Shown here: one piece after another, positions 1-64,000 of the stretch
Layout of the letters: the number at the start of each line of letters is the position of its first letter
Numbering within the stretch: the first letter of the stretch is position 1
NCBI RefSeq assembly: GCF_015709515.1
Contig: NZ_JADNQZ010000052.1
Coordinates: forward strand, 62,001 to 126,000
Direction of reading: 5' to 3'
Length of the DNA stretch: 64,000 nucleotides
From: Methylocystis sp. H62
Lineage (GTDB): Bacteria; Pseudomonadota; Alphaproteobacteria; Rhizobiales; Beijerinckiaceae
Notes under the pieces: model-generated
What the model was told of the DNA's origin: nothing
Database searches by the model: none
The model's input: the letters and a program-made list of their open reading frames with translations, nothing else
Position numbers and translations under genes: made by a program

Positions 1-827
1 AAGACCGCCTTCGCGTTCTCGCCGTCGAGGCGCGTGAAGATCTGCCTTCGATTCAACCCTTCGCCTTCGATCAGCGCGAAGGAATTGATCATCGCGCCCG
101 CGTCGAGATGCGCGAGCAGCGACGCGACGCGGATCGCCTGATCGACGCCGCCCGAGAAATGAGTGACGAGGTCGAGCCGTGCGCCTGGCGCCAAACGAAG
201 CACGAGGGCGCAATTGTCCTGCGCCGGCGCCGACGAAAGGACGCCAAGAGTTTCGATCACCGTCGCTCGAGCGCCCGCGCCCAGCATGACGAGCGCACGC
301 GTATAGGTTGACTGTGCGGCTTCCGCGGACGCCAATGTCGCCAGTTCGAGCGCGCGGTCGATCGCAGCGCCCGGCGCGATCTGAATGACGACGCCGTCCT
401 GCATCAGCGCCGCATTGAGCGCGAGGATCGGGTCCTGCGCGCCAATATCGGCGCTGGCGAGCGCTGACAGGACATGCGGCTCGCCCTGCGCCAGCGCGTC
501 GCGCAGCGATTGCACGGCGACGCCATCGGGAAGCCGCGCGATGTCCGAGAGATCTGGCCGGAAAACGCCATCGAGCGTGACGAGCCGCAAAGAGTCATGC
601 GCGCGCGGCAGCGACAATGCGGCGCGGGAGGCGGTGGCGAGCGGCGCCGGCCGGCCCATCGCCGTTTTCAGATCCGTGTAGTGCCACGCCTCCACGCGCC
701 GGTTCGGCACGCCAAACTCCGAGAACGCCGCCCAGCCGGCCGCGCGCAGGCGCGGCGCGCCCTTGTCGCGCATCTCTTCGTAAAAGGAGGAAAGCGTCGC
801 TTCCGCTTCGCTCGCCAGCTTGATCAT
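1..827 (-). CDS. sufD: SufD, Fe-S cluster assembly scaffold protein (3' part cut by window edge)
   Basis: SufD pairs with SufB and the ATPase SufC in the SufBCD scaffold that builds Fe-S clusters in the cytoplasm. Only the first 275 or so codons lie in the window; the gene runs out past base 1. The N-terminus reads MIKLASEAEATL, followed by the family-typical region with RRVEAWHYTDLK near residue 45. Close to the window edge the frame reads INSFALIEGEGLNRQIFTRL, matching the conserved beta-helix core of SufB/SufD. The start ATG (825-827) lies 3 bases beyond the sufC stop, so sufC and sufD are tightly coupled. Downstream sufS/sufT/sufA genes would be expected to the left but cannot be seen. 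Confidence 0.93.
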   Translation of the reverse strand, partial: MIKLASEAEATLSSFYEEMRDKGAPRLRAAGWAAFSEFGVPNRRVEAWHYTDLKTAMGRPAPLATASRAALSLPRAHDSLRLVTLDGVFRPDLSDIARLPDGVAVQSLRDALAQGEPHVLSALASADIGAQDPILALNAALMQDGVVIQIAPGAAIDRALELATLASAEAAQSTYTRALVMLGAGARATVIETLGVLSSAPAQDNCALVLRLAPGARLDLVTHFSGGVDQAIRVASLLAHLDAGAMINSFALIEGEGLNRRQIFTRLDGENAKAV

Positions 828-830
828 CGC

Positions 831-1583
831 CTATGCCGCCTCTTGCGCGATGTAATCCTGATAGCCGCGCTCTTCGAGCTCCAGAGCAAGTTCCGGACCG
901 CCCGACCGCATGATGCGTCCCTGCGCCATCACATGCACCGAATCCGGCCTGATATATTCGAGCAGGCGCTGATAATGGGTAATGACGATGAAGGCGCGTT
1001 CGGGCGAGCGCAGGGCGTTGACGCCGTCCGCGACGACGCGCAGCGCGTCGATGTCGAGCCCCGAATCCGTCTCATCGAGGATCGCGAGACGCGGCTGCAG
1101 GAGCGCCATCTGCAGGATTTCCATCCGCTTTTTTTCGCCGCCCGAGAATCCGGCGTTCAGCGGCCGGCGCAGCATGTCCTGCGCGATGCCGAGCGACGCC
1201 GCGGCCTCCTTGACGCGCTTCATGAACTCCGGCGTCTGCAATTCCGGCTCGCCGCGGGCGCGGCGCTGCGCGTTGAGCGCCGCCTTCAAAAAGGTCATCG
1301 TCGCGACGCCGGGGATCTCGACGGGATATTGAAAGGCGAGAAAGACGCCCTTGGCGGCGCGTTCGGCGGGATCGAGCTCGAGAATGTTTTCTCCGTTGAG
1401 CCGCACGTCGCCCGTCGTCGCCTCATAGCCTTCTCGGCCGGCGATGACGTAGGAGAGCGTCGATTTGCCCGTGCCGTTCGGCCCCATGATCGCCGCGACT
1501 TCTCCGGCCTTGACGCTGAGCGTCAGGCCTTTGAGAATTTCGCGTTCGCCGACAGAGACGTGGAGGTCCCTAATTTCAAGCAT
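831..1583 (-). CDS. sufC: SufC, Fe-S cluster assembly ATPase
   Basis: SufC is the soluble ABC-type ATPase of the SufBCD complex. The 250-residue protein begins MLEIRDLHVSVGEREIL and has a Walker A motif (GPNGTGKST), an ABC signature (SGGEKKR) and a Walker B region (LAILDETDSGLDIDAL). The frame stays open upstream to 1712, but those 43 extra residues (MAGLVPAIHA...) are translated repeat DNA, so the start at 1583 is chosen because it gives the usual family length and N-terminus. It lies between sufB and sufD on the same strand. A palindromic repeat separates it from sufB, so this gap may affect relative expression within the operon. Confidence 0.97.
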   Translation of the reverse strand: MLEIRDLHVSVGEREILKGLTLSVKAGEVAAIMGPNGTGKSTLSYVIAGREGYEATTGDVRLNGENILELDPAERAAKGVFLAFQYPVEIPGVATMTFLKAALNAQRRARGEPELQTPEFMKRVKEAAASLGIAQDMLRRPLNAGFSGGEKKRMEILQMALLQPRLAILDETDSGLDIDALRVVADGVNALRSPERAFIVITHYQRLLEYIRPDSVHVMAQGRIMRSGGPELALELEERGYQDYIAQEAA

Positions 1584-1608
1584 TCTAGAAGCGCTTCCCG
1601 TTTCTTGC

Positions 1609-1717
1609 GTCATGGCCGGCCTTGAGCCGGCCATCCACGTCTGGGTGTTCCACCATCTTTGATCGAGCTTGCGGCGCGGATAGGCGTGGATGGCCGGGAC
1701 AAGCCCGGCCAAGACGC
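1609..1717. repeat. Intergenic palindromic repeat of the 'MAGLVPAIHV / GRDKPGHD' type
   Basis: Two GC-rich hairpins face each other: GGCCGGC-cttga-GCCGGCC near 1614-1632 and GGCCGGG-acaa-GCCCGGCC near 1692-1710. Each is flanked by the complementary motif GTGGATGGCC or GGCCATCCAC. Translated, the copies give the peptides MAGL.PAIHV and GRDKPG.D, a recurrent signature of dispersed repeats in Hyphomicrobiales genomes (family knowledge). The element fills almost the whole 144-base sufB-sufC gap. It encodes no protein of its own and creates a false N-terminal extension of sufC. Confidence 0.8.
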
Positions 1718-1727
1718 GCTGAAACCG

Positions 1728-3197
<1,470 letters not shown>

Positions 3198-3285
3198 CTG
3201 TCTTTCTCCTCGTCACGACGGGTTCAAGGCCCGTCGGCCGATCGTTCCGCCGCCGCCTGCGCGTTGGCGCCCTCTCAGGCGTCGA

Positions 3286-4443
3286 CTAGGCGGCGAAATG
3301 CCGGGACCTCATGCGATCCACGACACGTGCAAGAACCTTTCCGAACTCTTGTACATCCTCTTGCGTCGAAGACCAACCGAAACTGGCCCTCAGCGCCTCC
3401 CTTTCAGCCGCGCCCATCGCCGCAAGCACATGCGATTCCGTCATTTTGCCTGAAGAACAGGCCGAGCCGGCCGAAAGCGCGACATTCTCAAGGTCAAGCG
3501 CCATCAGCATTGTGCGCGGGGCGAGGCCGGGAAGTGAGAAAGCGCTGGCGTTTGGCGCGCGCGGCGCCCCTGATCCGTAGAATCGGGCGTCTGGCGCGAC
3601 TTTCAAGACGCATCGCTCCAGCGCGTCGCGCAAATCAGCCATTCGAGACGCCTCGCCTGCCAAATATGCGATGGCCGCCGTCAGCGCCGCCGCAAAGCCG
3701 GCGATTCCCGCGACATTCTCGGTGCCCGCGCGGCGGCCGAATTCCTGGCCGCCGCCGCGCAGCGCCGGCGCCTCCAGATGCAGGCTCTCGTCACGAAAGG
3801 CGAGCGCGCCGACGCCCATGGGCCCGCCCAGCTTATGTGAGGAAAAGAACATTATATCCGCGTCGGTCGTCGCGAATGTCGTCTTCAGCCGGCCGACGGA
3901 TTGCACGGCGTCGCAGACAAGGACGCCTTTCGCCGCATGGATCAGCTCGGCCGCCTCGGCGACCGGTTGGATGACGCCGGTTTCATTGTTGACGGCCTGC
4001 AGCGCGAGCATCACGCGCCCGCCGGAGCGCCGCGCCAGCGCCTGCTTCAGCGCGTCGAGCGAAATGACGCCTTCCGGGGTCAACGGAAGGGTTTCAACCG
4101 CATCGAGCGGAAAGCGGTGGCCCTGCAGGACGCAGTGGTGTTCGCCGGCGCCGATCAGCAATGCCTCTATTGGCGCTTCGTCGCCCTCTCGGCGAAGCGC
4201 TGGCGAAAGCGCGAGATTCGCCGCCTCTGTCGCGCCGCTGGTGAAGACCACGCCCCTTCGGTCCGCACCCATCGCTTGCGCGATCGCGGCCCGCGCGTCT
4301 TCGAGCAGCGCCTTCGCCGCCCTTCCCTCGGCATGGACGGAGGAAGGATTGCCGAGCGTCTCCAGCGCGTCGAGCATCGCCGCCCGCGCCTGCGGGCGCA
4401 GCGGCGATGTGGCGTTGTGGTCGAGATAGACGCGTGCGGACAT
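3286..4443 (-). CDS. Cysteine desulfurase, IscS/NifS-type, first gene of the suf operon
   Basis: This PLP-dependent class V aminotransferase-fold enzyme removes sulfur from cysteine to supply Fe-S assembly. The 385-residue form starts MSARVYLDHNATSPL. Visible motifs are EHHCVLQ, the cofactor aspartate in VCDAVQSVG, the PLP lysine in SSHKLGGPMGVGAL and the mobile catalytic cysteine in SAGSACSSGKMTESHVL. The latter marks it as group I (IscS/NifS-like), not SufS-like. An in-frame ATG at 4467 would add 8 residues; the inner ATG matches the usual family start. It heads the visible suf genes; no iscR/rrf2 regulator is found upstream, where an unrelated gene follows. Confidence 0.95.
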   Translation of the reverse strand: MSARVYLDHNATSPLRPQARAAMLDALETLGNPSSVHAEGRAAKALLEDARAAIAQAMGADRRGVVFTSGATEAANLALSPALRREGDEAPIEALLIGAGEHHCVLQGHRFPLDAVETLPLTPEGVISLDALKQALARRSGGRVMLALQAVNNETGVIQPVAEAAELIHAAKGVLVCDAVQSVGRLKTTFATTDADIMFFSSHKLGGPMGVGALAFRDESLHLEAPALRGGGQEFGRRAGTENVAGIAGFAAALTAAIAYLAGEASRMADLRDALERCVLKVAPDARFYGSGAPRAPNASAFSLPGLAPRTMLMALDLENVALSAGSACSSGKMTESHVLAAMGAAEREALRASFGWSSTQEDVQEFGKVLARVVDRMRSRHFAA

Positions 4444-4537
4444 GGGCCTCGATTTCGGTTGCCGCATTATAGCAGAGCGCGGCGGCGCAGGCGCGTTCTC
4501 GCGCCTGCGCCGCTCCTCACGAAAAGCTTGTGCGCCC

Positions 4538-6553
4538 TTACGGCCGCGCCGACTTCGCCAGCCGCGCCAGATTGACGAACTCCGCGCGGTAGCCGAACGG
4601 ATCTTCGCCCTTGGCGCTCTGCGCGAGCGCGATCACATCGTCATAGCTGTAATCGCCGAGATAGGGCGCGCCTTTCAGCAGCTGCGCGAAGGCCGCGACG
4701 GCGACGGAGAAGCGCACGTCCTGCGGCGCGTGTGCGATGCTTTCAACGCTTGGCGATTCGGCGATCGGTTGCGTGATAAGCCGTGAGGCTTCCTCCTTCG
4801 GCAGCTTGTAGCGCAGCTTGAGAAAGCCGAGTTCGCTTTCCGCACGCGCCTGCGCCGCCGCCGGCGTCTTCTTGCCATAACGCAGATCGTCAACGAGCTT
4901 CTTTTCGGCGTCGACCGGCGTGATCTCGTAAATCGCGGTGACGCGGTGACCGGAGCCGACATCGCCCGCGTCCACCTTGTCGTTGTTGAAATCCTCGCGG
5001 CGCAGCGCGCGGGTTTCGTAACCGATCAGGCGATATTCGGAGACGCGAGCCGGATTCCATTCCACCTGGATTTTAACGTCCTTGGCGATAGGAAAGAGCG
5101 TCGACGACGCTTCCTCAACCAGCGCTTTGCGCGCTTCATTGAGGTTATCGACATAGACCGCCGCGCCATTGCCGTTCTGCGCCAGCGCCTGCATCAGCGC
5201 GTCGTTGTAATTGCCCTGGCCGACGCCGAGTATCGACAGGAAAACGCCCTTCTCGCGCTTTCTTTCGATCAGCCCTTTCAATTCGCTCTGATCGGTGACG
5301 CCGACATTGAAATCGCCGTCGGTGGCGAGGATCACGCGATTGACCGCCGATTTGTCAAAATTGCTTTCGGCCAGGCGGTAGGCGTCCTGAATGCCTTGCG
5401 CGCCGGCGGTCGAGCCGCCCGCGCCGAGCGCCTCAATCGCCGCCAGAATTTTGGCCTTGTCGGCGACCTTCGTGGGCTCCAAAGCAACGCCGGAGCCCGA
5501 CGCGTAGGTGACGACCGCGACCGTGTCGTCAGGCTTCAACTCGTCGACGAGCATCCGCAACGCGTTCTTCACGAGCGGCAGTCGATCCTGCGGCGACATC
5601 GAGCCTGAGACGTCGATGAGAAACACGAGATTGGCGCGCGGGCGCTCGGCGCTCTGCAGCGCATAGCCCTGTATCGCCACATGCACGAGGCGATTGCCGG
5701 CGTTCCACGGACTGGGCGTCACAGTGATCGTCGGCTTGAACGGCGATTGCGCGCTTTCGGGCTTCGGATAGTCGTAGGGAAAGTAATTGACGAACTCCTC
5801 GACCCGCACCGAGTCTTTTGGCGGCAGGCGCCCGGCGTTTAGCGCGCGGCGTGCGAAGGCGTAGGAGGCGGTGTCGACGTCGATCGAGAAGGTCGAGACA
5901 GGCTCCGCCGCCGCCAGCTTGACGGGGCTCGTCTCCTTTGACTCGAACCTGTCGCGAAACGCGCTTTCCGGCGCGACATTCGTGTCGATCGGCGGCGACG
6001 GCCGGACGCCTTCTGCGTTCATCGCGGCGACCGGCTTCGCGGGCTGAAAAGATCGCGACAGTGGCGAACTGGCGAGGCGCGGAGGCGGCGGCGCAGCGAC
6101 GCCATCGGCTCGCCCGCCAAGCGCGCCCGCCTTCGCTCTCTCTTCTCTTGGCGCCGAGGGCGCGGGCGCCGGCTGAACCGCCGCCGGCGCCTGCATGCGC
6201 GGCGCTACGGCGACCTCGGCCGGCGGCGAGATGGGGCCGATCGGAAGATTGGATAGGCCTCCGCCGCCCGGCGCAGAGTTGCGCGCGAGCATGAAGGCGG
6301 CGGGCGCGCCGATCATCAGCGCGGCGATCGAGGCCGCGAGCGCGCGGTTGAAATAGAACGTCTGACGCATCTTTCTTTTCCCTTCCAATGGAGAGGATGC
6401 GTAACTGAGACGTTGCGGCGCGGCCGATCCTTGGGCGTCGGCTGCGCTTTTTTCAAAAGCGGCCATCGCCGCCCCGAACGCTATGCGCTTCGCCTCGCCA
6501 TCGGGCGGCGGGACGGGCGCATCTTTAAGGCGCGTAAGATCCGGTTCGATCAT
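4538..6553 (-). CDS. Membrane-anchored VWA-domain protein with DUF3520-like C-terminus (YfbK-like)
   Basis: The 671-residue protein has a cytoplasmic N-terminal segment of about 65 residues, one membrane helix (about 71-90) and a long Pro/Ala-rich linker. A vWF-type A domain follows from about residue 308, with an intact MIDAS motif (DVSGS, 314-318). The C-terminal 180 residues resemble the DUF3520 part of YfbK-type proteins. VWA domains bind metal and protein partners; the partner here is unknown. The start overlaps the stop of the upstream ECF sigma gene by 4 bases (6550-6553), so the two are translationally coupled. I infer that the short cytoplasmic N-terminus could contact the sigma factor, but no anti-sigma fold is evident from sequence. 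Confidence 0.88.
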   Translation of the reverse strand: MIEPDLTRLKDAPVPPPDGEAKRIAFGAAMAAFEKSAADAQGSAAPQRLSYASSPLEGKRKMRQTFYFNRALAASIAALMIGAPAAFMLARNSAPGGGGLSNLPIGPISPPAEVAVAPRMQAPAAVQPAPAPSAPREERAKAGALGGRADGVAAPPPPRLASSPLSRSFQPAKPVAAMNAEGVRPSPPIDTNVAPESAFRDRFESKETSPVKLAAAEPVSTFSIDVDTASYAFARRALNAGRLPPKDSVRVEEFVNYFPYDYPKPESAQSPFKPTITVTPSPWNAGNRLVHVAIQGYALQSAERPRANLVFLIDVSGSMSPQDRLPLVKNALRMLVDELKPDDTVAVVTYASGSGVALEPTKVADKAKILAAIEALGAGGSTAGAQGIQDAYRLAESNFDKSAVNRVILATDGDFNVGVTDQSELKGLIERKREKGVFLSILGVGQGNYNDALMQALAQNGNGAAVYVDNLNEARKALVEEASSTLFPIAKDVKIQVEWNPARVSEYRLIGYETRALRREDFNNDKVDAGDVGSGHRVTAIYEITPVDAEKKLVDDLRYGKKTPAAAQARAESELGFLKLRYKLPKEEASRLITQPIAESPSVESIAHAPQDVRFSVAVAAFAQLLKGAPYLGDYSYDDVIALAQSAKGEDPFGYRAEFVNLARLAKSARP

Positions 6554-7206
6554 CGCGCGGGCTCCAACTGGTTCTTCAGACGTTTTCGCGCCTCATGCAG
6601 ATGCCACGACACGGTCTTCTCCGAACAACCCATCAGCGCCGCCGCCTCGCCATGCGACAGGTCCTGCGCATAAACGAGCAGCACGGCGTCGCGTTGCTGA
6701 TCCGGCAGGGCGCGCACCACGCGCCAAAGGTCCTGCCCCATCATCTCATCCTCCGGGGTGTCGCCGTCGGCGCCGTCCACCAGCGCCGACATGCGCGCCG
6801 GTTCGAGCGCCACAATCTTGCGCCGCGCCCGGATGTGGTCGACCGCGGTCGTATAGGCGATGCGATAGGCCCAGGTCGCAAAGGCGCAGTCGTTGCGAAA
6901 AGCGCTCATCGCCGTCGCCATCTTCACCATTGTGTCCTGGGCGATGTCCTGCGCCTCGGCGCGCGCGCCGCACCAGCGCCAGGCGAGCGCATAGACGCGA
7001 TCGTAATGGCGCTCGGCCAGGGCGGCGAAGGCGGCAGCCTCGCCGGCGGCCGCCCGTCGCGCCAGTTCGCCGTCGGTGTCTTCGCCCGGCAAGTCGCCCC
7101 CGCTATTCGATCCCGTCGAGACTATTGACGGGTGTGAGCGCAAATTCCTTGGGTCTGAGCGGCGAACTTTTCGCCACGGCCCGGGAGCTGCCAAATTTCC
7201 TTGCAT
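6550..7206 (-). CDS. ECF-type RNA polymerase sigma factor
   Basis: The 218-residue reading frame holds sigma region 2 (RVYALAWRWCGARAEAQDIAQD, then FRNDCAFATWAYRIAYTTAVDHIR) and region 4 (LPDQQRDAVLLVYAQDLSHG..AAALMGCSEKTVSWHLHEARKRL). There is no region 1 or 3, as expected of an ECF sigma factor. Its stop overlaps the start of the VWA membrane protein gene (ATGA), which suggests a regulatory pair. The first 40 or so residues look non-conserved, and the ATG at 7206 has only a weak ribosome site, so the true start may be an alternative codon further in. It is divergent from the hydrolase gene at 7263 with only 56 bases between them, so the two share a promoter region. Confidence 0.93.
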   Translation of the reverse strand: MQGNLAAPGPWRKVRRSDPRNLRSHPSIVSTGSNSGGDLPGEDTDGELARRAAAGEAAAFAALAERHYDRVYALAWRWCGARAEAQDIAQDTMVKMATAMSAFRNDCAFATWAYRIAYTTAVDHIRARRKIVALEPARMSALVDGADGDTPEDEMMGQDLWRVVRALPDQQRDAVLLVYAQDLSHGEAAALMGCSEKTVSWHLHEARKRLKNQLEPAR

Positions 7207-7262
7207 TTTACGGTAGCCCGCGTGGTAGAAGGCGCGCCTGCCCGTTTCGCAAGGGATTCCGA

Positions 7263-7937
7263 ATGCCCGAGGTTATTTTCACCGGTCCGGCCGGCAGGCT
7301 CGAGGGCCGGTTCCATCAGTCCGCCACGCGCGGCGCGCCGATCGCGATCATTCTGCATCCGCATCCGCAGTTCGGCGGCACGATGAACAATCAGATTGTT
7401 TATCACCTTTACTACGCCTTCGCTGAGCGTGGTTTTTCCGTGCTGCGCTTTAATTTCCGCGGCGTCGGCCGTTCGCAGGGCGCCTTCGACCACGGCTCGG
7501 GCGAGCTGTCCGACGCGGCGGCCGCGCTCGACTGGGCGCAGGCGGTCAATCCGGAAGCGCGCGCCTGCTGGATCGCGGGCGTGTCCTTCGGCTCCTGGAT
7601 CGGCATGCAGCTGCTGATGCGCCGTCCCGAGATCGAGGGGTTTATCTCGATCGCGCCGCCGGCAAACCGTTTCGACTTCTCCTTCCTGGCGCCCTGCCCC
7701 TCCTCGGGCCTCTTCATCCATGGCGATCAAGACCGCGTCGCGCCGCTCAAGGAAGTGACCGGGCTCATCGAGAAGCTCAAGACCCAGAAAGGCATTCTCA
7801 TCGAACATGCCGTGGTCGAGGGCGCGAACCATTTCTTCGAGAACAGGATCGAGCCGCTGATCGCGCATGTCGACGCGTATCTCGACAGGCGTCTTGGCAA
7901 TCCGCCGAAGATCGCCATTCCCGCGCGGGGGGATTGA
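7263..7937 (+). CDS. Alpha/beta hydrolase (serine hydrolase, COG2945-like)
   Basis: The 224-residue protein begins MPEVIFTGPAGRLEGRFHQS. It has the HPHPQFGGTMNNQIV segment typical of the small COG2945-type alpha/beta hydrolases and a nucleophile elbow GVSFGSW (serine about residue 109). A later acid (HGDQDRVAP) and a histidine (GANHFF) complete the triad. No signal peptide is seen, so it should be cytoplasmic. The substrate is unknown. The frame is open far upstream, but the ATG at 7263 gives the family-typical start and lies clear of the divergent sigma gene. Confidence 0.9.
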   Translation: MPEVIFTGPAGRLEGRFHQSATRGAPIAIILHPHPQFGGTMNNQIVYHLYYAFAERGFSVLRFNFRGVGRSQGAFDHGSGELSDAAAALDWAQAVNPEARACWIAGVSFGSWIGMQLLMRRPEIEGFISIAPPANRFDFSFLAPCPSSGLFIHGDQDRVAPLKEVTGLIEKLKTQKGILIEHAVVEGANHFFENRIEPLIAHVDAYLDRRLGNPPKIAIPARGD

Positions 7938-7950
7938 GGCCGTTCTTATC

Positions 7951-8043
7951 GTTCCCGACGCGAAGCGCGATCGGGAATCCAGCAAGCATGCTGGCGTTTT
8001 CTGGATTCCCGGTCAGGCCTGCAGCCTGCCGGGAATGACAGAT
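7951..8043. repeat. Palindromic repeat ('GGGAATCCAG...CTGGATTCCC' type) between convergent genes
   Basis: A perfect 10-base inverted repeat (GGGAATCCAG at 7973-7982, CTGGATTCCC at 8001-8010) is nested in further inverted copies of TTCCCG/CGGGAA near 7952 and 8028-8035. Elements of this composition are dispersed in many alphaproteobacterial genomes (family knowledge). It sits between the stop of the hydrolase gene and anmK. On the minus strand it supplies the last ten codons and the stop of anmK, so it has entered a coding region. Confidence 0.75.
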
Positions 8044-9152
8044 GACCCTGCCGCTCGCGCCAGCACGCCGCCGCACATGGCTTGAGGCGCGCCGGTCGTC
8101 GTCGGGAAGGTGATCGGCAGCCCTTCCAGCACGCGCGCGGCGAGATAGGCGAAGGCCTGCGCCTCCATCGAATCCGCCGACCATCCGACCGCGTTGGCCG
8201 TCGTCACCTTGCATGGCAGGCGCATGACGAGTTCGCGCACCAGGATCGGATTGCGCGCGCCGCCGCCGCAGACGATCAGCAGTTGCGGCTGAGTCGGCAG
8301 ATGCGGAAAAAGCCGCAGCACCGAAGACGCCGTAAAGGCGGTCAGCGTCGCGGCGGCGTCTTCGGTTGAGAGCTTGGCGACCGCATCGAGCGCGAAGGCG
8401 TTGCGGTCGAGCGATTTCGGCGGCGGCTGATCGAAGAACGGATGCGCCAGCATCTTGAGCAGCGTCGCTTCGTTCACCCGCCCGCGGGCCGCCATATGGC
8501 CGTGCCGGTCGATCGGCGCGCCGGTGCGCTGAAGCATCAGATCGTCGATGAGCGCATTGCCGGGGCCGGTGTCGCAAGCGATCGGCTCCTCGCCGTCCGC
8601 GACATACGTGACATTGGCGACGCCGCCGATATTGAGCAGCGCCACCTCGCCCTTCATGCCGCCAGCAGTGACGAGCGCGCGGTGAAAAACAGGCACGATC
8701 GGCGCGCCCTCGCCGCCGGCGGCGATGTCGGCGGCGCGAAAATCATAAGCGACGTCGAGTCCGAGACGCGCGGCCAGCGCCGGCCCGTCGCCGATCTGGA
8801 TCGTGAGCCTTTGCTTGGGACGGTGCAGCACCGTCTGGCCATGAAAACCGACGATATTGACGCTCGCCGGGTCGATCTCATGATCCCGCAGCAGCGCCTC
8901 GACCGCCTCGGCGTGGCGGTCGGTCACCATGCGCTCGGCAAAGGCGAGAACGCCGGGTCGCGCGTCTCGATCTTCGAGCGTCGCGGCTTCGGCGAGCGCA
9001 TTGCGCAGCAGCGCGCGATCGGCGTCGCTATAGGGGTAATGCCCCGTCGGCCCGAAGACGACGGCGGCGTCGCCATCTGTTTCGATCAACGCGACGTCGA
9101 CGCCGTCCATGGACGTGCCGGACATGAGGCCAATTGAGCGGTAGGTGGGCAA
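8013..9152 (-). CDS. anmK: Anhydro-N-acetylmuramic acid kinase
   Basis: AnmK phosphorylates and opens 1,6-anhydro-MurNAc released from peptidoglycan turnover, giving MurNAc-6-phosphate for recycling. The 379-residue protein starts MPTYRSIGLMSGTSMDGVDVAL, the family hallmark. It also has VGFHGQTVLHRP, CDTGPGNALIDDLM and the C-terminal nucleotide-binding segment LLIVCGGGARNPILVREL. The final ten residues (SSVIPGRLQA) are translated repeat DNA, so the native C-terminus was probably altered by repeat insertion. The extra tail lies after the conserved fold and need not abolish activity. Confidence 0.96.
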   Translation of the reverse strand: MPTYRSIGLMSGTSMDGVDVALIETDGDAAVVFGPTGHYPYSDADRALLRNALAEAATLEDRDARPGVLAFAERMVTDRHAEAVEALLRDHEIDPASVNIVGFHGQTVLHRPKQRLTIQIGDGPALAARLGLDVAYDFRAADIAAGGEGAPIVPVFHRALVTAGGMKGEVALLNIGGVANVTYVADGEEPIACDTGPGNALIDDLMLQRTGAPIDRHGHMAARGRVNEATLLKMLAHPFFDQPPPKSLDRNAFALDAVAKLSTEDAAATLTAFTASSVLRLFPHLPTQPQLLIVCGGGARNPILVRELVMRLPCKVTTANAVGWSADSMEAQAFAYLAARVLEGLPITFPTTTGAPQAMCGGVLARAAGSSVIPGRLQA

Positions 9153-9201
9153 AGCGAATCTCTCGTTGGGAAGCAGGAGAGTATCAGGATTTCACCAACG
9201 C

Positions 9202-9249
9202 CCTACCTCCCCCTTGCGGGGAGGTCGCTCGCCGAAGGCGAGCGGGTGG
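9202..9249. repeat. Double-hairpin intergenic repeat
   Basis: Two adjacent short hairpins are visible: CCTCCCC..GGGGAGG (about 9206-9224) and GCTCGCC-gaa-GGCGAGC (about 9227-9243). The pattern is common in intergenic regions of alphaproteobacteria (family knowledge). It lies directly before the lower-GC TIR gene and after anmK, and may mark one edge of the inserted stretch. Confidence 0.65.
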
Positions 9250-9281
9250 AATACTTTCAATCCCGCTACGCTCAAGTGCAA

Positions 9282-10169
9282 TTAGGAACGCTCGTTTGTA
9301 GGACGCATCACGGCGTTCCAATCGATCTCATATCCGACGGCTTGAAGTTCCCGGGCAAGGGTCTGCTTCCAACCGCCCCCACTATCGAACTTCTCGTAGA
9401 TAACACCACCGAAATCCGATGGCAGTTCCATATCGCCTTTCTTGAGAGCGCAGACGTTTTCCCGCCCTAACCGACCGATAAAGTATCCAAGTTCTAGCAA
9501 AACGTTCTGGCGTGGTCGCGGGCTAGATTGCTCTCCATTGGCTCCGCCAAAATCGTCGGGCGTCAAGAGCACTACAGCGAAAGGTAGTTCGCCATGTGCA
9601 ACAACCTTTTCGATGACTGTGCGACCGCGATTGGCCTGCTCATGAAGAATGATCGGCTCTATGCCAATGCTTTCCAGAAAGCGAGCAACCGCTTCGCGCG
9701 GACCTTCGTCACGGCCATGCACGATGAAAACTTTGCGCTCGAAGGGAGGATGGTTCACGAAAGTCGATTTGGGCGCATGGCTTTCGGGTAATTCCTCAAG
9801 ACGTTCCTCAAGAGCCGTAATCGCTTGCGTTAGCAAGGCAATGGAGCGTGCTTTGGATCGAGCTAGCGATTGCTGAACTGACGTTATTGGTACTGGGAAG
9901 GCATAATTATGGGGACCGTTATCAAAATTTGAAGCACTAGAATAACGTCTATAATCAGCGGTATCGGATCCAAAGGTGCGCGTAAGAGCTTCATCGATCG
10001 CGACACCTAGCGCGTCAATTTCCGGGATGTTGTATTGTTCACTAACTTGAGATGGATTGAATTTCTCAACTTCATGGCGCCGACGTTCTAAGCGATCAAT
10101 CCCTTGTCGGATTGAGTCAGCGTTCATTACCGCGGGCAATTGCGTAGAGCGAGATGGACGACTCACCAT
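9282..10169 (-). CDS. TIR-like (PF10137, CAP12/Pycsar-type) nucleotide-binding protein, candidate defence effector
   Basis: The 295-residue protein has a helical N-terminal part (about 1-140) of unknown function. A C-terminal TIR-like domain (about 146-285) follows, beginning RKVFIVHGRDEGPREAVARF. It contains GIEPIILHEQANRGRTVIEK, then FAVVLLTPDDFGG and RQNVLLELGYFIGRLGR. Glu226 in the LLELGYFIG segment matches the catalytic glutamate of NAD-cleaving TIR domains. In this family such domains act as abortive-infection effectors. There is no adjacent cyclase, Thoeris or other partner gene. Base composition drops visibly between about 9250 and 10250, which suggests transfer. An inner ATG at 10127 is an alternative start. 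Confidence 0.85.
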   Translation of the reverse strand: MVSRPSRSTQLPAVMNADSIRQGIDRLERRRHEVEKFNPSQVSEQYNIPEIDALGVAIDEALTRTFGSDTADYRRYSSASNFDNGPHNYAFPVPITSVQQSLARSKARSIALLTQAITALEERLEELPESHAPKSTFVNHPPFERKVFIVHGRDEGPREAVARFLESIGIEPIILHEQANRGRTVIEKVVAHGELPFAVVLLTPDDFGGANGEQSSPRPRQNVLLELGYFIGRLGRENVCALKKGDMELPSDFGGVIYEKFDSGGGWKQTLARELQAVGYEIDWNAVMRPTNERS

Positions 10170-10258
10170 TGACAGCTATCCAAAATGCACGTCAACAAAT
10201 GTGAATGGGGTATTATCCCTATTTCTTTATGCTTGCCCGTTCAACAAATTACGCACGC

Positions 10259-12337
10259 CTACCGCCGGCCCTCCCAGCCCCAGGCCGCGACCACTGCGCC
10301 GACCAGCGCCAGCATCGCCCATAGGCCCAAACCCAGCGGCGCGATTTCGACGCCGACGAGCGTCGAGGCGCCGGTCTGTCTGATCCCGATCCAGTCCGAG
10401 CCGCCATAGCGGTTGGCGTCGCGCAATTCGACGACGCGCGGCATCGAGACCGTGTCCGCGCCGCCGTTCGATAAGCGCCGCGCCGTGCCGCCGGTCGCTT
10501 CCGTCAGCGGTTGCAGCTTCTCGGTCGTCGACGCCACTTCGCGAAATTCCCGCGGATTGGGCGGACCGACGTTCACAAGCGCCGTGAGGCCTTCGCTCTC
10601 GAAGCGCCACAGGCCCATTTCCTTGGCGTCGAAACGCGCGCGCCACAGTCCCGGCTCGCCTTGCGCGATCGCGATTTCTTCGCGTGCGCCGGAGGGGGCC
10701 GTCGCCATCACCGGCGCCGGTCGCTCCTTCATGGTCTGGCGCTCGACGCTGACCTCGCGGCCATGCGCTAAAGCGCGCAGCGCCTCCTCTTCGAGATCCG
10801 GCTCCTTCATCAGCCAATGCGCCAGGCGGCGCGTCAGATCGACATGCGGGCCGCCGCCCTCAAAGCCGCGCGCCCAGAGCCAAATCTGGTCAGAGAGCAG
10901 CAGCGCCACCCTGCCCTTGCCTTCGCGCGAGAGCACCAGCAGCGGCTTGTCGCGCACGCCGGACATGATCGAGTCGCCCTTCACCACATTGGCGTCGACC
11001 TGCCTGAACCATTCGCCCCAGTTCGGCGGCTCGGATTTGGCGCCGGCGAGGCCGCGCGTCACCGGATGCTTCTCGCCGTCCTTGCTGACGCGGGCGCGAA
11101 ACGCCTGCTCGATGAGCGCGCCGTCAGGCCGAGCCGGAAGGATGTTTTCAAGCGGCGAATAATAAAGGCCCCGCAAGGTCGCGTAATCCGGGCCGACGGC
11201 CGCGAGAAAGGCGCCGCCATTCTCGACGTAATTGGCGATATTCTCGAAATAAATCGAAGGCAGCGTCGTCTGGCTCGAATAGCGATCGAAGATGATGAGA
11301 TCGAATTCGTTGATTTTCTTCCCGAAGAGATCGGCGGTCGGAAAGGCGATCAGCGACAATTCGCTCGCCGGCGTGACGTCGAGCTTCTCCGGTGGCCGCA
11401 AAATGGTGAAATGCACCAGTTCGACATTGGCGTCGGCGCGCAAGAGATTGCGCCAGCTCCGCTCGCCCGGATGCGGCTCGCCCGACACCAGCAACACTTT
11501 GAGCCGGTCGCGCACGCCTTCGATCGACAGCACGGCTTTGTTGTCGAGCGGCGTCAGCTCGCCGGGCGCGGATGGTATTTCGAGTTCGACGACGTTTTGT
11601 CCGCCATGTTCGATGCGCACCGGAATGCTGACGATGTCTCCCGGCACGGGGCTGAAGGTCGGCAGCGCTTCGCCGTCGCGGCGCACTGAAATCGGGATGC
11701 GGGCGCCATCGCCGCCAAGATCGACGACGCGGGCGCGGATGATCTGATCCTTGCCGACGATGCCAAAACGCGGGGCCTCGACGAGTTCGATGCGGCGGTC
11801 GCGCTCGCCCTTATGCCCTGTCACGAGCGCTTGAACGGGCGCTTTGAAGCCGAGCGCCTCCGCCTTGGCGGGAATATCGTGAACGACGCCGTCGGTCAGA
11901 AGAATAGCCCCGCCGACGCGCTCCGACGGAACGTCCTTCAAGACTTCGGCGAGCGCCCCGAAGAGCTTGGTGCCGTCATTGCCCGAAGCGTCGTTGGCGA
12001 CCGTGATCGTGCGCGTCTCGACGTCGCCGAATTTGGCGAGCGCAGAGTCGAGCGCCTTGCGCGCCTCTTCCGTTTGCAAGTTTCTCGCGCCAAAATTCTG
12101 GCTGTCGCTCTTATCGACAACCACCGCGACGACGCTCTTTTGCGGATCGCGTTTCTCGCGCACGAGCGACGGGTCGGAGAGCGCCGCAATCAGCAAGGCG
12201 AAAGCGAACGCCCGGAGCGGCGCGCCACGCTGGCGTTTGGCCGCCATCAGCGCCAGCGCGCCGGCGCCAAGCACGCCGAGAACGATCAGCGCCCACCAGG
12301 GAACGAGCGGCGAAAAGGCGAGCGTGAGGTCGCTCAC
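10259..12337 (-). CDS. Large membrane protein with VWA-like/glutamine amidotransferase-like region, last gene of the MoxR cluster
   Basis: The 692-residue protein has two N-terminal membrane helices (about 12-33 and 41-57). A periplasmic part follows with a MIDAS-like DKSDS at 75-79, and a C-terminal helix ends in the basic WGWEGRR. The middle (about 340-560) resembles the glutamine-amidotransferase-like fold seen in such proteins (IFDRYSSQ, AAVGPDYATL), but I see no clear catalytic triad. It overlaps the upstream DUF4159 gene by 4 bases (12334-12337), so it is the last member of a moxR-DUF58-DUF4159 operon. Related operons act in envelope maturation or metalloprotein assembly; the substrate here is unknown. 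Confidence 0.85.
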   Translation of the reverse strand: MSDLTLAFSPLVPWWALIVLGVLGAGALALMAAKRQRGAPLRAFAFALLIAALSDPSLVREKRDPQKSVVAVVVDKSDSQNFGARNLQTEEARKALDSALAKFGDVETRTITVANDASGNDGTKLFGALAEVLKDVPSERVGGAILLTDGVVHDIPAKAEALGFKAPVQALVTGHKGERDRRIELVEAPRFGIVGKDQIIRARVVDLGGDGARIPISVRRDGEALPTFSPVPGDIVSIPVRIEHGGQNVVELEIPSAPGELTPLDNKAVLSIEGVRDRLKVLLVSGEPHPGERSWRNLLRADANVELVHFTILRPPEKLDVTPASELSLIAFPTADLFGKKINEFDLIIFDRYSSQTTLPSIYFENIANYVENGGAFLAAVGPDYATLRGLYYSPLENILPARPDGALIEQAFRARVSKDGEKHPVTRGLAGAKSEPPNWGEWFRQVDANVVKGDSIMSGVRDKPLLVLSREGKGRVALLLSDQIWLWARGFEGGGPHVDLTRRLAHWLMKEPDLEEEALRALAHGREVSVERQTMKERPAPVMATAPSGAREEIAIAQGEPGLWRARFDAKEMGLWRFESEGLTALVNVGPPNPREFREVASTTEKLQPLTEATGGTARRLSNGGADTVSMPRVVELRDANRYGGSDWIGIRQTGASTLVGVEIAPLGLGLWAMLALVGAVVAAWGWEGRR

Positions 12338-15105
12338 TGGCCCAGCCTTTCCAGCAAGTCGCGCACATGCACCTGATCCGACTTATAATTCCCCGTCAGC
12401 GTATACATCACCAGATTGATGCCGCCGCGGAGCGCGAATTCGCGCTGGCGCGCGCCGCCCGGCGTCAACGGAAACAGCGGCTGGCCGCGTTTGTCATGCG
12501 CCCAGGCGCTCGCGAGGTCGTTTGAGGTGATGACGATCGCGGAGACGCTGTCGGTCGCGCGCACCGGACGCGCGGCCTGATCTTTCGGCTCCGGCGGCAG
12601 CGCCTCGACCCAGGTCTCGCCATTGGCGTAGCGACCGACGAATCCGTCGAGCAAATAGAAGGTCTTGGTGATGACGTGATCGCGCGGCGTCACTTCCAGC
12701 GGCGGAATATCCAGGCCCTTCGTCAGATCGCGCAGCCATTGCGCCTCTGGTGTCGGCGCGCCGCCGACGCGTTGAGAGAGAGCGTCGCGCGTGTCGAAGA
12801 TGATTGTGCCGCCCTGCTTCATATAGGCGGTGACTTTCGCCACCGTCTTCGCGGGCGGCTGCGGCGCGCTCGCGACGATCGGCCAGTAGAGCAAGGGATA
12901 AAAGGCGAGTTCGTCCTTCGCCGGATCGACGCCGACCGGATCTCCCGGCGAGAAGGATGTGCGCATGTTCAGCGCCTGGGTGAGCGCCTCGAGGCCCAGC
13001 CGCGATATTTCGTCGACGTGGGCGTCGCCCGAGATCACATAGGCGAGCCGCGCTGTCAGCGCCGCGTCCTTGTCGCGCTGGGTGGCGGCGGATTTCGGCG
13101 CGGACTCGGCGCGCGTTTCGCCGGTCGTCATCGCCGTCGCGCACAGCAGGCAGAACAGCGCCGCGGTCGCGGCCCGCAGCGGCCGCAGCCGCAGCTTTCC
13201 GGCAAGCGCCAGAACGATCAGCGCGTCGGCGATGAAGGCGGCGAGCGCGAAGGCGAGCAGCGGCCCGCGCAAATCGAGTTGGCCGCCGGCCCGCAGCACG
13301 TCCGCGCTCAGTCCGGCGCCGGTGAAATCGAAAGCGCTGATTTCGTCAGTCGGGCGCAAGGTCTGCACCGCGACGAAAGCCTCCCCCGAGCCGTACAGCC
13401 CGGGCGGATGCTCGGCGCTTGCAGGCCCCTCAAAGCCAGGCGGAATGCTTTGCGCGCTTAGGCCCGGCGCGCCGAGCGCGCCAAATCCATCGAGTAGGCG
13501 CATCGGCGCGAAAGCCGACGGATCGGCGACAATGCCGGACCGTTCGCTGCTCGCAGGCGCCGACTCTCCAGCCATGGCGCTGATCCGTTTCAGCATCTCA
13601 ACGAAAAGTCCCGAGATCGGCAGATTCGACCAATTGGCGTCGGCGTTGACGTGAAACAGCACGATCAGCCCCTTCCCGCGCCGTTCCGCGGTCACGAGCG
13701 GCGTGCCGTCGGACAGTCGGGCCCAGGTCTTGTCCGCAAGACCCGGATCGGGCTCGGCGAGCACCTGCCGCTGCACCGTGACGTCTTTCGAAGCCGGCAG
13801 GCCGAAGAAGGGGCTCGTGGCGTCAAACTCGGCGAGCGCCTTTGGCTCTTCCCAGGACATGGCGCCGCCGAGCACGCGGCCGTTCCGGCGCAGGCGCACG
13901 GGCAGCAGACCGTCGTCGGCGTTGGCGAGACGCGGCCCGGCGAAACGAACGAGCGTCCCGCCTTCTTCCACGAAGCGCGACACCGCGTCGAAGGTCTCAC
14001 CGGGCGCGAGCCCGACATCGGCGAGACCTAAGATATTGGGCTGTTCGGCGAGCAGCGCCTGCACCGGATCCACGACGCCGGGACGCGCCGTGCGGATTTG
14101 GGCGAAGGGCGCGAGCGCTTTTTCAAGGTAGTAGAGTGGCGAGAGCAGCGGCTGCGCCTCATTCGCGGCGCCGCCGCCGATCAGCGCCACGCGCTTCACT
14201 TTCGAGCGCGCGTCGAGAAGCGCGACGGCGCCGGCGGAATTTTCTCCCTCGATGCGCAGATGACTGACCTCATTGCGAAGTTCGACCGGCAGTTCGATTT
14301 TCGCCCGAACGCGCCGCGCGCCGCCAAAATCCACTGCGGCTCGGCCGACCGTCCGACCTTTCGCGTCGAGCGCGTCGACGACCGCCGACGCGTCGTCGCC
14401 GATGCGCAGCACATCGACGCTCAGCGCGGCCGCGTCATTTGTCGGCGCGGCGAGCGCGCGCGGCGCATGGTTTTCGACGTAAATCTCGACCCCGGCTGCG
14501 CCCGACTCTTTCAGCATGCGCACGAAGCCTGCGGCGTCGCCCTGCGAGACGCCGTCGCTGATCCACACGATGCGCGTCGCCTTGTGGGCGTGGGCGAAGG
14601 ACGCGGCCTGTTCGCCGATCGCCTTGCGGTCCGGCAGAAATGGCTTGGGCCGCGCCGAACGCAATTTTTCCATCGCGCGCGGCCCGTCGCCAGGAACCGG
14701 CGCCGCGGCTTCGGATGCAAGCGCGATGGCGACCGGACCGCCGGCGCGCGCCACCGACTCGATGATTGACGCGGCGCCCGCAAGGCGTCGCTCCCATGTC
14801 GGCGCGGCCGTCCAGCCGTCGTCGAGGATGACGAGCGTCGGCGCTGAGGACGCGACGACGCCGCTCGGCGCCCAGACCGGTCCCGCCATCGCGAAAATCA
14901 ACGCGGCGGCGAGCGCCAGCCGCAGCGCCATCAGCCACCAAGGGGTTTTTGCCGGCGTCTCTTCATCGGGCTTGAGTTCGCGCAAAATTTTCGTCGGCGG
15001 AAACACGATCTCGCGCGGACGCGGCGGCGTGACCCGCAACAGCCAGAAGATCATCGGCAGGCTGACGAGACCAAACAGCGCAAGCGGCGCGGCGAAGGAA
15101 AACAT
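12334..15105 (-). CDS. BatA/DUF4159-domain membrane protein
   Basis: The 923-residue protein starts MFSFAAPLALFGLVSLPMIF and has the BatA-type N-terminal domain of two membrane helices (about 5-24 and 58-80). A VWA-like region follows (LVILDDGWTAAP), then a central amidotransferase-like region, two further helices and a C-terminal DUF4159 domain (LAFYPLLYWPIVAS, GGTIIFDTRD). The reading frame remains open upstream to 15765, but that part overlaps the DUF58 gene in another frame and is not coding. The chosen ATG shares a base with the DUF58 stop (15105). Its MIDAS is degenerate, so metal binding is uncertain. It probably works in the membrane with MoxR and DUF58 as a chaperone-like complex. 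Confidence 0.9.
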   Translation of the reverse strand: MFSFAAPLALFGLVSLPMIFWLLRVTPPRPREIVFPPTKILRELKPDEETPAKTPWWLMALRLALAAALIFAMAGPVWAPSGVVASSAPTLVILDDGWTAAPTWERRLAGAASIIESVARAGGPVAIALASEAAAPVPGDGPRAMEKLRSARPKPFLPDRKAIGEQAASFAHAHKATRIVWISDGVSQGDAAGFVRMLKESGAAGVEIYVENHAPRALAAPTNDAAALSVDVLRIGDDASAVVDALDAKGRTVGRAAVDFGGARRVRAKIELPVELRNEVSHLRIEGENSAGAVALLDARSKVKRVALIGGGAANEAQPLLSPLYYLEKALAPFAQIRTARPGVVDPVQALLAEQPNILGLADVGLAPGETFDAVSRFVEEGGTLVRFAGPRLANADDGLLPVRLRRNGRVLGGAMSWEEPKALAEFDATSPFFGLPASKDVTVQRQVLAEPDPGLADKTWARLSDGTPLVTAERRGKGLIVLFHVNADANWSNLPISGLFVEMLKRISAMAGESAPASSERSGIVADPSAFAPMRLLDGFGALGAPGLSAQSIPPGFEGPASAEHPPGLYGSGEAFVAVQTLRPTDEISAFDFTGAGLSADVLRAGGQLDLRGPLLAFALAAFIADALIVLALAGKLRLRPLRAATAALFCLLCATAMTTGETRAESAPKSAATQRDKDAALTARLAYVISGDAHVDEISRLGLEALTQALNMRTSFSPGDPVGVDPAKDELAFYPLLYWPIVASAPQPPAKTVAKVTAYMKQGGTIIFDTRDALSQRVGGAPTPEAQWLRDLTKGLDIPPLEVTPRDHVITKTFYLLDGFVGRYANGETWVEALPPEPKDQAARPVRATDSVSAIVITSNDLASAWAHDKRGQPLFPLTPGGARQREFALRGGINLVMYTLTGNYKSDQVHVRDLLERLGQ

Positions 15106-16046
15106 CAGCGCCGCTCCTCGAAGCTGACTCCATCCGCTCCGAGCAATCCCATGGCGAGCGCCAGCGCCGCTTCGGAGGCTGGCCTGTCGGTGCGATGCTG
15201 CAGGAAGATGAAGCCGACGCGTTGCGCGGCCCGCCGGACGGCGTCGCGATGCGCTTCGAACCGCCGCGCATAGGCGGCGCGCAGACTGCGCGCGTCGCCC
15301 GCGTAGAAGGCGGGGCCGCCGTCGGTGTCGAGAAAAGTGGTTTCGCCAGAAAACGGCAAGGTTTCTTCGCTGGGATCGGTCACCATCAAGACCGCGCCGG
15401 AGGCGCCGCCGTCGGCGAAGCGTCGCAGGCGTGCCGCAAGCGCGTCCGGATCGATGAGGAAGTCGGAAATCAGAATCACACGGGCGCGCGGGCGGATCGG
15501 CGCCTGCGGCGGAAGCTCGTCGCGCGTCGCCTCCGTTGCGTTGTCGGCCAGAGCGCGCGCCAGCCGGTCGATCACGTCGCGCGCCGAGATCGGCGCGGTC
15601 AGGCCCAGCGCCGCCGCCCGCTCGCCGCCGCGAACGAGCACGTCGGCGAGCGCCAGCCCCAGGGTCACGCCGCGGGACAGTTTGTCGTCGGAGGCGAGAG
15701 ACGAGCCGAAGGCCATGGAGGGAGAACAATCCATCCAGAGGAAATAGTCGTGCGCGGCCTCCCATTCACGCTCGCGCACATAGAGCTGATCGCCGCGCGC
15801 CGAGCGGCGCCAGTCGACGCGGTGCGCCGCTTCTCCCGGCGCAAATGGTCGATATTGCCAAAACGTCTCGCCGACGCCCGCACGCTTGCGGCCATGAACG
15901 CCGTAGGCGAGGCTCGCCGCGATCTCATGCGCGCGCGCCACCAGCCTTGGCATTTGGCTCGCCAGATCGGCCGCGGCGGCGCCATCGGCGGGCTTGCGCT
16001 GGGCAGGATCATAGGCGCGCGTGGCGACGCCAGAAAACATCGTCAT
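15105..16046 (-). CDS. DUF58-domain protein (MoxR partner)
   Basis: The 313-residue protein has the DUF58 hallmark FRPFAPGEAAHRVDWRRSAR-like segment (FAPGEAAHRVDWRRSARGDQ), followed by LYVREREWE. A VWA-like core follows with WMDCSPSMAFGS as a MIDAS-like motif. No membrane segment is evident. DUF58 proteins are usually encoded next to MoxR AAA+ ATPases and are thought to act with them in protein maturation. Here moxR lies 38 bases upstream and the DUF4159 gene overlaps its stop, so all four genes form one operon. Confidence 0.92.
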   Translation of the reverse strand: MTMFSGVATRAYDPAQRKPADGAAAADLASQMPRLVARAHEIAASLAYGVHGRKRAGVGETFWQYRPFAPGEAAHRVDWRRSARGDQLYVREREWEAAHDYFLWMDCSPSMAFGSSLASDDKLSRGVTLGLALADVLVRGGERAAALGLTAPISARDVIDRLARALADNATEATRDELPPQAPIRPRARVILISDFLIDPDALAARLRRFADGGASGAVLMVTDPSEETLPFSGETTFLDTDGGPAFYAGDARSLRAAYARRFEAHRDAVRRAAQRVGFIFLQHRTDRPASEAALALAMGLLGADGVSFEERR

Positions 16047-16084
16047 CTTTCTCCGTCAGAGGGGACGAGCGGAGCGAAGGCCCG

Positions 16085-17089
<1,005 letters not shown>

Positions 17090-17428
17090 TTCAGCGTGCT
17101 CAGGCAGCCTGTCTATGAAGAGGATCGGGCGCATCGTGGCGGCGCTGCCGTGTTTCGCCGCAGTCGATCCATGGCCCCGCGCCATTCGGCTCCGCATGAA
17201 CTTTCAAAGGCGAAGCGGCGGGAATTAGGGCCAAGCGCAATCTTCGTCTCTCCGCCGCGGCAATTCAAGCGCAACCGGCGCGTTGGGGAGGCAATTTACC
17301 GCCAAAACTGCAATTTGGACGTGACAGTTTGTTCATGCATACCGCATTAAACGCCCTACGACGGACGCCATGTATATTCTTCGGAGTATATTCGTCGAAC
17401 ATCCTCATCACAAAAGGCGTTCCCGCCC
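17090..17428. other. Divergent intergenic region, no gene recognised
   Basis: This 339-base gap separates the minus-strand moxR operon from the plus-strand DUF6111-CCA operon and must hold promoters for both. Near 17370-17393 the motif TATATTC occurs twice, 15 bases apart, which could be part of a promoter or operator. No RNA gene or convincing small reading frame was seen. Confidence 0.5.
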
Positions 17429-17686
17429 ATGTGGCGCGCAATCGTTGAAACCGCCCTGCTCTTCCTGACGCCCTTCGTCGCCTATGCGCTTTTCCATTCG
17501 TTGCAGCTTCGCTGGCCTTTCGTGCGCGAGCTCTGGCATGGCAAGGTTGTGTCGCTGCTGACGATCGCGGGCCTTCTGGTCGCCATCGTCGGCGTCGTGG
17601 CGCTCGGCCTCACCCGGCTCAACCAGGGCGCTTACGTGCCGGCCCATGTCGAAAACGGAAAATTGCAGCCGGGCCGCTTCGAATGA
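17429..17686 (+). CDS. DUF6111 family small membrane protein
   Basis: The 85-residue protein MWRAIVETALLFLTPFVAYA... has two hydrophobic helices (about 5-22 and 42-62) and a short C-terminal tail. Small proteins of this type (DUF6111) are found in alphaproteobacteria just before the CCA-adding enzyme gene, and the same arrangement is seen here with a 4-base ATGA overlap. Function is unknown. The conserved coupling suggests a link to RNA processing or simply co-expression. Confidence 0.85.
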   Translation: MWRAIVETALLFLTPFVAYALFHSLQLRWPFVRELWHGKVVSLLTIAGLLVAIVGVVALGLTRLNQGAYVPAHVENGKLQPGRFE

Positions 17687-18930
17687 ACGTAGCGCAGAAA
17701 CTGCTCGAGGAGCCTCGGCTCGCCACGTTGTTTGCGGCGCTCGCCAAGACCGGCGCCGAGACCCGCGTCGTCGGCGGCGCCGTGCGCGACGCTCTTTTCG
17801 GCTTGCCGCCCCACGAGGTCGACCTCGCGACGACGGCGCTGCCCGACGCCGTCCTTGCGGCCGCGCGCGAGGCCGGACTGAAAGGCGTGCCGACCGGCAT
17901 CGAGCACGGCACGGTGACGATCGTCGTCGCCGGAACGCCCTTTGAAGTGACGACGCTGCGTGAAGACGTCGAGACCGACGGCCGCTTCGCCAAGGTGCGC
18001 TTTGGCGGCGATTTCGAGCAGGACGCGAAGCGGCGTGACTTCACCATCAACGCGCTGTCGCTCTCTTTCGATGGCGAGATTCACGATTATACGGACGGCC
18101 TCGCCGACATCGAGGCGCGGCGCATCCGCTTCATCGGCGACGCCGCGACGCGGATTCGCGAGGACTATCTTCGCATTCTGCGCTTCTTTCGCTTCAACGC
18201 CTCTCATGGCGAGGGACCGTTCGATCGCGAGGGCCTGCATGAGTCGATCGTCGCGCGGGAAAATCTGTCGCGTCTGTCGCGCGAGCGTATCCGCGCCGAA
18301 CTGATGAAGCTGCTGCTCGCGGGCCGGGCGCCGGACGTGCTGCGCGCCATGTCGCACGCCGGCGTGATCGAAGTCATTCTCGGCATCGGCTATCCGGCTC
18401 GCCTGCAGCGGCTGGCCGAACGCGAGACGGCCTTGGGCAAACCGGCGGACGCGGTCTTGCGGCTTGCGGCTTTTTCGGTGCTGACCGCCGAAGACGCCGA
18501 GCGGCTGCGCGAGCGCCTGCGGCTCTCCAACGACGAATTCGCGCGGCTTGCGGCGGCGGCGCGAACGCTCGCGCCCTTGCATGGACGCGAGGCTCCGCCG
18601 CCGGCGTCGCATCTGCGCGAGATGCTGTTCCTGTGCGGCGCGCGCGCCGCGGCCGACGCGCTGGCGCTCGCGCATGCGGAAAGCGCCGCGGCGGCGGACA
18701 ATCCGGAGTGGCGGGAGGCGGCACGCTATCTGGACGAGACGCCCGCGCCCGCCTTCCCCATCAAGGGCGCGGATCTCATCGCGCGGGGCGTCGCGCCGGG
18801 CAAGCAATTGGGCGACGCGCTTAGAACGCTGCAAGCCGAATGGATTCGCGCCGGCTTCCCGCGCGACCCGGCGGTCGTGCTGCAGCTTCTCGAAAACGCC
18901 ATGGCGAACAGCGGCCGGGAGGCGCGCTAG
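17683..18930 (+). CDS. CCA tRNA nucleotidyltransferase / poly(A)-polymerase family protein
   Basis: The enzyme adds or repairs the 3' CCA end of tRNAs. The 415-residue protein has the nucleotidyltransferase signature VVGGAVRDALFGLPPHEVDLATTALP, with the first catalytic carboxylates in HEVDLA. RRDFTINALSLSFDG and an RNA-binding segment (RIREDYLRILRFFRFNA) follow. It lacks a C-terminal HD domain, as is usual for the alphaproteobacterial form. Sequence alone does not separate CCA-adding from poly(A) activity, but no other copy is visible. It overlaps the preceding DUF6111 gene by 4 bases. Confidence 0.93.
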   Translation: MNVAQKLLEEPRLATLFAALAKTGAETRVVGGAVRDALFGLPPHEVDLATTALPDAVLAAAREAGLKGVPTGIEHGTVTIVVAGTPFEVTTLREDVETDGRFAKVRFGGDFEQDAKRRDFTINALSLSFDGEIHDYTDGLADIEARRIRFIGDAATRIREDYLRILRFFRFNASHGEGPFDREGLHESIVARENLSRLSRERIRAELMKLLLAGRAPDVLRAMSHAGVIEVILGIGYPARLQRLAERETALGKPADAVLRLAAFSVLTAEDAERLRERLRLSNDEFARLAAAARTLAPLHGREAPPPASHLREMLFLCGARAAADALALAHAESAAAADNPEWREAARYLDETPAPAFPIKGADLIARGVAPGKQLGDALRTLQAEWIRAGFPRDPAVVLQLLENAMANSGREAR

Positions 18931-18940
18931 CGCCCGCCGC

Positions 18941-19044
18941 TAGAGCGCGCTGCGAACAAGTGGGAACCGGTTTTTCGCATAGAGCGCGCTCTAAACTTTG
19001 GGAATCGATAACGTAATCTGCATTTGGGCAATTCCGCCCAAATG
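18941..19044. repeat. Composite hairpin repeat with the AGTGGGAACCGGTTTT core
   Basis: A perfect 11-base inverted repeat (TAGAGCGCGCT at 18941-18951, AGCGCGCTCTA at 18983-18993) encloses the core AGTGGGAACCGGTTTTT and an inner GCGAA/TTCGC stem. This core is a hallmark of a dispersed rhizobial palindromic element (family knowledge). A second perfect hairpin, CATTTGGGC-aattcc-GCCCAAATG, follows at 19021-19044. No T-run follows either stem, so they are not typical intrinsic terminators, although they lie between convergent genes. Confidence 0.75.
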
Positions 19045-19053
19045 CTGCGTGAT

Positions 19054-20124
19054 CTAGCCGGCTTCGGCTTGAGCGAGCCGATCAAAGATCCCCAGCACCA
19101 GCGCGCGCTTGTCGAAGTTGAACACCTCGGTTTCCCTGGCGGCGTCGCGAATGGCGTCCCAGGCGCTTGCGTAGCGGGCGAGTCTCGAAGGCGCGGCGCC
19201 GGTCTGCGCGAGCGCGCGGACGCGGGAGTCGAGATGGCGCTGCGTCGCGCGCATGAAGGTCTCATAGGCCGCTTCATTGTCGCGGCCGGTAAGCTTGTCG
19301 GCCAGCATATGCGCGCCGAGCCAATCGATCTGCGGCAACCTGTCGAAAAGCCGGCGCACGGCGGCGTCGAAGGCGACGCCGTCATCGCCGAGCAGCCGCA
19401 GCGCCTCGCGCACAGAGCCCTCGGCGCGCGCCGCGGCCACGAGCAGGTCCGCTTCAGGCGCCTGCGACCAGGGGGACCCAAGATTTTTCACGGCGGCGAT
19501 CGTGTCTTCCGGCGACAATGCGCCGAGCATCAGCCTGCGACAGCGCGAACGGATCGTCGGCAGCATGCGGCCCGGCTGATGCGCAACGAGCAGAAACAGC
19601 GAGCGCTGCGGGGGCTCCTCAATGAGCTTTAAAAGCGCGTTGGCGCTGGCGCGATTAAGATCGTCGGCGCAGTCGACGATGGCGATCCGCCAGCCGCCGG
19701 TTCCTGACGCCTGATGGAAGGCCTGAATAACCTTGCGCACGTCCTCGATGCGAATTTCGGTGAAGTGCTTTTTGGTCTTGTCGTTCCAGGCGCGACGCAG
19801 CAGAAAAATATCGGCGAGCGCCATTGAGGCGATCCGACGCGCCGCTGGATGGTCCGCCGGCACGGCAAGGCTCTCGGCGGACTGAACCGCCGCTGCGGCG
19901 GGTTCGGGATGCGCCATGAGAAATCGCGCCAGGCGCCAGGCGAGCGTCGCCTTGCCGACGCCTTCGGGCCCGCCGATGATCCACGCCTGCGCCATCTTGT
20001 TGCGGCGGTAGGCGTCGAGGAATTCATGCTCCGCCGCGGCATGACCGAAAAGCGCCAGGGTCTGCCGCGGATGCGGGGCGTCGTCGTAGCGATCGCTTTC
20101 CGGGTTCCCCTCGTCGCGGCTCAT
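19054..20124 (-). CDS. holB: DNA polymerase III subunit delta'
   Basis: Delta' is the clamp-loader stator of the replicative polymerase. The 356-residue protein has a P-loop (GGPEGVGKATLAWRLARFL, about 51-69), TGGWRIAIVDCADDLNRASANALLKLIEEPP and the sensor 1-like LVAHQPGRMLPTIRSRCRRL. These match delta'/tau-type AAA+ proteins. Its start overlaps the tmk stop by 4 bases, so dac, tmk and holB form a coupled operon. In many related genomes metG and tatD follow holB; here a repeat element and a convergent gene follow instead. Confidence 0.94.
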   Translation of the reverse strand: MSRDEGNPESDRYDDAPHPRQTLALFGHAAAEHEFLDAYRRNKMAQAWIIGGPEGVGKATLAWRLARFLMAHPEPAAAAVQSAESLAVPADHPAARRIASMALADIFLLRRAWNDKTKKHFTEIRIEDVRKVIQAFHQASGTGGWRIAIVDCADDLNRASANALLKLIEEPPQRSLFLLVAHQPGRMLPTIRSRCRRLMLGALSPEDTIAAVKNLGSPWSQAPEADLLVAAARAEGSVREALRLLGDDGVAFDAAVRRLFDRLPQIDWLGAHMLADKLTGRDNEAAYETFMRATQRHLDSRVRALAQTGAAPSRLARYASAWDAIRDAARETEVFNFDKRALVLGIFDRLAQAEAG

Positions 20125-20795
20125 TGCGCGGCTTGTGCGGCGTGCGCCAGGAAGCGGTCGTGAACGAGCCGCTGCACCGCGCGCGCGACGTCGTCGATGG
20201 ACATGCCGGCGTCAATTACGCAGCAGCGTTCCGGCTCGCTCTCGGCGATGTCGAGGAAGGCCTGTCGCAGCTCCTCGTGAAAGGACGGCGCTTCGCTTTC
20301 GAAACGATCGATCGCTTCGCCATGCCGCCGCGACGCCGCCCGCGTGAGGCCTTCTTGCGCCGGAAGATCGAGCATGATCGTCAGATCCGGCCGCCTATCG
20401 CCGACCGCCGCTCTTTCCAGCAGCGCCAGAGTCTTGGCGTCGACGCCGCCGCGCGCGCCCTGATAGGCGCGGGTCGAATCGGCGAAGCGGTCGCACAGCA
20501 CCCATGCGCCGCGCTTCATGGCGGGCGCGATCAGCGTCTCGACATGATCGGCGCGCGCCGCCGAGAACAGCGCCGCCTCGGCGAGCGGACCAAGCGGCGC
20601 GGCGCGTCCCGAGAGCAGGAAGGCGCGCAGCTTCTCGGCCTTTGGCGTGCCGCCGGGCTCGCGCGTCGTCACCACCTCGAAGCCGCAATCGCGCAAATGC
20701 TCGGCGAGCCGCGCAAGCTGCGTCGACTTGCCGACGCCCTCGCCGCCTTCGAAGGTGATGAAGCGGCCTTTTTCGGGCGTCGCTTGGAAGGTCAT
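20121..20795 (-). CDS. tmk: Thymidylate kinase
   Basis: Tmk converts dTMP to dTDP with ATP. The 224-residue protein has a P-loop (FEGGEGVGKSTQ), the DRX-type motif CDRFADSTRAYQGARGGVD and a LID region with the basic residues RAASRRHGE. Length is normal for bacterial enzymes. It overlaps dac at its start and holB at its end by 4 bases each, so all three are translationally coupled. Confidence 0.96.
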   Translation of the reverse strand: MTFQATPEKGRFITFEGGEGVGKSTQLARLAEHLRDCGFEVVTTREPGGTPKAEKLRAFLLSGRAAPLGPLAEAALFSAARADHVETLIAPAMKRGAWVLCDRFADSTRAYQGARGGVDAKTLALLERAAVGDRRPDLTIMLDLPAQEGLTRAASRRHGEAIDRFESEAPSFHEELRQAFLDIAESEPERCCVIDAGMSIDDVARAVQRLVHDRFLAHAAQAAQ

Positions 20796-21979
20796 TTCTT
20801 CCCGGAGAGTTTCTGGTGAATGGCCGCGGCGGCGGATTCGTAAATAGCGTCGAAGGCGCGCCGCGGCAGCGATCCCTGCTCGACCGATTCCGCAGTTTGC
20901 AGCGGCTGTTCGAGCACGACGGAGTTTCCGCGTTTCACTTCGAGGCGTCCAACCGGTGCGCCCGCCTCGACCGGCGCCAGCACAGGGCCTTCGTAAACGA
21001 TCTTGCCCATCAGCCTCTCATTGGCGCCGCGCGGCAGCAGCACCTTGACGTCTTCCTTGGCGACCAGCTCCACGGAGCCCTGCGTGCCGCCATAGACCTG
21101 CGCCGGGCCGACCGGCTCGCCGGCCTTGAACAGCTCCTTCTCCTCAAAATTCCTGAATCCCCATTGCAGCAATTTGCGCGCTTCTTCGGCCCGCTCCTTC
21201 GCGCTCTTCGCGCCGTAAACGGCGACGATCAGGCGCCGGCCGTCCTGCGTGGCGGAGCCCACCAAGCCGTAGCCGCTGTCTTTATCGATATTACCGGTCT
21301 TCAGACCGTCGGCGCCAATGCTCATCGTCAGCAGCGGATTACGGTTCTGTTGGCGAATCTTGTTCCAGGTGTACTCCTTCTCGCCAAAATAGCGGTAATA
21401 CTCGGGGTAGGTCTTGATCATGTGCGCCGCGAGCTTCGCCATTTCGCGCGCCGTCACCTTTTGATCAGGACCGTCCATGCCCCAGGGATTGCCGAAGCGC
21501 GATTTGACAAGGCCAAGCTCGGCGGCGCGCTTGTTCATCCGCGTCACGAACGACTCTTCGGCCCCTGCGAGGCCTTCAGCGAGCGTAATCGCCGCGTCGT
21601 TGCCGGATTGGATCACCAAGCCCCGGATGAGATCCTCGACCCGCACGCGGCTATTGAGCGCGAGGAACATCGCAGAGCCGCCAGCCGGCGCCCCGCCGGT
21701 GCGCCAGGCGTGCTCGGAAACCGTGAATTCGTCGTCGAGCTTCAGTTTTCCTTCCGCCAAAGCCTGAAAGATCAGCTCCGCCGTCAGAATTTTGACGGTC
21801 GACGCGGGCTTGGCGTAATCGTCCGCGCCCTTCTCGAACAGAACGGTGTTTGTGCCAGCGTCGATCAGGATGGCGTGCGGGACGCTGGTTTGAAAATTTT
21901 GGGCGCGCGACGGCGCTGCGCCAAGCGCCCAAAATGCGAACAGCGTCAGAATAAAGTGCAGCCCGGGAAAATTCGGCAA
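20792..21979 (-). CDS. D-alanyl-D-alanine carboxypeptidase (PBP5/6 family)
   Basis: This low-molecular-weight penicillin-binding protein trims the terminal D-Ala of peptidoglycan stem peptides in the periplasm. The 395-residue protein has a signal peptide (about 1-26, ending SRAQ), the SxxK motif STVK at 60-63, the SxN motif in IQSGNDAAITLAEG and the KTG motif in ADGLKTGNID. The C-terminal domain and amphipathic end (AIYESAAAAIHQKLSGKK) fit membrane attachment. It is the first gene of the dac-tmk-holB run and follows rlpA on the same strand. Confidence 0.95.
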   Translation of the reverse strand: MPNFPGLHFILTLFAFWALGAAPSRAQNFQTSVPHAILIDAGTNTVLFEKGADDYAKPASTVKILTAELIFQALAEGKLKLDDEFTVSEHAWRTGGAPAGGSAMFLALNSRVRVEDLIRGLVIQSGNDAAITLAEGLAGAEESFVTRMNKRAAELGLVKSRFGNPWGMDGPDQKVTAREMAKLAAHMIKTYPEYYRYFGEKEYTWNKIRQQNRNPLLTMSIGADGLKTGNIDKDSGYGLVGSATQDGRRLIVAVYGAKSAKERAEEARKLLQWGFRNFEEKELFKAGEPVGPAQVYGGTQGSVELVAKEDVKVLLPRGANERLMGKIVYEGPVLAPVEAGAPVGRLEVKRGNSVVLEQPLQTAESVEQGSLPRRAFDAIYESAAAAIHQKLSGKK

Positions 21980-22066
21980 GACGCGCTCCCGTCTTTACGC
22001 CGCAGCGCGGCAAGCCGGGAGAAGATGGCGCGCGACGCCGAAAATTGCAATCACGGCGTGGGCCGC

Positions 22067-23077
22067 TCAGTTCGTGCGAACCGAGGAGTTCAGCGCCTGT
22101 CGGATGGCGTTGTGAGCGGAAGCTTGACGGACGCCGAGATGCGCGGGCCGCACTGGCGGCAGCGGCGCCACGACTTTCTTGGCCTTCTGGGTCGAAGCGA
22201 CGGGTTCTTCGTCGATGCTGGCGTGCTCGCGCGAGGGAGGCAGCGGCGCGTCGCTCTCCTGCCTGGCATAGGCCCGCATCTGGTCATCTGACGCCTGCCC
22301 ATTCTCATAGGCGACGCGGGCCGCGAGTTCGGCGACTTCCGCCCTTTCATCATAGCGCGCCATCCGCGCCGGCTGCTCATTCGCCGCCGTCATCACCGGC
22401 GCCGGGGCGTCAATCTGCGCCGGTTGGCCGTCGTCACGCAGGGTCGCAAGGAGTTTTTCGTCGTCGTCTCCCTCGAGATCGGCGCGCCCGACCCAATCCA
22501 CTTTGACCCGCGCCGTGCCGACGCCATGAAAATCGAGCGCTTGCGCCACGCGCTGGGAGACGTCCATCACGCGTCCGCCATGATAGGGTCCGCGATCGTT
22601 GACGCGCACCACGATCGAACGGTCATTGCGCAAATTGGTGACCCGCGCATAGCTGGGAAGCGGCATTGTCGGGTGGGCGGCGGAAATCGACGCCCTGTCG
22701 AATATTTCGCCATTGGCGGTGCGTCGCCCATGGAAATCCGAGCCGTACCAGGAAGCCGTTCCTGTCGCCGTATAGGGCCTCTCGCTCGGATAATAGGTTC
22801 GGCCGGCGATCTTGTAAGGCTTGCCGACCATATAGGCGCCGCCGCCCTTCGGCACTTCTTCGCCCTCGGCGATGACCCGCGGGCTTGGACGCACCCCGTA
22901 ACGCGGGTCGATCTGCCCGAATCCGCCGAGGCTGGCGCTTCTATGCGATCCCGTGGTCGAAGAGCATCCGGCGAGCGCGCCGAGACAGACAAGAGGCAGC
23001 AGTTTGGAAAGGATGATTGAGGAGCGAACCAGCGGACGCGGCGCATGAGCAGCGTTTTTAAAGACGACAAATCGCAT
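22067..23077 (-). CDS. rlpA: RlpA family septal ring lipoprotein / lytic transglycosylase
   Basis: The 336-residue form begins MRFVVFKNAAHAPRPL and has a lipoprotein signal peptide with lipobox LAGC (Cys38). A double-psi beta-barrel domain follows (TGTASWYGSDFHGRRTANGE, then VVRVNDRGPYHGGRVMDVSQ). The C-terminal third is low-complexity and charged; no clear SPOR domain is visible. A ribosome site (AAGGA) lies 8 bases before the ATG at 23077, so the longer frame to 23191 is rejected. RlpA enzymes cleave denuded glycan strands at the septum. It is followed 87 bases later by the D-Ala-D-Ala carboxypeptidase, a common arrangement. Confidence 0.92.
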   Translation of the reverse strand: MRFVVFKNAAHAPRPLVRSSIILSKLLPLVCLGALAGCSSTTGSHRSASLGGFGQIDPRYGVRPSPRVIAEGEEVPKGGGAYMVGKPYKIAGRTYYPSERPYTATGTASWYGSDFHGRRTANGEIFDRASISAAHPTMPLPSYARVTNLRNDRSIVVRVNDRGPYHGGRVMDVSQRVAQALDFHGVGTARVKVDWVGRADLEGDDDEKLLATLRDDGQPAQIDAPAPVMTAANEQPARMARYDERAEVAELAARVAYENGQASDDQMRAYARQESDAPLPPSREHASIDEEPVASTQKAKKVVAPLPPVRPAHLGVRQASAHNAIRQALNSSVRTN

Positions 23078-23355
23078 CCAGACGGTCCTTGCCACCAACT
23101 TCGATCCGCCGCCGACTGCACTGAAGCACGCCCCATAAGCGGCGGCGCTTCCTTCATTTTCGACGCGACATAGATCTGCCGCGCGGCACAACCCGCGGAG
23201 TGTCTCGTTGATGTGTGAAGTTGTCGTTAAACGCAGTTACGCTGGCGTCAGCAGGCGTCGCGAATGAGACCAAAATGCGACACATGCCTTCCAAAAGCGT
23301 ACGTGTGCCGAGATTGAAAGCAGGGTGTGGCCCTGGCGCCACAGTCTGCTCGGCT

Positions 23356-25152
23356 TCATTGAACGCGCGCGAGGTCGACGATTCGCGTCTCGACGCGCTC
23401 GACGCCGCGAAAGACATTGCGTGACAGTTTGGCGGCGACGTGAAGCTGTGCGCCATCTCGCCTCAATAGCGCTTCGCCCAGCGGCGAATGCATGGCGCGA
23501 AAGGCGATGGCGTCGACCGTCGCGCCGTCCCGCGAGCGCAAGCGGGCGCGCACATGATCGGCCCCAACCGTCTGAGCGAACGTGACCTGCTGCTCGGGCA
23601 GGGCAAACAGGGGTTCGGGGTTGCCCTGCCCGAATGGACCGGCCTGCTCCACCCGTCGCAGCAGTTCGAGACAGACTCCTCGTCCGGCGACCGCCGCGTC
23701 GACAACCAGCGCGTCGTCGAGACGCGCGGCTTCGACGGACGCTTCCAACGCCTCATCGAGAAAGGCGCGAAACTCGTCGATCTTGCCCTGGGCCAACGTC
23801 ACGCCGGCCGCCATCGCATGGCCGCCACCCTTGACCGCCAAGCCCATCTCGACGGCGCGCCGCACGGCGGCTCCAAGGTCGACGCCACTTAAACTCCTAC
23901 CTGAACCTGTTCCATATTCTCCATTGAAAGCAATAACAAATGCTGGAATATTAAAGCGTTCCTTTAGCCGTGATGCAATCAGCCCGACGACGCCCGGATG
24001 CCAGTCCGGTCCGTGCACGACGAGACATGACAGCCGATTGGACCCGGCCATTTGCGCTTCCGCCTCGGCCACCGCCTGCTCCAAGATCGACCTCTCGACG
24101 ACCTGTCGTTCGCCATTCAGCCGGTCCAGCTCAAGAGCGATGCGATGCGCTTCCGCGCCGTCGGCGAGGGTGAGAAGCCTGGCGCCGAGGCCAGCGTCGC
24201 CGATCCGGCCGCCGGCGTTAATCCGCGGCCCAAGCGCGAAACCAAGATGATAGGCGCGTGGCGGCCCATCCAGACGGGCGGCGTCCATGAGCGCGGCGAG
24301 CCCCGGACGGGATCGCCCCGCCATCACCATCAGACCCTTGGCGACGAGCGCCCGGTTGAGCCGCGCCAGCGGGGAGACGTCGGCGACTGTCGCCAGCGCG
24401 ACAAGATCGAGCGCGGCGAGAAGATCCGGTTCCGGTCGATCGTCGCTCCACCAGCCGCGCGCGCGCAGCGTCCTCGACAATCCGATGAGGACAAGGAAAA
24501 CCACCCCCGCCGCGCAGAGCGCCCCCTGCCCCGAAAGATCATCGAGCCTGTTGGGATTGACGACCAGCGCGTCGGGCAGGATTTCCGGCGCCTGATGATG
24601 GTCGAGGACGATCACATCGAGGCCAAGCGCGCGCGCGACGGCGAACGCGTCGTGACTTGAGGTCCCGCAGTCGACGGTCGCCAGCAGAGTCGCGCCACGC
24701 GCCGCGAGATCGCGGATCGCCTCGACATTCGGCCCATAGCCCTCGATGATCCGGTCGGGAATATGGAGCAATGGCTCCGGCGCGCCGGCCGCGCGCCAAA
24801 AGTCGATGAGCAACGCGGAGGAGCAGGCGCCGTCGACGTCATAGTCGCCAAAAACGGCGATCTGCTCGAACTTTTCAATCGCGTCCGCGAGCCGGCGCGT
24901 CACGGCGTCCATGTCGCGCAGCGACGAGGGGTCGGGCAGAAGATCGCGCAGCTTGGGATCGAGATAGCCGACGGCGTCGGCGACCGTGACGCCGCGCCCG
25001 GCGATCACACGCGCAAGAAAATCGTCGATGCCATGCGCCTGGGTCAACGCGAGCGCCTGCGCCTCGCCTCTGGCGTCCAAACGCCCGCGCCAACGTCGAC
25101 CGAGCACGGAGCGCTCGACCCCAAGAAAGGCGGGAACCATCGAATCGGACAT
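23356..25152 (-). CDS. recJ: Single-stranded-DNA-specific exonuclease RecJ
   Basis: RecJ degrades single-stranded DNA 5' to 3' in recombination and mismatch repair. The 598-residue form starts MSDSMVPAFLGVERSVLGRRW. It has the DHH phosphoesterase motifs FGDYDVDGACSSALLIDFW, TVDCGTSS and VIVLDHHQAPEILPDALVVNPN, then the DHHA1 domain with VKGGGHAMAAGVTL. A longer frame to 25197 adds 15 residues; the inner ATG is preferred. It is preceded by a 290-base divergent region shared with the tyrosinase cassette. Confidence 0.96.
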   Translation of the reverse strand: MSDSMVPAFLGVERSVLGRRWRGRLDARGEAQALALTQAHGIDDFLARVIAGRGVTVADAVGYLDPKLRDLLPDPSSLRDMDAVTRRLADAIEKFEQIAVFGDYDVDGACSSALLIDFWRAAGAPEPLLHIPDRIIEGYGPNVEAIRDLAARGATLLATVDCGTSSHDAFAVARALGLDVIVLDHHQAPEILPDALVVNPNRLDDLSGQGALCAAGVVFLVLIGLSRTLRARGWWSDDRPEPDLLAALDLVALATVADVSPLARLNRALVAKGLMVMAGRSRPGLAALMDAARLDGPPRAYHLGFALGPRINAGGRIGDAGLGARLLTLADGAEAHRIALELDRLNGERQVVERSILEQAVAEAEAQMAGSNRLSCLVVHGPDWHPGVVGLIASRLKERFNIPAFVIAFNGEYGTGSGRSLSGVDLGAAVRRAVEMGLAVKGGGHAMAAGVTLAQGKIDEFRAFLDEALEASVEAARLDDALVVDAAVAGRGVCLELLRRVEQAGPFGQGNPEPLFALPEQQVTFAQTVGADHVRARLRSRDGATVDAIAFRAMHSPLGEALLRRDGAQLHVAAKLSRNVFRGVERVETRIVDLARVQ

Positions 25153-25274
25153 TGATGCCTCGATCGAGTCGCTAAGCCTCGCCGACAAGCGACGCAAGTT
25201 TTTCCGATCGCGATGAGGGCGGGAGTTTCCAAGTGGCGCAATAATTCATCAATTCTAACGCCTTGGGAATTCAC

Positions 25275-25306
25275 TTGACATCACTGTCCATTGGCCGCGT
25301 CATAAT
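25275..25306 (+). promoter_or_regulatory. Possible promoter of the caddie-tyrosinase cassette
   Basis: A perfect -35 hexamer TTGACA (25275-25280) is followed by CATAAT (25301-25306) with 20 bases between, or TCATAA with 19. The spacing is longer than ideal. It lies in a stretch richer in A+T than its surroundings, 137 bases before the first gene of the cassette. Confidence 0.35.
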
Positions 25307-25442
25307 GCTGGTGAAAAATTTCCAATCCAATCCGTTTTGATGAGGCGAACCTTCGACTGAAGTTTGTAGATTTTTCGGGCACTTGAAGCCTTCGCGCCTA
25401 CAGCTTCGTCGGATTGCATAAAAGGAATTGTGCGGAGGGCTT

Positions 25443-25871
25443 ATGGAGACCAAGAAGCTGGCGACGGGCGCCGCCCCCCGCAAACTCGGCGACTATCTCA
25501 CGCGCGCGCGCGACAAAGCGCCAGCGCATGCGGGTCATGGCGCGGGCGGCGCGCAGTCGGTGCGCGAGGACAATTATCGCGGCCACGAGATCGAAATCGT
25601 CACGACCTACAAGATCCTGGTCGACGGAAAGAAGATCCGCGCGCCGCTCGGCGTCGATGCCTCCGGCCAGGTTCATTGTCATTCATTGCCGAACTACCAG
25701 ACCGCGTCGGCGGTCGACATGGTGCGGGCGCTGATCGACGGCTTTCCCGAGGAGTTCGAGCGAAAGTCGGCGCCGAGCAAGAGCCGCCCTCCTGCAAGCC
25801 ACAAGCGCCGGCCCGCTCCTGCGCGCAAAAGCAGGCCCGCAGTGAAGAAAGGCTCAAAACACGAGCATTGA
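25443..25871 (+). CDS. MelC1-like tyrosinase copper caddie (putative)
   Basis: I recognise this 142-residue protein by its pattern and its neighbour. The core NYRGHEIEI..YKILVDGKKI (45-66) and HCHSLPNYQTASAVDMVRALID (78-99) follow the order of Streptomyces MelC1: Y-x-G-x-x-I, then Y-x-V-x-V-D-G, then a tyrosine segment and a closing helix. Tyr85 would correspond to the MelC1 tyrosine that enters the tyrosinase active site. HCH (78-80) could bind copper. Unlike MelC1 there is no Tat or Sec signal peptide, and the last 35 residues are strongly basic, ending HEH. A good ribosome site (GGAGGG) precedes the ATG; a TTG at 25428 is less likely. The tyrosinase gene follows 35 bases later. A distant relationship is inferred, not proven. 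Confidence 0.6.
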   Translation: METKKLATGAAPRKLGDYLTRARDKAPAHAGHGAGGAQSVREDNYRGHEIEIVTTYKILVDGKKIRAPLGVDASGQVHCHSLPNYQTASAVDMVRALIDGFPEEFERKSAPSKSRPPASHKRRPAPARKSRPAVKKGSKHEH

Positions 25872-25897
25872 TTTTCAGGCGAACATTGATTTTCAGG
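25866..25897 (+). repeat. Tandem duplication before the tyrosinase gene
   Basis: The 14-mer CATTGATTTTCAGG occurs at 25866-25879 and 25884-25897, an 18-base period. The first copy includes the stop codon of the caddie gene. A related ATTGATTTTCA recurs at 26885-26895, just after the tyrosinase stop. The duplication lies immediately upstream of the tyrosinase ribosome site (GGAGAGAG). Confidence 0.7.
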
Positions 25898-25906
25898 AGA
25901 GAGACG

Positions 25907-26872
25907 ATGGCCGTCGTCCGAAGCAATATTTCAACGAATGCAGGGGTTCGCGATCAATATATTGAGGGCGTCAAACTATTGAAAAAAGAGGCGTCCGGCC
26001 GAACGACGGATGAATTCGGCATTCCGGGCGCCGCGCGCTCAGTGAGCACCTACGATCTTTTCGTCATCTGGCACGTCACCGCAATGATGATCGAGACGCC
26101 GCCGGGAAATCCCGCGCAGCGGAACGCGGCGCACCGCGGGCCGATTTTCGCGCCATGGCACCGTGTGATGCTGATGGTTTTCGAACAGAACCTCCAGCGG
26201 GTCCTGGCCGACGCGAATTTTGGTCTGCCCTACTGGGATTGGGCGGAAGACGGCGACCTTCCGCCCCAGGAGCAGAGCGCGGCCACAATCTGGGGCGCGG
26301 ACTGCATGGGCGGCGAAGGAAATCCGGTCGCTAGCGGCCCGTTCGCGTTTCACGCAAACGATCCATCCGCGTTCAGAGTGCGCATCTCCACGAATATCTC
26401 CGGAGAGTTGCGTTCGGTGAACCGCGGCCTCCGGCGGGCCTTTGGCGTGAGCGCCGACGCGCTGCCGAGAACGGCGCATGTGACGAATGCGCTGGCGCTG
26501 TCGCCCTATGATTCGCCCGGTTGGGACGCCGACGCGAACAGCTTCCGTAATCGCATCGAAGGGTGGATGAACGACGACGGCGTTTCCACGACCGCGATGC
26601 ACAATCTCGTCCACGTCTGGATTGGCGGAGAGATGTTGCTTGGCTCCTCGCCCAATGATCCGGTTTTCTTTCTCAATCACTGCAACATTGATCGCCTCTG
26701 GGAGAGTTGGATGTCCCGAAACGGGCGCGTCTACGTTCCCGACATGACGGCGGGCGCGGATCTCAAAGGTCATCGCATCGACGATCCGATCAGCTCGCCG
26801 CTCGGCCTCAGCGCCACGCCGCGGGAGACGCTCGACGTCAGCGCGATCTACGAATACGACGCGCTCATTTGA
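25907..26872 (+). CDS. Tyrosinase (type 3 copper polyphenol oxidase, MelC2-like)
   Basis: Tyrosinase hydroxylates monophenols and oxidises the diphenols to quinones, the first steps of melanin formation. The 321-residue protein carries the six copper-ligand histidines: His56, His76 and His85 for CuA (AAHRGPIFAPWHR) and His232, His236 and His258 for CuB (AMHNLVHVW, FFLNHCNIDRLW). PYWDW (108-112), the DGPF-like SGPFAF and SPNDPVFFLNH also match Streptomyces MelC2 closely. There is no signal peptide and no C-terminal cap domain, as in MelC2. The frame is open further upstream, but the ATG at 25907 has a strong GGAGAG site and the expected N-terminus. It lies between the caddie-like gene and the lipase-like gene on the same strand. 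Confidence 0.93.
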   Translation: MAVVRSNISTNAGVRDQYIEGVKLLKKEASGRTTDEFGIPGAARSVSTYDLFVIWHVTAMMIETPPGNPAQRNAAHRGPIFAPWHRVMLMVFEQNLQRVLADANFGLPYWDWAEDGDLPPQEQSAATIWGADCMGGEGNPVASGPFAFHANDPSAFRVRISTNISGELRSVNRGLRRAFGVSADALPRTAHVTNALALSPYDSPGWDADANSFRNRIEGWMNDDGVSTTAMHNLVHVWIGGEMLLGSSPNDPVFFLNHCNIDRLWESWMSRNGRVYVPDMTAGADLKGHRIDDPISSPLGLSATPRETLDVSAIYEYDALI

Positions 26873-26913
26873 GCGCCAAAGCTTATTGATTTTCAATTGA
26901 ATTCGGATCGGCG

Positions 26914-28104
26914 ATGGCGCTCAAATCCACTCATATTGTTTTCGTGCATGATTTCTTCGGCTGGGGGCCTCAAGAGTTCGGACTTCCCTATTGGGGCGAC
27001 GCGCTCGATCAGATTGGCGAACCTTTCGCGGTCCATGAAGCGAAGGTGGGAGCGGTCAGCTCGTTCCATGATCGCGCCTGCGAGCTTTTCGCTCAGATTG
27101 CCGGCGGACGTGTGGACTATGGCGCCCGGCATAGCGATGAGGCATGCCACGCCCGCTATTCGCGGGAATATGCAGACCCGTTTGCGCCCGAATGGTCGGC
27201 GGAGAACCCGGTGATCCTCGTCGGCCATGGCGCAGGCGCCCAGACCGCCATGCAGTTGCAGGCGCTGCTCGCCAGCGATTTCTGGGGGCAAGGGACAAAC
27301 GCCGGCTGGGTGGAAGGCGTGATCAGCGTCGCCGGCGCCATCAACGGCTCGTTGCTTCCCTATGGCTTTGGATGCGACCGGGTAAATGGCCGGCTTAACC
27401 GCAAACCAAGCCGGCTTATCGCGGAGTCGTTCAACTTTCTTGGGATGGCCGCCGGCGTGCCGAGCGCCATGCGCAGGCCCTTCGATCTCCATCTCGACCA
27501 ATGGACCGACGGCGAAGTTGACTCGAAAACGGCGATGGCGCGTCTGGACGCCGGCGCCTTCGTCGCGGGCGAGGACAATCTCGCCTTCGACATGACGCTG
27601 CAGGGCTGCCGCAACGCCAACGCGCGGTTCAGATCGCACCCGGACACCTATTATCTGTCGCTGGTGACCAACGCCACGCATGTTCGGGCTTCCGGCTTTT
27701 TCAGCAAAACCTGGCGGCCCGACCCGACGATCCATCCCGTTCTCTGGCAGCCGGCGCTCTACCAGGCGCGCGAGGCCAACTTCGCCAAGGCGCCGATCGT
27801 CGGTTGGGGCGGCGGCGACCTTTCGCTGCCGCAGTGGCGGCCCAACGACGGCGCGGTGAGCGTCATCTCGCAGAGATATCCCTTTACGGCGCGGGAAGAG
27901 CCCGTGGGAGGCGAAGGCGTCTTTAAACGCCAAAGGCTCAAGCCGGGGCGCTGGTATTACGAGTATCTTGACAAGGCCATTGGCCAGCGGTTCGACCATT
28001 TCGACGCTGTCGTCGGCGCGCAGCTCAAACCATGGGTGCCCGGACTGCGCGATGCGCATCGGGAGATCTATCTGAGGCTCGGCGAAACCTTGCGCAGCCT
28101 GTAG
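26914..28104 (+). CDS. Family I.5-type lipase homologue lacking the nucleophilic serine
   Basis: The 396-residue protein aligns by eye with Bacillus/Geobacillus family I.5 lipases: IVFVHDFFGWG (9-18), VSSFHDRACELFAQIAGGRVDYG, FDLHLDQW, TYYLSL and FDHFDAVVG. The lipases' zinc ligands are matched by Asp53, His73, His79 and Asp195. Asp312 (NDG) and His362 (DHFD) match the catalytic acid and histidine. The nucleophile elbow, AHSQG in the lipases, reads GHGAG (104-108), with Gly106 in place of serine and no serine nearby. It may be a pseudoenzyme or use another chemistry. No signal peptide is seen. It follows the tyrosinase by 41 bases on the same strand, and I infer co-transcription. Confidence 0.82.
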   Translation: MALKSTHIVFVHDFFGWGPQEFGLPYWGDALDQIGEPFAVHEAKVGAVSSFHDRACELFAQIAGGRVDYGARHSDEACHARYSREYADPFAPEWSAENPVILVGHGAGAQTAMQLQALLASDFWGQGTNAGWVEGVISVAGAINGSLLPYGFGCDRVNGRLNRKPSRLIAESFNFLGMAAGVPSAMRRPFDLHLDQWTDGEVDSKTAMARLDAGAFVAGEDNLAFDMTLQGCRNANARFRSHPDTYYLSLVTNATHVRASGFFSKTWRPDPTIHPVLWQPALYQAREANFAKAPIVGWGGGDLSLPQWRPNDGAVSVISQRYPFTAREEPVGGEGVFKRQRLKPGRWYYEYLDKAIGQRFDHFDAVVGAQLKPWVPGLRDAHREIYLRLGETLRSL

Positions 28105-28121
28105 CCTTATCTGAAGAGCGG

Positions 28122-28811
28122 CTAATGCATGCCGCCAAAACCTTGTGATCGCAGCGCGTCCATGACGCCGTTGAAGATCAGCGACACGCCCATCGCCGAG
28201 ACGAAAAAGCCGACGATCCGGGTCGCGGCGTCGATTCCCAGCGGCCCGAGCGTTGTGGTCAACCGCGTCGCGAAGGCGAGGCACGCGTAAGTGACGCCCA
28301 CGGCGAGAAAGATCGCGACGAGAATGACTCCGAACGCCAGCGCCTCATGGGACGAGTGCTCAACGGTGGCCATCATCCCGAGCACGGTGGCGATCGGGCC
28401 GGGGCCGATCATGAGCGGCATCGCGAGCGGCATGAAGGCGATATTGCCCGTCGATCTGGCGAACGCCGGCGTTCCGTCGCCGTCCGACGAGGGCAAAAAA
28501 AGCTCAAAGCCGATCTTCATCAGCACGATCCCGCCGGCGATGCGCACCATGCTGAGCGAGACGCCGAAGATTTTTAAGATCACCGCGCCAAAGAACAAGA
28601 AGAAGAGGATCAGCAGCAGCGCATAGAGACAGGACATGAAGGCCACGCGACCGCGCTCCTGGTTGCTTTTCTCGCGCAGGAGCAAAAGGAAGACCGGGAG
28701 CACCTCAAAAGGATTGATGACCGCCAGCAGCGTCGTGAACGTCGAGAAAAAGAGCGTCAACTCGGTTCTGAAAGCTCCGGCGCCGATGTCCGAGACGAGA
28801 CTACTGTTCAT
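28122..28811 (-). CDS. MarC family integral membrane protein
   Basis: The 229-residue protein has about six hydrophobic helices. The MarC-family features are present: TLLAVINPFEVLPVFLLLL near the N-terminus, IAGGIVLMKIGFELF in the middle and AMPLMIGPGPIATVLGM. MarC proteins are inner-membrane proteins of unknown substrate; the old link to antibiotic resistance is weak. It converges on the lipase-like gene, with 17 bases between the stops. Confidence 0.9.
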   Translation of the reverse strand: MNSSLVSDIGAGAFRTELTLFFSTFTTLLAVINPFEVLPVFLLLLREKSNQERGRVAFMSCLYALLLILFFLFFGAVILKIFGVSLSMVRIAGGIVLMKIGFELFLPSSDGDGTPAFARSTGNIAFMPLAMPLMIGPGPIATVLGMMATVEHSSHEALAFGVILVAIFLAVGVTYACLAFATRLTTTLGPLGIDAATRIVGFFVSAMGVSLIFNGVMDALRSQGFGGMH

Positions 28812-29000
28812 AAGGCCTTCTCATTGGCGTTGCGCTGCGCGAACATGCGTCGCGGGTGCTGCGGCGTGGCGGCGCGACCTTATTGCGGCGGGCGCCGCCG
28901 CTCAAGCGCCGCACTGGAGGATCACGCCAATTTCGAAGCAGCGCTTGGAGCTGAGTTTCGAAGCTTCGCTTGGACTTGTGTCCGACGATGGAATTGACCC

Positions 29001-29885
29001 ATGACCGACGCGATTCAGCTCACCCATTCCTCCGGCGACGGCGCGGAGATCCTGGCTTTCGGCGCGGAGCTTTCGAGCTGGCGCGCGCAGGGGGTCGACA
29101 TGATCTGGGCGAAGAACCCTAAGGTCTGGGACCAGACCGCGCCCGTGCTGTTTCCTGTCGTCGGCTGGACGCGCGACGGCCGCATGCGCGTCGACGGCGA
29201 GACCTATCCGCTTGCGCTCCATGGCTTCGCCTGGAAAAAGCGCTTCGACGTCGCCGAGCAGCGCGACGACTATTTGCGCCTCGCGCTCGTCGACGACGCC
29301 GAGACCCGCGCGCTGTATCCCTTCGCCTTTCGGTTCGAAGTGGAGTTCCAGCTTCGCGCCGGGGCGCTCGAAAATAATCTCATCGTCACAAACGCCGACT
29401 CGCGGCCCCTGCCCTACGCCTGCGGCTTGCATCCCGCCTTTCGCTGGCCGCTCGCCGGTTCTTCCTCAACGCATGCGATTATATTCGAGAAGGCCGAGCG
29501 CGCCGAAGTTCCCATCATCGGACCCGGCGGGCTTTTCTCGAAACCCGTCCGCAAAACGCCGCTTGTCGGCCGGCGACTGCCGCTCGAACCAGAAATGTTC
29601 ACGCGCGACGCACTGTGCTTTCTCAATCTTGCGAGCCACAGCCTCGTTTTCGACAATGGCGAAGGCGCGCGTCTTTCGGTCACGCTCGACGATTTCCCCC
29701 ATGTCGGATTTTGGACGCTGCCGCCTGCTCCTTATCTGTGCATTGAGCCATGGACAGGCCATGGCGATCCGGACGACTTTTACGGCGATCTCTATGAAAA
29801 GCCCTCGATGCGAATTCTGGCGCCGGGCGCGCAGGCGCGGCATGGCGCGATTTTCGCCTTTGAGCGGGAGCCGCCGGTCGGCTAG
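29001..29885 (+). CDS. Aldose 1-epimerase family protein (LacX-like)
   Basis: The 294-residue protein has the galactose-mutarotase-like fold pattern: an early segment MIWAKNPKVWDQTAPVLFPV, the catalytic-region histidines in LALHGFAW and ACGLHPAFRWPL, and a late acidic segment CIEPWTGHGDPDDFY. Such proteins interconvert sugar anomers or bind sugar phosphates in the cytoplasm; the substrate cannot be told from sequence. It is followed by the cysteine synthase gene 30 bases later and may be co-transcribed with it. Confidence 0.9.
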   Translation: MTDAIQLTHSSGDGAEILAFGAELSSWRAQGVDMIWAKNPKVWDQTAPVLFPVVGWTRDGRMRVDGETYPLALHGFAWKKRFDVAEQRDDYLRLALVDDAETRALYPFAFRFEVEFQLRAGALENNLIVTNADSRPLPYACGLHPAFRWPLAGSSSTHAIIFEKAERAEVPIIGPGGLFSKPVRKTPLVGRRLPLEPEMFTRDALCFLNLASHSLVFDNGEGARLSVTLDDFPHVGFWTLPPAPYLCIEPWTGHGDPDDFYGDLYEKPSMRILAPGAQARHGAIFAFEREPPVG

Positions 29886-29915
29886 GAACGAACCGCCACT
29901 CGCCAGGAATCATCA

Positions 29916-30947
29916 ATGACCGTCGCCTCCAGCGTCATCGAAGCCATCGGGCGCACGCCGCTCATTGAATTGCACGGCGCCTCGAAGGCGACCGGTTGCC
30001 GCATTCTCGGCAAGGCCGAATTCATGAACCCGGGCGGGTCCGTCAAGGACCGCGCGGCGCTGTCCATCGTTGAAGACGCGCGCGCGAAAGGATTGCTGAA
30101 GCCGGGAGGAACGATCGTCGAAGGCACCGCCGGCAACACCGGCATCGGGCTCGCGCTCGTCGCCAACGCGCTCGGCTTTCGCACGGTGATCGTAATTCCC
30201 GAGACTCAGAGTCAGGAAAAAAAGGACATGCTGCGCCTGCAAGGCGCGCAGCTCGTGGAAGTGCCGGCGGTTCCCTACGCCAATCCCAATAATTATGTGA
30301 AGCTTTCCGGCCGCCTTGCTGAGCGCCTCGCCAGGGAAGAGCCGAACGGCGCCGTCTGGGCGAACCAGTTCGACAATGTCGCCAACCGCGTCGCCCATCT
30401 CACCACCACCGGGCCCGAGATTTACGAAGCGCTGGAGGGAGGGGTGGACGCCTTCATTTGCGCCTGCGGCACCGGCGGCACGCTGGCCGGCGTCGGCATG
30501 GCGCTCAAGGAGAGAAATCCGGACGTGAAGATCGGGCTGGCCGATCCTTACGGGGCGGCGCTCTATTCCTATTACACGACCGGAGAGTTGAAGAGTGAGG
30601 GCTCATCCATCACGGAAGGGATCGGCCAGGGCCGGATCACCGCCAATCTTGAGGGCGCGCCGGTCGACGTCGCCTACCGCATCCCCGACGACGAGGCGCT
30701 GCGCATCGTCTTCGATCTCGCCGAGCAGGAGGGCCTGTTGCTGGGCGGCTCTTCGGGAATCAACGTCGCGGGCGCCATCAGACTGGCGCGCGATATGGGG
30801 CCCGGCAATACGATTGTGACCGTGCTGTGCGACGGCGGCGCAAGATACGCCTCAAAGCTCTTCAACGCCGACTTTCTGCGCAGCCAAAACCTGCCGACGC
30901 CGCCCTGGCTCGACGGCGCCGTCGCGATGGATCCGGGCTTCGTTTAG
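29916..30947 (+). CDS. Cysteine synthase family protein (O-acetylserine sulfhydrylase-like)
   Basis: This fold-type II PLP enzyme makes cysteine from O-acetylserine and sulfide. The 343-residue protein has the PLP lysine in NPGGSVKDRAA (about residue 44), the phosphate or substrate loop EGTAGNTGIGLA and the glycine-rich cofactor loop ACGTGGTLAGVG. It is about 20 residues longer than E. coli CysK, with a C-terminal extension (SQNLPTPPWLDGAVAMDPGFV). An inserted segment near residue 125 (VPYANPNNYVKLSGRLAE) also fits the long CysK-like group. It meets the convergent membrane-protein gene with interlocking stops. Confidence 0.93.
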   Translation: MTVASSVIEAIGRTPLIELHGASKATGCRILGKAEFMNPGGSVKDRAALSIVEDARAKGLLKPGGTIVEGTAGNTGIGLALVANALGFRTVIVIPETQSQEKKDMLRLQGAQLVEVPAVPYANPNNYVKLSGRLAERLAREEPNGAVWANQFDNVANRVAHLTTTGPEIYEALEGGVDAFICACGTGGTLAGVGMALKERNPDVKIGLADPYGAALYSYYTTGELKSEGSSITEGIGQGRITANLEGAPVDVAYRIPDDEALRIVFDLAEQEGLLLGGSSGINVAGAIRLARDMGPGNTIVTVLCDGGARYASKLFNADFLRSQNLPTPPWLDGAVAMDPGFV

Positions 30948-31531
30948 CCCTCTAAGGGCTCCGCGGGCGTGGGCGCCGACGACGCCGCGGGCGACGGAGC
31001 GGGCTCGGCGTCGCGCTGCGGAACGAAATTCTCGCGACGCACGAAGAGCACTTTTCGCAGCTCTGTCTCCCCGATCAGCTTGGCGAATTCGCGGAAGCCA
31101 AAGAACGGGATCAGCGCGGCGAAGGTGACCAGTCCAACCGACAGGAGCGTGCGCAGATTGTCGAGATCGACAGGGTCATGGTCCGCATGGGCTGGCCAAA
31201 AATGCTCCAGCAGCGTCTGTTCGACGACGTCCATGCCGATGAGCAGCAGACCGAACAGCAGCGACTTGGCCAGAATCGGCACGATCAGCGGCTTTTTGTC
31301 GAAGATTCGCCAGACCCCAAATTTATCGGCGACGAACAGCACCTTGGCGAAGGCAAGCGCCTTGGCGGCGGCGAAGCCCTGATGCTGCACGATATGCGCC
31401 TGCGACAGGACCACCGATTTGTGCACGCCGAGCACGGCGAGCAGGAACCACACATAGAGGAACACCGGAAAAAAAGCCTTGGCTTCCTCTTTCACCTTGC
31501 TCGTCAATCCCTTTTTTGTCTGCTCGCTCAT
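30944..31531 (-). CDS. Hypothetical membrane protein, four hydrophobic segments
   Basis: The 195-residue protein has hydrophobic stretches near 20-37, 55-70 (moderate), 80-102 and 127-145, with charged N- and C-termini. The C-terminal 30 residues are Pro/Ala-rich (PAPSPAASSAPTPAEPLEG). I do not recognise a family beyond an alphaproteobacterial conserved hypothetical pattern. Its stop codon shares bases with the cysteine synthase stop on the other strand (TTAG, 30944-30947). It is followed by mobA upstream on the same strand, with 44 bases between. Confidence 0.75.
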   Translation of the reverse strand: MSEQTKKGLTSKVKEEAKAFFPVFLYVWFLLAVLGVHKSVVLSQAHIVQHQGFAAAKALAFAKVLFVADKFGVWRIFDKKPLIVPILAKSLLFGLLLIGMDVVEQTLLEHFWPAHADHDPVDLDNLRTLLSVGLVTFAALIPFFGFREFAKLIGETELRKVLFVRRENFVPQRDAEPAPSPAASSAPTPAEPLEG

Positions 31532-31575
31532 GTTCCATCCTGCGCCGGTCTCTTCAGCCTTGGCTGGGCGTCAAT

Positions 31576-32190
31576 TTAGCTTCGCGGCTCTTCCTTGGCT
31601 ATCGCATCGGCGCGCGCCAGATCCTCCGGTCGGTTGACGTTGAAGAAAGGGTCGTAGGGCTCGATCGGCCAATCGACGACCACATTCGCATAACGCCCGA
31701 TGAAGGCCGACACTCGGCGCTCGTCTTCCGCAACGAGCGCGCGCCGCAAATCCTCGCGCAGCGCGACCGGCCACAGCGCCACGGCGTGATGGGTTCGCCC
31801 GTTCGAGGCGGCGACGGCGATCGCCGCGCCTGCACGCGTTCGGGCGGCTTGAAGTCGCGAGAGGAGATCGGCGGGCAGGAATGGGGTGTCGCCCGGCGCG
31901 CTCAGCACATGCGCCGCGCCTTTCCCCGCGCCATAGTCCATGCCGGCGAGAACGCCGGCGAGCGGTCCCGCGAACCCTTCAACGCTGTCGCAGATGACGG
32001 GCAGTCCGAAAGCGGAAAAGCGCGCGGGGTCGCCGTTGGCGTTGATCGCGAGACGCGCGCATTGCGGCTTCAGGCGGTCGACCACATGCTGGAGGATCGG
32101 CCGGCCGGCGATCTCGACGAGCGGCTTGTCGCCCCCGCCCATGCGCCGCGCCAACCCGCCGGCGAGGATGACGCCGATGCAGTCGTTCAT
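31576..32190 (-). CDS. mobA: Molybdenum cofactor guanylyltransferase
   Basis: MobA attaches GMP to Mo-molybdopterin to form the guanine-dinucleotide cofactor used by DMSO-reductase-family enzymes. The 204-residue protein has the nucleotide-binding motif GVILAGGLARRMGGGDKPL, then LAINANGDPARF and VLSAPGDTPFLPADLL, all diagnostic. Length is normal. Other cofactor genes are elsewhere in the window (moaE/moaD at 35727-36447, mog at 57541). It is divergent from the thioredoxin gene across 95 bases with a small palindrome. Confidence 0.94.
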   Translation of the reverse strand: MNDCIGVILAGGLARRMGGGDKPLVEIAGRPILQHVVDRLKPQCARLAINANGDPARFSAFGLPVICDSVEGFAGPLAGVLAGMDYGAGKGAAHVLSAPGDTPFLPADLLSRLQAARTRAGAAIAVAASNGRTHHAVALWPVALREDLRRALVAEDERRVSAFIGRYANVVVDWPIEPYDPFFNVNRPEDLARADAIAKEEPRS

Positions 32191-32223
32191 GCGCTGTCCG
32201 GTTTGGTTTCAAAGAGGGGGGCC

Positions 32224-32241
32224 ATTATGTTTGTTCATAAT
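32224..32241. promoter_or_regulatory. Small palindrome between divergent mobA and thioredoxin genes
   Basis: ATTATG (32224-32229) and CATAAT (32236-32241) form a perfect inverted repeat with a 6-base spacer TTTGTT. It lies in the only intergenic DNA between two divergent genes, so it could be an operator or contain -10 elements. No regulator can be named. Confidence 0.35.
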
Positions 32242-32285
32242 CCCGAGCGCCGCTCGCGCAAGGGGCAGCCTTTCGAGGGAAGTAT

Positions 32286-32684
32286 ATGATCTCGCGTCGC
32301 CGACTCGCCGTTTCCGCCTTTCTGTTCGCTTCCGCGATCCTTTATTCGGCCGCGTCCGCCGGCGCCGCGGAACAGAGTTTTACGCCACAGGCCTTCTCCG
32401 CCGCGCAAGCCGCCGGCAAGTCGATCATCGTGCATGTCTATGCGCCGTGGTGTCCGACCTGCCGCGCGCAGGAGCCGGCGGTGCAGCGCGTCGAAGCCGA
32501 CCCAAAATATGCGGACGTCGCGATGTTCCGCGTCGATTTCGACAGCCAGAAGAGCGCTCTCCGTACGCTAAAGGCCAACCGGCAAAGCACGATCATCGTC
32601 TTCAAAGGCGATAAAGAAGTCGGGCGCTCCGTCGGGGCGACCGATCCGGCCGCAATTTCGGCGCTACTCTCAAAGGCCCTGTAA
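32286..32684 (+). CDS. Periplasmic thioredoxin-like protein
   Basis: The 132-residue protein has an N-terminal signal peptide (about 1-28, MISRRRLAVSAFLF...AGAAE) and one thioredoxin domain with a CPTC redox site (Cys56, Cys59) after YAPW. The later segment RQSTIIVFKGDKEVGRSVGAT replaces the usual cis-proline loop IPT with QST, which is odd. The ccdA gene begins 4 bases after its stop, so CcdA probably supplies its electrons from the cytoplasm. Likely targets are periplasmic disulfides or cytochrome c apoproteins. Confidence 0.9.
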   Translation: MISRRRLAVSAFLFASAILYSAASAGAAEQSFTPQAFSAAQAAGKSIIVHVYAPWCPTCRAQEPAVQRVEADPKYADVAMFRVDFDSQKSALRTLKANRQSTIIVFKGDKEVGRSVGATDPAAISALLSKAL

Positions 32685-32688
32685 ATCG

Positions 32689-33420
32689 ATGGATGGCAGC
32701 GCGCTTGGCGCCTTCGGCGTCGCCTTTATCGCCGGCGTGTTGTCGATTTTATCGCCCTGCGTCCTCCCGCTTTTGCCCTTGGTGCTCGGCGCCGCGGCGG
32801 CGGAGCATCGCTACGCGCCGGCGCTTCTGGCGCTGGGCGTCGCCCTGTCCTTCGTCGCGATCGGCCTTTTCGTGGCGACGATCGGCTTCGCCGTCGGCGT
32901 CGATGGAGATTCGCTGCGGCTCGTCGCTGCGGCTTTGCTGATCGGGCTGGGCGTGATCCTGCTTGCGCCTGAGCTGCAGGCGCGCGTCGCCGCCGCCGGC
33001 GGGCCGATCAGCGACAGGTTGAGCGCGGCCTTTGGCGACGGGGCTCGCGGCGGAATGTTCGGTCAGTTTGGCGTCGGCCTTCTGCTTGGCGCCGTTTGGA
33101 GCCCTTGCGTGGGTCCGACGCTCGGCGCCGCATCGGTGCTCGCGTCGCGCGGCGAAGACCTGAGCGCCGTCGCGGCGACGATGGCCGCGTTCGGTCTCGG
33201 CGCGGCTGCGCCGCTGATGTTGCTTGGCGCCCTCTCGCGGCAGGCGATGGCGCGTTGGCGGGACCGGCTGCTGACCGTTGGAAAACAGGCGAAGCAAGCG
33301 CTCGGCGCGTCGCTCATCCTGATTGGGGCGTTGATCGTGTCAGGCTACGACAAGACGTTGGAGACGGCGCTTGTCACGGCTTCGCCAGAATGGTTGACGC
33401 AGTTAACGACGCGTTTTTAG
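32689..33420 (+). CDS. ccdA: CcdA/DsbD-type transmembrane thiol-electron transporter
   Basis: The 243-residue protein has six hydrophobic helices and two intramembrane cysteines in matching SPC motifs: LSPCVLPLLPLVLG (Cys24) and WSPCVGPTLGAAS. This is the hallmark of CcdA and the DsbD membrane domain, which carry reducing power from cytoplasmic thioredoxin across the inner membrane. It lies directly after a periplasmic thioredoxin gene and is inferred to be its partner. Confidence 0.92.
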   Translation: MDGSALGAFGVAFIAGVLSILSPCVLPLLPLVLGAAAAEHRYAPALLALGVALSFVAIGLFVATIGFAVGVDGDSLRLVAAALLIGLGVILLAPELQARVAAAGGPISDRLSAAFGDGARGGMFGQFGVGLLLGAVWSPCVGPTLGAASVLASRGEDLSAVAATMAAFGLGAAAPLMLLGALSRQAMARWRDRLLTVGKQAKQALGASLILIGALIVSGYDKTLETALVTASPEWLTQLTTRF

Positions 33421-33600
33421 CGCTTCGCCAAATCAATACGGTCGATGCTCGAGACGCTAACCTTGCCGGGGCGGCGCAAGACGCTCGATGCAAGCAAACC
33501 CAGGCAAAAGCGAACCCTGCTCTGGTATTGGCGGTTGCGCGGTCGGCGCGCCAAGTCTCGGAACGCCGCATATTCCTAAAATTTAGTTTATTTTCCATTG
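33421..33600. other. Intergenic region before sciP, first part
   Basis: This stretch after ccdA shows no gene. Base composition shifts from GC-rich to A+T-rich at about 33570, where CTAAAATTTAG (33576-33586) is a perfect palindrome. Confidence 0.4.
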
Positions 33601-33651
33601 CTTATAGAGGCTATCCGTTTAGGCAATTCTTAAAGCGACGCCTCTATAAAG
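33601..33651 (+). promoter_or_regulatory. Putative CtrA-type box within an inverted repeat upstream of sciP
   Basis: TTAG-GCAATTC-TTAA (33619-33633) matches the CtrA consensus TTAA-N7-TTAA at seven of eight positions. It is enclosed by an inverted repeat with TATAGAGG at 33603-33610 and CCTCTATA at 33641-33648. In Caulobacter sciP is activated by CtrA (established), so a CtrA site is expected here. The flanking inverted repeat is not part of the known CtrA motif. Confidence 0.5.
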
Positions 33652-33689
33652 ACGCTACAACGTGGCTGTTTGAGTAGCGAGTGAGTGAG

Positions 33690-33965
33690 ATGACCGAGAC
33701 GCACCGTCCCCGTGTCAAATATGTCATCGGCCCCGATGGCAGTCCGCTGACCATTGCGGATTTACCCCCCGCTTCGACCAAACGCTGGGTGATTCGGCGT
33801 AAGGCGGAAGTGGTGGCGGCGGTGCGCGGCGGCCTGCTCTCGCTCGACGAAGCCTGCAGTCGCTATACGCTGACGGTGGACGAATTCCTGAGCTGGCAGA
33901 TGTCGATCGACCAGCACGGTCTCGCCGGACTGCGGACCACGCGCCTTCAGCAATATCGTATGTGA
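33690..33965 (+). CDS. sciP: CtrA inhibitor SciP (DUF1153)
   Basis: SciP is a small helix-turn-helix protein that binds the master cell-cycle regulator CtrA and blocks transcription activation in G1 cells. The 91-residue protein matches the Caulobacter protein nearly end to end: VKYVIGPDGSPLTIADLPP, TKRWVIRRKAEVVAAVRGGL, CSRYTLTVDEFLSWQ and a C-terminal HGLAGLRTTRLQQYRM. A GTG at 33681 would add three residues (MSE); the ATG at 33690 gives the typical start. An intrinsic terminator follows 28 bases after the stop. Confidence 0.96.
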   Translation: MTETHRPRVKYVIGPDGSPLTIADLPPASTKRWVIRRKAEVVAAVRGGLLSLDEACSRYTLTVDEFLSWQMSIDQHGLAGLRTTRLQQYRM

Positions 33966-33992
33966 GCGCGGCGACACGCCGAGAGGTTCGAA

Positions 33993-34026
33993 ACGCCGGT
34001 CCGCGATGGCCGGCGTTTTTTATTTT
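33993..34026 (+). terminator. Intrinsic terminator after sciP
   Basis: A GC-rich stem ACGCCGG/CCGGCGT with an eight- to ten-base loop is followed by TTTTTTATTTTT. The stop codon of the convergent membrane-protein gene (34020-34022) lies inside the T-run. Confidence 0.9.
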
Positions 34027-35027
34027 TGAGGCTGTTCCTCTATCCGGCGCCAGCGCTCGACGAGTTTCTTGCGTTCGAAGAGCGCGACGACGACGAGCGC
34101 GATCAGCAGCGGGACGATGAGATAGAAGAGTCGCCAGACGAGCAGCGCAGCCAAGACCTTCAGCCGCGGCACATCCGGCATGACATTGATGAACAGCAGC
34201 TCGAAGACGCCGAGCCCGCCCGGCGCATGGGACACCAAAGCCGCCGAAAAGGACAAGAGGAACGCGCCGAGCACGATGAGAAAGCCAGGATTGCCCTGCT
34301 CCGGCAGCGCGAAATAGATGATGCCGGCCGCGCCGATCAATTCCAAGGGAGCCGCGAAGAGCTGGCGCAGCATGATGCCGGGGCGCGGATAGAGAATTTC
34401 GAAACGCCCGAACAGCCGGATCGCGCGGAAATGCATCAGCGATCCGAGAACGTATAGAACGACGAAGGCCAGGCAGGACAAACCGACGACCAGCGCGGTG
34501 TTCGGGTTGGTAATGATGTCGGGAAGGAAGCCCGACAGTCTTTGCATGATCGCGGGATCATAGGTCAGCAAAAGGCCGGCGAGCAGCACATTGCCGAAGC
34601 CGAACGTGTAGGAGCACAACACCACCAGCGTGGCGACCTGCGTCGCCGTCAGCCCCTTGGTGGAATAGGCGCGATAGCGCACCATGGCGCCCGAGAAAAC
34701 GCTTGCGCCGATGTTGTGCGACAAGGCGTAGGTCGTAAACGAACAGACCGAGATAAACAGCCAGTTGATGTGTTTGACGCCCAGGTGCAGGAGCGCGATG
34801 CGATCGTACCAGGCGAGCGCCGCATAGGCGACAAGCGTCGACAGGCCAGCGAACAGATAGCGGCTCGTCGGAATGGCCTGGAGATTGGCCCAAACCTCGG
34901 CGCCGACCGATTCTCCTTTGAATTCGTGATAGAGAAGGAAAAAAGACGCGACGACCGCGACAAGGCCGACGAGCGGCCAAAAATATTCCAGCAGTTTTCT
35001 CATGCGGCCCGTCGCGTTAGATTTCAC
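34020..35027 (-). CDS. YbhN/UPF0104-type integral membrane protein (LPG synthase transmembrane-like)
   Basis: The 335-residue protein has about eight hydrophobic helices and the pattern of the lysylphosphatidylglycerol synthase transmembrane family: YALSHNIGASVFSGAMVRYR and SHAPGGLGVFELLFI. The cytoplasmic aminoacyl-transferase domain of MprF is absent, so it is not a complete LPG synthase; the flippase-like membrane part alone is present. The role is unknown, with lipid transport likely. It converges on sciP. Confidence 0.85.
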   Translation of the reverse strand: MKSNATGRMRKLLEYFWPLVGLVAVVASFFLLYHEFKGESVGAEVWANLQAIPTSRYLFAGLSTLVAYAALAWYDRIALLHLGVKHINWLFISVCSFTTYALSHNIGASVFSGAMVRYRAYSTKGLTATQVATLVVLCSYTFGFGNVLLAGLLLTYDPAIMQRLSGFLPDIITNPNTALVVGLSCLAFVVLYVLGSLMHFRAIRLFGRFEILYPRPGIMLRQLFAAPLELIGAAGIIYFALPEQGNPGFLIVLGAFLLSFSAALVSHAPGGLGVFELLFINVMPDVPRLKVLAALLVWRLFYLIVPLLIALVVVALFERKKLVERWRRIEEQPQK

Positions 35028-35151
35028 CGTGGATCATCAAACCGGCCGCAGCTGGCCGCACTCTCCCTCGCATGGAGGACCCGGCGCCCGCAAGCCCGGC
35101 TCCATGACCGCCTCGGTAATTAGCGCTTGCGGCAAATCAATGGAGGCCGGA

Positions 35152-35730
35152 ATGCAGTTGCTATCGCGGATCAAGGGCTTAATCCTCGCGCCGCAGAGCG
35201 AATGGACAAAAATCTCCGAAGAGGAAACGTCCGTCTTCGATCTCTACCGCAATTATATTGCGATATTGGCGCTGCTTCCGCCGTTCGCGAGCTTCTTCAG
35301 CTCATGGCTTTTCGGCTTTTCCCATGGCCCGCAGGGAATCATGCACCCGACGTTCGCGGGCGGGCTTTATCGCGCCTTCGTTCAGTATCTGCTGAGCCTG
35401 CCGGCGTTTTTTATCGTCGCCTTCGTCATATCGGCCATTGCGCCGCATTTCGATGGGAAGACCGACGATCGCCGCGCGCTGATGCTGACCGCCTATTCGT
35501 ACACGCCGGTCTGGCTCGCCTCGCTGTTCGGGCTGATTCCCGGCCTTCGATGGCTGGACGTGCTCGGCTTCTACGGAATCTATGTTTTTTCCGTCGGCCT
35601 GCCGACCATGATGCGCGTGCCCAGGGAAAACCTCGACGTTTTCACGCTCGCAACGCTGTTTCTGGTCGTTGCGACCGTCGCGCTCCACGGGTGGGTCGTG
35701 CATCTGATTGCGCCGCAGCAGCTGATCTAG
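35152..35730 (+). CDS. Yip1 family membrane protein
   Basis: The 192-residue protein begins MQLLSRIKGLILAPQSEWTKI, the typical N-terminus of bacterial Yip1-domain proteins. Four to five hydrophobic segments follow (for example YIAILALLPPFASFF and FTLATLFLVVATVALHGWVVHL). Upstream in-frame ATGs exist, but GGAGG at 35142-35146 fits the ATG at 35152. Function of the bacterial family is not established. Its stop interlocks with the moaE stop on the other strand (CTAG, 35727-35730). Confidence 0.88.
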   Translation: MQLLSRIKGLILAPQSEWTKISEEETSVFDLYRNYIAILALLPPFASFFSSWLFGFSHGPQGIMHPTFAGGLYRAFVQYLLSLPAFFIVAFVISAIAPHFDGKTDDRRALMLTAYSYTPVWLASLFGLIPGLRWLDVLGFYGIYVFSVGLPTMMRVPRENLDVFTLATLFLVVATVALHGWVVHLIAPQQLI

Positions 35731-36194
35731 CGCCAACGGTCCGCAGCCGCATCGTCTTCGGATTTCGCGCTGACCCAGTCGCCCGACGCGCCATCCGCGC
35801 GGCGCTCCTTTTTCCAGAACGGCGCGCGGGTTTTGAGGTAATCCATCAAAAACGCCGCGGCGGCGAAAGCGTCCGCGCGGTGGCGCGCCGCTGTGAGCAC
35901 AAATACGATCTGTTCGCCCGGCTGGATGCGGCCAAAGCGGTGAATGACGGTCAATCCCTGCAAAGGCCATCGCTCGAGCGCTTCCTCGGCGACCCGGCGG
36001 ATCTCGGCCTCGGCCATTCCGGGATAATGTTCGAGCTCCAAAGCCTCGAGCGCGCCGTCCTCGTCCCTGCAGAGGCCCACGAAGCTGACGAGCGCGCCGA
36101 TGTCTCGCCGCCCGCCCGTCAGCAGCGCCTGTTCCCGCCCAGGGTCGAAATCCTCCGCCTGCACGCGCACCGCCGGAGCCGGCCGCGGCGCCAT
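35727..36194 (-). CDS. moaE: Molybdopterin synthase catalytic subunit
   Basis: MoaE inserts sulfur from MoaD into precursor Z to form molybdopterin. The 155-residue protein has IGALVSFVGLCRDEDG, LELEHYPGMAEAEI, RWPLQGLTVIHRFGRIQPGE and the catalytic-loop segment MDYLKTRAPFWKKER with the conserved KxxxPFWKKE. The moaD start is separated from the moaE start by a two-base gap only, so the two subunits are made together. Confidence 0.95.
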   Translation of the reverse strand: MAPRPAPAVRVQAEDFDPGREQALLTGGRRDIGALVSFVGLCRDEDGALEALELEHYPGMAEAEIRRVAEEALERWPLQGLTVIHRFGRIQPGEQIVFVLTAARHRADAFAAAAFLMDYLKTRAPFWKKERRADGASGDWVSAKSEDDAAADRWR

Positions 36195-36195
36195 C

Positions 36196-36447
36196 TCAGC
36201 CGCCCGTCATCGGCGGGAAGAAGGCGATCTCCCTTGCTGCGCCGATCGGCGCGTCAGGCGCCGCATGCGTCTTGTCGAGGGCCGCGCGGATCGTCGCCGG
36301 GTTGGCGAAAGCGGCCGCATATCCCTCGTCCCGCGCGGACAGCCAGTCGATCAGCTCACGGACCGTGACAACTTCACGCGGCGGCTCGATCTCCTCTTCC
36401 GCCAGACCGATGCGCTCGCGCACCCAAGCGAAATACAGCGCCTTCAT
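36196..36447 (-). CDS. moaD: Molybdopterin synthase sulfur carrier subunit
   Basis: MoaD is the ubiquitin-fold sulfur carrier, thiocarboxylated at its C-terminal Gly-Gly. The 83-residue protein MKALYFAWVRERIG... ends MTGG, the required double glycine. AREIAFFPPMTGG is the standard C-terminal segment. A longer open frame to 36714 is a shadow of pgsA. Its start overlaps the pgsA stop by 4 bases, so pgsA-moaD-moaE form one transcription unit. Confidence 0.95.
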   Translation of the reverse strand: MKALYFAWVRERIGLAEEEIEPPREVVTVRELIDWLSARDEGYAAAFANPATIRAALDKTHAAPDAPIGAAREIAFFPPMTGG

Positions 36448-37052
36448 GCCGCCTCGTCTTCTCCGAAATGGTTCCACGCGGACTGCAGATAGTCGAACCC
36501 GGTGTAAAGCGTCAGAATCGCCGCGGCCCATAAGAGCGCCGCGCCGATCTTGACCGTGCCGGGGAGAACGACTTCGCCGGCCGGTCCGGCGATCAGAAAG
36601 CCGAGCGCCACGAGCTGCGCCGCCGTTTTCCACTTGGCGATGGCGGAGACGGGCAAGCGGACCTTGAGCTCGGCCAAATGTTCCCGCAGGCCGGACACGA
36701 GGATTTCGCGGCATAGGATGATGATCGCCGCCCAGATCGTCCAGCCCGCGACCGTTCGATCGGCGACAAGCGCCATCAGGGTCGTCGCGACGAGCAACTT
36801 ATCCGCGATGGGATCCAGCATCCGTCCGAGCGGCGACTGCTGCTGCCAGATCCTGGCGAAATAGCCGTCGAGAAAGTCGGTCACCCCTGCGGCGACGAAA
36901 ATGCCGAGCGCGCCCCAGCGCGCCCAGTGCTCCGTAAAGCCAAGGAGCAACCCCGCCACCACCGGGACGGCGGCCATGCGGCCATAGGTCAGCAGATTAG
37001 GCAGCGCCAAGGCTTGGGACCGACGCTTGGCGGTGAAGGCCGTCTGGGACAT
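36444..37052 (-). CDS. pgsA: CDP-diacylglycerol-glycerol-3-phosphate 3-phosphatidyltransferase
   Basis: PgsA makes phosphatidylglycerol phosphate from CDP-diacylglycerol at the inner membrane. The 202-residue form starts MSQTAFTAKRRSQALALPNLLTYGR. It has the CDP-alcohol phosphatidyltransferase motif DFLDGYFARIWQQQSPLGRM followed by LDPIADK, with all conserved acidic residues. Four hydrophobic helices are seen. The frame is open to 37436, but the start at 37052 gives the standard length. Confidence 0.94.
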   Translation of the reverse strand: MSQTAFTAKRRSQALALPNLLTYGRMAAVPVVAGLLLGFTEHWARWGALGIFVAAGVTDFLDGYFARIWQQQSPLGRMLDPIADKLLVATTLMALVADRTVAGWTIWAAIIILCREILVSGLREHLAELKVRLPVSAIAKWKTAAQLVALGFLIAGPAGEVVLPGTVKIGAALLWAAAILTLYTGFDYLQSAWNHFGEDEAA

Positions 37053-37131
37053 ACCGCAAGGGAATATGTCCCCCGTCCCCAATGTCAATAGAAAGGGCGT
37101 CGCCGCCGGGATTCGCTTGCTGAGGGCGACG

Positions 37132-37521
37132 TCACTCGCGGTCGATCGCGAAGGCGCCCGGCCCGGCCGCTGCAAAGAACAGAAATACGAAGCAATAGAG
37201 CGCGGCGAGTTCTCCTTTGTTGATGAGCGGCCACACATCCTGGCTCGCGTGGAAAAAGAAATAGGCGACCGCCATCTGACCCGAAAGAATAAAGGCGACA
37301 GGCCGGGTGAAGAGGCCGAGCAGCAGCAGCAGGCCGCCGAAAAACTCAAGGATTCCCGACGCGCCCACAAGCGAGAATAGCCGCATGTTCTCCAACATCG
37401 CGACATGCGGGACGCCGAAGAGCTTGGCCGTCCCATGCTGCATGAACAGCAAAGCCGCGGCGATGCGCAGCAGCCCTTGAGCGTGCGGGGCGAAGCGTTG
37501 TGGAATGATTCGTAGCGTCAT
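37132..37521 (-). CDS. DoxX family membrane protein
   Basis: The 129-residue protein starts MTLRIIPQRFAPHAQGLLRI and has four hydrophobic helices with the DoxX pattern (AALLFMQHGTAKLFG, FFGGLLLLLGLFTRPVAFIL). DoxX proteins are small quinone-linked or redox membrane proteins of mostly unknown role. The chosen ATG lies 11 bases after the stop of the nitroreductase gene, so the two are probably co-transcribed. Confidence 0.88.
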   Translation of the reverse strand: MTLRIIPQRFAPHAQGLLRIAAALLFMQHGTAKLFGVPHVAMLENMRLFSLVGASGILEFFGGLLLLLGLFTRPVAFILSGQMAVAYFFFHASQDVWPLINKGELAALYCFVFLFFAAAGPGAFAIDRE

Positions 37522-37531
37522 GGATGGCCTC

Positions 37532-38143
37532 CTAAAGAATAGTCGCGATTTCCTCACAAGCGAGCCGCGGGCCGCGAGGATAGAGCTTTGCCGGATCACC
37601 GTATCCGATGTTGATCAGAAAATTCGACTTTATCCGCGTTCCTTGGAAGAATTCCGCGTCGACCTTCGCCCTGTCGAAACCGCTCATCGGTCCGCAATCG
37701 AGACCCACCGCGCGCAGCGCGAGTAGCAGATAGGCGCCCTGCAACGAGCCGTTGCGAAAGGCCGTCTCCTCGATCAACGTCTGATTGCCGACGAACCAGG
37801 AACGCGCGTCCGTCGCCGGATAAAGGTGCGGGAGAGTTTCCGCGAAATCGAGATCATAGCCGACGATCGCCGTGGCGGGCGCGTCCATGGTCTTCGGACG
37901 ATTGGCGTCCGACATCGCCGGGGCGAGCCGGGCCTTCGCCTCCGGCGAGCGCACGAAGACGATGCGCATCGGCGAGCAATTGGCGCTTGTCGGGCCCCAT
38001 TTCGCGTAGTCCACGGCGAGTTCGAGCAGGCTGTCCGGCACGTCTTTGGGAAGCCAGCCATTGTGGGTCCGCGCTCTCGTAAAGAGCTGCTCCAGCGCTT
38101 CGGGCGCAACCACGCTCGCGGCCTGCCTGTCGGTCGTCGTCAT
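37532..38143 (-). CDS. Nitroreductase family protein, RutE-like (malonic semialdehyde reductase)
   Basis: This FMN-dependent oxidoreductase of the RutE/HadB type reduces malonic semialdehyde to 3-hydroxypropionate in known members. The 203-residue form starts MTTTDRQAASVVAPEAL. Family features are FTRARTHNGWLPKDVPD, AKWGPTSANCSPMRIVFV and FLINIGYGDPAKLYPRGPRL. The actual substrate may differ, since no rut pathway genes surround it. The longer frame to 38449 lies inside the upstream TPR gene and is rejected. Confidence 0.9.
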   Translation of the reverse strand: MTTTDRQAASVVAPEALEQLFTRARTHNGWLPKDVPDSLLELAVDYAKWGPTSANCSPMRIVFVRSPEAKARLAPAMSDANRPKTMDAPATAIVGYDLDFAETLPHLYPATDARSWFVGNQTLIEETAFRNGSLQGAYLLLALRAVGLDCGPMSGFDRAKVDAEFFQGTRIKSNFLINIGYGDPAKLYPRGPRLACEEIATIL

Positions 38144-38159
38144 CGCATCCCCGCAGCGT

Positions 38160-38918
38160 TCAGATGTCGCGCCCCTCGACTTCAATATGCAGGCGCTCCT
38201 CGATCTTTTGAAGCGACTCCTGCTGGGGCGAGATCGCGAGCGACTTTCGATAGGCCGCGAGCGCCCCTCTCTTGTCGCCGGTCTTCTCCTTGAGCGCGCC
38301 AAGAGCGGCGAGCGCGTCAAAACGCTTCGGCTCAAGCGTCGCCGCCGTCTCGAGGTCGGCGATCGCGCCGCTGTCGTCCCCCTGCTCCGCCCGCACCTTA
38401 GCGCGCTGAACATAGCCCTCCGCCCATTGCGGCGAGAGCGCGACCACATAGTCGAGAAGCTTCAGGGCGAGAGGCGGCGCGCCGGCCGCGTTCGCCGCAA
38501 GGGCGCGCGCCTCAAGCAGATTGATCGTGTCCGACTCCGAACGCGCCCAGCGGCTGACGATCGCGGCCGAAACGCCTTTCGCCTCCCGCTCGTCTTCAGC
38601 CTGCTCCAGGCGAAGATAAAGCCGCGCCATCTCGTCAGCCCGCTGCTGGGCGGAGTCCTTGGGCGGCGGGGGCGCCGCCGCCGCGGCCGGCGCGCGCCGC
38701 TCTGGATCAACATCGCGTCCGCCTTGTCCCGGGCCGAGCGCGCGGGTCCCAGGCGGCAGCGGAATCCTGCCAATCCCTGGGATGAAAAGGAAATCGCCCT
38801 CTTCTTCGCCGAATGATTCGATCGCAGGCGTCTCCAACGCCTGCGCCAGCGCGATTCCGGCCGGCAGGGCTCCAAGAAAGACCACGATCGTCAGCGGAAG
38901 AAGCAACAGCGTTCGCAT
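38160..38918 (-). CDS. Exported tetratricopeptide-repeat protein
   Basis: The 252-residue form starts MRTLLLLPLTIVVFLGALPAG, a signal peptide cut near ALAQA. A Pro/Ala linker follows, then about three tetratricopeptide repeats (for example SPQWAEGYVQRAKVRAEQGD, KRFDALAALGALKEKTGDKR). TPR repeats mediate protein contacts; no catalytic domain is seen. An ATG at 38942 would add 8 residues before the signal peptide. Its promoter region faces the carrier-protein gene. Confidence 0.85.
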   Translation of the reverse strand: MRTLLLLPLTIVVFLGALPAGIALAQALETPAIESFGEEEGDFLFIPGIGRIPLPPGTRALGPGQGGRDVDPERRAPAAAAAPPPPKDSAQQRADEMARLYLRLEQAEDEREAKGVSAAIVSRWARSESDTINLLEARALAANAAGAPPLALKLLDYVVALSPQWAEGYVQRAKVRAEQGDDSGAIADLETAATLEPKRFDALAALGALKEKTGDKRGALAAYRKSLAISPQQESLQKIEERLHIEVEGRDI

Positions 38919-38942
38919 CGCCGCTAACATAGCGCAGGTCAA

Positions 38943-39140
38943 CAGAAACGGCCACAGAGCCGAGAATTAGATTAACCATTTGTAAGCCACGACTCGACCC
39001 ACGGGCGGCGAATTCATCCTGCGTTCAGGCGAGGCGCCCGAATCCTTGGCGCGCTAGTTAAGGTTGTTAGGAAAACCTCGCGCTTATCGCGACAACAACG
39101 CTGCAGCCCGCTTCAACGCGGAGCTCTTGGAGTTGGATCA
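38943..39140. promoter_or_regulatory. Divergent promoter region with CtrA-like half-sites
   Basis: Between the TPR gene and the carrier-like gene lies TTAACCAT (38972-38979), which resembles a CtrA half-site, and further on TTAAGGTTGTTAGG near 39058-39071. Neither gives the full TTAA-N7-TTAA motif. A ribosome site (GGAGTTGG) precedes the carrier-like ATG. Confidence 0.3.
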
Positions 39141-39398
39141 ATGATTGATACGATACGCCGTTTGCTGCAAGAGCACGGCCGTCTGCATACCCCCGTGGAA
39201 CATTTGTCGGATTCGGACGATCTCTACAGCGCAGGGCTGACCCCCTTCGCCGCCATCCGCACCATGCTCGCGCTTGAAGAAGCCTTCGACGTCGAGTTCC
39301 CGGTCTCCATGCTCCGGCGGCAAAGCTTCGCTTCGATCGCCGCCATTCGAGACTGCGTCAGCAAAGTGGCGCCGTCGGCGGAGCGCCGCGCCGCTTAA
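39141..39398 (+). CDS. Acyl-carrier-protein-like protein lacking the pantetheine serine
   Basis: The 85-residue protein MIDTIRRLLQEHGRL... has the four-helix carrier-protein pattern: DDLYSAGLTPFAAIRTMLALEEAFDVEFP with the acidic helix II, and RQSFASIAAIRDCV at the end. At the site where carrier proteins have DSL with the phosphopantetheine serine, this one reads TPF (34-36), and Pro35 replaces the serine. It therefore cannot be pantetheinylated at the usual place. Rhizobial relatives that I recall have a serine there (for example GMTSHAS). No neighbouring ligase or synthase is present. The role is unknown, possibly a non-carrier regulatory protein. Confidence 0.75.
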   Translation: MIDTIRRLLQEHGRLHTPVEHLSDSDDLYSAGLTPFAAIRTMLALEEAFDVEFPVSMLRRQSFASIAAIRDCVSKVAPSAERRAA

Positions 39399-39594
39399 GC
39401 AGCGCGGGTTTCAGGTAGGGTCTACGCCAAACTCGCGTCCACGCTGACCGTGTCCCGCCCGGCGCACGCGCAGGGCTAAACACCACGAAAGCCGCGGTTT
39501 CGGCTGCTCCAACCACAGTTGCGGCGGTGCGTTCGCTGCGATAGTCGTCTTTGGAAAGGCTCGAACGACGAGCCTTCGCGACGGCGAGAGTTCA

Positions 39595-41427
39595 ATGCCT
39601 CCTTATCATTCACGCACGACGACCCACGGCCGCAACATGGCTGGCGCGCGCGGCCTCTGGCGCGCGACAGGCATGAAGGAGGAGGACTTCGGCAAACCGA
39701 TCATTGCGGTCGCCAATTCCTTCACCCAATTCGTTCCCGGCCATGTGCATTTGAAGGATCTCGGCCAGCTCGTCGCCGCCGAAATCGAAAAGGCCGGCGG
39801 CGTCGCGAAGGAGTTCAACACCATCGCGATCGATGACGGCATCGCTATGGGCCACGACGGGATGCTCTATTCCCTGCCCTCGCGCGATCTCATCGCCGAC
39901 AGCGTGGAATTCATGGTCAACGCGCATTGCGCCGACGCGCTGGTGTGCATCTCGAATTGCGACAAGATCACGCCCGGCATGCTGATGGCGGCGCTGCGCC
40001 TCAACATTCCGGCGGTGTTCGTTTCCGGCGGCCCGATGGAGGCCGGCAAAGTCGTGCTCGCCGGCAAGGAGCACGCGCTCGATCTTGTCGATGCGATCAT
40101 CGCCGGCGTGGACGACACGGTCAGCGAAGCCGACGTCGCCACCATCGAGCGCTCCGCCTGTCCGACCTGCGGATCATGCTCCGGCATGTTCACGGCGAAC
40201 AGCATGAACTGCCTGACCGAAGCCCTGGGGCTGTCGCTTCCCGGCAATGGTTCGACCCTGGCGACCCATTTGGATCGCCGGCGGCTGTTTGTCGAAGCCG
40301 GCCATCTCATCGTCGATCTCGCGCGCCGCTACTATGAGCAGGACGACGAAAGCGTGCTGCCGCGTTCGATCGCGAGTTTTGAAGCCTTCGAGAACGCCAT
40401 CACGCTCGACATCGCCATGGGCGGCTCAACGAACACCGTGTTGCATCTTCTCGCGGCGGCGCACGAGGCGCAGGTCGATTTCACGATGGCCGACATCGAC
40501 CGCCTGTCGCGGCGGGTGCCGGTGCTGTGCAAGGTCGCGCCTTCCGCCCCCGATGTTCACCTTGAGGACGTGCATCGCGCCGGCGGCGTCATCGCCATTC
40601 TCGGAGAATTGTTGCGCGCCGGTCTGCTGCACGGCGAGCTTCCGACCGTCCACAGTCCTTCGGTCAGCGACGCCGTGGCGCGCTGGGACATCGCCGTCAC
40701 GCAGAGCGAAACCGCGCGCACGTTCTTTCGCGCCGCGCCGGGCGGCGTGGCGACGCAAGTCGCGTTCAGCCAGGACCGCCGCTATAAGGAGCTCGACGCC
40801 GACCGCGAAAAAGGCGCGATACGCGACGCGGCGCACGCCTTCTCCAAGGATGGCGGCCTCGCCGTGCTTACTGGCAATCTCGCCATCGACGGCTGCATCG
40901 TGAAAACGGCCGGCGTTGACGATTCGATCTTGAAATTCGCCGGCCCCGCCAGGGTCTATGAAAGTCAGGACGCGGCCGTGTCGGGCATTCTGACGGGCGA
41001 GGTAAAGGCCGGCGAGGTGGTCGTCATCCGCTACGAAGGCCCTCGCGGCGGACCCGGCATGCAGGAAATGCTCTATCCGACGAGCTATCTGAAATCGAAG
41101 GGGCTCGGCAAGGTCTGCGCGCTGGTGACCGACGGAAGATTTTCCGGCGGCACGGCCGGGCTTTCGATCGGCCATGTCTCTCCAGAAGCGGCCGAGGGCG
41201 GCGCGATCGCCTTGGTCCGGAACGGCGACAGGATTGAAATCGACATTCCGGCGCGCCGGATTACGCTCGCCGTCAGCGAAGACGAACTGGCGACGCGGCG
41301 CGCCGAACAATCCGCGAAAGGCTTCGCTCCGGCCAAGGCGCGGCCTCGAAAAATCACCACGGCGCTGCGCGCCTACGCCTCAATGACGACGAGCGCGGCC
41401 AAAGGCGCAGTGCGACAGGTCCCCTGA
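39595..41427 (+). CDS. ilvD: Dihydroxy-acid dehydratase
   Basis: IlvD dehydrates dihydroxy acids to keto acids in valine, leucine and isoleucine synthesis, using an Fe-S cluster. The 610-residue protein starts [21 protein letters not shown], the family hallmark. The cluster cysteines lie in [12 protein letters not shown] and [24 protein letters not shown] and [21 protein letters not shown] mark the C-terminal part. Length is normal for the E. coli type. A gap of 197 bases without recognised features precedes it. Confidence 0.97.
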
Positions 41428-41488
41428 ACTTTCGCATTCAGGAGGCGCGTCGTAGAGTGGCGCGCGTCCATCCAGTCGCCGGAACAAA

Positions 41489-43363
41489 ATGTCTCCGACA
41501 CGTAAATTCGTCGCTTCTGGACTGTTTGGCATAGCGCTCGGATTCGCGGTGCTTGCGCTTGCCGGATTTGTGGCCGTGCGCGCTGAATCCCAGCGCCGCG
41601 CAGCTGGCGCATGGCTGCGCCACACTATCCAGGTGCAAAGCGATCTTTATCAGCTTTATGGACTGCTGCAGGCCGCCGAGAGCGGTCAGCGCGGTTTTAT
41701 CATCACCCAGGACGAACGCTATCTGGACGCCAGCTCCGAAGCGACGCGCAAATTGCCCGTCATTGTCGACCGGCTTTCGGAGCGCGTAAGAGACAATCCC
41801 AAGCAGCTCGAGATCGTCGCGGAAATGCGACCGCTGCTCGGCGAAAGGGTCGAGATCATCGATGAGGCGATCGCCGATATGCGCGCGCTCCGGGCCGACA
41901 AGGCCGTGCAGCTCGTCAAGTCCGGGCGCGGAAAGGCGCTGATGGACCGGCTCCACGCCATCATCGACACGATGATTGAAAATGAGAAGAACCTCAGCGA
42001 GAAGCGCGAGCGCGAACTCAACGCCGCCGGCGGCGAGTTTGACGCGGCCGTTTGGGCGCTCGGCGGCATCATCTTCGCGCTTGGCGCATTTTCATTTCTC
42101 AATGCGCAAAAGCAGATGCGCGCGCTGCAAACCTCACGCGACTCGTTAAAGACCGCCTACGACCAGCTGATTGGGGAAACGACGCGCCGCGAAGCGCTCG
42201 AGTCGCAGTTGCGGCAGTCGCAAAAGCTCGAAGCGCTCGGCCATCTGACCGGCGGCATCGCGCACGACTTCAACAATATGCTCGGCGTCATCGTCGCGAG
42301 TCTGCATCTGTTGCGGCGAAAGCTTGCGGACTCGAACGAGGATTGCATTCAACTGATCGATTCAGCGATGGACGGCGCCGATCGCGCCGCCGCCATGGTT
42401 CGCAGGCTCCTCGCATTCTCACGCCGCCAGCCTTTGTCGCCGCGCCCGCTCGACCCCAACAAGTTCGTCTCCAGCGTCTCGGACATGGTGCGCCGCGCGC
42501 TCGGCGAAAAGATCGAACTCGAAACCGTTCTGGCCGGCGGCCTGTGGACGACAAAAATCGATCAGCACGAACTGGAAAGCGCCATCGTCAATCTCGCGGT
42601 CAATGCGCGCGACGCGATGCCGGACGGCGGCAAGCTGACGATCGAGACGGCCAACTGCTATCTTGATGACGCCTACGCCAGCGAAAACATCGAAGTAAAC
42701 CCTGGCCAATATGTGATGATCGCCGTGACCGACACCGGACAAGGCATGCCGCCCGAGGTCTTGTCGCAAGCGTTCGATCCGTTCTTCACCACAAAGCCCG
42801 CAGGCAAGGGCACCGGACTCGGCCTTTCGCAGGTCCATGGATTCGTCAAGCAGTCTGGCGGCCAGGTCAAAATCTATTCGGAACCCGGGCGCGGAACCTG
42901 CATCAAGCTCTATCTGCCGCGCTTCAATCACGTCGAAGCACCCGCCGAACTGCCCTTACCGCGTCCTAGACCCCTCGAACTTCCGCTTGGAAGACCGGAG
43001 GAACTGGTGCTCATCGTCGAAGATGACGACACCGCGCGGCGCGTCACCGCGCAAGGCGTGCGGGAATTGGGTTATTCGGTTCTGGAGGCCGAGAACGGAC
43101 GTGCGGCGATCGACATTATTCGCCGTCGTCCCGACATCGCGCTGATGGTCACGGATGTGGTTATGCCCGACATGGACGGCGCCCGTCTCGCGCGCGAGGC
43201 GGTGTTTCGCAGACACAGCCTGCGCGTTCTGTTCATCACCGGCTATACGCGCAACGCGATCGTGCACAATGGCGTGCTTGACAAGGACGTCAAGCTGCTC
43301 ACCAAACCGTTCACTTTGGAGCAGCTGGCGGTGAAGATGCGCGACATTCTGGACTCGAAGTAG
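41489..43363 (+). CDS. CHASE3-domain hybrid histidine kinase
   Basis: The 624-residue sensor has a membrane helix at about 9-31, a periplasmic CHASE3-type domain (about 35-185), a second helix (about 188-205), and a coiled linker. A HisKA dimerisation domain follows with the phospho-acceptor in GGIAHDFNNMLGV (His259), then a HATPase domain (N box VNLAVNARDAMPDGG, G boxes DTGQGM and GKGTGLGLS). The C-terminal receiver domain starts near 506 with LIVEDDD and has Asp556 in MVTDVVMPDMDG. No DNA-binding output is attached, so a separate response regulator must exist elsewhere. The signal is unknown. Confidence 0.95.
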   Translation: MSPTRKFVASGLFGIALGFAVLALAGFVAVRAESQRRAAGAWLRHTIQVQSDLYQLYGLLQAAESGQRGFIITQDERYLDASSEATRKLPVIVDRLSERVRDNPKQLEIVAEMRPLLGERVEIIDEAIADMRALRADKAVQLVKSGRGKALMDRLHAIIDTMIENEKNLSEKRERELNAAGGEFDAAVWALGGIIFALGAFSFLNAQKQMRALQTSRDSLKTAYDQLIGETTRREALESQLRQSQKLEALGHLTGGIAHDFNNMLGVIVASLHLLRRKLADSNEDCIQLIDSAMDGADRAAAMVRRLLAFSRRQPLSPRPLDPNKFVSSVSDMVRRALGEKIELETVLAGGLWTTKIDQHELESAIVNLAVNARDAMPDGGKLTIETANCYLDDAYASENIEVNPGQYVMIAVTDTGQGMPPEVLSQAFDPFFTTKPAGKGTGLGLSQVHGFVKQSGGQVKIYSEPGRGTCIKLYLPRFNHVEAPAELPLPRPRPLELPLGRPEELVLIVEDDDTARRVTAQGVRELGYSVLEAENGRAAIDIIRRRPDIALMVTDVVMPDMDGARLAREAVFRRHSLRVLFITGYTRNAIVHNGVLDKDVKLLTKPFTLEQLAVKMRDILDSK

Positions 43364-43388
43364 CGCCCGTTCGTCGCGGAGCTGACGA

Positions 43389-44378
43389 TCAGTTTTCGGC
43401 TTTGAGGGGGCGCATCAGCAGCGCTTCGATGGCGCCGTCAACGCTCAGCCGCGCGGAAAGAATGGAATCGACGGCTTCAGCGATCGGCAACTCGACGTCA
43501 TGCGCGCGCGCCATTTCAACCAAGACACGCGCCGTAAAGGCGCCCTCCGCAAGCTTGCCATGCGTGGCGTCTTCCACCGACTTTCCCTGCCCCAGCGCTT
43601 CGCCGAGCGCAAAGTTGCGCGACTGCGCCGATCCGCAGGTGAGCACGAGATCGCCCAATCCGGAAAGCCCCATCAATGTTTCCTGGCGCGCGCCTAACGC
43701 GCGTCCGAGACGCATCAACTCGGCAAATCCGCGCGCAATGAGCGCCGCCTGCGCGCTCGCGCCGAGCCCACGGCCGTGGCTCATGCCAGCGGCGATGGCG
43801 AGAACATTTTTCGCGGCGCCGCCGATCTCGGCGCCGCGCACGTCGGTCGAGCGATAAAGCCGAAACGTCTTCGTCGAAAGCTCTTCACTCAAGCGCCGCG
43901 CCAGCGCTTCGTCATGCGCCGCGAGAGTCACCGCCGTCGGCAATTCTCTGCATACATCCGCCGCGAAGCTTGGTCCCGAGAGCACGGCGACATCGACGTG
44001 AGGCAGTTCTTCCTTTGCTACGTCGCTCAGGAACTTGCGCCGGTCGCGTTCAATGCCCTTGGCGCAAATCACAAAGGCGGCGCGCTCGCGCATATGCGGC
44101 CGCGCGGCGCGCGCGGTCATGCGGATCGCTTGTGCGGGCGTGACGGCGAGCACGATGTCCGCCTCACGTATGACGGAAATGTCGCTCGTCGGGGCGACGG
44201 CTGCGGCAAGCGGCAGACCCGGCAATCGGCGCGTGTTCTCGCGGTCGCGCGCCAGAGCTTCGGCGGACTGAGGGTCATGCGCCCATAAGGGCACCCGCGC
44301 GCGGCCTTGCGCGGCGACATTGGCGAGGGCGACGCCCCAAGCGCCGGCGCCGAGAACAGCGACAGTCGCGCGCGTCAT
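43389..44378 (-). CDS. gpsA: Glycerol-3-phosphate dehydrogenase (NAD(P)+)
   Basis: GpsA reduces dihydroxyacetone phosphate to glycerol-3-phosphate for phospholipid synthesis. The 329-residue form starts MTRATVAVLGAGAWGVALAN with the Rossmann GxGxxG loop. LSGPSFAADVCRELPTAV, GGAAKNVLAIAAGM (substrate lysine) and LSGLGDLVLTC complete the family signature. The frame is open to 44414; the chosen start overlaps the PLD-like gene's stop (ATGA), giving normal length. Confidence 0.95.
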   Translation of the reverse strand: MTRATVAVLGAGAWGVALANVAAQGRARVPLWAHDPQSAEALARDRENTRRLPGLPLAAAVAPTSDISVIREADIVLAVTPAQAIRMTARAARPHMRERAAFVICAKGIERDRRKFLSDVAKEELPHVDVAVLSGPSFAADVCRELPTAVTLAAHDEALARRLSEELSTKTFRLYRSTDVRGAEIGGAAKNVLAIAAGMSHGRGLGASAQAALIARGFAELMRLGRALGARQETLMGLSGLGDLVLTCGSAQSRNFALGEALGQGKSVEDATHGKLAEGAFTARVLVEMARAHDVELPIAEAVDSILSARLSVDGAIEALLMRPLKAEN

Positions 44379-44926
44379 CGCACGCCGATCCGCTGATTGT
44401 CCGGACGCGACCACAGCCTTTCAAAAGTCTGATGAAACCGCGCTGCGGCCTGTGGGCTCTCGATCACGATCAAATCATTGTCCTGATAGATTTCGCCGGA
44501 GACGCTGAAATTGGCGGAGCCGCTGCGCAAGACGCGACCGTCCACCTGATATGATTTCAGATGCATCAGATCGCGCGCGCGGCCCTTGCGGCGCACTTCG
44601 ACGTTCGGGGCGTCGGCGATTTCCTCGACCACAGACGCGCCGCGCCCCATTTCTTCGCCGTCGAGATAGATCCGCACCTTGACGCCGCGCATGGCCGCGC
44701 GGCCGAGCGCCGCCGTCAGAGATCGGTCGGTCAGAACATAGGCGGCCATATCGATCGAGCGGCGCGCGTCGTTGATCAGCCGCCCGTCGACCGCACCGAA
44801 ACCGTCGCCGGGCCCGTAGAACACGCGCACGCCTGCGAAGGTCGGCTCCTCTGCGAGGAGTCCGGCCGGCTGCGGCGTGGGCGCAAGCGTCATGGCCGCA
44901 AGCGCCGCAGAAAAAAGGAGCCGCAT
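44375..44926 (-). CDS. Exported phospholipase-D-like (single HKD) nuclease-family protein
   Basis: The 183-residue protein has an N-terminal signal peptide (about 1-25) and one PLD domain with a full HKD motif MHLKSYQVDGRVLRSGSANF (His122, Lys124, Asp129). A single HKD motif and this size match Nuc-type endonucleases, which act as dimers. The export signal suggests work in the periplasm on DNA or phospholipid. It lies between tsaD and gpsA, overlapping the latter by 4 bases. Confidence 0.88.
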   Translation of the reverse strand: MRLLFSAALAAMTLAPTPQPAGLLAEEPTFAGVRVFYGPGDGFGAVDGRLINDARRSIDMAAYVLTDRSLTAALGRAAMRGVKVRIYLDGEEMGRGASVVEEIADAPNVEVRRKGRARDLMHLKSYQVDGRVLRSGSANFSVSGEIYQDNDLIVIESPQAAARFHQTFERLWSRPDNQRIGVR

Positions 44927-44935
44927 CGAACCGCC

Positions 44936-46000
44936 CTAGGCCTTGCCGTGGTGTGATCGGCTCGGCGCGGCGTCGAGCGGCCATCGCGGCCGCGGCGCGA
45001 AGTCGAGGTCGTCGGTTAATCCGCGTTTTAAGCGCTCGAGACCGGTCCAGGCGATGATCGCGCCATTGTCGGCGCACAGCGCCGCCGGCGGCGAAATGAA
45101 ACGCAGCCCGCTTTCGGCGCAAAGCCGCATCAGCGCGCGGCGAATGGCGCCGTTGGCCGCGACTCCGCCGCCGATCACAAGGCCTTGCGGGGCTCGACCC
45201 TCGCCTGCCGTAAAGAGGCGCACGCCGGAGCGCACCCGGTCCACGATCACATCGACGATCGCAGCTTGGAAAGAGGCTGCAAGATCCCTGACGTCCTTTT
45301 CGCTCAGCGTCGGCAGTCTGAGAATTTCCTGCCGCACCGCGGTCTTGAGGCCTGAGAGGGAAAAGTCGGCCCCTTCCCGGCCAAGCATCGGGCGCGGAAA
45401 GTCGAATCGTCGCGCGTCGCCTTCAAGCGCGAGCTTCTCGATCTGCGGCCCCCCCGGATATGGCAGCTCCAGCATTTTGGCGACCTTGTCGAAGGCCTCG
45501 CCGGCAGCGTCGTCGACGGTGGAGCCCAGCCGGCGGTAGTCGCCGATGGCCTTCACCGCGACGATTTGCGTGTGCCCGCCGGAGATGAGGAGCGCCAGAA
45601 AAGGAAAGTCCAGGCGGTCGGTCAGACGCGCGGTCAGCGCGTGGGCTTCCAGGTGATTGACGGCGATGAAGGGTTTGCCCAAGGCAAGCGCCATGGCCTT
45701 GCCGGCCGTGAGGCCGACGAGAACGCCGCCGATCAGTCCCGGACCAGCCGCGGCGGCGATCCCATCAAGATCTTTCGCCTCGGTCTTGGCCCGCTCCAGC
45801 GCGCGTCTGATCAGCCTGTCGAGCACATCAATATGCGCCCGCGCCGCGATTTCCGGAACGACGCCGCCATAGGCGGCGTGGCGGGCGATTTGGCTCAACA
45901 CCTCATTGGAAAGGATCTCTCCGCCTTCGCCGCCCAGCCGCTCCGAGACGACCGCGACCGCAGTCTCATCGCAAGTGGTTTCAATGCCCAAAACGCGCAT
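44936..46000 (-). CDS. tsaD: tRNA N6-adenosine threonylcarbamoyltransferase
   Basis: TsaD transfers threonylcarbamoyl to A37 of ANN-reading tRNAs together with TsaB/TsaE. The 354-residue protein starts [18 protein letters not shown]. It has the metal-binding histidines in [30 protein letters not shown] and the nucleotide-binding segment [16 protein letters not shown]. Length is normal. The next genes on the same strand, the PLD-like gene and gpsA, follow with a 9-base gap and an overlap, so they form one run. Confidence 0.97.
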
Positions 46001-46356
46001 GCGAACTCCCTGCGCAGAAAGCCGCGCCGCTGAACTTCTCAGCGGCGGAACGGAGCTTATACCGCCGTACGGCGGGAAGTTGGAAAATTGTGATCGGAAA
46101 AGGGTTTACACCAATCATTCTTAGCTGTTTCGTCAAATTCACGTATAGTAATGCAGAGCTAAAGATCGTTCCATTAAATTTCTAAGAATTCGTTGGCGTC
46201 CCTCTTGACACGATCTCGATAGATACAAGTTGGCACTGCAGATCGTTGCTTCCCCGACGACGCCATATCTTGAGCTTTAAAGAGTTATGGCTAAGGCGAA
46301 GAGTAATTAGCGTCCAGGTTGAGGTTGCTGTCGGTCTAAACTGTATGGAGGTGAAA
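46001..46356. other. A+T-richer divergent intergenic region
   Basis: This 356-base gap between tsaD and the Gly/Tyr-rich protein gene is notably richer in A+T than the surroundings. It includes TTGACA at 46205-46210 without a well-placed -10 hexamer. GGAGGTGA at 46347-46354 is a near-perfect ribosome site for the downstream gene. No RNA gene was recognised, although the region is long enough for one. Confidence 0.45.
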
Positions 46357-46812
46357 ATGGCGTCGAACAAAATTAAGGCCTTGGCGTTTACGTCCGCGAT
46401 TGCAATGACGGCCGTGATCGGCTCCACGAGCATCGCCGAGGCGAGGCATTACTGCCGCGCCCATTACGGCTGGCATCGACACTGCGGCGGAACCAACTGG
46501 GGTTACGCGCGTCCGGTGCGCACCTATTGGGGTTACGCGGCGCGGCCCACCTATTGGGGTTCGTCGTATCGTCCGATGCGCTACTCCCGCTGCTACCGTC
46601 CGGGCTATTATGGCTATGGCGGCGCCAGCTATTATGGCTCCGCTTGGCCGACCTATGGCAGCTCGTATGGTTGGGGCGGCAGCCCGGGCTATTACGGCTA
46701 TGGCGGCGGTGGCCTGCTTGGCGCAGGATTGGGCGGTCTCGGCGCCGGCGTTGGCGCGGGCATTGGCCTCGGCGCGGGTCTCGGAAGCGGCCTGTTTGGT
46801 GGTTGGTGGTGA
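46357..46812 (+). CDS. Secreted Gly/Tyr/Trp-rich low-complexity protein
   Basis: The 151-residue protein has a signal peptide (about 1-28, ending STSIAEA) and a mature part of short aromatic repeats: TYWGYAARP, TYWGSSYRP, RPGYYGYGG and SPGYYGYGG. A long GAGLGGLGAGVGAG-like glycine/alanine stretch follows and the end is FGGWW. No enzyme domain is recognised. Such composition is seen in small surface or envelope proteins. The GGAGGTGA ribosome site and a strong downstream terminator suggest high, monocistronic expression. Confidence 0.82.
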   Translation: MASNKIKALAFTSAIAMTAVIGSTSIAEARHYCRAHYGWHRHCGGTNWGYARPVRTYWGYAARPTYWGSSYRPMRYSRCYRPGYYGYGGASYYGSAWPTYGSSYGWGGSPGYYGYGGGGLLGAGLGGLGAGVGAGIGLGAGLGSGLFGGWW

Positions 46813-46859
46813 TCAGTTTAGCAATCTGCCGGGCCGCGTAGAGTTCGCCCGCGGAGCTA

Positions 46860-46899
46860 AAAAAGAGCGTCCGCTCCGACGAGCGGACGCTCGCTTTTT
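46860..46899 (+). terminator. Strong bidirectional intrinsic terminator
   Basis: A perfect 12-base stem (GAGCGTCCGCTC at 46865-46876, GAGCGGACGCTC at 46881-46892) with a 4-base loop is preceded by an A-run and followed by GCTTTTT. It ends the Gly/Tyr-rich gene's transcript and separates it from hemC. Confidence 0.93.
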
Positions 46900-46979
46900 G
46901 AGGAGTTCCGTCGCCGCGCTCGTTCCGCTTGCGCCTCGCGCGTTCCCGCCTATAGTCGCGCGGATAACGGCGGCGGATA

Positions 46980-47909
46980 ATGACATCTCCCCCTTCCCTT
47001 TGCATTGGAACGCGCGGCAGTCCGCTTGCGCTCGCGCAGACGCACATGGTCCGCGACTCGCTGATGCGCGCCCACGGCGGAAGCGAAGCGGATTTCCCGA
47101 TCGAGATCATTCGCACGACGGGCGACCAGATCCAGGATCGGCCTCTGTCTGAATCCGGAGGCAAAGGGCTTTTCACCAAAGAGCTCGATTCAGCGCTCAT
47201 CGCGGGGGCGATTGACCTCGCCGTGCATTCCTCGAAGGACCTGCCGACGCATTTGCCGAGCGAAATCGTCATCGCCGGCTACCTGCCGCGAGAGGATGCG
47301 CGCGACGCCTGGATAGCGCGCGGCGGTCTCGCGCTCGATGCGCTTCCCCCGGGCGCCGTCGTCGGAACCGCTTCGCTGCGCCGCGCCGCGCAAGTCAAGC
47401 GCCGGCGTCCAGATCTGGTGACGACGCTGCTTCGCGGCAATGTCGAGACTCGTCTGAAGAAAGTCGAGAATGGGGAGATCGACGCGACCCTCCTCGCGCT
47501 CGCGGGCTTGAAGCGGCTGGGTCTCGCCGACCGCGCGACGTCGCTGCTTTCCTTGGACGAGTTCCCCCCCGCTTGCGGACAGGGCGCAATCGGCCTCACG
47601 CGGCGGGCCGGCGACGACGCCACGCGCGATCTGCTGGCGCCGCTCTTCGACGAAGCGACCGGCTTCGCGCTCGCCGCCGAGCGCGCGTTCCTCACGGCGC
47701 TTGACGGCTCCTGCCGCACGCCGATCGCCGGCCATGCGCAGGTTCGTGGCGCCGAATTATCGTTCGTCGGCGAAGTCCTGAGAGCCGACGGCGCGGAAGC
47801 CTATGTCGTGCGCCGCCGAGGCCTCGCCATCGACGCCGCGCTGATCGGCGCCGCCGCCGGCAAGGAAATCCTGCTGCGCCTGCCGCATGGCGTCGCGGGG
47901 CTTATGTGA
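46980..47909 (+). CDS. hemC: Porphobilinogen deaminase (hydroxymethylbilane synthase)
   Basis: HemC joins four porphobilinogens into hydroxymethylbilane in tetrapyrrole synthesis. The 309-residue protein has IGTRGSPLALAQTHMVRD, VHSSKDLPTHLP, GTASLRRAAQ and the dipyrromethane-cofactor cysteine in LDGSCRTPIAGHA. Length is normal. Its stop overlaps the GTG start of hemD (47906-47909). Confidence 0.97.
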   Translation: MTSPPSLCIGTRGSPLALAQTHMVRDSLMRAHGGSEADFPIEIIRTTGDQIQDRPLSESGGKGLFTKELDSALIAGAIDLAVHSSKDLPTHLPSEIVIAGYLPREDARDAWIARGGLALDALPPGAVVGTASLRRAAQVKRRRPDLVTTLLRGNVETRLKKVENGEIDATLLALAGLKRLGLADRATSLLSLDEFPPACGQGAIGLTRRAGDDATRDLLAPLFDEATGFALAAERAFLTALDGSCRTPIAGHAQVRGAELSFVGEVLRADGAEAYVVRRRGLAIDAALIGAAAGKEILLRLPHGVAGLM

Positions 47910-48622
47910 ATCTTGTTCTGGTGCTGCGCGCGGCCGAAGACGCCGCGCGCACGGCGGGCAAGCTGCAGGCGCTGGAGTGTGCAGCCGTGCTCTCGCCGGT
48001 GCTGGAGTTCGCGGCCACGGATGCTGTCATTCCCCCTGGGGATTATGACGCCGTCATCGTGACCAGCGCGAAAGGCGTCGAGTTCGCAGGCGATGCACGC
48101 CAGCTCGGCGCGGCGCCGCTGCACGCTGTTGGCGAGAAAACCGCCGAAGCGGCGCGCGCGCTTGGCTTCCACCCAGATATTGTCGCCGGGAGCGCCGAGG
48201 CCATTCTTCCGCATCTTCTCGAACGCTACCAGCGTCCGACGCATTTCCTTTATCTTGCCGGGCGCGACAGACAGCCGATTCTGGAGGCGGGCCTGCGCGC
48301 CGCGGGCCACAAGGTCCACACGGTCGAAGTTTACGAAGCGCGGGCGGCTCAATCGCTGACCGCCGAGGCCTTAGCCGCCATCCCCGCGCGGCGCGTCACC
48401 GCCGCCCTGCACTATTCCCGGCGCAGCGTGGATATCTTCCTGCAGCTCGCGCAGGCCGCCAGCGTCGCCGATGCGTTACGCGACATGACACATGTCGCGC
48501 TGTCGGAACATGTCGCGGCGCCGCTTCGACGCATCGGCTTGGCGACGCTCGTCGCGGCAAAGCCGGACGAAGAACATCTTCTGTCGCTTCTATCGACTCA
48601 GCTGCGCAAGAAAACGCCCTGA
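47906..48622 (+). CDS. hemD: Uroporphyrinogen-III synthase
   Basis: HemD closes hydroxymethylbilane to uroporphyrinogen III. The 238-residue protein is divergent, as usual for the family, but has the conserved patterns YDAVIVTSAKGVEF, YLAGRDRQPILEAGLRAAG and VEVYEARAA. The position directly after hemC, with a GTG start overlapping the hemC stop, supports the call. The last 25 bases overlap the convergent serine hydrolase gene. Confidence 0.92.
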   Translation: MNLVLVLRAAEDAARTAGKLQALECAAVLSPVLEFAATDAVIPPGDYDAVIVTSAKGVEFAGDARQLGAAPLHAVGEKTAEAARALGFHPDIVAGSAEAILPHLLERYQRPTHFLYLAGRDRQPILEAGLRAAGHKVHTVEVYEARAAQSLTAEALAAIPARRVTAALHYSRRSVDIFLQLAQAASVADALRDMTHVALSEHVAAPLRRIGLATLVAAKPDEEHLLSLLSTQLRKKTP

Positions 48623-50145
48623 CCGTTCGCGTTGAAATAGTCGATGACGACAGAGATCGCCTTTTCGCCGCTACGAGAAAACCTTACCGGACTGACTCCG
48701 CAGGCGTTTTCTCCCGGAGGCTGAAAGGTGAAAATGTCGCCTGAATAGTGACGCAGCGGATAGGGCGTTGGGATCGGGCCCAGCGTCAGCGAAAGCCCGT
48801 CGGCCGTTTCGACGACCCCGATGGGTCCGTAAAGCTCATTGCGGTAGGCGCCGACATATGTCGCGCGCGACGCGCGCGCCGGCGCGCTGGCGAGCGGTTT
48901 TGCGTAATCGGCGTCCCGACCGTATGTGGGGACCGCCATCTGCGCAAAAGCCTCGCCAAAGAGCGCGAACCAGTCCCGTTCGATCTTCCCCGTCAAGACG
49001 ATATCGAGGAAGCTGCGGCAGATGGTTTCTGGCGCGCCGACCGGCGCGGAATTGCTGAGCACGACAATGCCGAACCGCTCCGCCGGCATGACATAGACGC
49101 AGGTCGAAGCGCCAAGAGAGAATGCGCCCGAGTGACTCCAGCGCACCCGCGCCGGACCGCCATAGTCGATGTCCCAACCCAGGCCGTAAAAGGTTGGTCC
49201 GCGCATCGGGTCATGGGCCGGTCCCGTGGCGATCTGCGGGAAATGCGTGTCCGCGAGCGCCTCCGGCTTGATGATCTCGCGGCCGTCGAGGGCGCCGCGT
49301 CCGAGCTGCATTCTTACCCATGTCGCCATGTCGCGCGCCGACGCCGACGCGCCGCCCGCCGGCGCCTGCGCGTCGGGATTTCGCTGTTCGCCGACCACCC
49401 ATCTGTCGCCGCGACGGACATGGCCGAATGCGCGGTTCCTGCGCGCGGCGAAATCGGCGTGGCGCGAACTGGCGTTCGCCATGCCAAGCGGCCTGTAGAG
49501 ATGTTCGTCGCAAATATCTTCCCAGGACTTGCCTGCAGCTTTCGCCGCCGCGAAACCCGCCGCCGAAAACCCCATATTGTTGTATGCGTAGTGCGTGCGA
49601 AAGCTGGTGTCCGGTTTGATGAAGCGCAGCCGGCGAATGATTTCGTTGCGGCCATAGCCGATGTCTTCGACAAGGTCGCCGGCATGGTCGGGAAGTCCGC
49701 TGCGATGGCAGAACATGTCGCGCAGCGTGATCTCGCGCGTGACCCACGGATCGCTCATCGCGAAATCCGGCAGGCTTCGCACGATCGGATGATCCCACGA
49801 AACAACGCCTTCTCCGACAAGGCTCGCGACAGCCGTCGTGGAGAGTGGTTTGGAAAGCGAAGCGAGCTGGAAGACCGTGTCGGCGTCGACGCGTTCGGCC
49901 GCGCCGGCGCGGCGCACGCCGAATCCTTTCAAATAGAGCACGCGGTCGGGCGAAACGACGGCGACCGACATTCCCGGCACGCCGGTTTTTTTCATTACAT
50001 CGACGACGAGCCCGTTGAGTTCATTCAGATGTTTTTGGGTCGGCTCGCGAAGGGGCGACGGTTTGGAATTGGCCTTGGCGAGCGCTGTGGGGGACAGCAA
50101 GCCGAACCCTGACGCAAGCAGCGCGGATCGTCTCGTGAAAGGCAT
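48598..50145 (-). CDS. Exported serine hydrolase (beta-lactamase/class C-like)
   Basis: The 515-residue protein has a Tat-like signal (MPFTRRSALLASGFGLLSPT) and a class C beta-lactamase fold with SLSK at 96-99 (SxxK), YAYNNMGFS (YxN) and HSGAFSLG in place of the KTG box. A C-terminal DUF3471-like domain follows (about 415-515). Such proteins are esterases, D-aminopeptidases or PBP-like enzymes rather than proven beta-lactamases. The start at 50145 is preferred over 50178 for the signal peptide. It lies 43 bases after cysG on the same strand. Confidence 0.9.
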   Translation of the reverse strand: MPFTRRSALLASGFGLLSPTALAKANSKPSPLREPTQKHLNELNGLVVDVMKKTGVPGMSVAVVSPDRVLYLKGFGVRRAGAAERVDADTVFQLASLSKPLSTTAVASLVGEGVVSWDHPIVRSLPDFAMSDPWVTREITLRDMFCHRSGLPDHAGDLVEDIGYGRNEIIRRLRFIKPDTSFRTHYAYNNMGFSAAGFAAAKAAGKSWEDICDEHLYRPLGMANASSRHADFAARRNRAFGHVRRGDRWVVGEQRNPDAQAPAGGASASARDMATWVRMQLGRGALDGREIIKPEALADTHFPQIATGPAHDPMRGPTFYGLGWDIDYGGPARVRWSHSGAFSLGASTCVYVMPAERFGIVVLSNSAPVGAPETICRSFLDIVLTGKIERDWFALFGEAFAQMAVPTYGRDADYAKPLASAPARASRATYVGAYRNELYGPIGVVETADGLSLTLGPIPTPYPLRHYSGDIFTFQPPGENACGVSPVRFSRSGEKAISVVIDYFNANGQGVFLRS

Positions 50146-50188
50146 ATTGGCTCTCCGCTCGCGCTTCTTGCGCAACAATAGCGCTGAA

Positions 50189-51598
50189 TCAATTCTCCGC
50201 CAGCGCCCAGCCGATCAGCACCATCACCGGCCCTACAATAGTCTGGCCCGCCACTCGTGAAGGCAGATCCGAAATCGTGCCCTTGACCACCCGCTCGTGC
50301 GGCGTGGACGCGCGTTCAATGAGGAAGGCTGGCGTATCATGCGACATGCCCTCCTGCAGCAGACGACGCGACAATTCCGGCAGCGTGCGGTTGCCCATAT
50401 AGACGGCCGTCGTGGCGCGTTCGTCGGCGAGCGCGCCCCAATCGAAGTCTTCGGGAAATTCGCCGTCCTTCGTGTGTGCGGTGATGAATTGCAGACGCCG
50501 CGCCGTCTCCCGGCTGGTCAGCGATGCGCCGATCGCAGCGCCGCCGGCGCAGGCGGCGGTCACGCCGGGCACGATCTCTATGGAGAAGCCTGCTTCGCGC
50601 AGCGCGGCGATTTCCTCATTGGCGCGGCCGAAGATGAGCGGGTCTCCGCCTTTCAGCCGCACGACATTCTTGCCCTCGCGCGCGAGCTGGACAAGCAGAG
50701 CGCTGATTTCTTCCTGGCGCACCGAGGGCGCGTAGCCGCGCTTTCCGACGTTGATGCGGGTCGCTTCACGGCGGGCGAGATCGAGAATGCTGGCCGGAAC
50801 GAGGTCATCGAAGAGCACGACGTCGGCGCCGGCGAGCGCGCGCATGCCCTTCAGCGTCAGCAGCTCCGGATCGCCGGGCCCTGCCCCGACGAGCGTGACG
50901 CGTCCGCGCGCCGTGGCCTCGGCGCCGGCGCGCGCCTCTTCGATGAGCGCCGCGCGGTCGTCCTCTTGCGGCGCGCGCTCGATGTCGCGGAAGGCGAGCC
51001 GCGTGAAGCGCCGCCAGAAATCGCGCCGGGCCAGAAAATCGAGACCAGACGCGCGCACGAACGGCCGCCAGGCCTGTGCCGCGCGCGCCCAGGCCTGAAA
51101 CGTCGCTGGCACTAGCGTCTCGATTCGGCCGCGCACCGCCTGGGCGAAAACCGGCGATGCGCCGCCCGTCGAAACGCCGATCACGAGCGGTGAGCGATTG
51201 ACGATGGCGCCCATGATGAAGTCGCTGAACGCAGGCCGATCGGCAAGATTAAGCGGCACCCCGGCCGCGCGCGCCCACTCGTGGGCCTGACGCGCGAGCG
51301 AATCGTCCTCGATCGCGCCGAGCGCCATCGCCGCGCCGGCAAAATCTTCCGGCGCGACGGCGCGCGCGTATATGGAGACATTGTCGCGCGCCGCTCCGAT
51401 CTCGCGAAGCTTGTCACAGGGCGCAGGCGCAAAAACGTCGACCAGCGCGCCGGTCGCCGCGGCCAAATCGACCTTCCAGGCCGCCGCTTCGCCGCCGCCG
51501 ACGACGAGCACGCGACGCCCGGCAAGGGCGTAGAACACCGGCAGAGTCGCCAGCGGCTGCATCAGATCGGCGGATATTTCGTCGGGCTTGCGGGTCAC
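50189..51598 (-). CDS. cysG: Siroheme synthase CysG (multifunctional)
   Basis: CysG converts uroporphyrinogen III to siroheme with its methyltransferase, dehydrogenase and ferrochelatase activities. The 469-residue protein has an N-terminal NAD-binding domain (ALAGRRVLVVGGGEAAAWKV) and a C-terminal SUMT domain (TLVGAGPGDPELLTLKGMRAL, RLKGGDPLIFGRANEEI and GVTAACAGGAAIGASLTSRE). Siroheme serves sulfite and nitrite reductases. Its position near hemC/hemD fits shared tetrapyrrole supply, although it is on the other strand. Confidence 0.96.
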   Translation of the reverse strand: MTRKPDEISADLMQPLATLPVFYALAGRRVLVVGGGEAAAWKVDLAAATGALVDVFAPAPCDKLREIGAARDNVSIYARAVAPEDFAGAAMALGAIEDDSLARQAHEWARAAGVPLNLADRPAFSDFIMGAIVNRSPLVIGVSTGGASPVFAQAVRGRIETLVPATFQAWARAAQAWRPFVRASGLDFLARRDFWRRFTRLAFRDIERAPQEDDRAALIEEARAGAEATARGRVTLVGAGPGDPELLTLKGMRALAGADVVLFDDLVPASILDLARREATRINVGKRGYAPSVRQEEISALLVQLAREGKNVVRLKGGDPLIFGRANEEIAALREAGFSIEIVPGVTAACAGGAAIGASLTSRETARRLQFITAHTKDGEFPEDFDWGALADERATTAVYMGNRTLPELSRRLLQEGMSHDTPAFLIERASTPHERVVKGTISDLPSRVAGQTIVGPVMVLIGWALAEN

Positions 51599-51740
51599 GG
51601 CGCCCTAGGTGCAGGACCAGCGGGCGCGGCGCAAGAGCTTTAACCCGGCGCCGCACGTTTGCGCGGCGTCGAGTTACGGATTTCACAGGCCCCAAAGCCG
51701 GCCATGCAAGCCAATCCGCGGGCCGACGATGTTTCGCCGG

Positions 51741-54305
51741 CTAGAACCTCGCATTGACAGTGACATAGGCCGAGCGCGGGGCGCCGGGCATGATGTTGTT
51801 GTTGTTGTGCGCCGATGCGTAGTAGTAGGCGCCGGTGAGGTTCTCGATGTTGAGCTGGCCGGAAATATTTTCCGTCACCTTCACAAAAAGCGCGCCGTCA
51901 AGGCGCGCGTAACCGGGAATGATCACCCTGTTATCGAGAGACGGATAGAAGCTCGAAGCATAGATCACGCCGGCGCCCAATCCGAGGACGCCGGGACCCC
52001 CGCCAACGAACGAAGACAAATCATAACGGTTCCAATACGAGAATGTGTTTCTTGGCACCGACGGATTAACTTTGCCGACATCCGTCAGGAAGGGCTGCCG
52101 CGGATTGAAGGCGGAATTGGTCGACACAACTCGCGCGTCCTGGTGTCCGTATCCGAGCGAGACCTGCCATTCGTCGGTCACATTGCCGGTGAGTCCCAGT
52201 TCGGCGCCTTGCGTGCGCGTATTGGCGAGAACGGAAGTCAGCGCAGTTAGCGTCAACGCCTGGTTCGAACGGTTCAGCTGATAGATCGCGCCCGTGAACA
52301 GCAGCGTCGGCAGGAGCTGCGCCTTGAAGCCGAACTCGATATTTTCGAAGCCCTGCGGCGCCAGACTCGCGGCCGACCTTGGCAGCTGATTGAACTGATC
52401 GCCCGACTGCGGCAGGAACGAGCGCGAATAGGTTCCATAGAAAGAGACGATCTCCACGGGTTTGAAAATCAGACCGAATCTCGGCGACCACTTGTTATCG
52501 AGGCGGCTCTGGTTTTCGAAGGTGATCCCGTCGTTGAACCTCATATGGAAGCTGTCGAACCTTACGCCGGCGAGAACATCGAAATATTTGGTCACCTCGA
52601 TCTGGTCCTGGACATAGGCGGAGCCAATGTCGAGGTTCGTGTTCCAGCGCCGCGTCGCCGTATCAAAGTAATTGTCGAAGAAGACCGGAGCGTAAACCGT
52701 CGGAGCCCAGAACGGAGTCGTCAGCCTTCGTGGCCCGTTGAACGGATTGTTGAACCGCGAGATGTCTCTTCCCGTAAAAGACCATTGATTGCCAAACTCC
52801 GTACCCACCAGCAGCAAGTGGCGGATCTCGGGAGTCATAGCGAATTTATAGGTCAAGTCCGTCTGGTTAAAGACATTGCGTCGCGGCGTCGGCGCGAGGT
52901 AGCCGTCGAGTCTCGCGGCGCCCACCGGCGTGATCGTAATCGGGCTTAGCCCGTTCAGCGCCGGATTGAGTTGTTGCGACAACTGTCCCAGCGTCTGATC
53001 CGGGAATGTGTTCTGATATAGCTTGTCGTAATTCGCCCAGGCGAGCTGATTGCGGATGTTCAAACCGAACTCGGTCGTATGATCGATCACGAGAGCGGCG
53101 CGGTCCATGTTGATTCTGGAGTAGTTCACGTCACGCACGGACGGATTGCCGACGCCGAAGAAAGCCGAACGCGGGGTTGGCAGCGGATAGCCCGGATAAA
53201 TGTTCTCGCCGAGGAACTGGAACCCGCCGAATGACGGCACGCCGCGATCCACCGTGCGCCGATCGCGGAAATGCTCGTAATTGAACAGCACGAAGGTGTT
53301 CTCAAAAGGCTTCCACGACAGCGCCGGATTGACTCCCCAGCGCTCGAGTTTGTCGAAGTCACGATAGCCGTAGGAAAGTTCGTAGAGGGCGTTAAGACGC
53401 ACGGCGATCGTGTCGGTGATCGCCCGCCCAAAGTCGGCGGTGACACGCTTGCGGCCGAAGCTGCCGGTGACGAATCGCAGATCGTTTATCGTTTCACCGT
53501 CGGCCTTCTTGGTGACGCGGTTGACCACGCCGCCGCCGCCGCCGCGGCCGAAGATCAGCGCGCTCGGGCCCTTGAGCACTTCGACCGCCTGGATGTTGTA
53601 GAGATCGCGATAATATTCCGCGTCGTCGCGCACGCCGTCGATGTAGAAATCCGCGGTCGTGTTTTGCCCGCGAATAGTGATCTGGTCGCGGTTACGCTCG
53701 CCCTGCGCCACCGTTACGCCCGGGACATAGGCCAAGGCGTTTTCCAGCGCGAGACTGTTGCGATCGTCGAGCTGCTGTCGTGTCAGAACGGTGACCGACT
53801 GGGGTATGTCGAGGATCGGCGTGTTGGTCTTCGTCGCGGTTGAAATTCTGCCTGCGAAGTAGCCATGAACGTCGGTCGGGTTGCGGCCGACATTGGCGAC
53901 GGCCGCAGCGAAGGCCGCGCTGCCCGCGCCGGTCGAGGTCGCTCCGACAGACCCGCTCGAAACGGTAGCCCCTGTGACCAAGGCGGAGCGCACGGGCGCG
54001 ACCCGAGCGCTGCGTCGTGCGCCTCCAACGTCGATGGGCGGCAACTTTTGGGCGCCGCTCGCGGAGCGCGCCTGCGAAGCGACAGGTTTCGGCTTCGCCT
54101 GCGCGACCGCACGGGGTTTCTCCGGCGGCGCCTCGACTCGTATCGGTGGCAGGGGCCCGGACTGGGTTTGCGCAAGAGCAGGAAGCGTGGGCGTCAGCGC
54201 GGCCGCAAGAGTCAGAGCGCCGACCGAGGCCGCGCCTGTCATCCGGTCAAACGCCCCAGCAAGGGAGGAGAGCGTCTGTACTGACAGGGATTGCTTCTTA
54301 ATCAT
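51741..54305 (-). CDS. TonB-dependent siderophore receptor
   Basis: The 854-residue outer-membrane protein imports ferric siderophores with energy from TonB. It has an export signal (about 1-46) and a long Pro/Ala-rich stretch (about 47-150). The plug domain follows (DIPQSVTVLTRQQL, RGQNTTADFYIDGVRDDAEYYRD, VEVLKGPSALIFGRGGGGGV) and then a 22-strand barrel ending in AYVTVNARF with the terminal Phe needed for assembly. The plug pattern is that of hydroxamate/catecholate (FhuA/Fiu) receptors. No FecA-type signalling domain is seen. LPPIRV and LPPIDV in the linker may be TonB-box copies. The start at 54305 is chosen for the signal peptide. Confidence 0.94.
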   Translation of the reverse strand: MIKKQSLSVQTLSSLAGAFDRMTGAASVGALTLAAALTPTLPALAQTQSGPLPPIRVEAPPEKPRAVAQAKPKPVASQARSASGAQKLPPIDVGGARRSARVAPVRSALVTGATVSSGSVGATSTGAGSAAFAAAVANVGRNPTDVHGYFAGRISTATKTNTPILDIPQSVTVLTRQQLDDRNSLALENALAYVPGVTVAQGERNRDQITIRGQNTTADFYIDGVRDDAEYYRDLYNIQAVEVLKGPSALIFGRGGGGGVVNRVTKKADGETINDLRFVTGSFGRKRVTADFGRAITDTIAVRLNALYELSYGYRDFDKLERWGVNPALSWKPFENTFVLFNYEHFRDRRTVDRGVPSFGGFQFLGENIYPGYPLPTPRSAFFGVGNPSVRDVNYSRINMDRAALVIDHTTEFGLNIRNQLAWANYDKLYQNTFPDQTLGQLSQQLNPALNGLSPITITPVGAARLDGYLAPTPRRNVFNQTDLTYKFAMTPEIRHLLLVGTEFGNQWSFTGRDISRFNNPFNGPRRLTTPFWAPTVYAPVFFDNYFDTATRRWNTNLDIGSAYVQDQIEVTKYFDVLAGVRFDSFHMRFNDGITFENQSRLDNKWSPRFGLIFKPVEIVSFYGTYSRSFLPQSGDQFNQLPRSAASLAPQGFENIEFGFKAQLLPTLLFTGAIYQLNRSNQALTLTALTSVLANTRTQGAELGLTGNVTDEWQVSLGYGHQDARVVSTNSAFNPRQPFLTDVGKVNPSVPRNTFSYWNRYDLSSFVGGGPGVLGLGAGVIYASSFYPSLDNRVIIPGYARLDGALFVKVTENISGQLNIENLTGAYYYASAHNNNNIMPGAPRSAYVTVNARF

Positions 54306-54570
54306 GTCTGCCCCTTCCGCGCGGCTCAAGACGCGACTAGGCAATGGTTAAGGTTTGTCCTTAAAAACTGTCAATTACGACAAGGGGCTAGCATGGAAGG
54401 CTTCCAAGTAATGTTTCTGATTGTAACGGAGTGTTGCTGAATTACGACATTAAAACGATTTTTAGCTGGAACTCTTTCAAAGATTAAATCGTCACTTTTA
54501 TTGACTGTTGTATTTTAGACACAGCCTGAACCTCGCGTCTCGCGCCTGATTCGTCTCCTTATGCGAGAGC
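54306..54570. promoter_or_regulatory. A+T-rich upstream region of the receptor gene with a direct repeat
   Basis: This gap holds the promoter of the TonB receptor, which reads leftwards. AATTACGACA occurs twice in the same orientation at 54373-54382 and 54440-54449, 67 bases apart. On the minus strand a TTGACA (54369-54374) lacks a good -10. No classical Fur, RirA or Irr box was recognised, although iron control is expected. Confidence 0.45.
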
Positions 54571-54572
54571 GC

Positions 54573-54605
54573 AAAAAAAAAGGCGGCCCTGAGAACAGGA
54601 CCGCC
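54573..54605 (-). terminator. Intrinsic terminator after the cytochrome c gene
   Basis: Read on the minus strand, GGCGGTCCT-gttctc-AGGGCCGCC forms a 9-pair stem (one G-U pair) followed by nine T residues. It lies 26 bases after the cytochrome c stop and insulates it from the receptor gene. Confidence 0.93.
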
Positions 54606-54631
54606 AAAACGTCATGTCAGATGAAGCGCGC

Positions 54632-55030
54632 TTACTTCTTCTTGCCGTCGGGTCCGAACTGAACGAGATAGGCCCACACGTTCTCCTGGTCCGCATCATT
54701 GGGCAGGCCCTGGAAGATCATCTTGGTGCCGGGGATCTTGGCCTTGGGATTCTTGATGAACTCCTTGAAGCTGGCCTCGTCCCAGACGATGCCGGAATTC
54801 TTGTCAGCCTCGGAATAGTTGTACCCCTCGACGGAGCCCGCCTTGCGGCCGTCGAGGCCGTTGAGTTGCGGCGCGACGGCGTTCTTGGCGGTTTCACCGA
54901 CCTGATGGCAGGCTTTGCACTTCGCGAAGATTTTTTCGCCCGCAGCTGGATCGCCAGCGGCGAGAGCCTGGCCGGCGGATGCGGCGAAAGCGACGCTCGC
55001 GGCGAACGTCAGCAGGGAAATTGTCTTCAT
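54632..55030 (-). CDS. Cytochrome c family protein (class I, c2/c550-like)
   Basis: The 132-residue periplasmic electron carrier starts MKTISLLTFAASVAFAASAG, a signal peptide cut near ALAAG. The haem site is CKACH (Cys38, Cys41, His42) and the sixth ligand is Met104 in PGTKMIFQG. The composition is lysine-rich and close to cytochromes c2/c550 that feed terminal oxidases. The frame is open to 55096, but the start at 55030 has the signal peptide and GAAAGGA-like site. A terminator follows, so it is monocistronic. Confidence 0.95.
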   Translation of the reverse strand: MKTISLLTFAASVAFAASAGQALAAGDPAAGEKIFAKCKACHQVGETAKNAVAPQLNGLDGRKAGSVEGYNYSEADKNSGIVWDEASFKEFIKNPKAKIPGTKMIFQGLPNDADQENVWAYLVQFGPDGKKK

Positions 55031-55233
55031 CCTTGTTCCTTTCCTCTTCCCGGCGTTCGCGTCGCGCCCGCCCTTTTTAAAAATGCGCCCGGCCAAATAC
55101 GGCGCCTCGCCGGCGCTCTTTAGACCGGTTGGAAACTACAACGAAGCCGGCGTTCAAGACAACTACGCCGGAGTTTACGTTCACTGCTCGGGACATTATC
55201 CCGGAAGCGGTGAACGCCCGCTGAACCCGAAAC

Positions 55234-55857
55234 TTAAGTAACGCGCCGAAGCGTCAGATTGACGCGCGCGCCAAGCGCTGCGAGCGCCGGCGGCAAAGGC
55301 GCGCCCATCGTCGGCAATATCCTGTCGACGCCGTGGTAGCGCATTCTGGCGGGTCCGGAGAGGACGAGCGCGTCTCCGGACGATAGCGTCAGGGCGATTG
55401 CGCCGTCGCCGCGCCGCGTTCCGCCAAGCTTAAAGCGGCAGTCGGCGCCAAGCGACACAGAGAGAATCGGCGCGTCGAAATCGGATTCATCCTTGTCCTG
55501 ATGAAGGCCCATGCGCGCCGTTGCGTCATAGACGTTCACCAGACAGGCTTCCGGCAGCTTGTGATAATGCGCGAGTTCGTTCCACAAGTCTAAAAGCCTT
55601 TGCGGCATCGCCGGCCAGCGATTCCCGGTTCCTGGATGGCGCGGCTCGTAGCGGTAGCCCCGTTCCTTATCGCTGACCCAGCCAAGCGTGCCGCAATTCG
55701 TCATACGCACCGACATCGGGGCGCCGGTCTTCGGCATGGTCGAGACATAAAGCGGCGCGGCGGCGATGACCTTTGCGATCTCTTCAGCCAGGGCCGCCTG
55801 CGCCGCAGCGTCGAGAAAGCTCGGATAATGGAACGCGCCGGGCGCGATTTCGGGCAT
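55234..55857 (-). CDS. alkB: Alpha-ketoglutarate-dependent DNA repair dioxygenase AlkB
   Basis: AlkB removes methyl groups from damaged DNA bases by oxidation. The 207-residue protein has VNVYDATARMGLHQDKDE with Fe ligands His119 and Asp121, LSLGADCRF-like core strands, the third ligand His175 (RMRYHGVDRI) and RVNLTLR, which binds 2-oxoglutarate through arginine. WHPGTGNRWPAMP-like substrate-lid residues are also present. It lies alone between the cytochrome and gpmA genes. Confidence 0.94.
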   Translation of the reverse strand: MPEIAPGAFHYPSFLDAAAQAALAEEIAKVIAAAPLYVSTMPKTGAPMSVRMTNCGTLGWVSDKERGYRYEPRHPGTGNRWPAMPQRLLDLWNELAHYHKLPEACLVNVYDATARMGLHQDKDESDFDAPILSVSLGADCRFKLGGTRRGDGAIALTLSSGDALVLSGPARMRYHGVDRILPTMGAPLPPALAALGARVNLTLRRVT

Positions 55858-55953
55858 GAAGCGACATGTGGCGCCGAAATGGCGTTTCGTCCATTACTGT
55901 CGGGACGCCGACTGCGAACGCGAGCGAGAACAGAGCGGCTGAAGAGAATTGCG

Positions 55954-56580
55954 CTAAGCCAACAACACAGTCTTCGACGCCACCGTCGAATCGGCGTTGA
56001 GCTGATAGATGATCGGAACGCCGGTCGTGAGCTCGAGGGTCGTCACGCTCTCGGGCGTCATCTGTTCCAGAACCATGCAGAGCGCGCGCAGCGAATTGCC
56101 ATGCGCCGCGACCAGCGCCCGTTCGCCGCGCATCACCGGCGGCAGAATGCGCTGAACATAAAAGGGCACGACCCGCGCGACGGTGTCCTTCAGGCTCTCG
56201 CCGCCTGGGGGCGGCACGTCATAAGAGCGTCGCCAAAGATGCACCTGCTCTTCGCCCCATTTGTCGCGCGCCTCGTCCTTGTTGAGCCCGGAAAGATCGC
56301 CGTAATGGCGCTCGTTCAACGCGCGATCCTTGATGGTCGGGACGTTCGTCTGGCCCAGCTCCTCAAAAATCAGATCGATCGTGTGTTGCGCGCGCAGCAA
56401 AGCGGAAGTGAAGCCGACGCTGAACAGAATATCCCGCTTCTTCAGCTCGCGGCCGGCGCGGCGCGCCTCTTCGATGCCGAGCGGCGTCAAATCGGGGTTT
56501 TTCCACCCCGTGAAAAGGTTTTTGGCGTTCCACTCGCTTTGACCGTGGCGTACCAGAACGAGAGTGCGATTCATGCTCAT
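55954..56580 (-). CDS. gpmA: 2,3-bisphosphoglycerate-dependent phosphoglycerate mutase
   Basis: GpmA interconverts 3- and 2-phosphoglycerate in glycolysis and gluconeogenesis. The 208-residue protein has the phospho-histidine motif [12 protein letters not shown], then [18 protein letters not shown] and [13 protein letters not shown]. It is the short alphaproteobacterial form. Two in-frame ATGs (56580 and 56574) are possible starts. It follows dapB by 15 bases, so the two are co-transcribed. Confidence 0.95.
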
Positions 56581-56595
56581 AAATTCTCGTCGATA

Positions 56596-57402
56596 TCAGG
56601 CGCCGGAAAGGCCAAGCACGTCGGCCATCGAGTAGAGCCCCGGGGCCTTCTCGCGGGTCCATAGCGCCGCGGCCAGGGCGCCGCGGGCGAACACGCCCCG
56701 ATCCTCGGCGCGGTGCGAGAATTCGATGCGCTCGCCGGCTCCGGCGAAGACGACCGTGTGATCGCCGACGACCGTGCCGCCGCGCAGGCTCGCAAATCCG
56801 ATCTCGCCGATCCGCCGCGGACCTGTCAAACCATCGCGCCCACGCGCGCTGTTCTCGCCGAGATCGATTCCGCGACCATGCGCGACCGCCTCGCCGAGCA
56901 GCAGCGCCGTTCCTGAGGGCGCATCGACTTTGAGGCGGTGATGCATCTCGACGATCTCCGCGTCCCACGCCGGTCCAAGCGCGCGCGCCGCGCGTTCGAC
57001 AAGCACGGCGAGGAGATTGACGCCAAGGCTCATGTTGCCGGAACGCACGATCGCCGTTTCGCGCGCGCATTCCGCGATGGCGGCCAGATCTTCGTGAGAC
57101 AGTCCGGTCGTGCCGATAATGTGCGCCACCCGCGCTCCCGCCGCCGCCCGAGCCATTTCCACGCTGTTGCTCGGCGACGAAAAGTCGACGATCGCGTCGG
57201 CGTCGGCGAGCGCGGCCGCGACGTCGCTCGTGATCGGCACGCCGTTCGGCGCGCCGGCGCCGCTGTCGGCGCCGAGCGCCGCAGAGCCGGGACGCTCCAG
57301 AGCGGCAGTCAGTCGCACGCCCAAAGTGTCGGGAATAATATGGGTCAGCATCCGGCCCATGCGGCCTGCCGCGCCCACCACCACCAAACGCAGTTCGTTC
57401 AT
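56596..57402 (-). CDS. dapB: 4-hydroxy-tetrahydrodipicolinate reductase
   Basis: DapB acts in lysine and diaminopimelate synthesis. The 268-residue protein has the nucleotide-binding [27 protein letters not shown], the catalytic [16 protein letters not shown] (His-His and Lys) and the C-terminal segment [21 protein letters not shown]. It is first in a dapB-gpmA pair. Confidence 0.96.
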
Positions 57403-57540
57403 CTTCAGTCGCCCTCGCCTCTCGCAGCTAAGCAGCTTCGATTTGGTTCTCGTGACGCGTCAATTCCCTATACAGGGGAGGCGCCGCGATGAGAAGCGCG
57501 CAGCTTGGACCCGGGCGTCGGACGCTGCCCGAACGGGCGG

Positions 57541-58086
57541 TTATTTGGCTTGGGGACGGAAGCTTTTGACACGCGCCGGATCAGTCTCGACATAGGCGGC
57601 GCCGATAAGATCGAGACAGTAAGGCACCGCCGGCATGACGGCGTCGAGACAGAGTTCGATCGCTCTGGGCTTGCCCGGCAGATTGATCACCAGACATTTG
57701 CCGCGATGGGCGGCCAATTGTCGCGACAGGATCGCCGTCGGCGTCTGCGCCAGCGAAACCTGTCGCATCCGCTCGCCAAAGCCGGGCAGCTCGCGCGGGC
57801 AGGCCGCGAGCGTCGCCTCGGGCGTCAGATCGCGGGGGCTCGGGCCTGTGCCGCCGGTTGTGACGATGAGGTCGCAACCGACAGTATCGGCCAGGTCGAT
57901 CAGCGTGTCGCGCACGCTTTCCAGCCCGTCAGGGATGATCCGCCGCTCGATGCGGAAGGGCGTCGTCAGCGCGGCGCGCAGATAGGCCTCGATCGCCGGA
58001 CCGCTCTCATCTTCGTAGACCCCCGCACTGGCGCGATCGGAGGCGGTGACGACGCCGATGATCGCGGCGCGCTTTTCGTCTGTCAT
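57541..58086 (-). CDS. mog: Molybdopterin adenylyltransferase (MogA/MoaB family)
   Basis: The enzyme adenylates molybdopterin before molybdenum insertion. The 181-residue form starts MTDEKRAAIIGVVTASDRAS. It has DLIVTTGGTGPSPRDLTPEAT and LVINLPGKPRAIELCLDAVMPAVPYC, diagnostic of MogA. The frame is open to 58209, but the ATG at 58086 gives normal length. It completes the cofactor set with mobA, moaD and moaE in this window. Confidence 0.94.
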   Translation of the reverse strand: MTDEKRAAIIGVVTASDRASAGVYEDESGPAIEAYLRAALTTPFRIERRIIPDGLESVRDTLIDLADTVGCDLIVTTGGTGPSPRDLTPEATLAACPRELPGFGERMRQVSLAQTPTAILSRQLAAHRGKCLVINLPGKPRAIELCLDAVMPAVPYCLDLIGAAYVETDPARVKSFRPQAK

Positions 58087-58427
58087 TGGCGAGTCTCCCG
58101 GCGCGCATGTTTGCCGCCTCCGCTCGCTCTTGTCACGCTCCTTCGCCGCAGCGCTTAAGCTAGTATAGACTGCACAAATATCACTCAAAAGGCAACTATG
58201 CAAAGACATATAGCGCCAAAAAATTGAATAAATCTACTAAATATCGAGAATATTGTGCGCTGCGACGAGCATATATGCCTTGATATTGGCAGCACATATT
58301 TTGCCACAATTCGCTATTAACTAATTTGTCTTCGCCTCCATTCAGACGGATGGAAACTGTGCGCTCGACGAAGCCAACGCGCTCGTCAGCATCCTCCACG
58401 CATTGTGCGTAAACGGAGCAATCCTGA
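58087..58427. other. A+T-rich intergenic region, no gene recognised
   Basis: This 341-base gap separates divergent genes (mog and the His-rich RlpA-like gene). It is strikingly A+T-rich between 58150 and 58330, unlike the flanks. A 67-codon frame on the minus strand has no recognisable features. The base shift may mark old foreign DNA or a regulatory region. Confidence 0.45.
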
Positions 58428-58877
58428 ATGAATCGTATCTGTGGCGTACTGACGATCCTTGCACTGACGACCGCGCCGGCTCTGGCGCATCACCATCACG
58501 CCTCCCGTCCTTCCTCGCACCAGGCCTCTCACCAGGCCTCTCACCATGCCTCGCATCACGCGGAGGCTTCGCAGGGCTTCACCGCCAACGCGTCATTCTA
58601 CGGCGGCGGCCCGCGCCGCTACGAACCCAACAGCCACACCGCCAATGGCGAACTGTTCAACATGTGGGACATGACCGCGGCGCACCGGACCCTGCCGATG
58701 GGCACGCGTCTGCGCCTGACCTACGCCGGGCATTCGGTGGTCGTGCGCATCAATGACCGCGGACCGGCGGTCTGGACGGGGCGCAGCCTCGACGTCTCGC
58801 GCGGCGCGGCGACCCAGCTCGGCCTCATCGAACGCGGCACCGGACAGGTGCGCGTCGAGGTCATCGGGAAGAGCTAA
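58428..58877 (+). CDS. Secreted RlpA-like double-psi beta-barrel protein with His-rich N-terminus
   Basis: The 149-residue protein has a signal peptide (about 1-20, ending PALA) and a short histidine/serine-rich region (HHHHASRPSSHQASHQASHH, 21-40). A compact RlpA/barwin-type domain follows (ASFYGGGPRRYEPNSHTANGE, then VVRINDRGPAVWTGRSLDVSR). Unlike the larger RlpA at 22067 it is not a lipoprotein, since no lipobox is seen. The histidine-rich stretch could bind zinc, copper or nickel. A terminator follows 12 bases after the stop. Confidence 0.9.
   Translation: MNRICGVLTILALTTAPALAHHHHASRPSSHQASHQASHHASHHAEASQGFTANASFYGGGPRRYEPNSHTANGELFNMWDMTAAHRTLPMGTRLRLTYAGHSVVVRINDRGPAVWTGRSLDVSRGAATQLGLIERGTGQVRVEVIGKS
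58514..58561 (+). repeat. 12-base tandem repeat encoding Ser-His-Gln-Ala units
   Basis: The units CACCAGGCCTCT, CACCAGGCCTCT and CACCATGCCTCG, followed by CATCACGCGGAG, are consecutive in-frame 12-mers within the RlpA-like gene and encode the histidine-rich N-terminus. The first two are identical. Confidence 0.7.
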
Positions 58878-58888
58878 GCTATTTAAAG

Positions 58889-58912
58889 CGCCCGGCTTCG
58901 GCCGGGCGTTTT
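58889..58912 (+). terminator. Intrinsic terminator after the RlpA-like gene
   Basis: An 8-base perfect stem CGCCCGGC-ttcg-GCCGGGCG with a stable tetraloop is followed by TTTT. It separates the gene from the VapBC operon. Confidence 0.92.
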
Positions 58913-58926
58913 CCACACCTGTCTTT

Positions 58927-58953
58927 GACATATAGACATATAATTGTTATGTC
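58927..58953 (+). promoter_or_regulatory. Putative VapBC operator/promoter
   Basis: GACATA occurs at 58927-58932 and again at 58935-58940, and its inverse TATGTC at 58948-58953. This gives a direct plus inverted repeat just before the antitoxin start. Ribbon-helix-helix antitoxins bind such paired sites to repress their own operon (family knowledge). TTGACA at 58925-58930 could serve as a -35 box. Confidence 0.55.
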
Positions 58954-58959
58954 ACTCGT

Positions 58960-59250
58960 GTGATCGAACGAACCACCGTCCGCCTTCCAGAGGATCTTCT
59001 GCGTCGTGCGCGAAAGAAGGCGGCGGCTGACGATCGCACTTTGACGTCGATGATCGAGGAAGGGCTTCGCCTCGTCCTTGCAGGAGAGCGTCCCCCGGCG
59101 CCGGCGGCGGCGCGCTATGCGCGGGTCAGTCGAGAGACTGGGGGGCCGGCGGCTGGCGTTGATTTTCCCAGAATGCGCGACATCGATGAGCAGGATGACG
59201 TCGAGCGTCTCGCGCGCCTCAAATCGCAAACTGGCGGCTCGGAAAATTGA
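58960..59250 (+). CDS. vapB: VapB-type ribbon-helix-helix antitoxin
   Basis: The 96-residue antitoxin starts with GTG (MIERTTVRLPEDLLRRARKK). Residues 4-40 form a ribbon-helix-helix DNA-binding domain with TTVRLPEDLL and LTSMIEEGLRLVL. The C-terminal half with VDFPRMRDIDEQ is the part expected to wrap round the toxin. Its stop overlaps the toxin start (TTGA, 59247-59250), a classic toxin-antitoxin layout. Confidence 0.88.
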   Translation: MIERTTVRLPEDLLRRARKKAAADDRTLTSMIEEGLRLVLAGERPPAPAAARYARVSRETGGPAAGVDFPRMRDIDEQDDVERLARLKSQTGGSEN

Positions 59251-59669
59251 ATCTCGCCGACGTCAATGTGCTCGTTGAAGCATTCCGTAGCGATGCGCCG
59301 CGACATAGAGCCTGTCGCAAATGGCTCGACGACGCTTTCGATCGCCGCGCGCCTTTTGCAGTATCACGGCTCGTTTTGAGCGCAGTCGTGCGGGTTACGA
59401 CCAGCACGAGGTTCTATCAATCGCCGAGCGCGCTTGACGAAGCCTTTGGCTTTTGCGCCGACATATTGGCGCAGCCCAACTGCCGTCTCGTTGAGCCGGG
59501 CGACAGCCACTGGCGCATATTCGAGCGTTTGTGCATCGAGACAAACACGCGGGGGCCCATGGTGACCGACGCATGGTTCGCCGCGCTCGCCATCGAGTGG
59601 GATTGCGAGTGGATCACCCTCGATCGCGATTTCGCGCGCTTTCCCGGCCTGAAATGGCGGATGCCTTAA
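59247..59669 (+). CDS. vapC: VapC-type PIN-domain ribonuclease toxin
   Basis: The 140-residue toxin starts with TTG (MNLADVNVLVEAF). PIN-domain acidic residues are Asp5, Asp108 (VTDAWFAALA) and Asp126 (ITLDRDFARFPGLKW). The usual glutamate in helix 3 is absent, as in the related VapC subfamily with L.LL.FLR.TT. VapC toxins cleave tRNA or rRNA when freed from the antitoxin. The TTG start overlapping the antitoxin stop would hold toxin levels below antitoxin. Confidence 0.9.
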   Translation: MNLADVNVLVEAFRSDAPRHRACRKWLDDAFDRRAPFAVSRLVLSAVVRVTTSTRFYQSPSALDEAFGFCADILAQPNCRLVEPGDSHWRIFERLCIETNTRGPMVTDAWFAALAIEWDCEWITLDRDFARFPGLKWRMP

Positions 59670-59675
59670 AGCGCT

Positions 59676-61511
<1,836 letters not shown>

Positions 61512-61617
61512 TCATCGCGCTTCTTCAAGGGAAGCGGACGCTGAGTCAGGAAGACGAAGGAGGGATGCGCTATCACTGCGGCGACGCGAGGCGCGCGCCG
61601 TTCGCTCTTTCGCTGGC

Positions 61618-61698
61618 CTTCCCTACGCCGGCATGACCCGGATCAGGTTCGACGGGTGCTTCTCAGCCGCGTTAGCGGCGCCCCTCGCCATTAGGGAA
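61618..61698 (-). promoter_or_regulatory. TPP riboswitch (THI element) upstream of thiC
   Basis: Read on the minus strand the segment has P1 (TTCCCTA pairing with TAGGGAA), the GGGGCGCC region, the conserved GGCTGAGA, the ACCC stretch and the core GAACCTGATC followed by CCGGGTCATGCCGGCG. All hallmarks of the TPP-sensing aptamer are in the right order. It lies before thiC on the same strand and should control translation initiation or transcription of that gene. Confidence 0.97.
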
Positions 61699-62112
61699 AA
61701 ATTACCGCGTTCCCGCGCGTGTCGCAAGTTCGCGTGTTGCAAGTTCGCTCGGCGATGCGGGCAGCCCATGCGCCGGCGAGCATCGACGCGGAGATTAAGG
61801 TATGGGGCGTGACGCTCGTGAGAAGGCGCCGGGGCTGGCCAAATGCGGGAGGGCGGCCCGGGCCCCCGCTGGGCGGACTTGCGCGTGCAAACTCGTCGCA
61901 TAAGCCGGGCTCAAGCTGGGACGTCAAGAGAGTCCTCACCCGGAAAAGCGCTTGTGTTGCAAAGACGTAACAGAGCCAAAAAATCGATGCATGTGAACGC
62001 GAAATCGCGCCTTGCGGCAAGAGAGTCTGGTAACTGTAAAGCAATATTAACAGGTCGACGCTCGGCGCGACAGGCGAAGGCTCGCGATCGCGGGGCGCTT
62101 CGGGACTCGCAG
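61699..62112. other. Intergenic region between the thiC leader and the FadL-type gene
   Basis: This gap holds promoters for both divergent genes. GCAAGTTCGC occurs twice 15 bases apart near 61728-61753. The part from about 61950 to 62060 is more A+T-rich. No gene was recognised; a long minus-strand frame here has no family features. Confidence 0.45.
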
Positions 62113-63504
62113 ATGACAAAACTGATCTCGCGCAGCTTTCTCTTCACGGCGATGACGGTCGCGGCCCTCTCGCCCTCGCTCTCCTTTGGCGCCGACGGCT
62201 ATTTCCTGACAGGCTATGGTCCGCGTCAGAGAGCCTTGGGCGGCGCCGGCGTCGCCGACTCGCGAGACGCAATGGCCATGTCGATCAACCCGGCTGGCAT
62301 TGTCGGACTGGAACGGATGTTTCAAGTCGGACTCGGCGTAAGCCTGCCCGAGCGCGGCTATTCGACCGTTGGGCAGCCGGTGGTCCTGGCGCCTGGCGAT
62401 GTCAGGAGCGGTCGACCGATCTTTCCCGTGCCAAACGGCGCCTATGTCCAGCCGATCGACGCAGAGTCTGCTTGGGGCCTCGCTACCTACGGCAACGGCG
62501 GCCTCAATACCACCTATGACATTGGGCACTTCAAGCCGCCGGTCAAAGCGGGCCCGGGAGGCATTATCACTGTCGCTCCGACGTTTGGCGGCGTGCTCGG
62601 CGGCGGCGCGGCCGGGCTCGACCTCCAGCAGTCCTTTATGAGCGCCACCTACGCCAGAAAATTTGGTTCCATCACTATTGGATTTTCGCCCACGATCGCT
62701 GTTCAGATGTTGAATGTGCAGGGACTGAAAATCCTCTCCCCCTACTCCTCCAACATGTACAACTTTTCCGACATGGCCTACGATTGGTCGGTCGGGGGCG
62801 GCGTCCGCATCGGCCTCGAGTGGCGCGCGACGGATGAACTGCGCTTTGGCTTCTCCGGCACGACGCCCATGTTCATGACCAAATTTCAGAAATACAGAGG
62901 ACTTTTAGCGGACCAGGGCAGTTTCGACATTCCGGCGAACGTGATCGCCGGCGTCGCCTATGACGTGCTGCCCAACCTCACGTTGATGGCTGACTGGAGA
63001 CACATCTTTTATTCAGCGACGACCGTAGGCAATCAAAGCTTTCCCATTTGGTACGGGTCATTCGGTTCATCCGGCGGTCTTGGCTTCGATTGGCGCGACA
63101 CCGACTCCGCGTCATTGGGCGCCGAATGGCGCGCCACGCCAAAGCTGGCCTTGCGCGTTGGCTACCACTACTCAACTGTCCCGGGTAGAGACCGCGCCGC
63201 CACGCTTGCGGCGCTGGCGCCGGCCGTCGCCGCTCACTCCGTCACCGGCGGCTTTGGCTATCAGTTGACGAAAAATTCGTCGATCGACTTCGCCGCCATT
63301 TACGACTTCAAAAATTCGGTCAGCTACGCCGAAAACAATCCCTTTGTCGGCAGGGCGTTCTTTCCCGCGATTTCACTGAACGTTCCTCCCCACTACAACC
63401 CAAACGCCACAATCACCGCCTGGGGTCGCGCCACCCAGTTCACGGTCGGCTACAATTACAAATGGGATGCAGGCGATACTTCCTGGATTCCTAGTCATTT
63501 CTGA
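62113..63504 (+). CDS. FadL/TodX family outer-membrane transport protein
   Basis: The 463-residue protein has a signal peptide (about 1-26, ending SFGA) and the N-terminal hatch motif SINPAGIVGLERM (NPAG), then aromatic-rich barrel strands and a C-terminal segment QFTVGYNYKW. FadL-family channels take up hydrophobic compounds such as fatty acids or aromatic hydrocarbons; the substrate here is unknown. The frame is open upstream to 61843, but the ATG at 62113 starts the signal peptide. It is followed by a terminator. Confidence 0.92.
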   Translation: MTKLISRSFLFTAMTVAALSPSLSFGADGYFLTGYGPRQRALGGAGVADSRDAMAMSINPAGIVGLERMFQVGLGVSLPERGYSTVGQPVVLAPGDVRSGRPIFPVPNGAYVQPIDAESAWGLATYGNGGLNTTYDIGHFKPPVKAGPGGIITVAPTFGGVLGGGAAGLDLQQSFMSATYARKFGSITIGFSPTIAVQMLNVQGLKILSPYSSNMYNFSDMAYDWSVGGGVRIGLEWRATDELRFGFSGTTPMFMTKFQKYRGLLADQGSFDIPANVIAGVAYDVLPNLTLMADWRHIFYSATTVGNQSFPIWYGSFGSSGGLGFDWRDTDSASLGAEWRATPKLALRVGYHYSTVPGRDRAATLAALAPAVAAHSVTGGFGYQLTKNSSIDFAAIYDFKNSVSYAENNPFVGRAFFPAISLNVPPHYNPNATITAWGRATQFTVGYNYKWDAGDTSWIPSHF

Positions 63505-63547
63505 AAACTAGCGCTCCCTGACGGCCGCAGCGATCGGCGCCGCCTGG

Positions 63548-63579
63548 CGCGCCTCCTGAACGGGAGGCGCGTTTTTTTT
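63548..63579 (+). terminator. Intrinsic terminator between the FadL-type gene and mrp
   Basis: A perfect 9-base stem CGCGCCTCC-tgaacg-GGAGGCGCG (63548-63556 with 63563-63571) is followed by eight T residues. It ends the FadL transcript and lies just before the convergent mrp stop. Confidence 0.95.
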
Positions 63580-63589
63580 GCGTCTCGCC

Positions 63590-64000
63590 TCAGCCGACGA
63601 CGATCTTTGGCGCCGCGCGTGTTTTCTGCGTTTCGAGCAGCGTTTTCACCTTCGACGCGAGATTGAGATAGACGGCGGCCTGCGGGCTGTCGGGCTCGGC
63701 GCCCACGATCGGACTCCCGGCGTCCGAGGTTTGACGGATTTTGATGTCGAGCGGCGCCTCGCCCAGAAAAGGCACGCCCATCTGCTCGGCGTCGCGGCGC
63801 GCGCCGCCATGCGCGAAAATTTCCGAGCGCTCGCCGCAGTGGGGGCACAGGAAGTAGCTCATGTTTTCAATGACGCCGAGGATCGGCGCCTCGACTTTCT
63901 GGAACATCGCCACGGCGCGGCGCGCGTCGATCAGCGCCAGATCCTGCGGCGTCGAGACGATCACCGCGCCGGCGAGCGGCACCTGCTGCGCGATGGTGAG
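63590..64000 (-). CDS. mrp: Mrp/ApbC family Fe-S cluster carrier ATPase (C-terminal part)
   Basis: Only the C-terminal 136 or so codons lie in the window; the gene continues past base 64000. IVSTPQDLALIDARRAVAMF, PILGVIENMSYFLCPHCGE (bridging-cluster CxxC) and AEQMGVPFLGEAPLDIKIR are diagnostic of Mrp/ApbC proteins, which transfer Fe-S clusters. This adds to the suf genes at the left end, although about 60 kb away. The final residues are APKIVVG. Confidence 0.94.
   Translation of the reverse strand, partial: LTIAQQVPLAGAVIVSTPQDLALIDARRAVAMFQKVEAPILGVIENMSYFLCPHCGERSEIFAHGGARRDAEQMGVPFLGEAPLDIKIRQTSDAGSPIVGAEPDSPQAAVYLNLASKVKTLLETQKTRAAPKIVVG

Follow-up and report, generated by a model that had tools for sequence, protein, structure and literature searches.

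The window, the 64,000-nucleotide stretch of Methylocystis DNA analyzed here, encodes a protein that is, by sequence, a homologue of the family I.5 lipases lacking two catalytic features of that family. Glycine occupies the position of the nucleophilic serine (position 106) and aspartate that of the glycine in the HG oxyanion motif (position 13). The serine loss and the oxyanion motif change are kept in 18 genomes, and one related genome still has a serine (Ser) form next to the same neighboring gene. The protein has probably ceased to be a classical lipase, yet is still under selection for another job. On the best reading, this lipase-fold protein does not use acyl-serine chemistry on its ligand, which it either binds or acts on in some other way. 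Serine loss is already known elsewhere among alpha/beta hydrolases, for example in neuroligins. No description of the paired Ser to Gly and Gly to Asp change was found in the portions of the open-access literature searched. The clade with the glycine (Gly) form is a natural and clean example in which to ask how serine chemistry is abandoned by a hydrolase fold, and the carriers of this serine-less lipase relative are a group of methane-eating bacteria.

A homologue of the family I.5 lipases

The lipase homologue is a single-copy gene in the genome of the window (Table 1). Its product matched Pfam family PF24708 (Lip_C) with an E value of 2e-23, the best stretch being residues 7-120. Against solved lipases, phmmer returned 8yye_A as the best match (E 2.4e-32) and L1 lipase 1ku0 at 2.7e-23, and a profile of the window protein with nine Ser-type relatives matched 1ku0 at 6.8e-82. 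The family I.5 homology proposed in the first-pass annotation is borne out by these matches. With the Geobacillus lipases L1, T1 and P1 and their solved relatives (8yye, 5ah0, 5ah1; PF24708) the window protein shares similarity over most of its length, the four zinc residues, the Asp and His of the catalytic triad, elbow glycines G104 and G108, and Phe14 at the oxyanion residue. It differs from them in the Ser to Gly change, in the change of HG to HD and in having no room for a signal peptide.

A secretion signal is typical of family I.5 lipases. None is apparent at the N-terminus of the window protein, where MALKS stands directly before the first strand motif. Since the protein starts about six residues ahead of this motif and the frame upstream of the ATG continues for only 8 codons, a signal peptide would not fit. 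The absent leader suggests that the lipase homologue is cytoplasmic.

A 463-aa open frame runs antisense to the gene. Among the 17 full copies, variable sites of the + frame fell 89/63/297 by codon position, and in 16/17 stops within the gene span interrupt the antisense frame, indicating that coding is on the + strand. Antisense coding was rejected and the 463-aa frame attributed to chance.

Table 1. Positions of features in the window
Feature	Position	Strand	Basis or remark
Lipase homologue (zinc family I.5) without the serine, 396 aa	26914..28104	+	intact ATG-to-stop frame
Codon 13, GAT Asp, at Gly of relatives' HG oxyanion motif	26950..26952	+	alignment and codon counts
Codon 53 Asp, zinc-site residue	27070..27072	+	by alignment
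Codon 73 His, zinc-site residue	27130..27132	+	by alignment
Codon 79 His, zinc-site residue	27148..27150	+	by alignment
Codon 106, GGC Gly, nucleophile position (GHGAG)	27229..27231	+	alignment and codon counts
Codon 195 Asp, zinc-site residue	27496..27498	+	by alignment
Codon 312 Asp, acid of former triad	27847..27849	+	Asp in 17/17 readable Gly-clade copies
Codon 362 His, base of former triad	27997..27999	+	His in 17/17 readable Gly-clade copies
Tyrosinase (PF00264)	25895..26872	+	41 bp upstream of lipase homologue, same strand
147-aa frame	25428..25871	+	upstream of tyrosinase
463-aa open frame	26893..28284	-	antisense to lipase homologue

Loss of the catalytic serine and gain of an aspartate

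In three pairwise alignments with solved lipases, Gly106 aligned to the catalytic serine of GHSMG/AHSMG and Asp13 to the glycine of the HG oxyanion motif. All 18 close copies from the genus have glycine in place of the serine of the family's GxSxG or AxSxG elbow (17 GGC, 1 GGT), and all 18 have aspartate at the HG glycine, encoded by GAT throughout. One of these copies (G212) is cut by a contig end after residue 298, leaving residues 312 and 362 unread and 17 readable copies. The Ser forms used for comparison are eight intact, more distant relatives within the GTDB family, Beijerinckiaceae, of which two belong to the genus itself (genomes G199, G200, G609, G161, G174, G606, G128 and G042). They are of similar length and 45-52% identical to the window protein by tblastn. 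Ser106, encoded by AGC, and Gly13 were present in 8/8. The two changes therefore occur together in 18/18 Gly copies and neither occurs in the 8 Ser forms. The first-pass annotation had read a GHGAG elbow with a GGC codon at the serine position; this reading and the conservation of the glycine across the clade are confirmed. The accompanying G13D change, which it had missed, is fixed in the whole Gly clade.

A wider set of 23 rows comprised four same-family relatives, two Treponema, two Bacillaceae, one relative from a viral contig and 14 phylum rows. Ser106 and Gly13 were found in 23/23. A broken copy from G172 was left out of this set and of the codon counts; its upstream piece, read apart, has Ser106 and Gly13. 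A match of about 89 residues in G013 (L025, E 7.8e-5) was left out as doubtful.

AGC differs from GGC by one base. A sequencing error at codon 106, named in the first-pass annotation as a possible refutation, was rejected because a glycine codon is present in 18 genomes. A replacement serine nucleophile was also rejected: the sole clade-specific serine listed, S241, which replaces threonine of 7/8 Ser forms, is far from the motifs in the sequence.

Another departure in the oxyanion motif was seen in two Ser-bearing relatives, L043 (G200) and L024 (G172), where proline replaces the histidine of HG. Separately, the Ser-type relative in G172 (L050, contig G172:C57; also L024/L026) is split into two frames with internal stops.

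Distribution and origin of the Gly form

Among 39 genomes of the genus, 20 had a match, 18 at 87-100% identity and two at 51%. The lipase homologue had no match in the other 19/39, some of them incomplete, suggesting that it is dispensable. A scan for close relatives across species gave 16 loci. Ten Methylocystis loci, one Methylocystaceae locus and three from genomes named Alphaproteobacteria bacterium were 87-96% identical; two Treponema loci were 32-34% identical. Family samples gave matches in 9/199 and 17/264 genomes; none of these was intermediate in combining Ser with Asp13 or Gly106 with Gly13. The order and class samples matched in the window's own genome only (1/397 and 1/385). Scans of viral contigs yielded a single distant relative, L064 (with L065 denoting the same contig).

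A tree of 30 rows, built with both trait columns included, places all Gly forms in a single clade (support 100/100); it does not resolve how the Ser relatives branch, and long branches are flagged among them. The grouping indicates a single origin of the Gly clade.

Nine Ser-type homologues share 40 invariant positions, and the window protein deviates from them at 13, 47 and 106. Because position 47 is variable inside the Gly clade, 13 and 106 are the only clade-wide changes among the family-invariant positions. Within the clade 39/40 of these positions are fixed compared with 278/396 overall (hypergeometric P 6e-6, treating positions as independent). On a nearer scale, the 8 same-family Ser forms share 105 invariant positions, and six of these carry a change fixed in the clade: 13, 89, 106, 143, 147 and 173. 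Four of the six lie elsewhere, so the active-site pair arose along a longer stem.

Ligand binding or altered catalysis

Comparison places Ser106 to Gly and Gly13 to Asp on the stem of one Methylocystis clade, which retained the zinc quartet, Asp312/His362 and the remaining framework of family-invariant positions. With the nucleophile serine lost, an acyl-serine intermediate could not form. An acyl or lipid-like ligand would then be held in the old pocket by a binding, carrier or sensor protein. We tentatively favor, with confidence just short of even, a cytoplasmic protein derived from the zinc I.5 lipase fold that lacks the serine and binds such a ligand without cleaving it. In a related lipase, the S116A mutation led to loss of activity, yet fatty acid was still held close to the active site (PMC7096528). 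By analogy, this mutant is a precedent for the proposed binding role of the window protein.

Several observations fit poorly with simple binding. The new carboxylate beside an oxyanion residue is left unexplained and might even repel the carboxylate of a fatty acid, and a pure binder has no need of the retained Asp/His pair. The fixed changes at 89, 143, 147 and 173 mean that the active-site changes are not the only ones, and the gene is missing in 19/39 genomes of the genus.

A lesser but real possibility is a retooled enzyme, in which the Asp13 carboxylate lies near the vacated serine space and works with His362-Asp312, either in a general acid-base pair or itself as a relocated nucleophile. 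Its reaction would be of lyase, dehydratase or hydrolase type without acyl-serine. The changes hit the nucleophile and the oxyanion motif jointly (18/18 both, 8/8 neither), and the codons of Asp312 and His362 vary synonymously in the Gly clade while the residues stay fixed. According to PMC7096528, the backbone nitrogens of Phe17 and Met117 form the oxyanion hole of the related lipase; these residues correspond by motif to Phe14 and Ala107 of the window protein. Since Phe14 is an oxyanion residue by motif, residue 13 adjoins the reaction center in sequence, which also favors a retooled enzyme. Against this, with 278/396 positions invariant in the clade, two conserved residues alone are weak evidence, and the AlphaFold2 models, from shallow alignments (16 and 13 sequences), had mean pLDDT of 36.6 and 39.5, too low to place the Asp13 side chain. 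The second model, at this low confidence, has a strand at 100-104 and a helix from 107, which fits a nucleophile elbow. More doubtful is the specific proposal that the nucleophile moved, with loss of the elbow serine coupled to gain of Asp13 to create a new Asp13-His362-Asp312 center on the I.5 scaffold.

Neuroligins are a known comparison for the serine loss; in these, glycine substitutes for the serine. They are not known to have a zinc site or a coupled Asp. Unlike the window protein, they are membrane proteins of the cholinesterase family. PMC12931606 describes neuroligins as cell-adhesion proteins that are related in structure to acetylcholinesterase and have no catalytic serine.

The interpretation in the first-pass annotation holds in part: the gene is intact, constrained and conserved for Gly, but the suggested link to tyrosinase and the metal-centered enzyme found no support.

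Relation to the neighboring tyrosinase

The gene order in the window is recJ (-), the 147-aa frame, tyrosinase, the lipase homologue, marC (PF01914, -), an aldose-epimerase family gene (PF01263) and cysK. The names recJ and cysK, which carry no Pfam accession, are assigned from the sequence. The lipase homologue could be a partner or maturation scaffold of the tyrosinase, as their adjacency on one strand across 41 bp would suggest. Throughout the genus a close tyrosinase is present in 12/18 Gly genomes, adjacent by coordinates. All 12 adjacent copies are Gly, so serine beside a tyrosinase, the other refutation named in the first-pass annotation, did not occur. Nevertheless a partner role is improbable. 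Among 14 named loci, tyrosinase adjoins the gene in 8 and recJ adjoins it without a tyrosinase match in 5; one is cut (the L011 contig begins 248 bp before the gene, leaving the upstream neighbor unread). The five loci adjoining recJ, whose upstream border is readable, still carry Gly106. The Gly genomes without a close tyrosinase (G217, G218, G219, G221, G222 and G223) group on the tree; G217 and G221 are only 64 and 59% complete, and G223 has a 40% tyrosinase match with a stop, located elsewhere. Conversely, the lipase homologue is missing from G208, which carries a tyrosinase at 62% identity. In G199 the Ser form lies beside recJ without a tyrosinase; rlpA and dacC follow beyond recJ on the upstream side, matching the window. 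These patterns indicate that Gly and tyrosinase are separate traits, contrary to the tracking anticipated in the first-pass annotation.

The genomic place of the Ser form appears to be that of the Gly form, judging from the recJ/rlpA/dacC surroundings that G199 shares with the window. The downstream genes of G199 differ from those of the window.

The 147-aa frame is present in the same 8/14 named loci as the tyrosinase and in 0/5 of those without it. It has a weak match to CGDB (PF19906), below the cut-off, and may be a tyrosinase partner. Methylocystis rosea is listed among wetland hosts of tyrosinases in PMC9454253, and the word lipase is absent from that paper.

The zinc site

The zinc-site residues Asp53, His73, His79 and Asp195 and the pair Asp312/His362 are kept as the first-pass annotation stated; the zinc quartet aligns with the family I.5 ligands in identity and spacing and is retained in 17/17 full Gly-clade copies. 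This conservation could point to a metal-centered enzyme using the zinc site for catalysis. The quartet is also present in 6/7 intact same-family Ser forms (G606/L044 was read at the active-site columns and not at the zinc columns) and in 14/23 rows of the wider set. In PMC8168862, the zinc ligands of T1 lipase (D61/H81/H87/D238) make up an ordinary four-residue site of known lipases. There is nothing new at this site in the Gly clade, and a zinc-based reaction, also suggested in the first-pass annotation, seems very improbable.

One Ser-type relative, L022 (G128), has Glu instead of the fourth zinc residue, Asp195. The calcium-site region of T1 (G286/E360/D365/P366) aligns with gaps to the window protein in one profile alignment.

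Selection on the gene

The first-pass annotation had called the gene intact, and it is also constrained. Pairwise dN/dS had a median of 0.105 (range 0.060-0.179; 136 pairs from 17 full copies), and the same method gave 0.108 on the named loci. The median falls inside the 0.014-0.185 range of nine neighboring genes: recJ 0.123, dacC 0.089, tyrosinase 0.118, marC 0.143, epimerase-like 0.162, cysK 0.056, orf94 0.014, mobA 0.185 and lpg 0.077. Because its dN/dS is comparable to that of its neighbors, the gene is constrained like that of a working protein. Decay en route to loss, which the 19 genomes without a match and the broken Ser-type relative in G172 might suggest, is scarcely credible, as this selection pattern contradicts it and none of the 18 Gly copies contains a stop.
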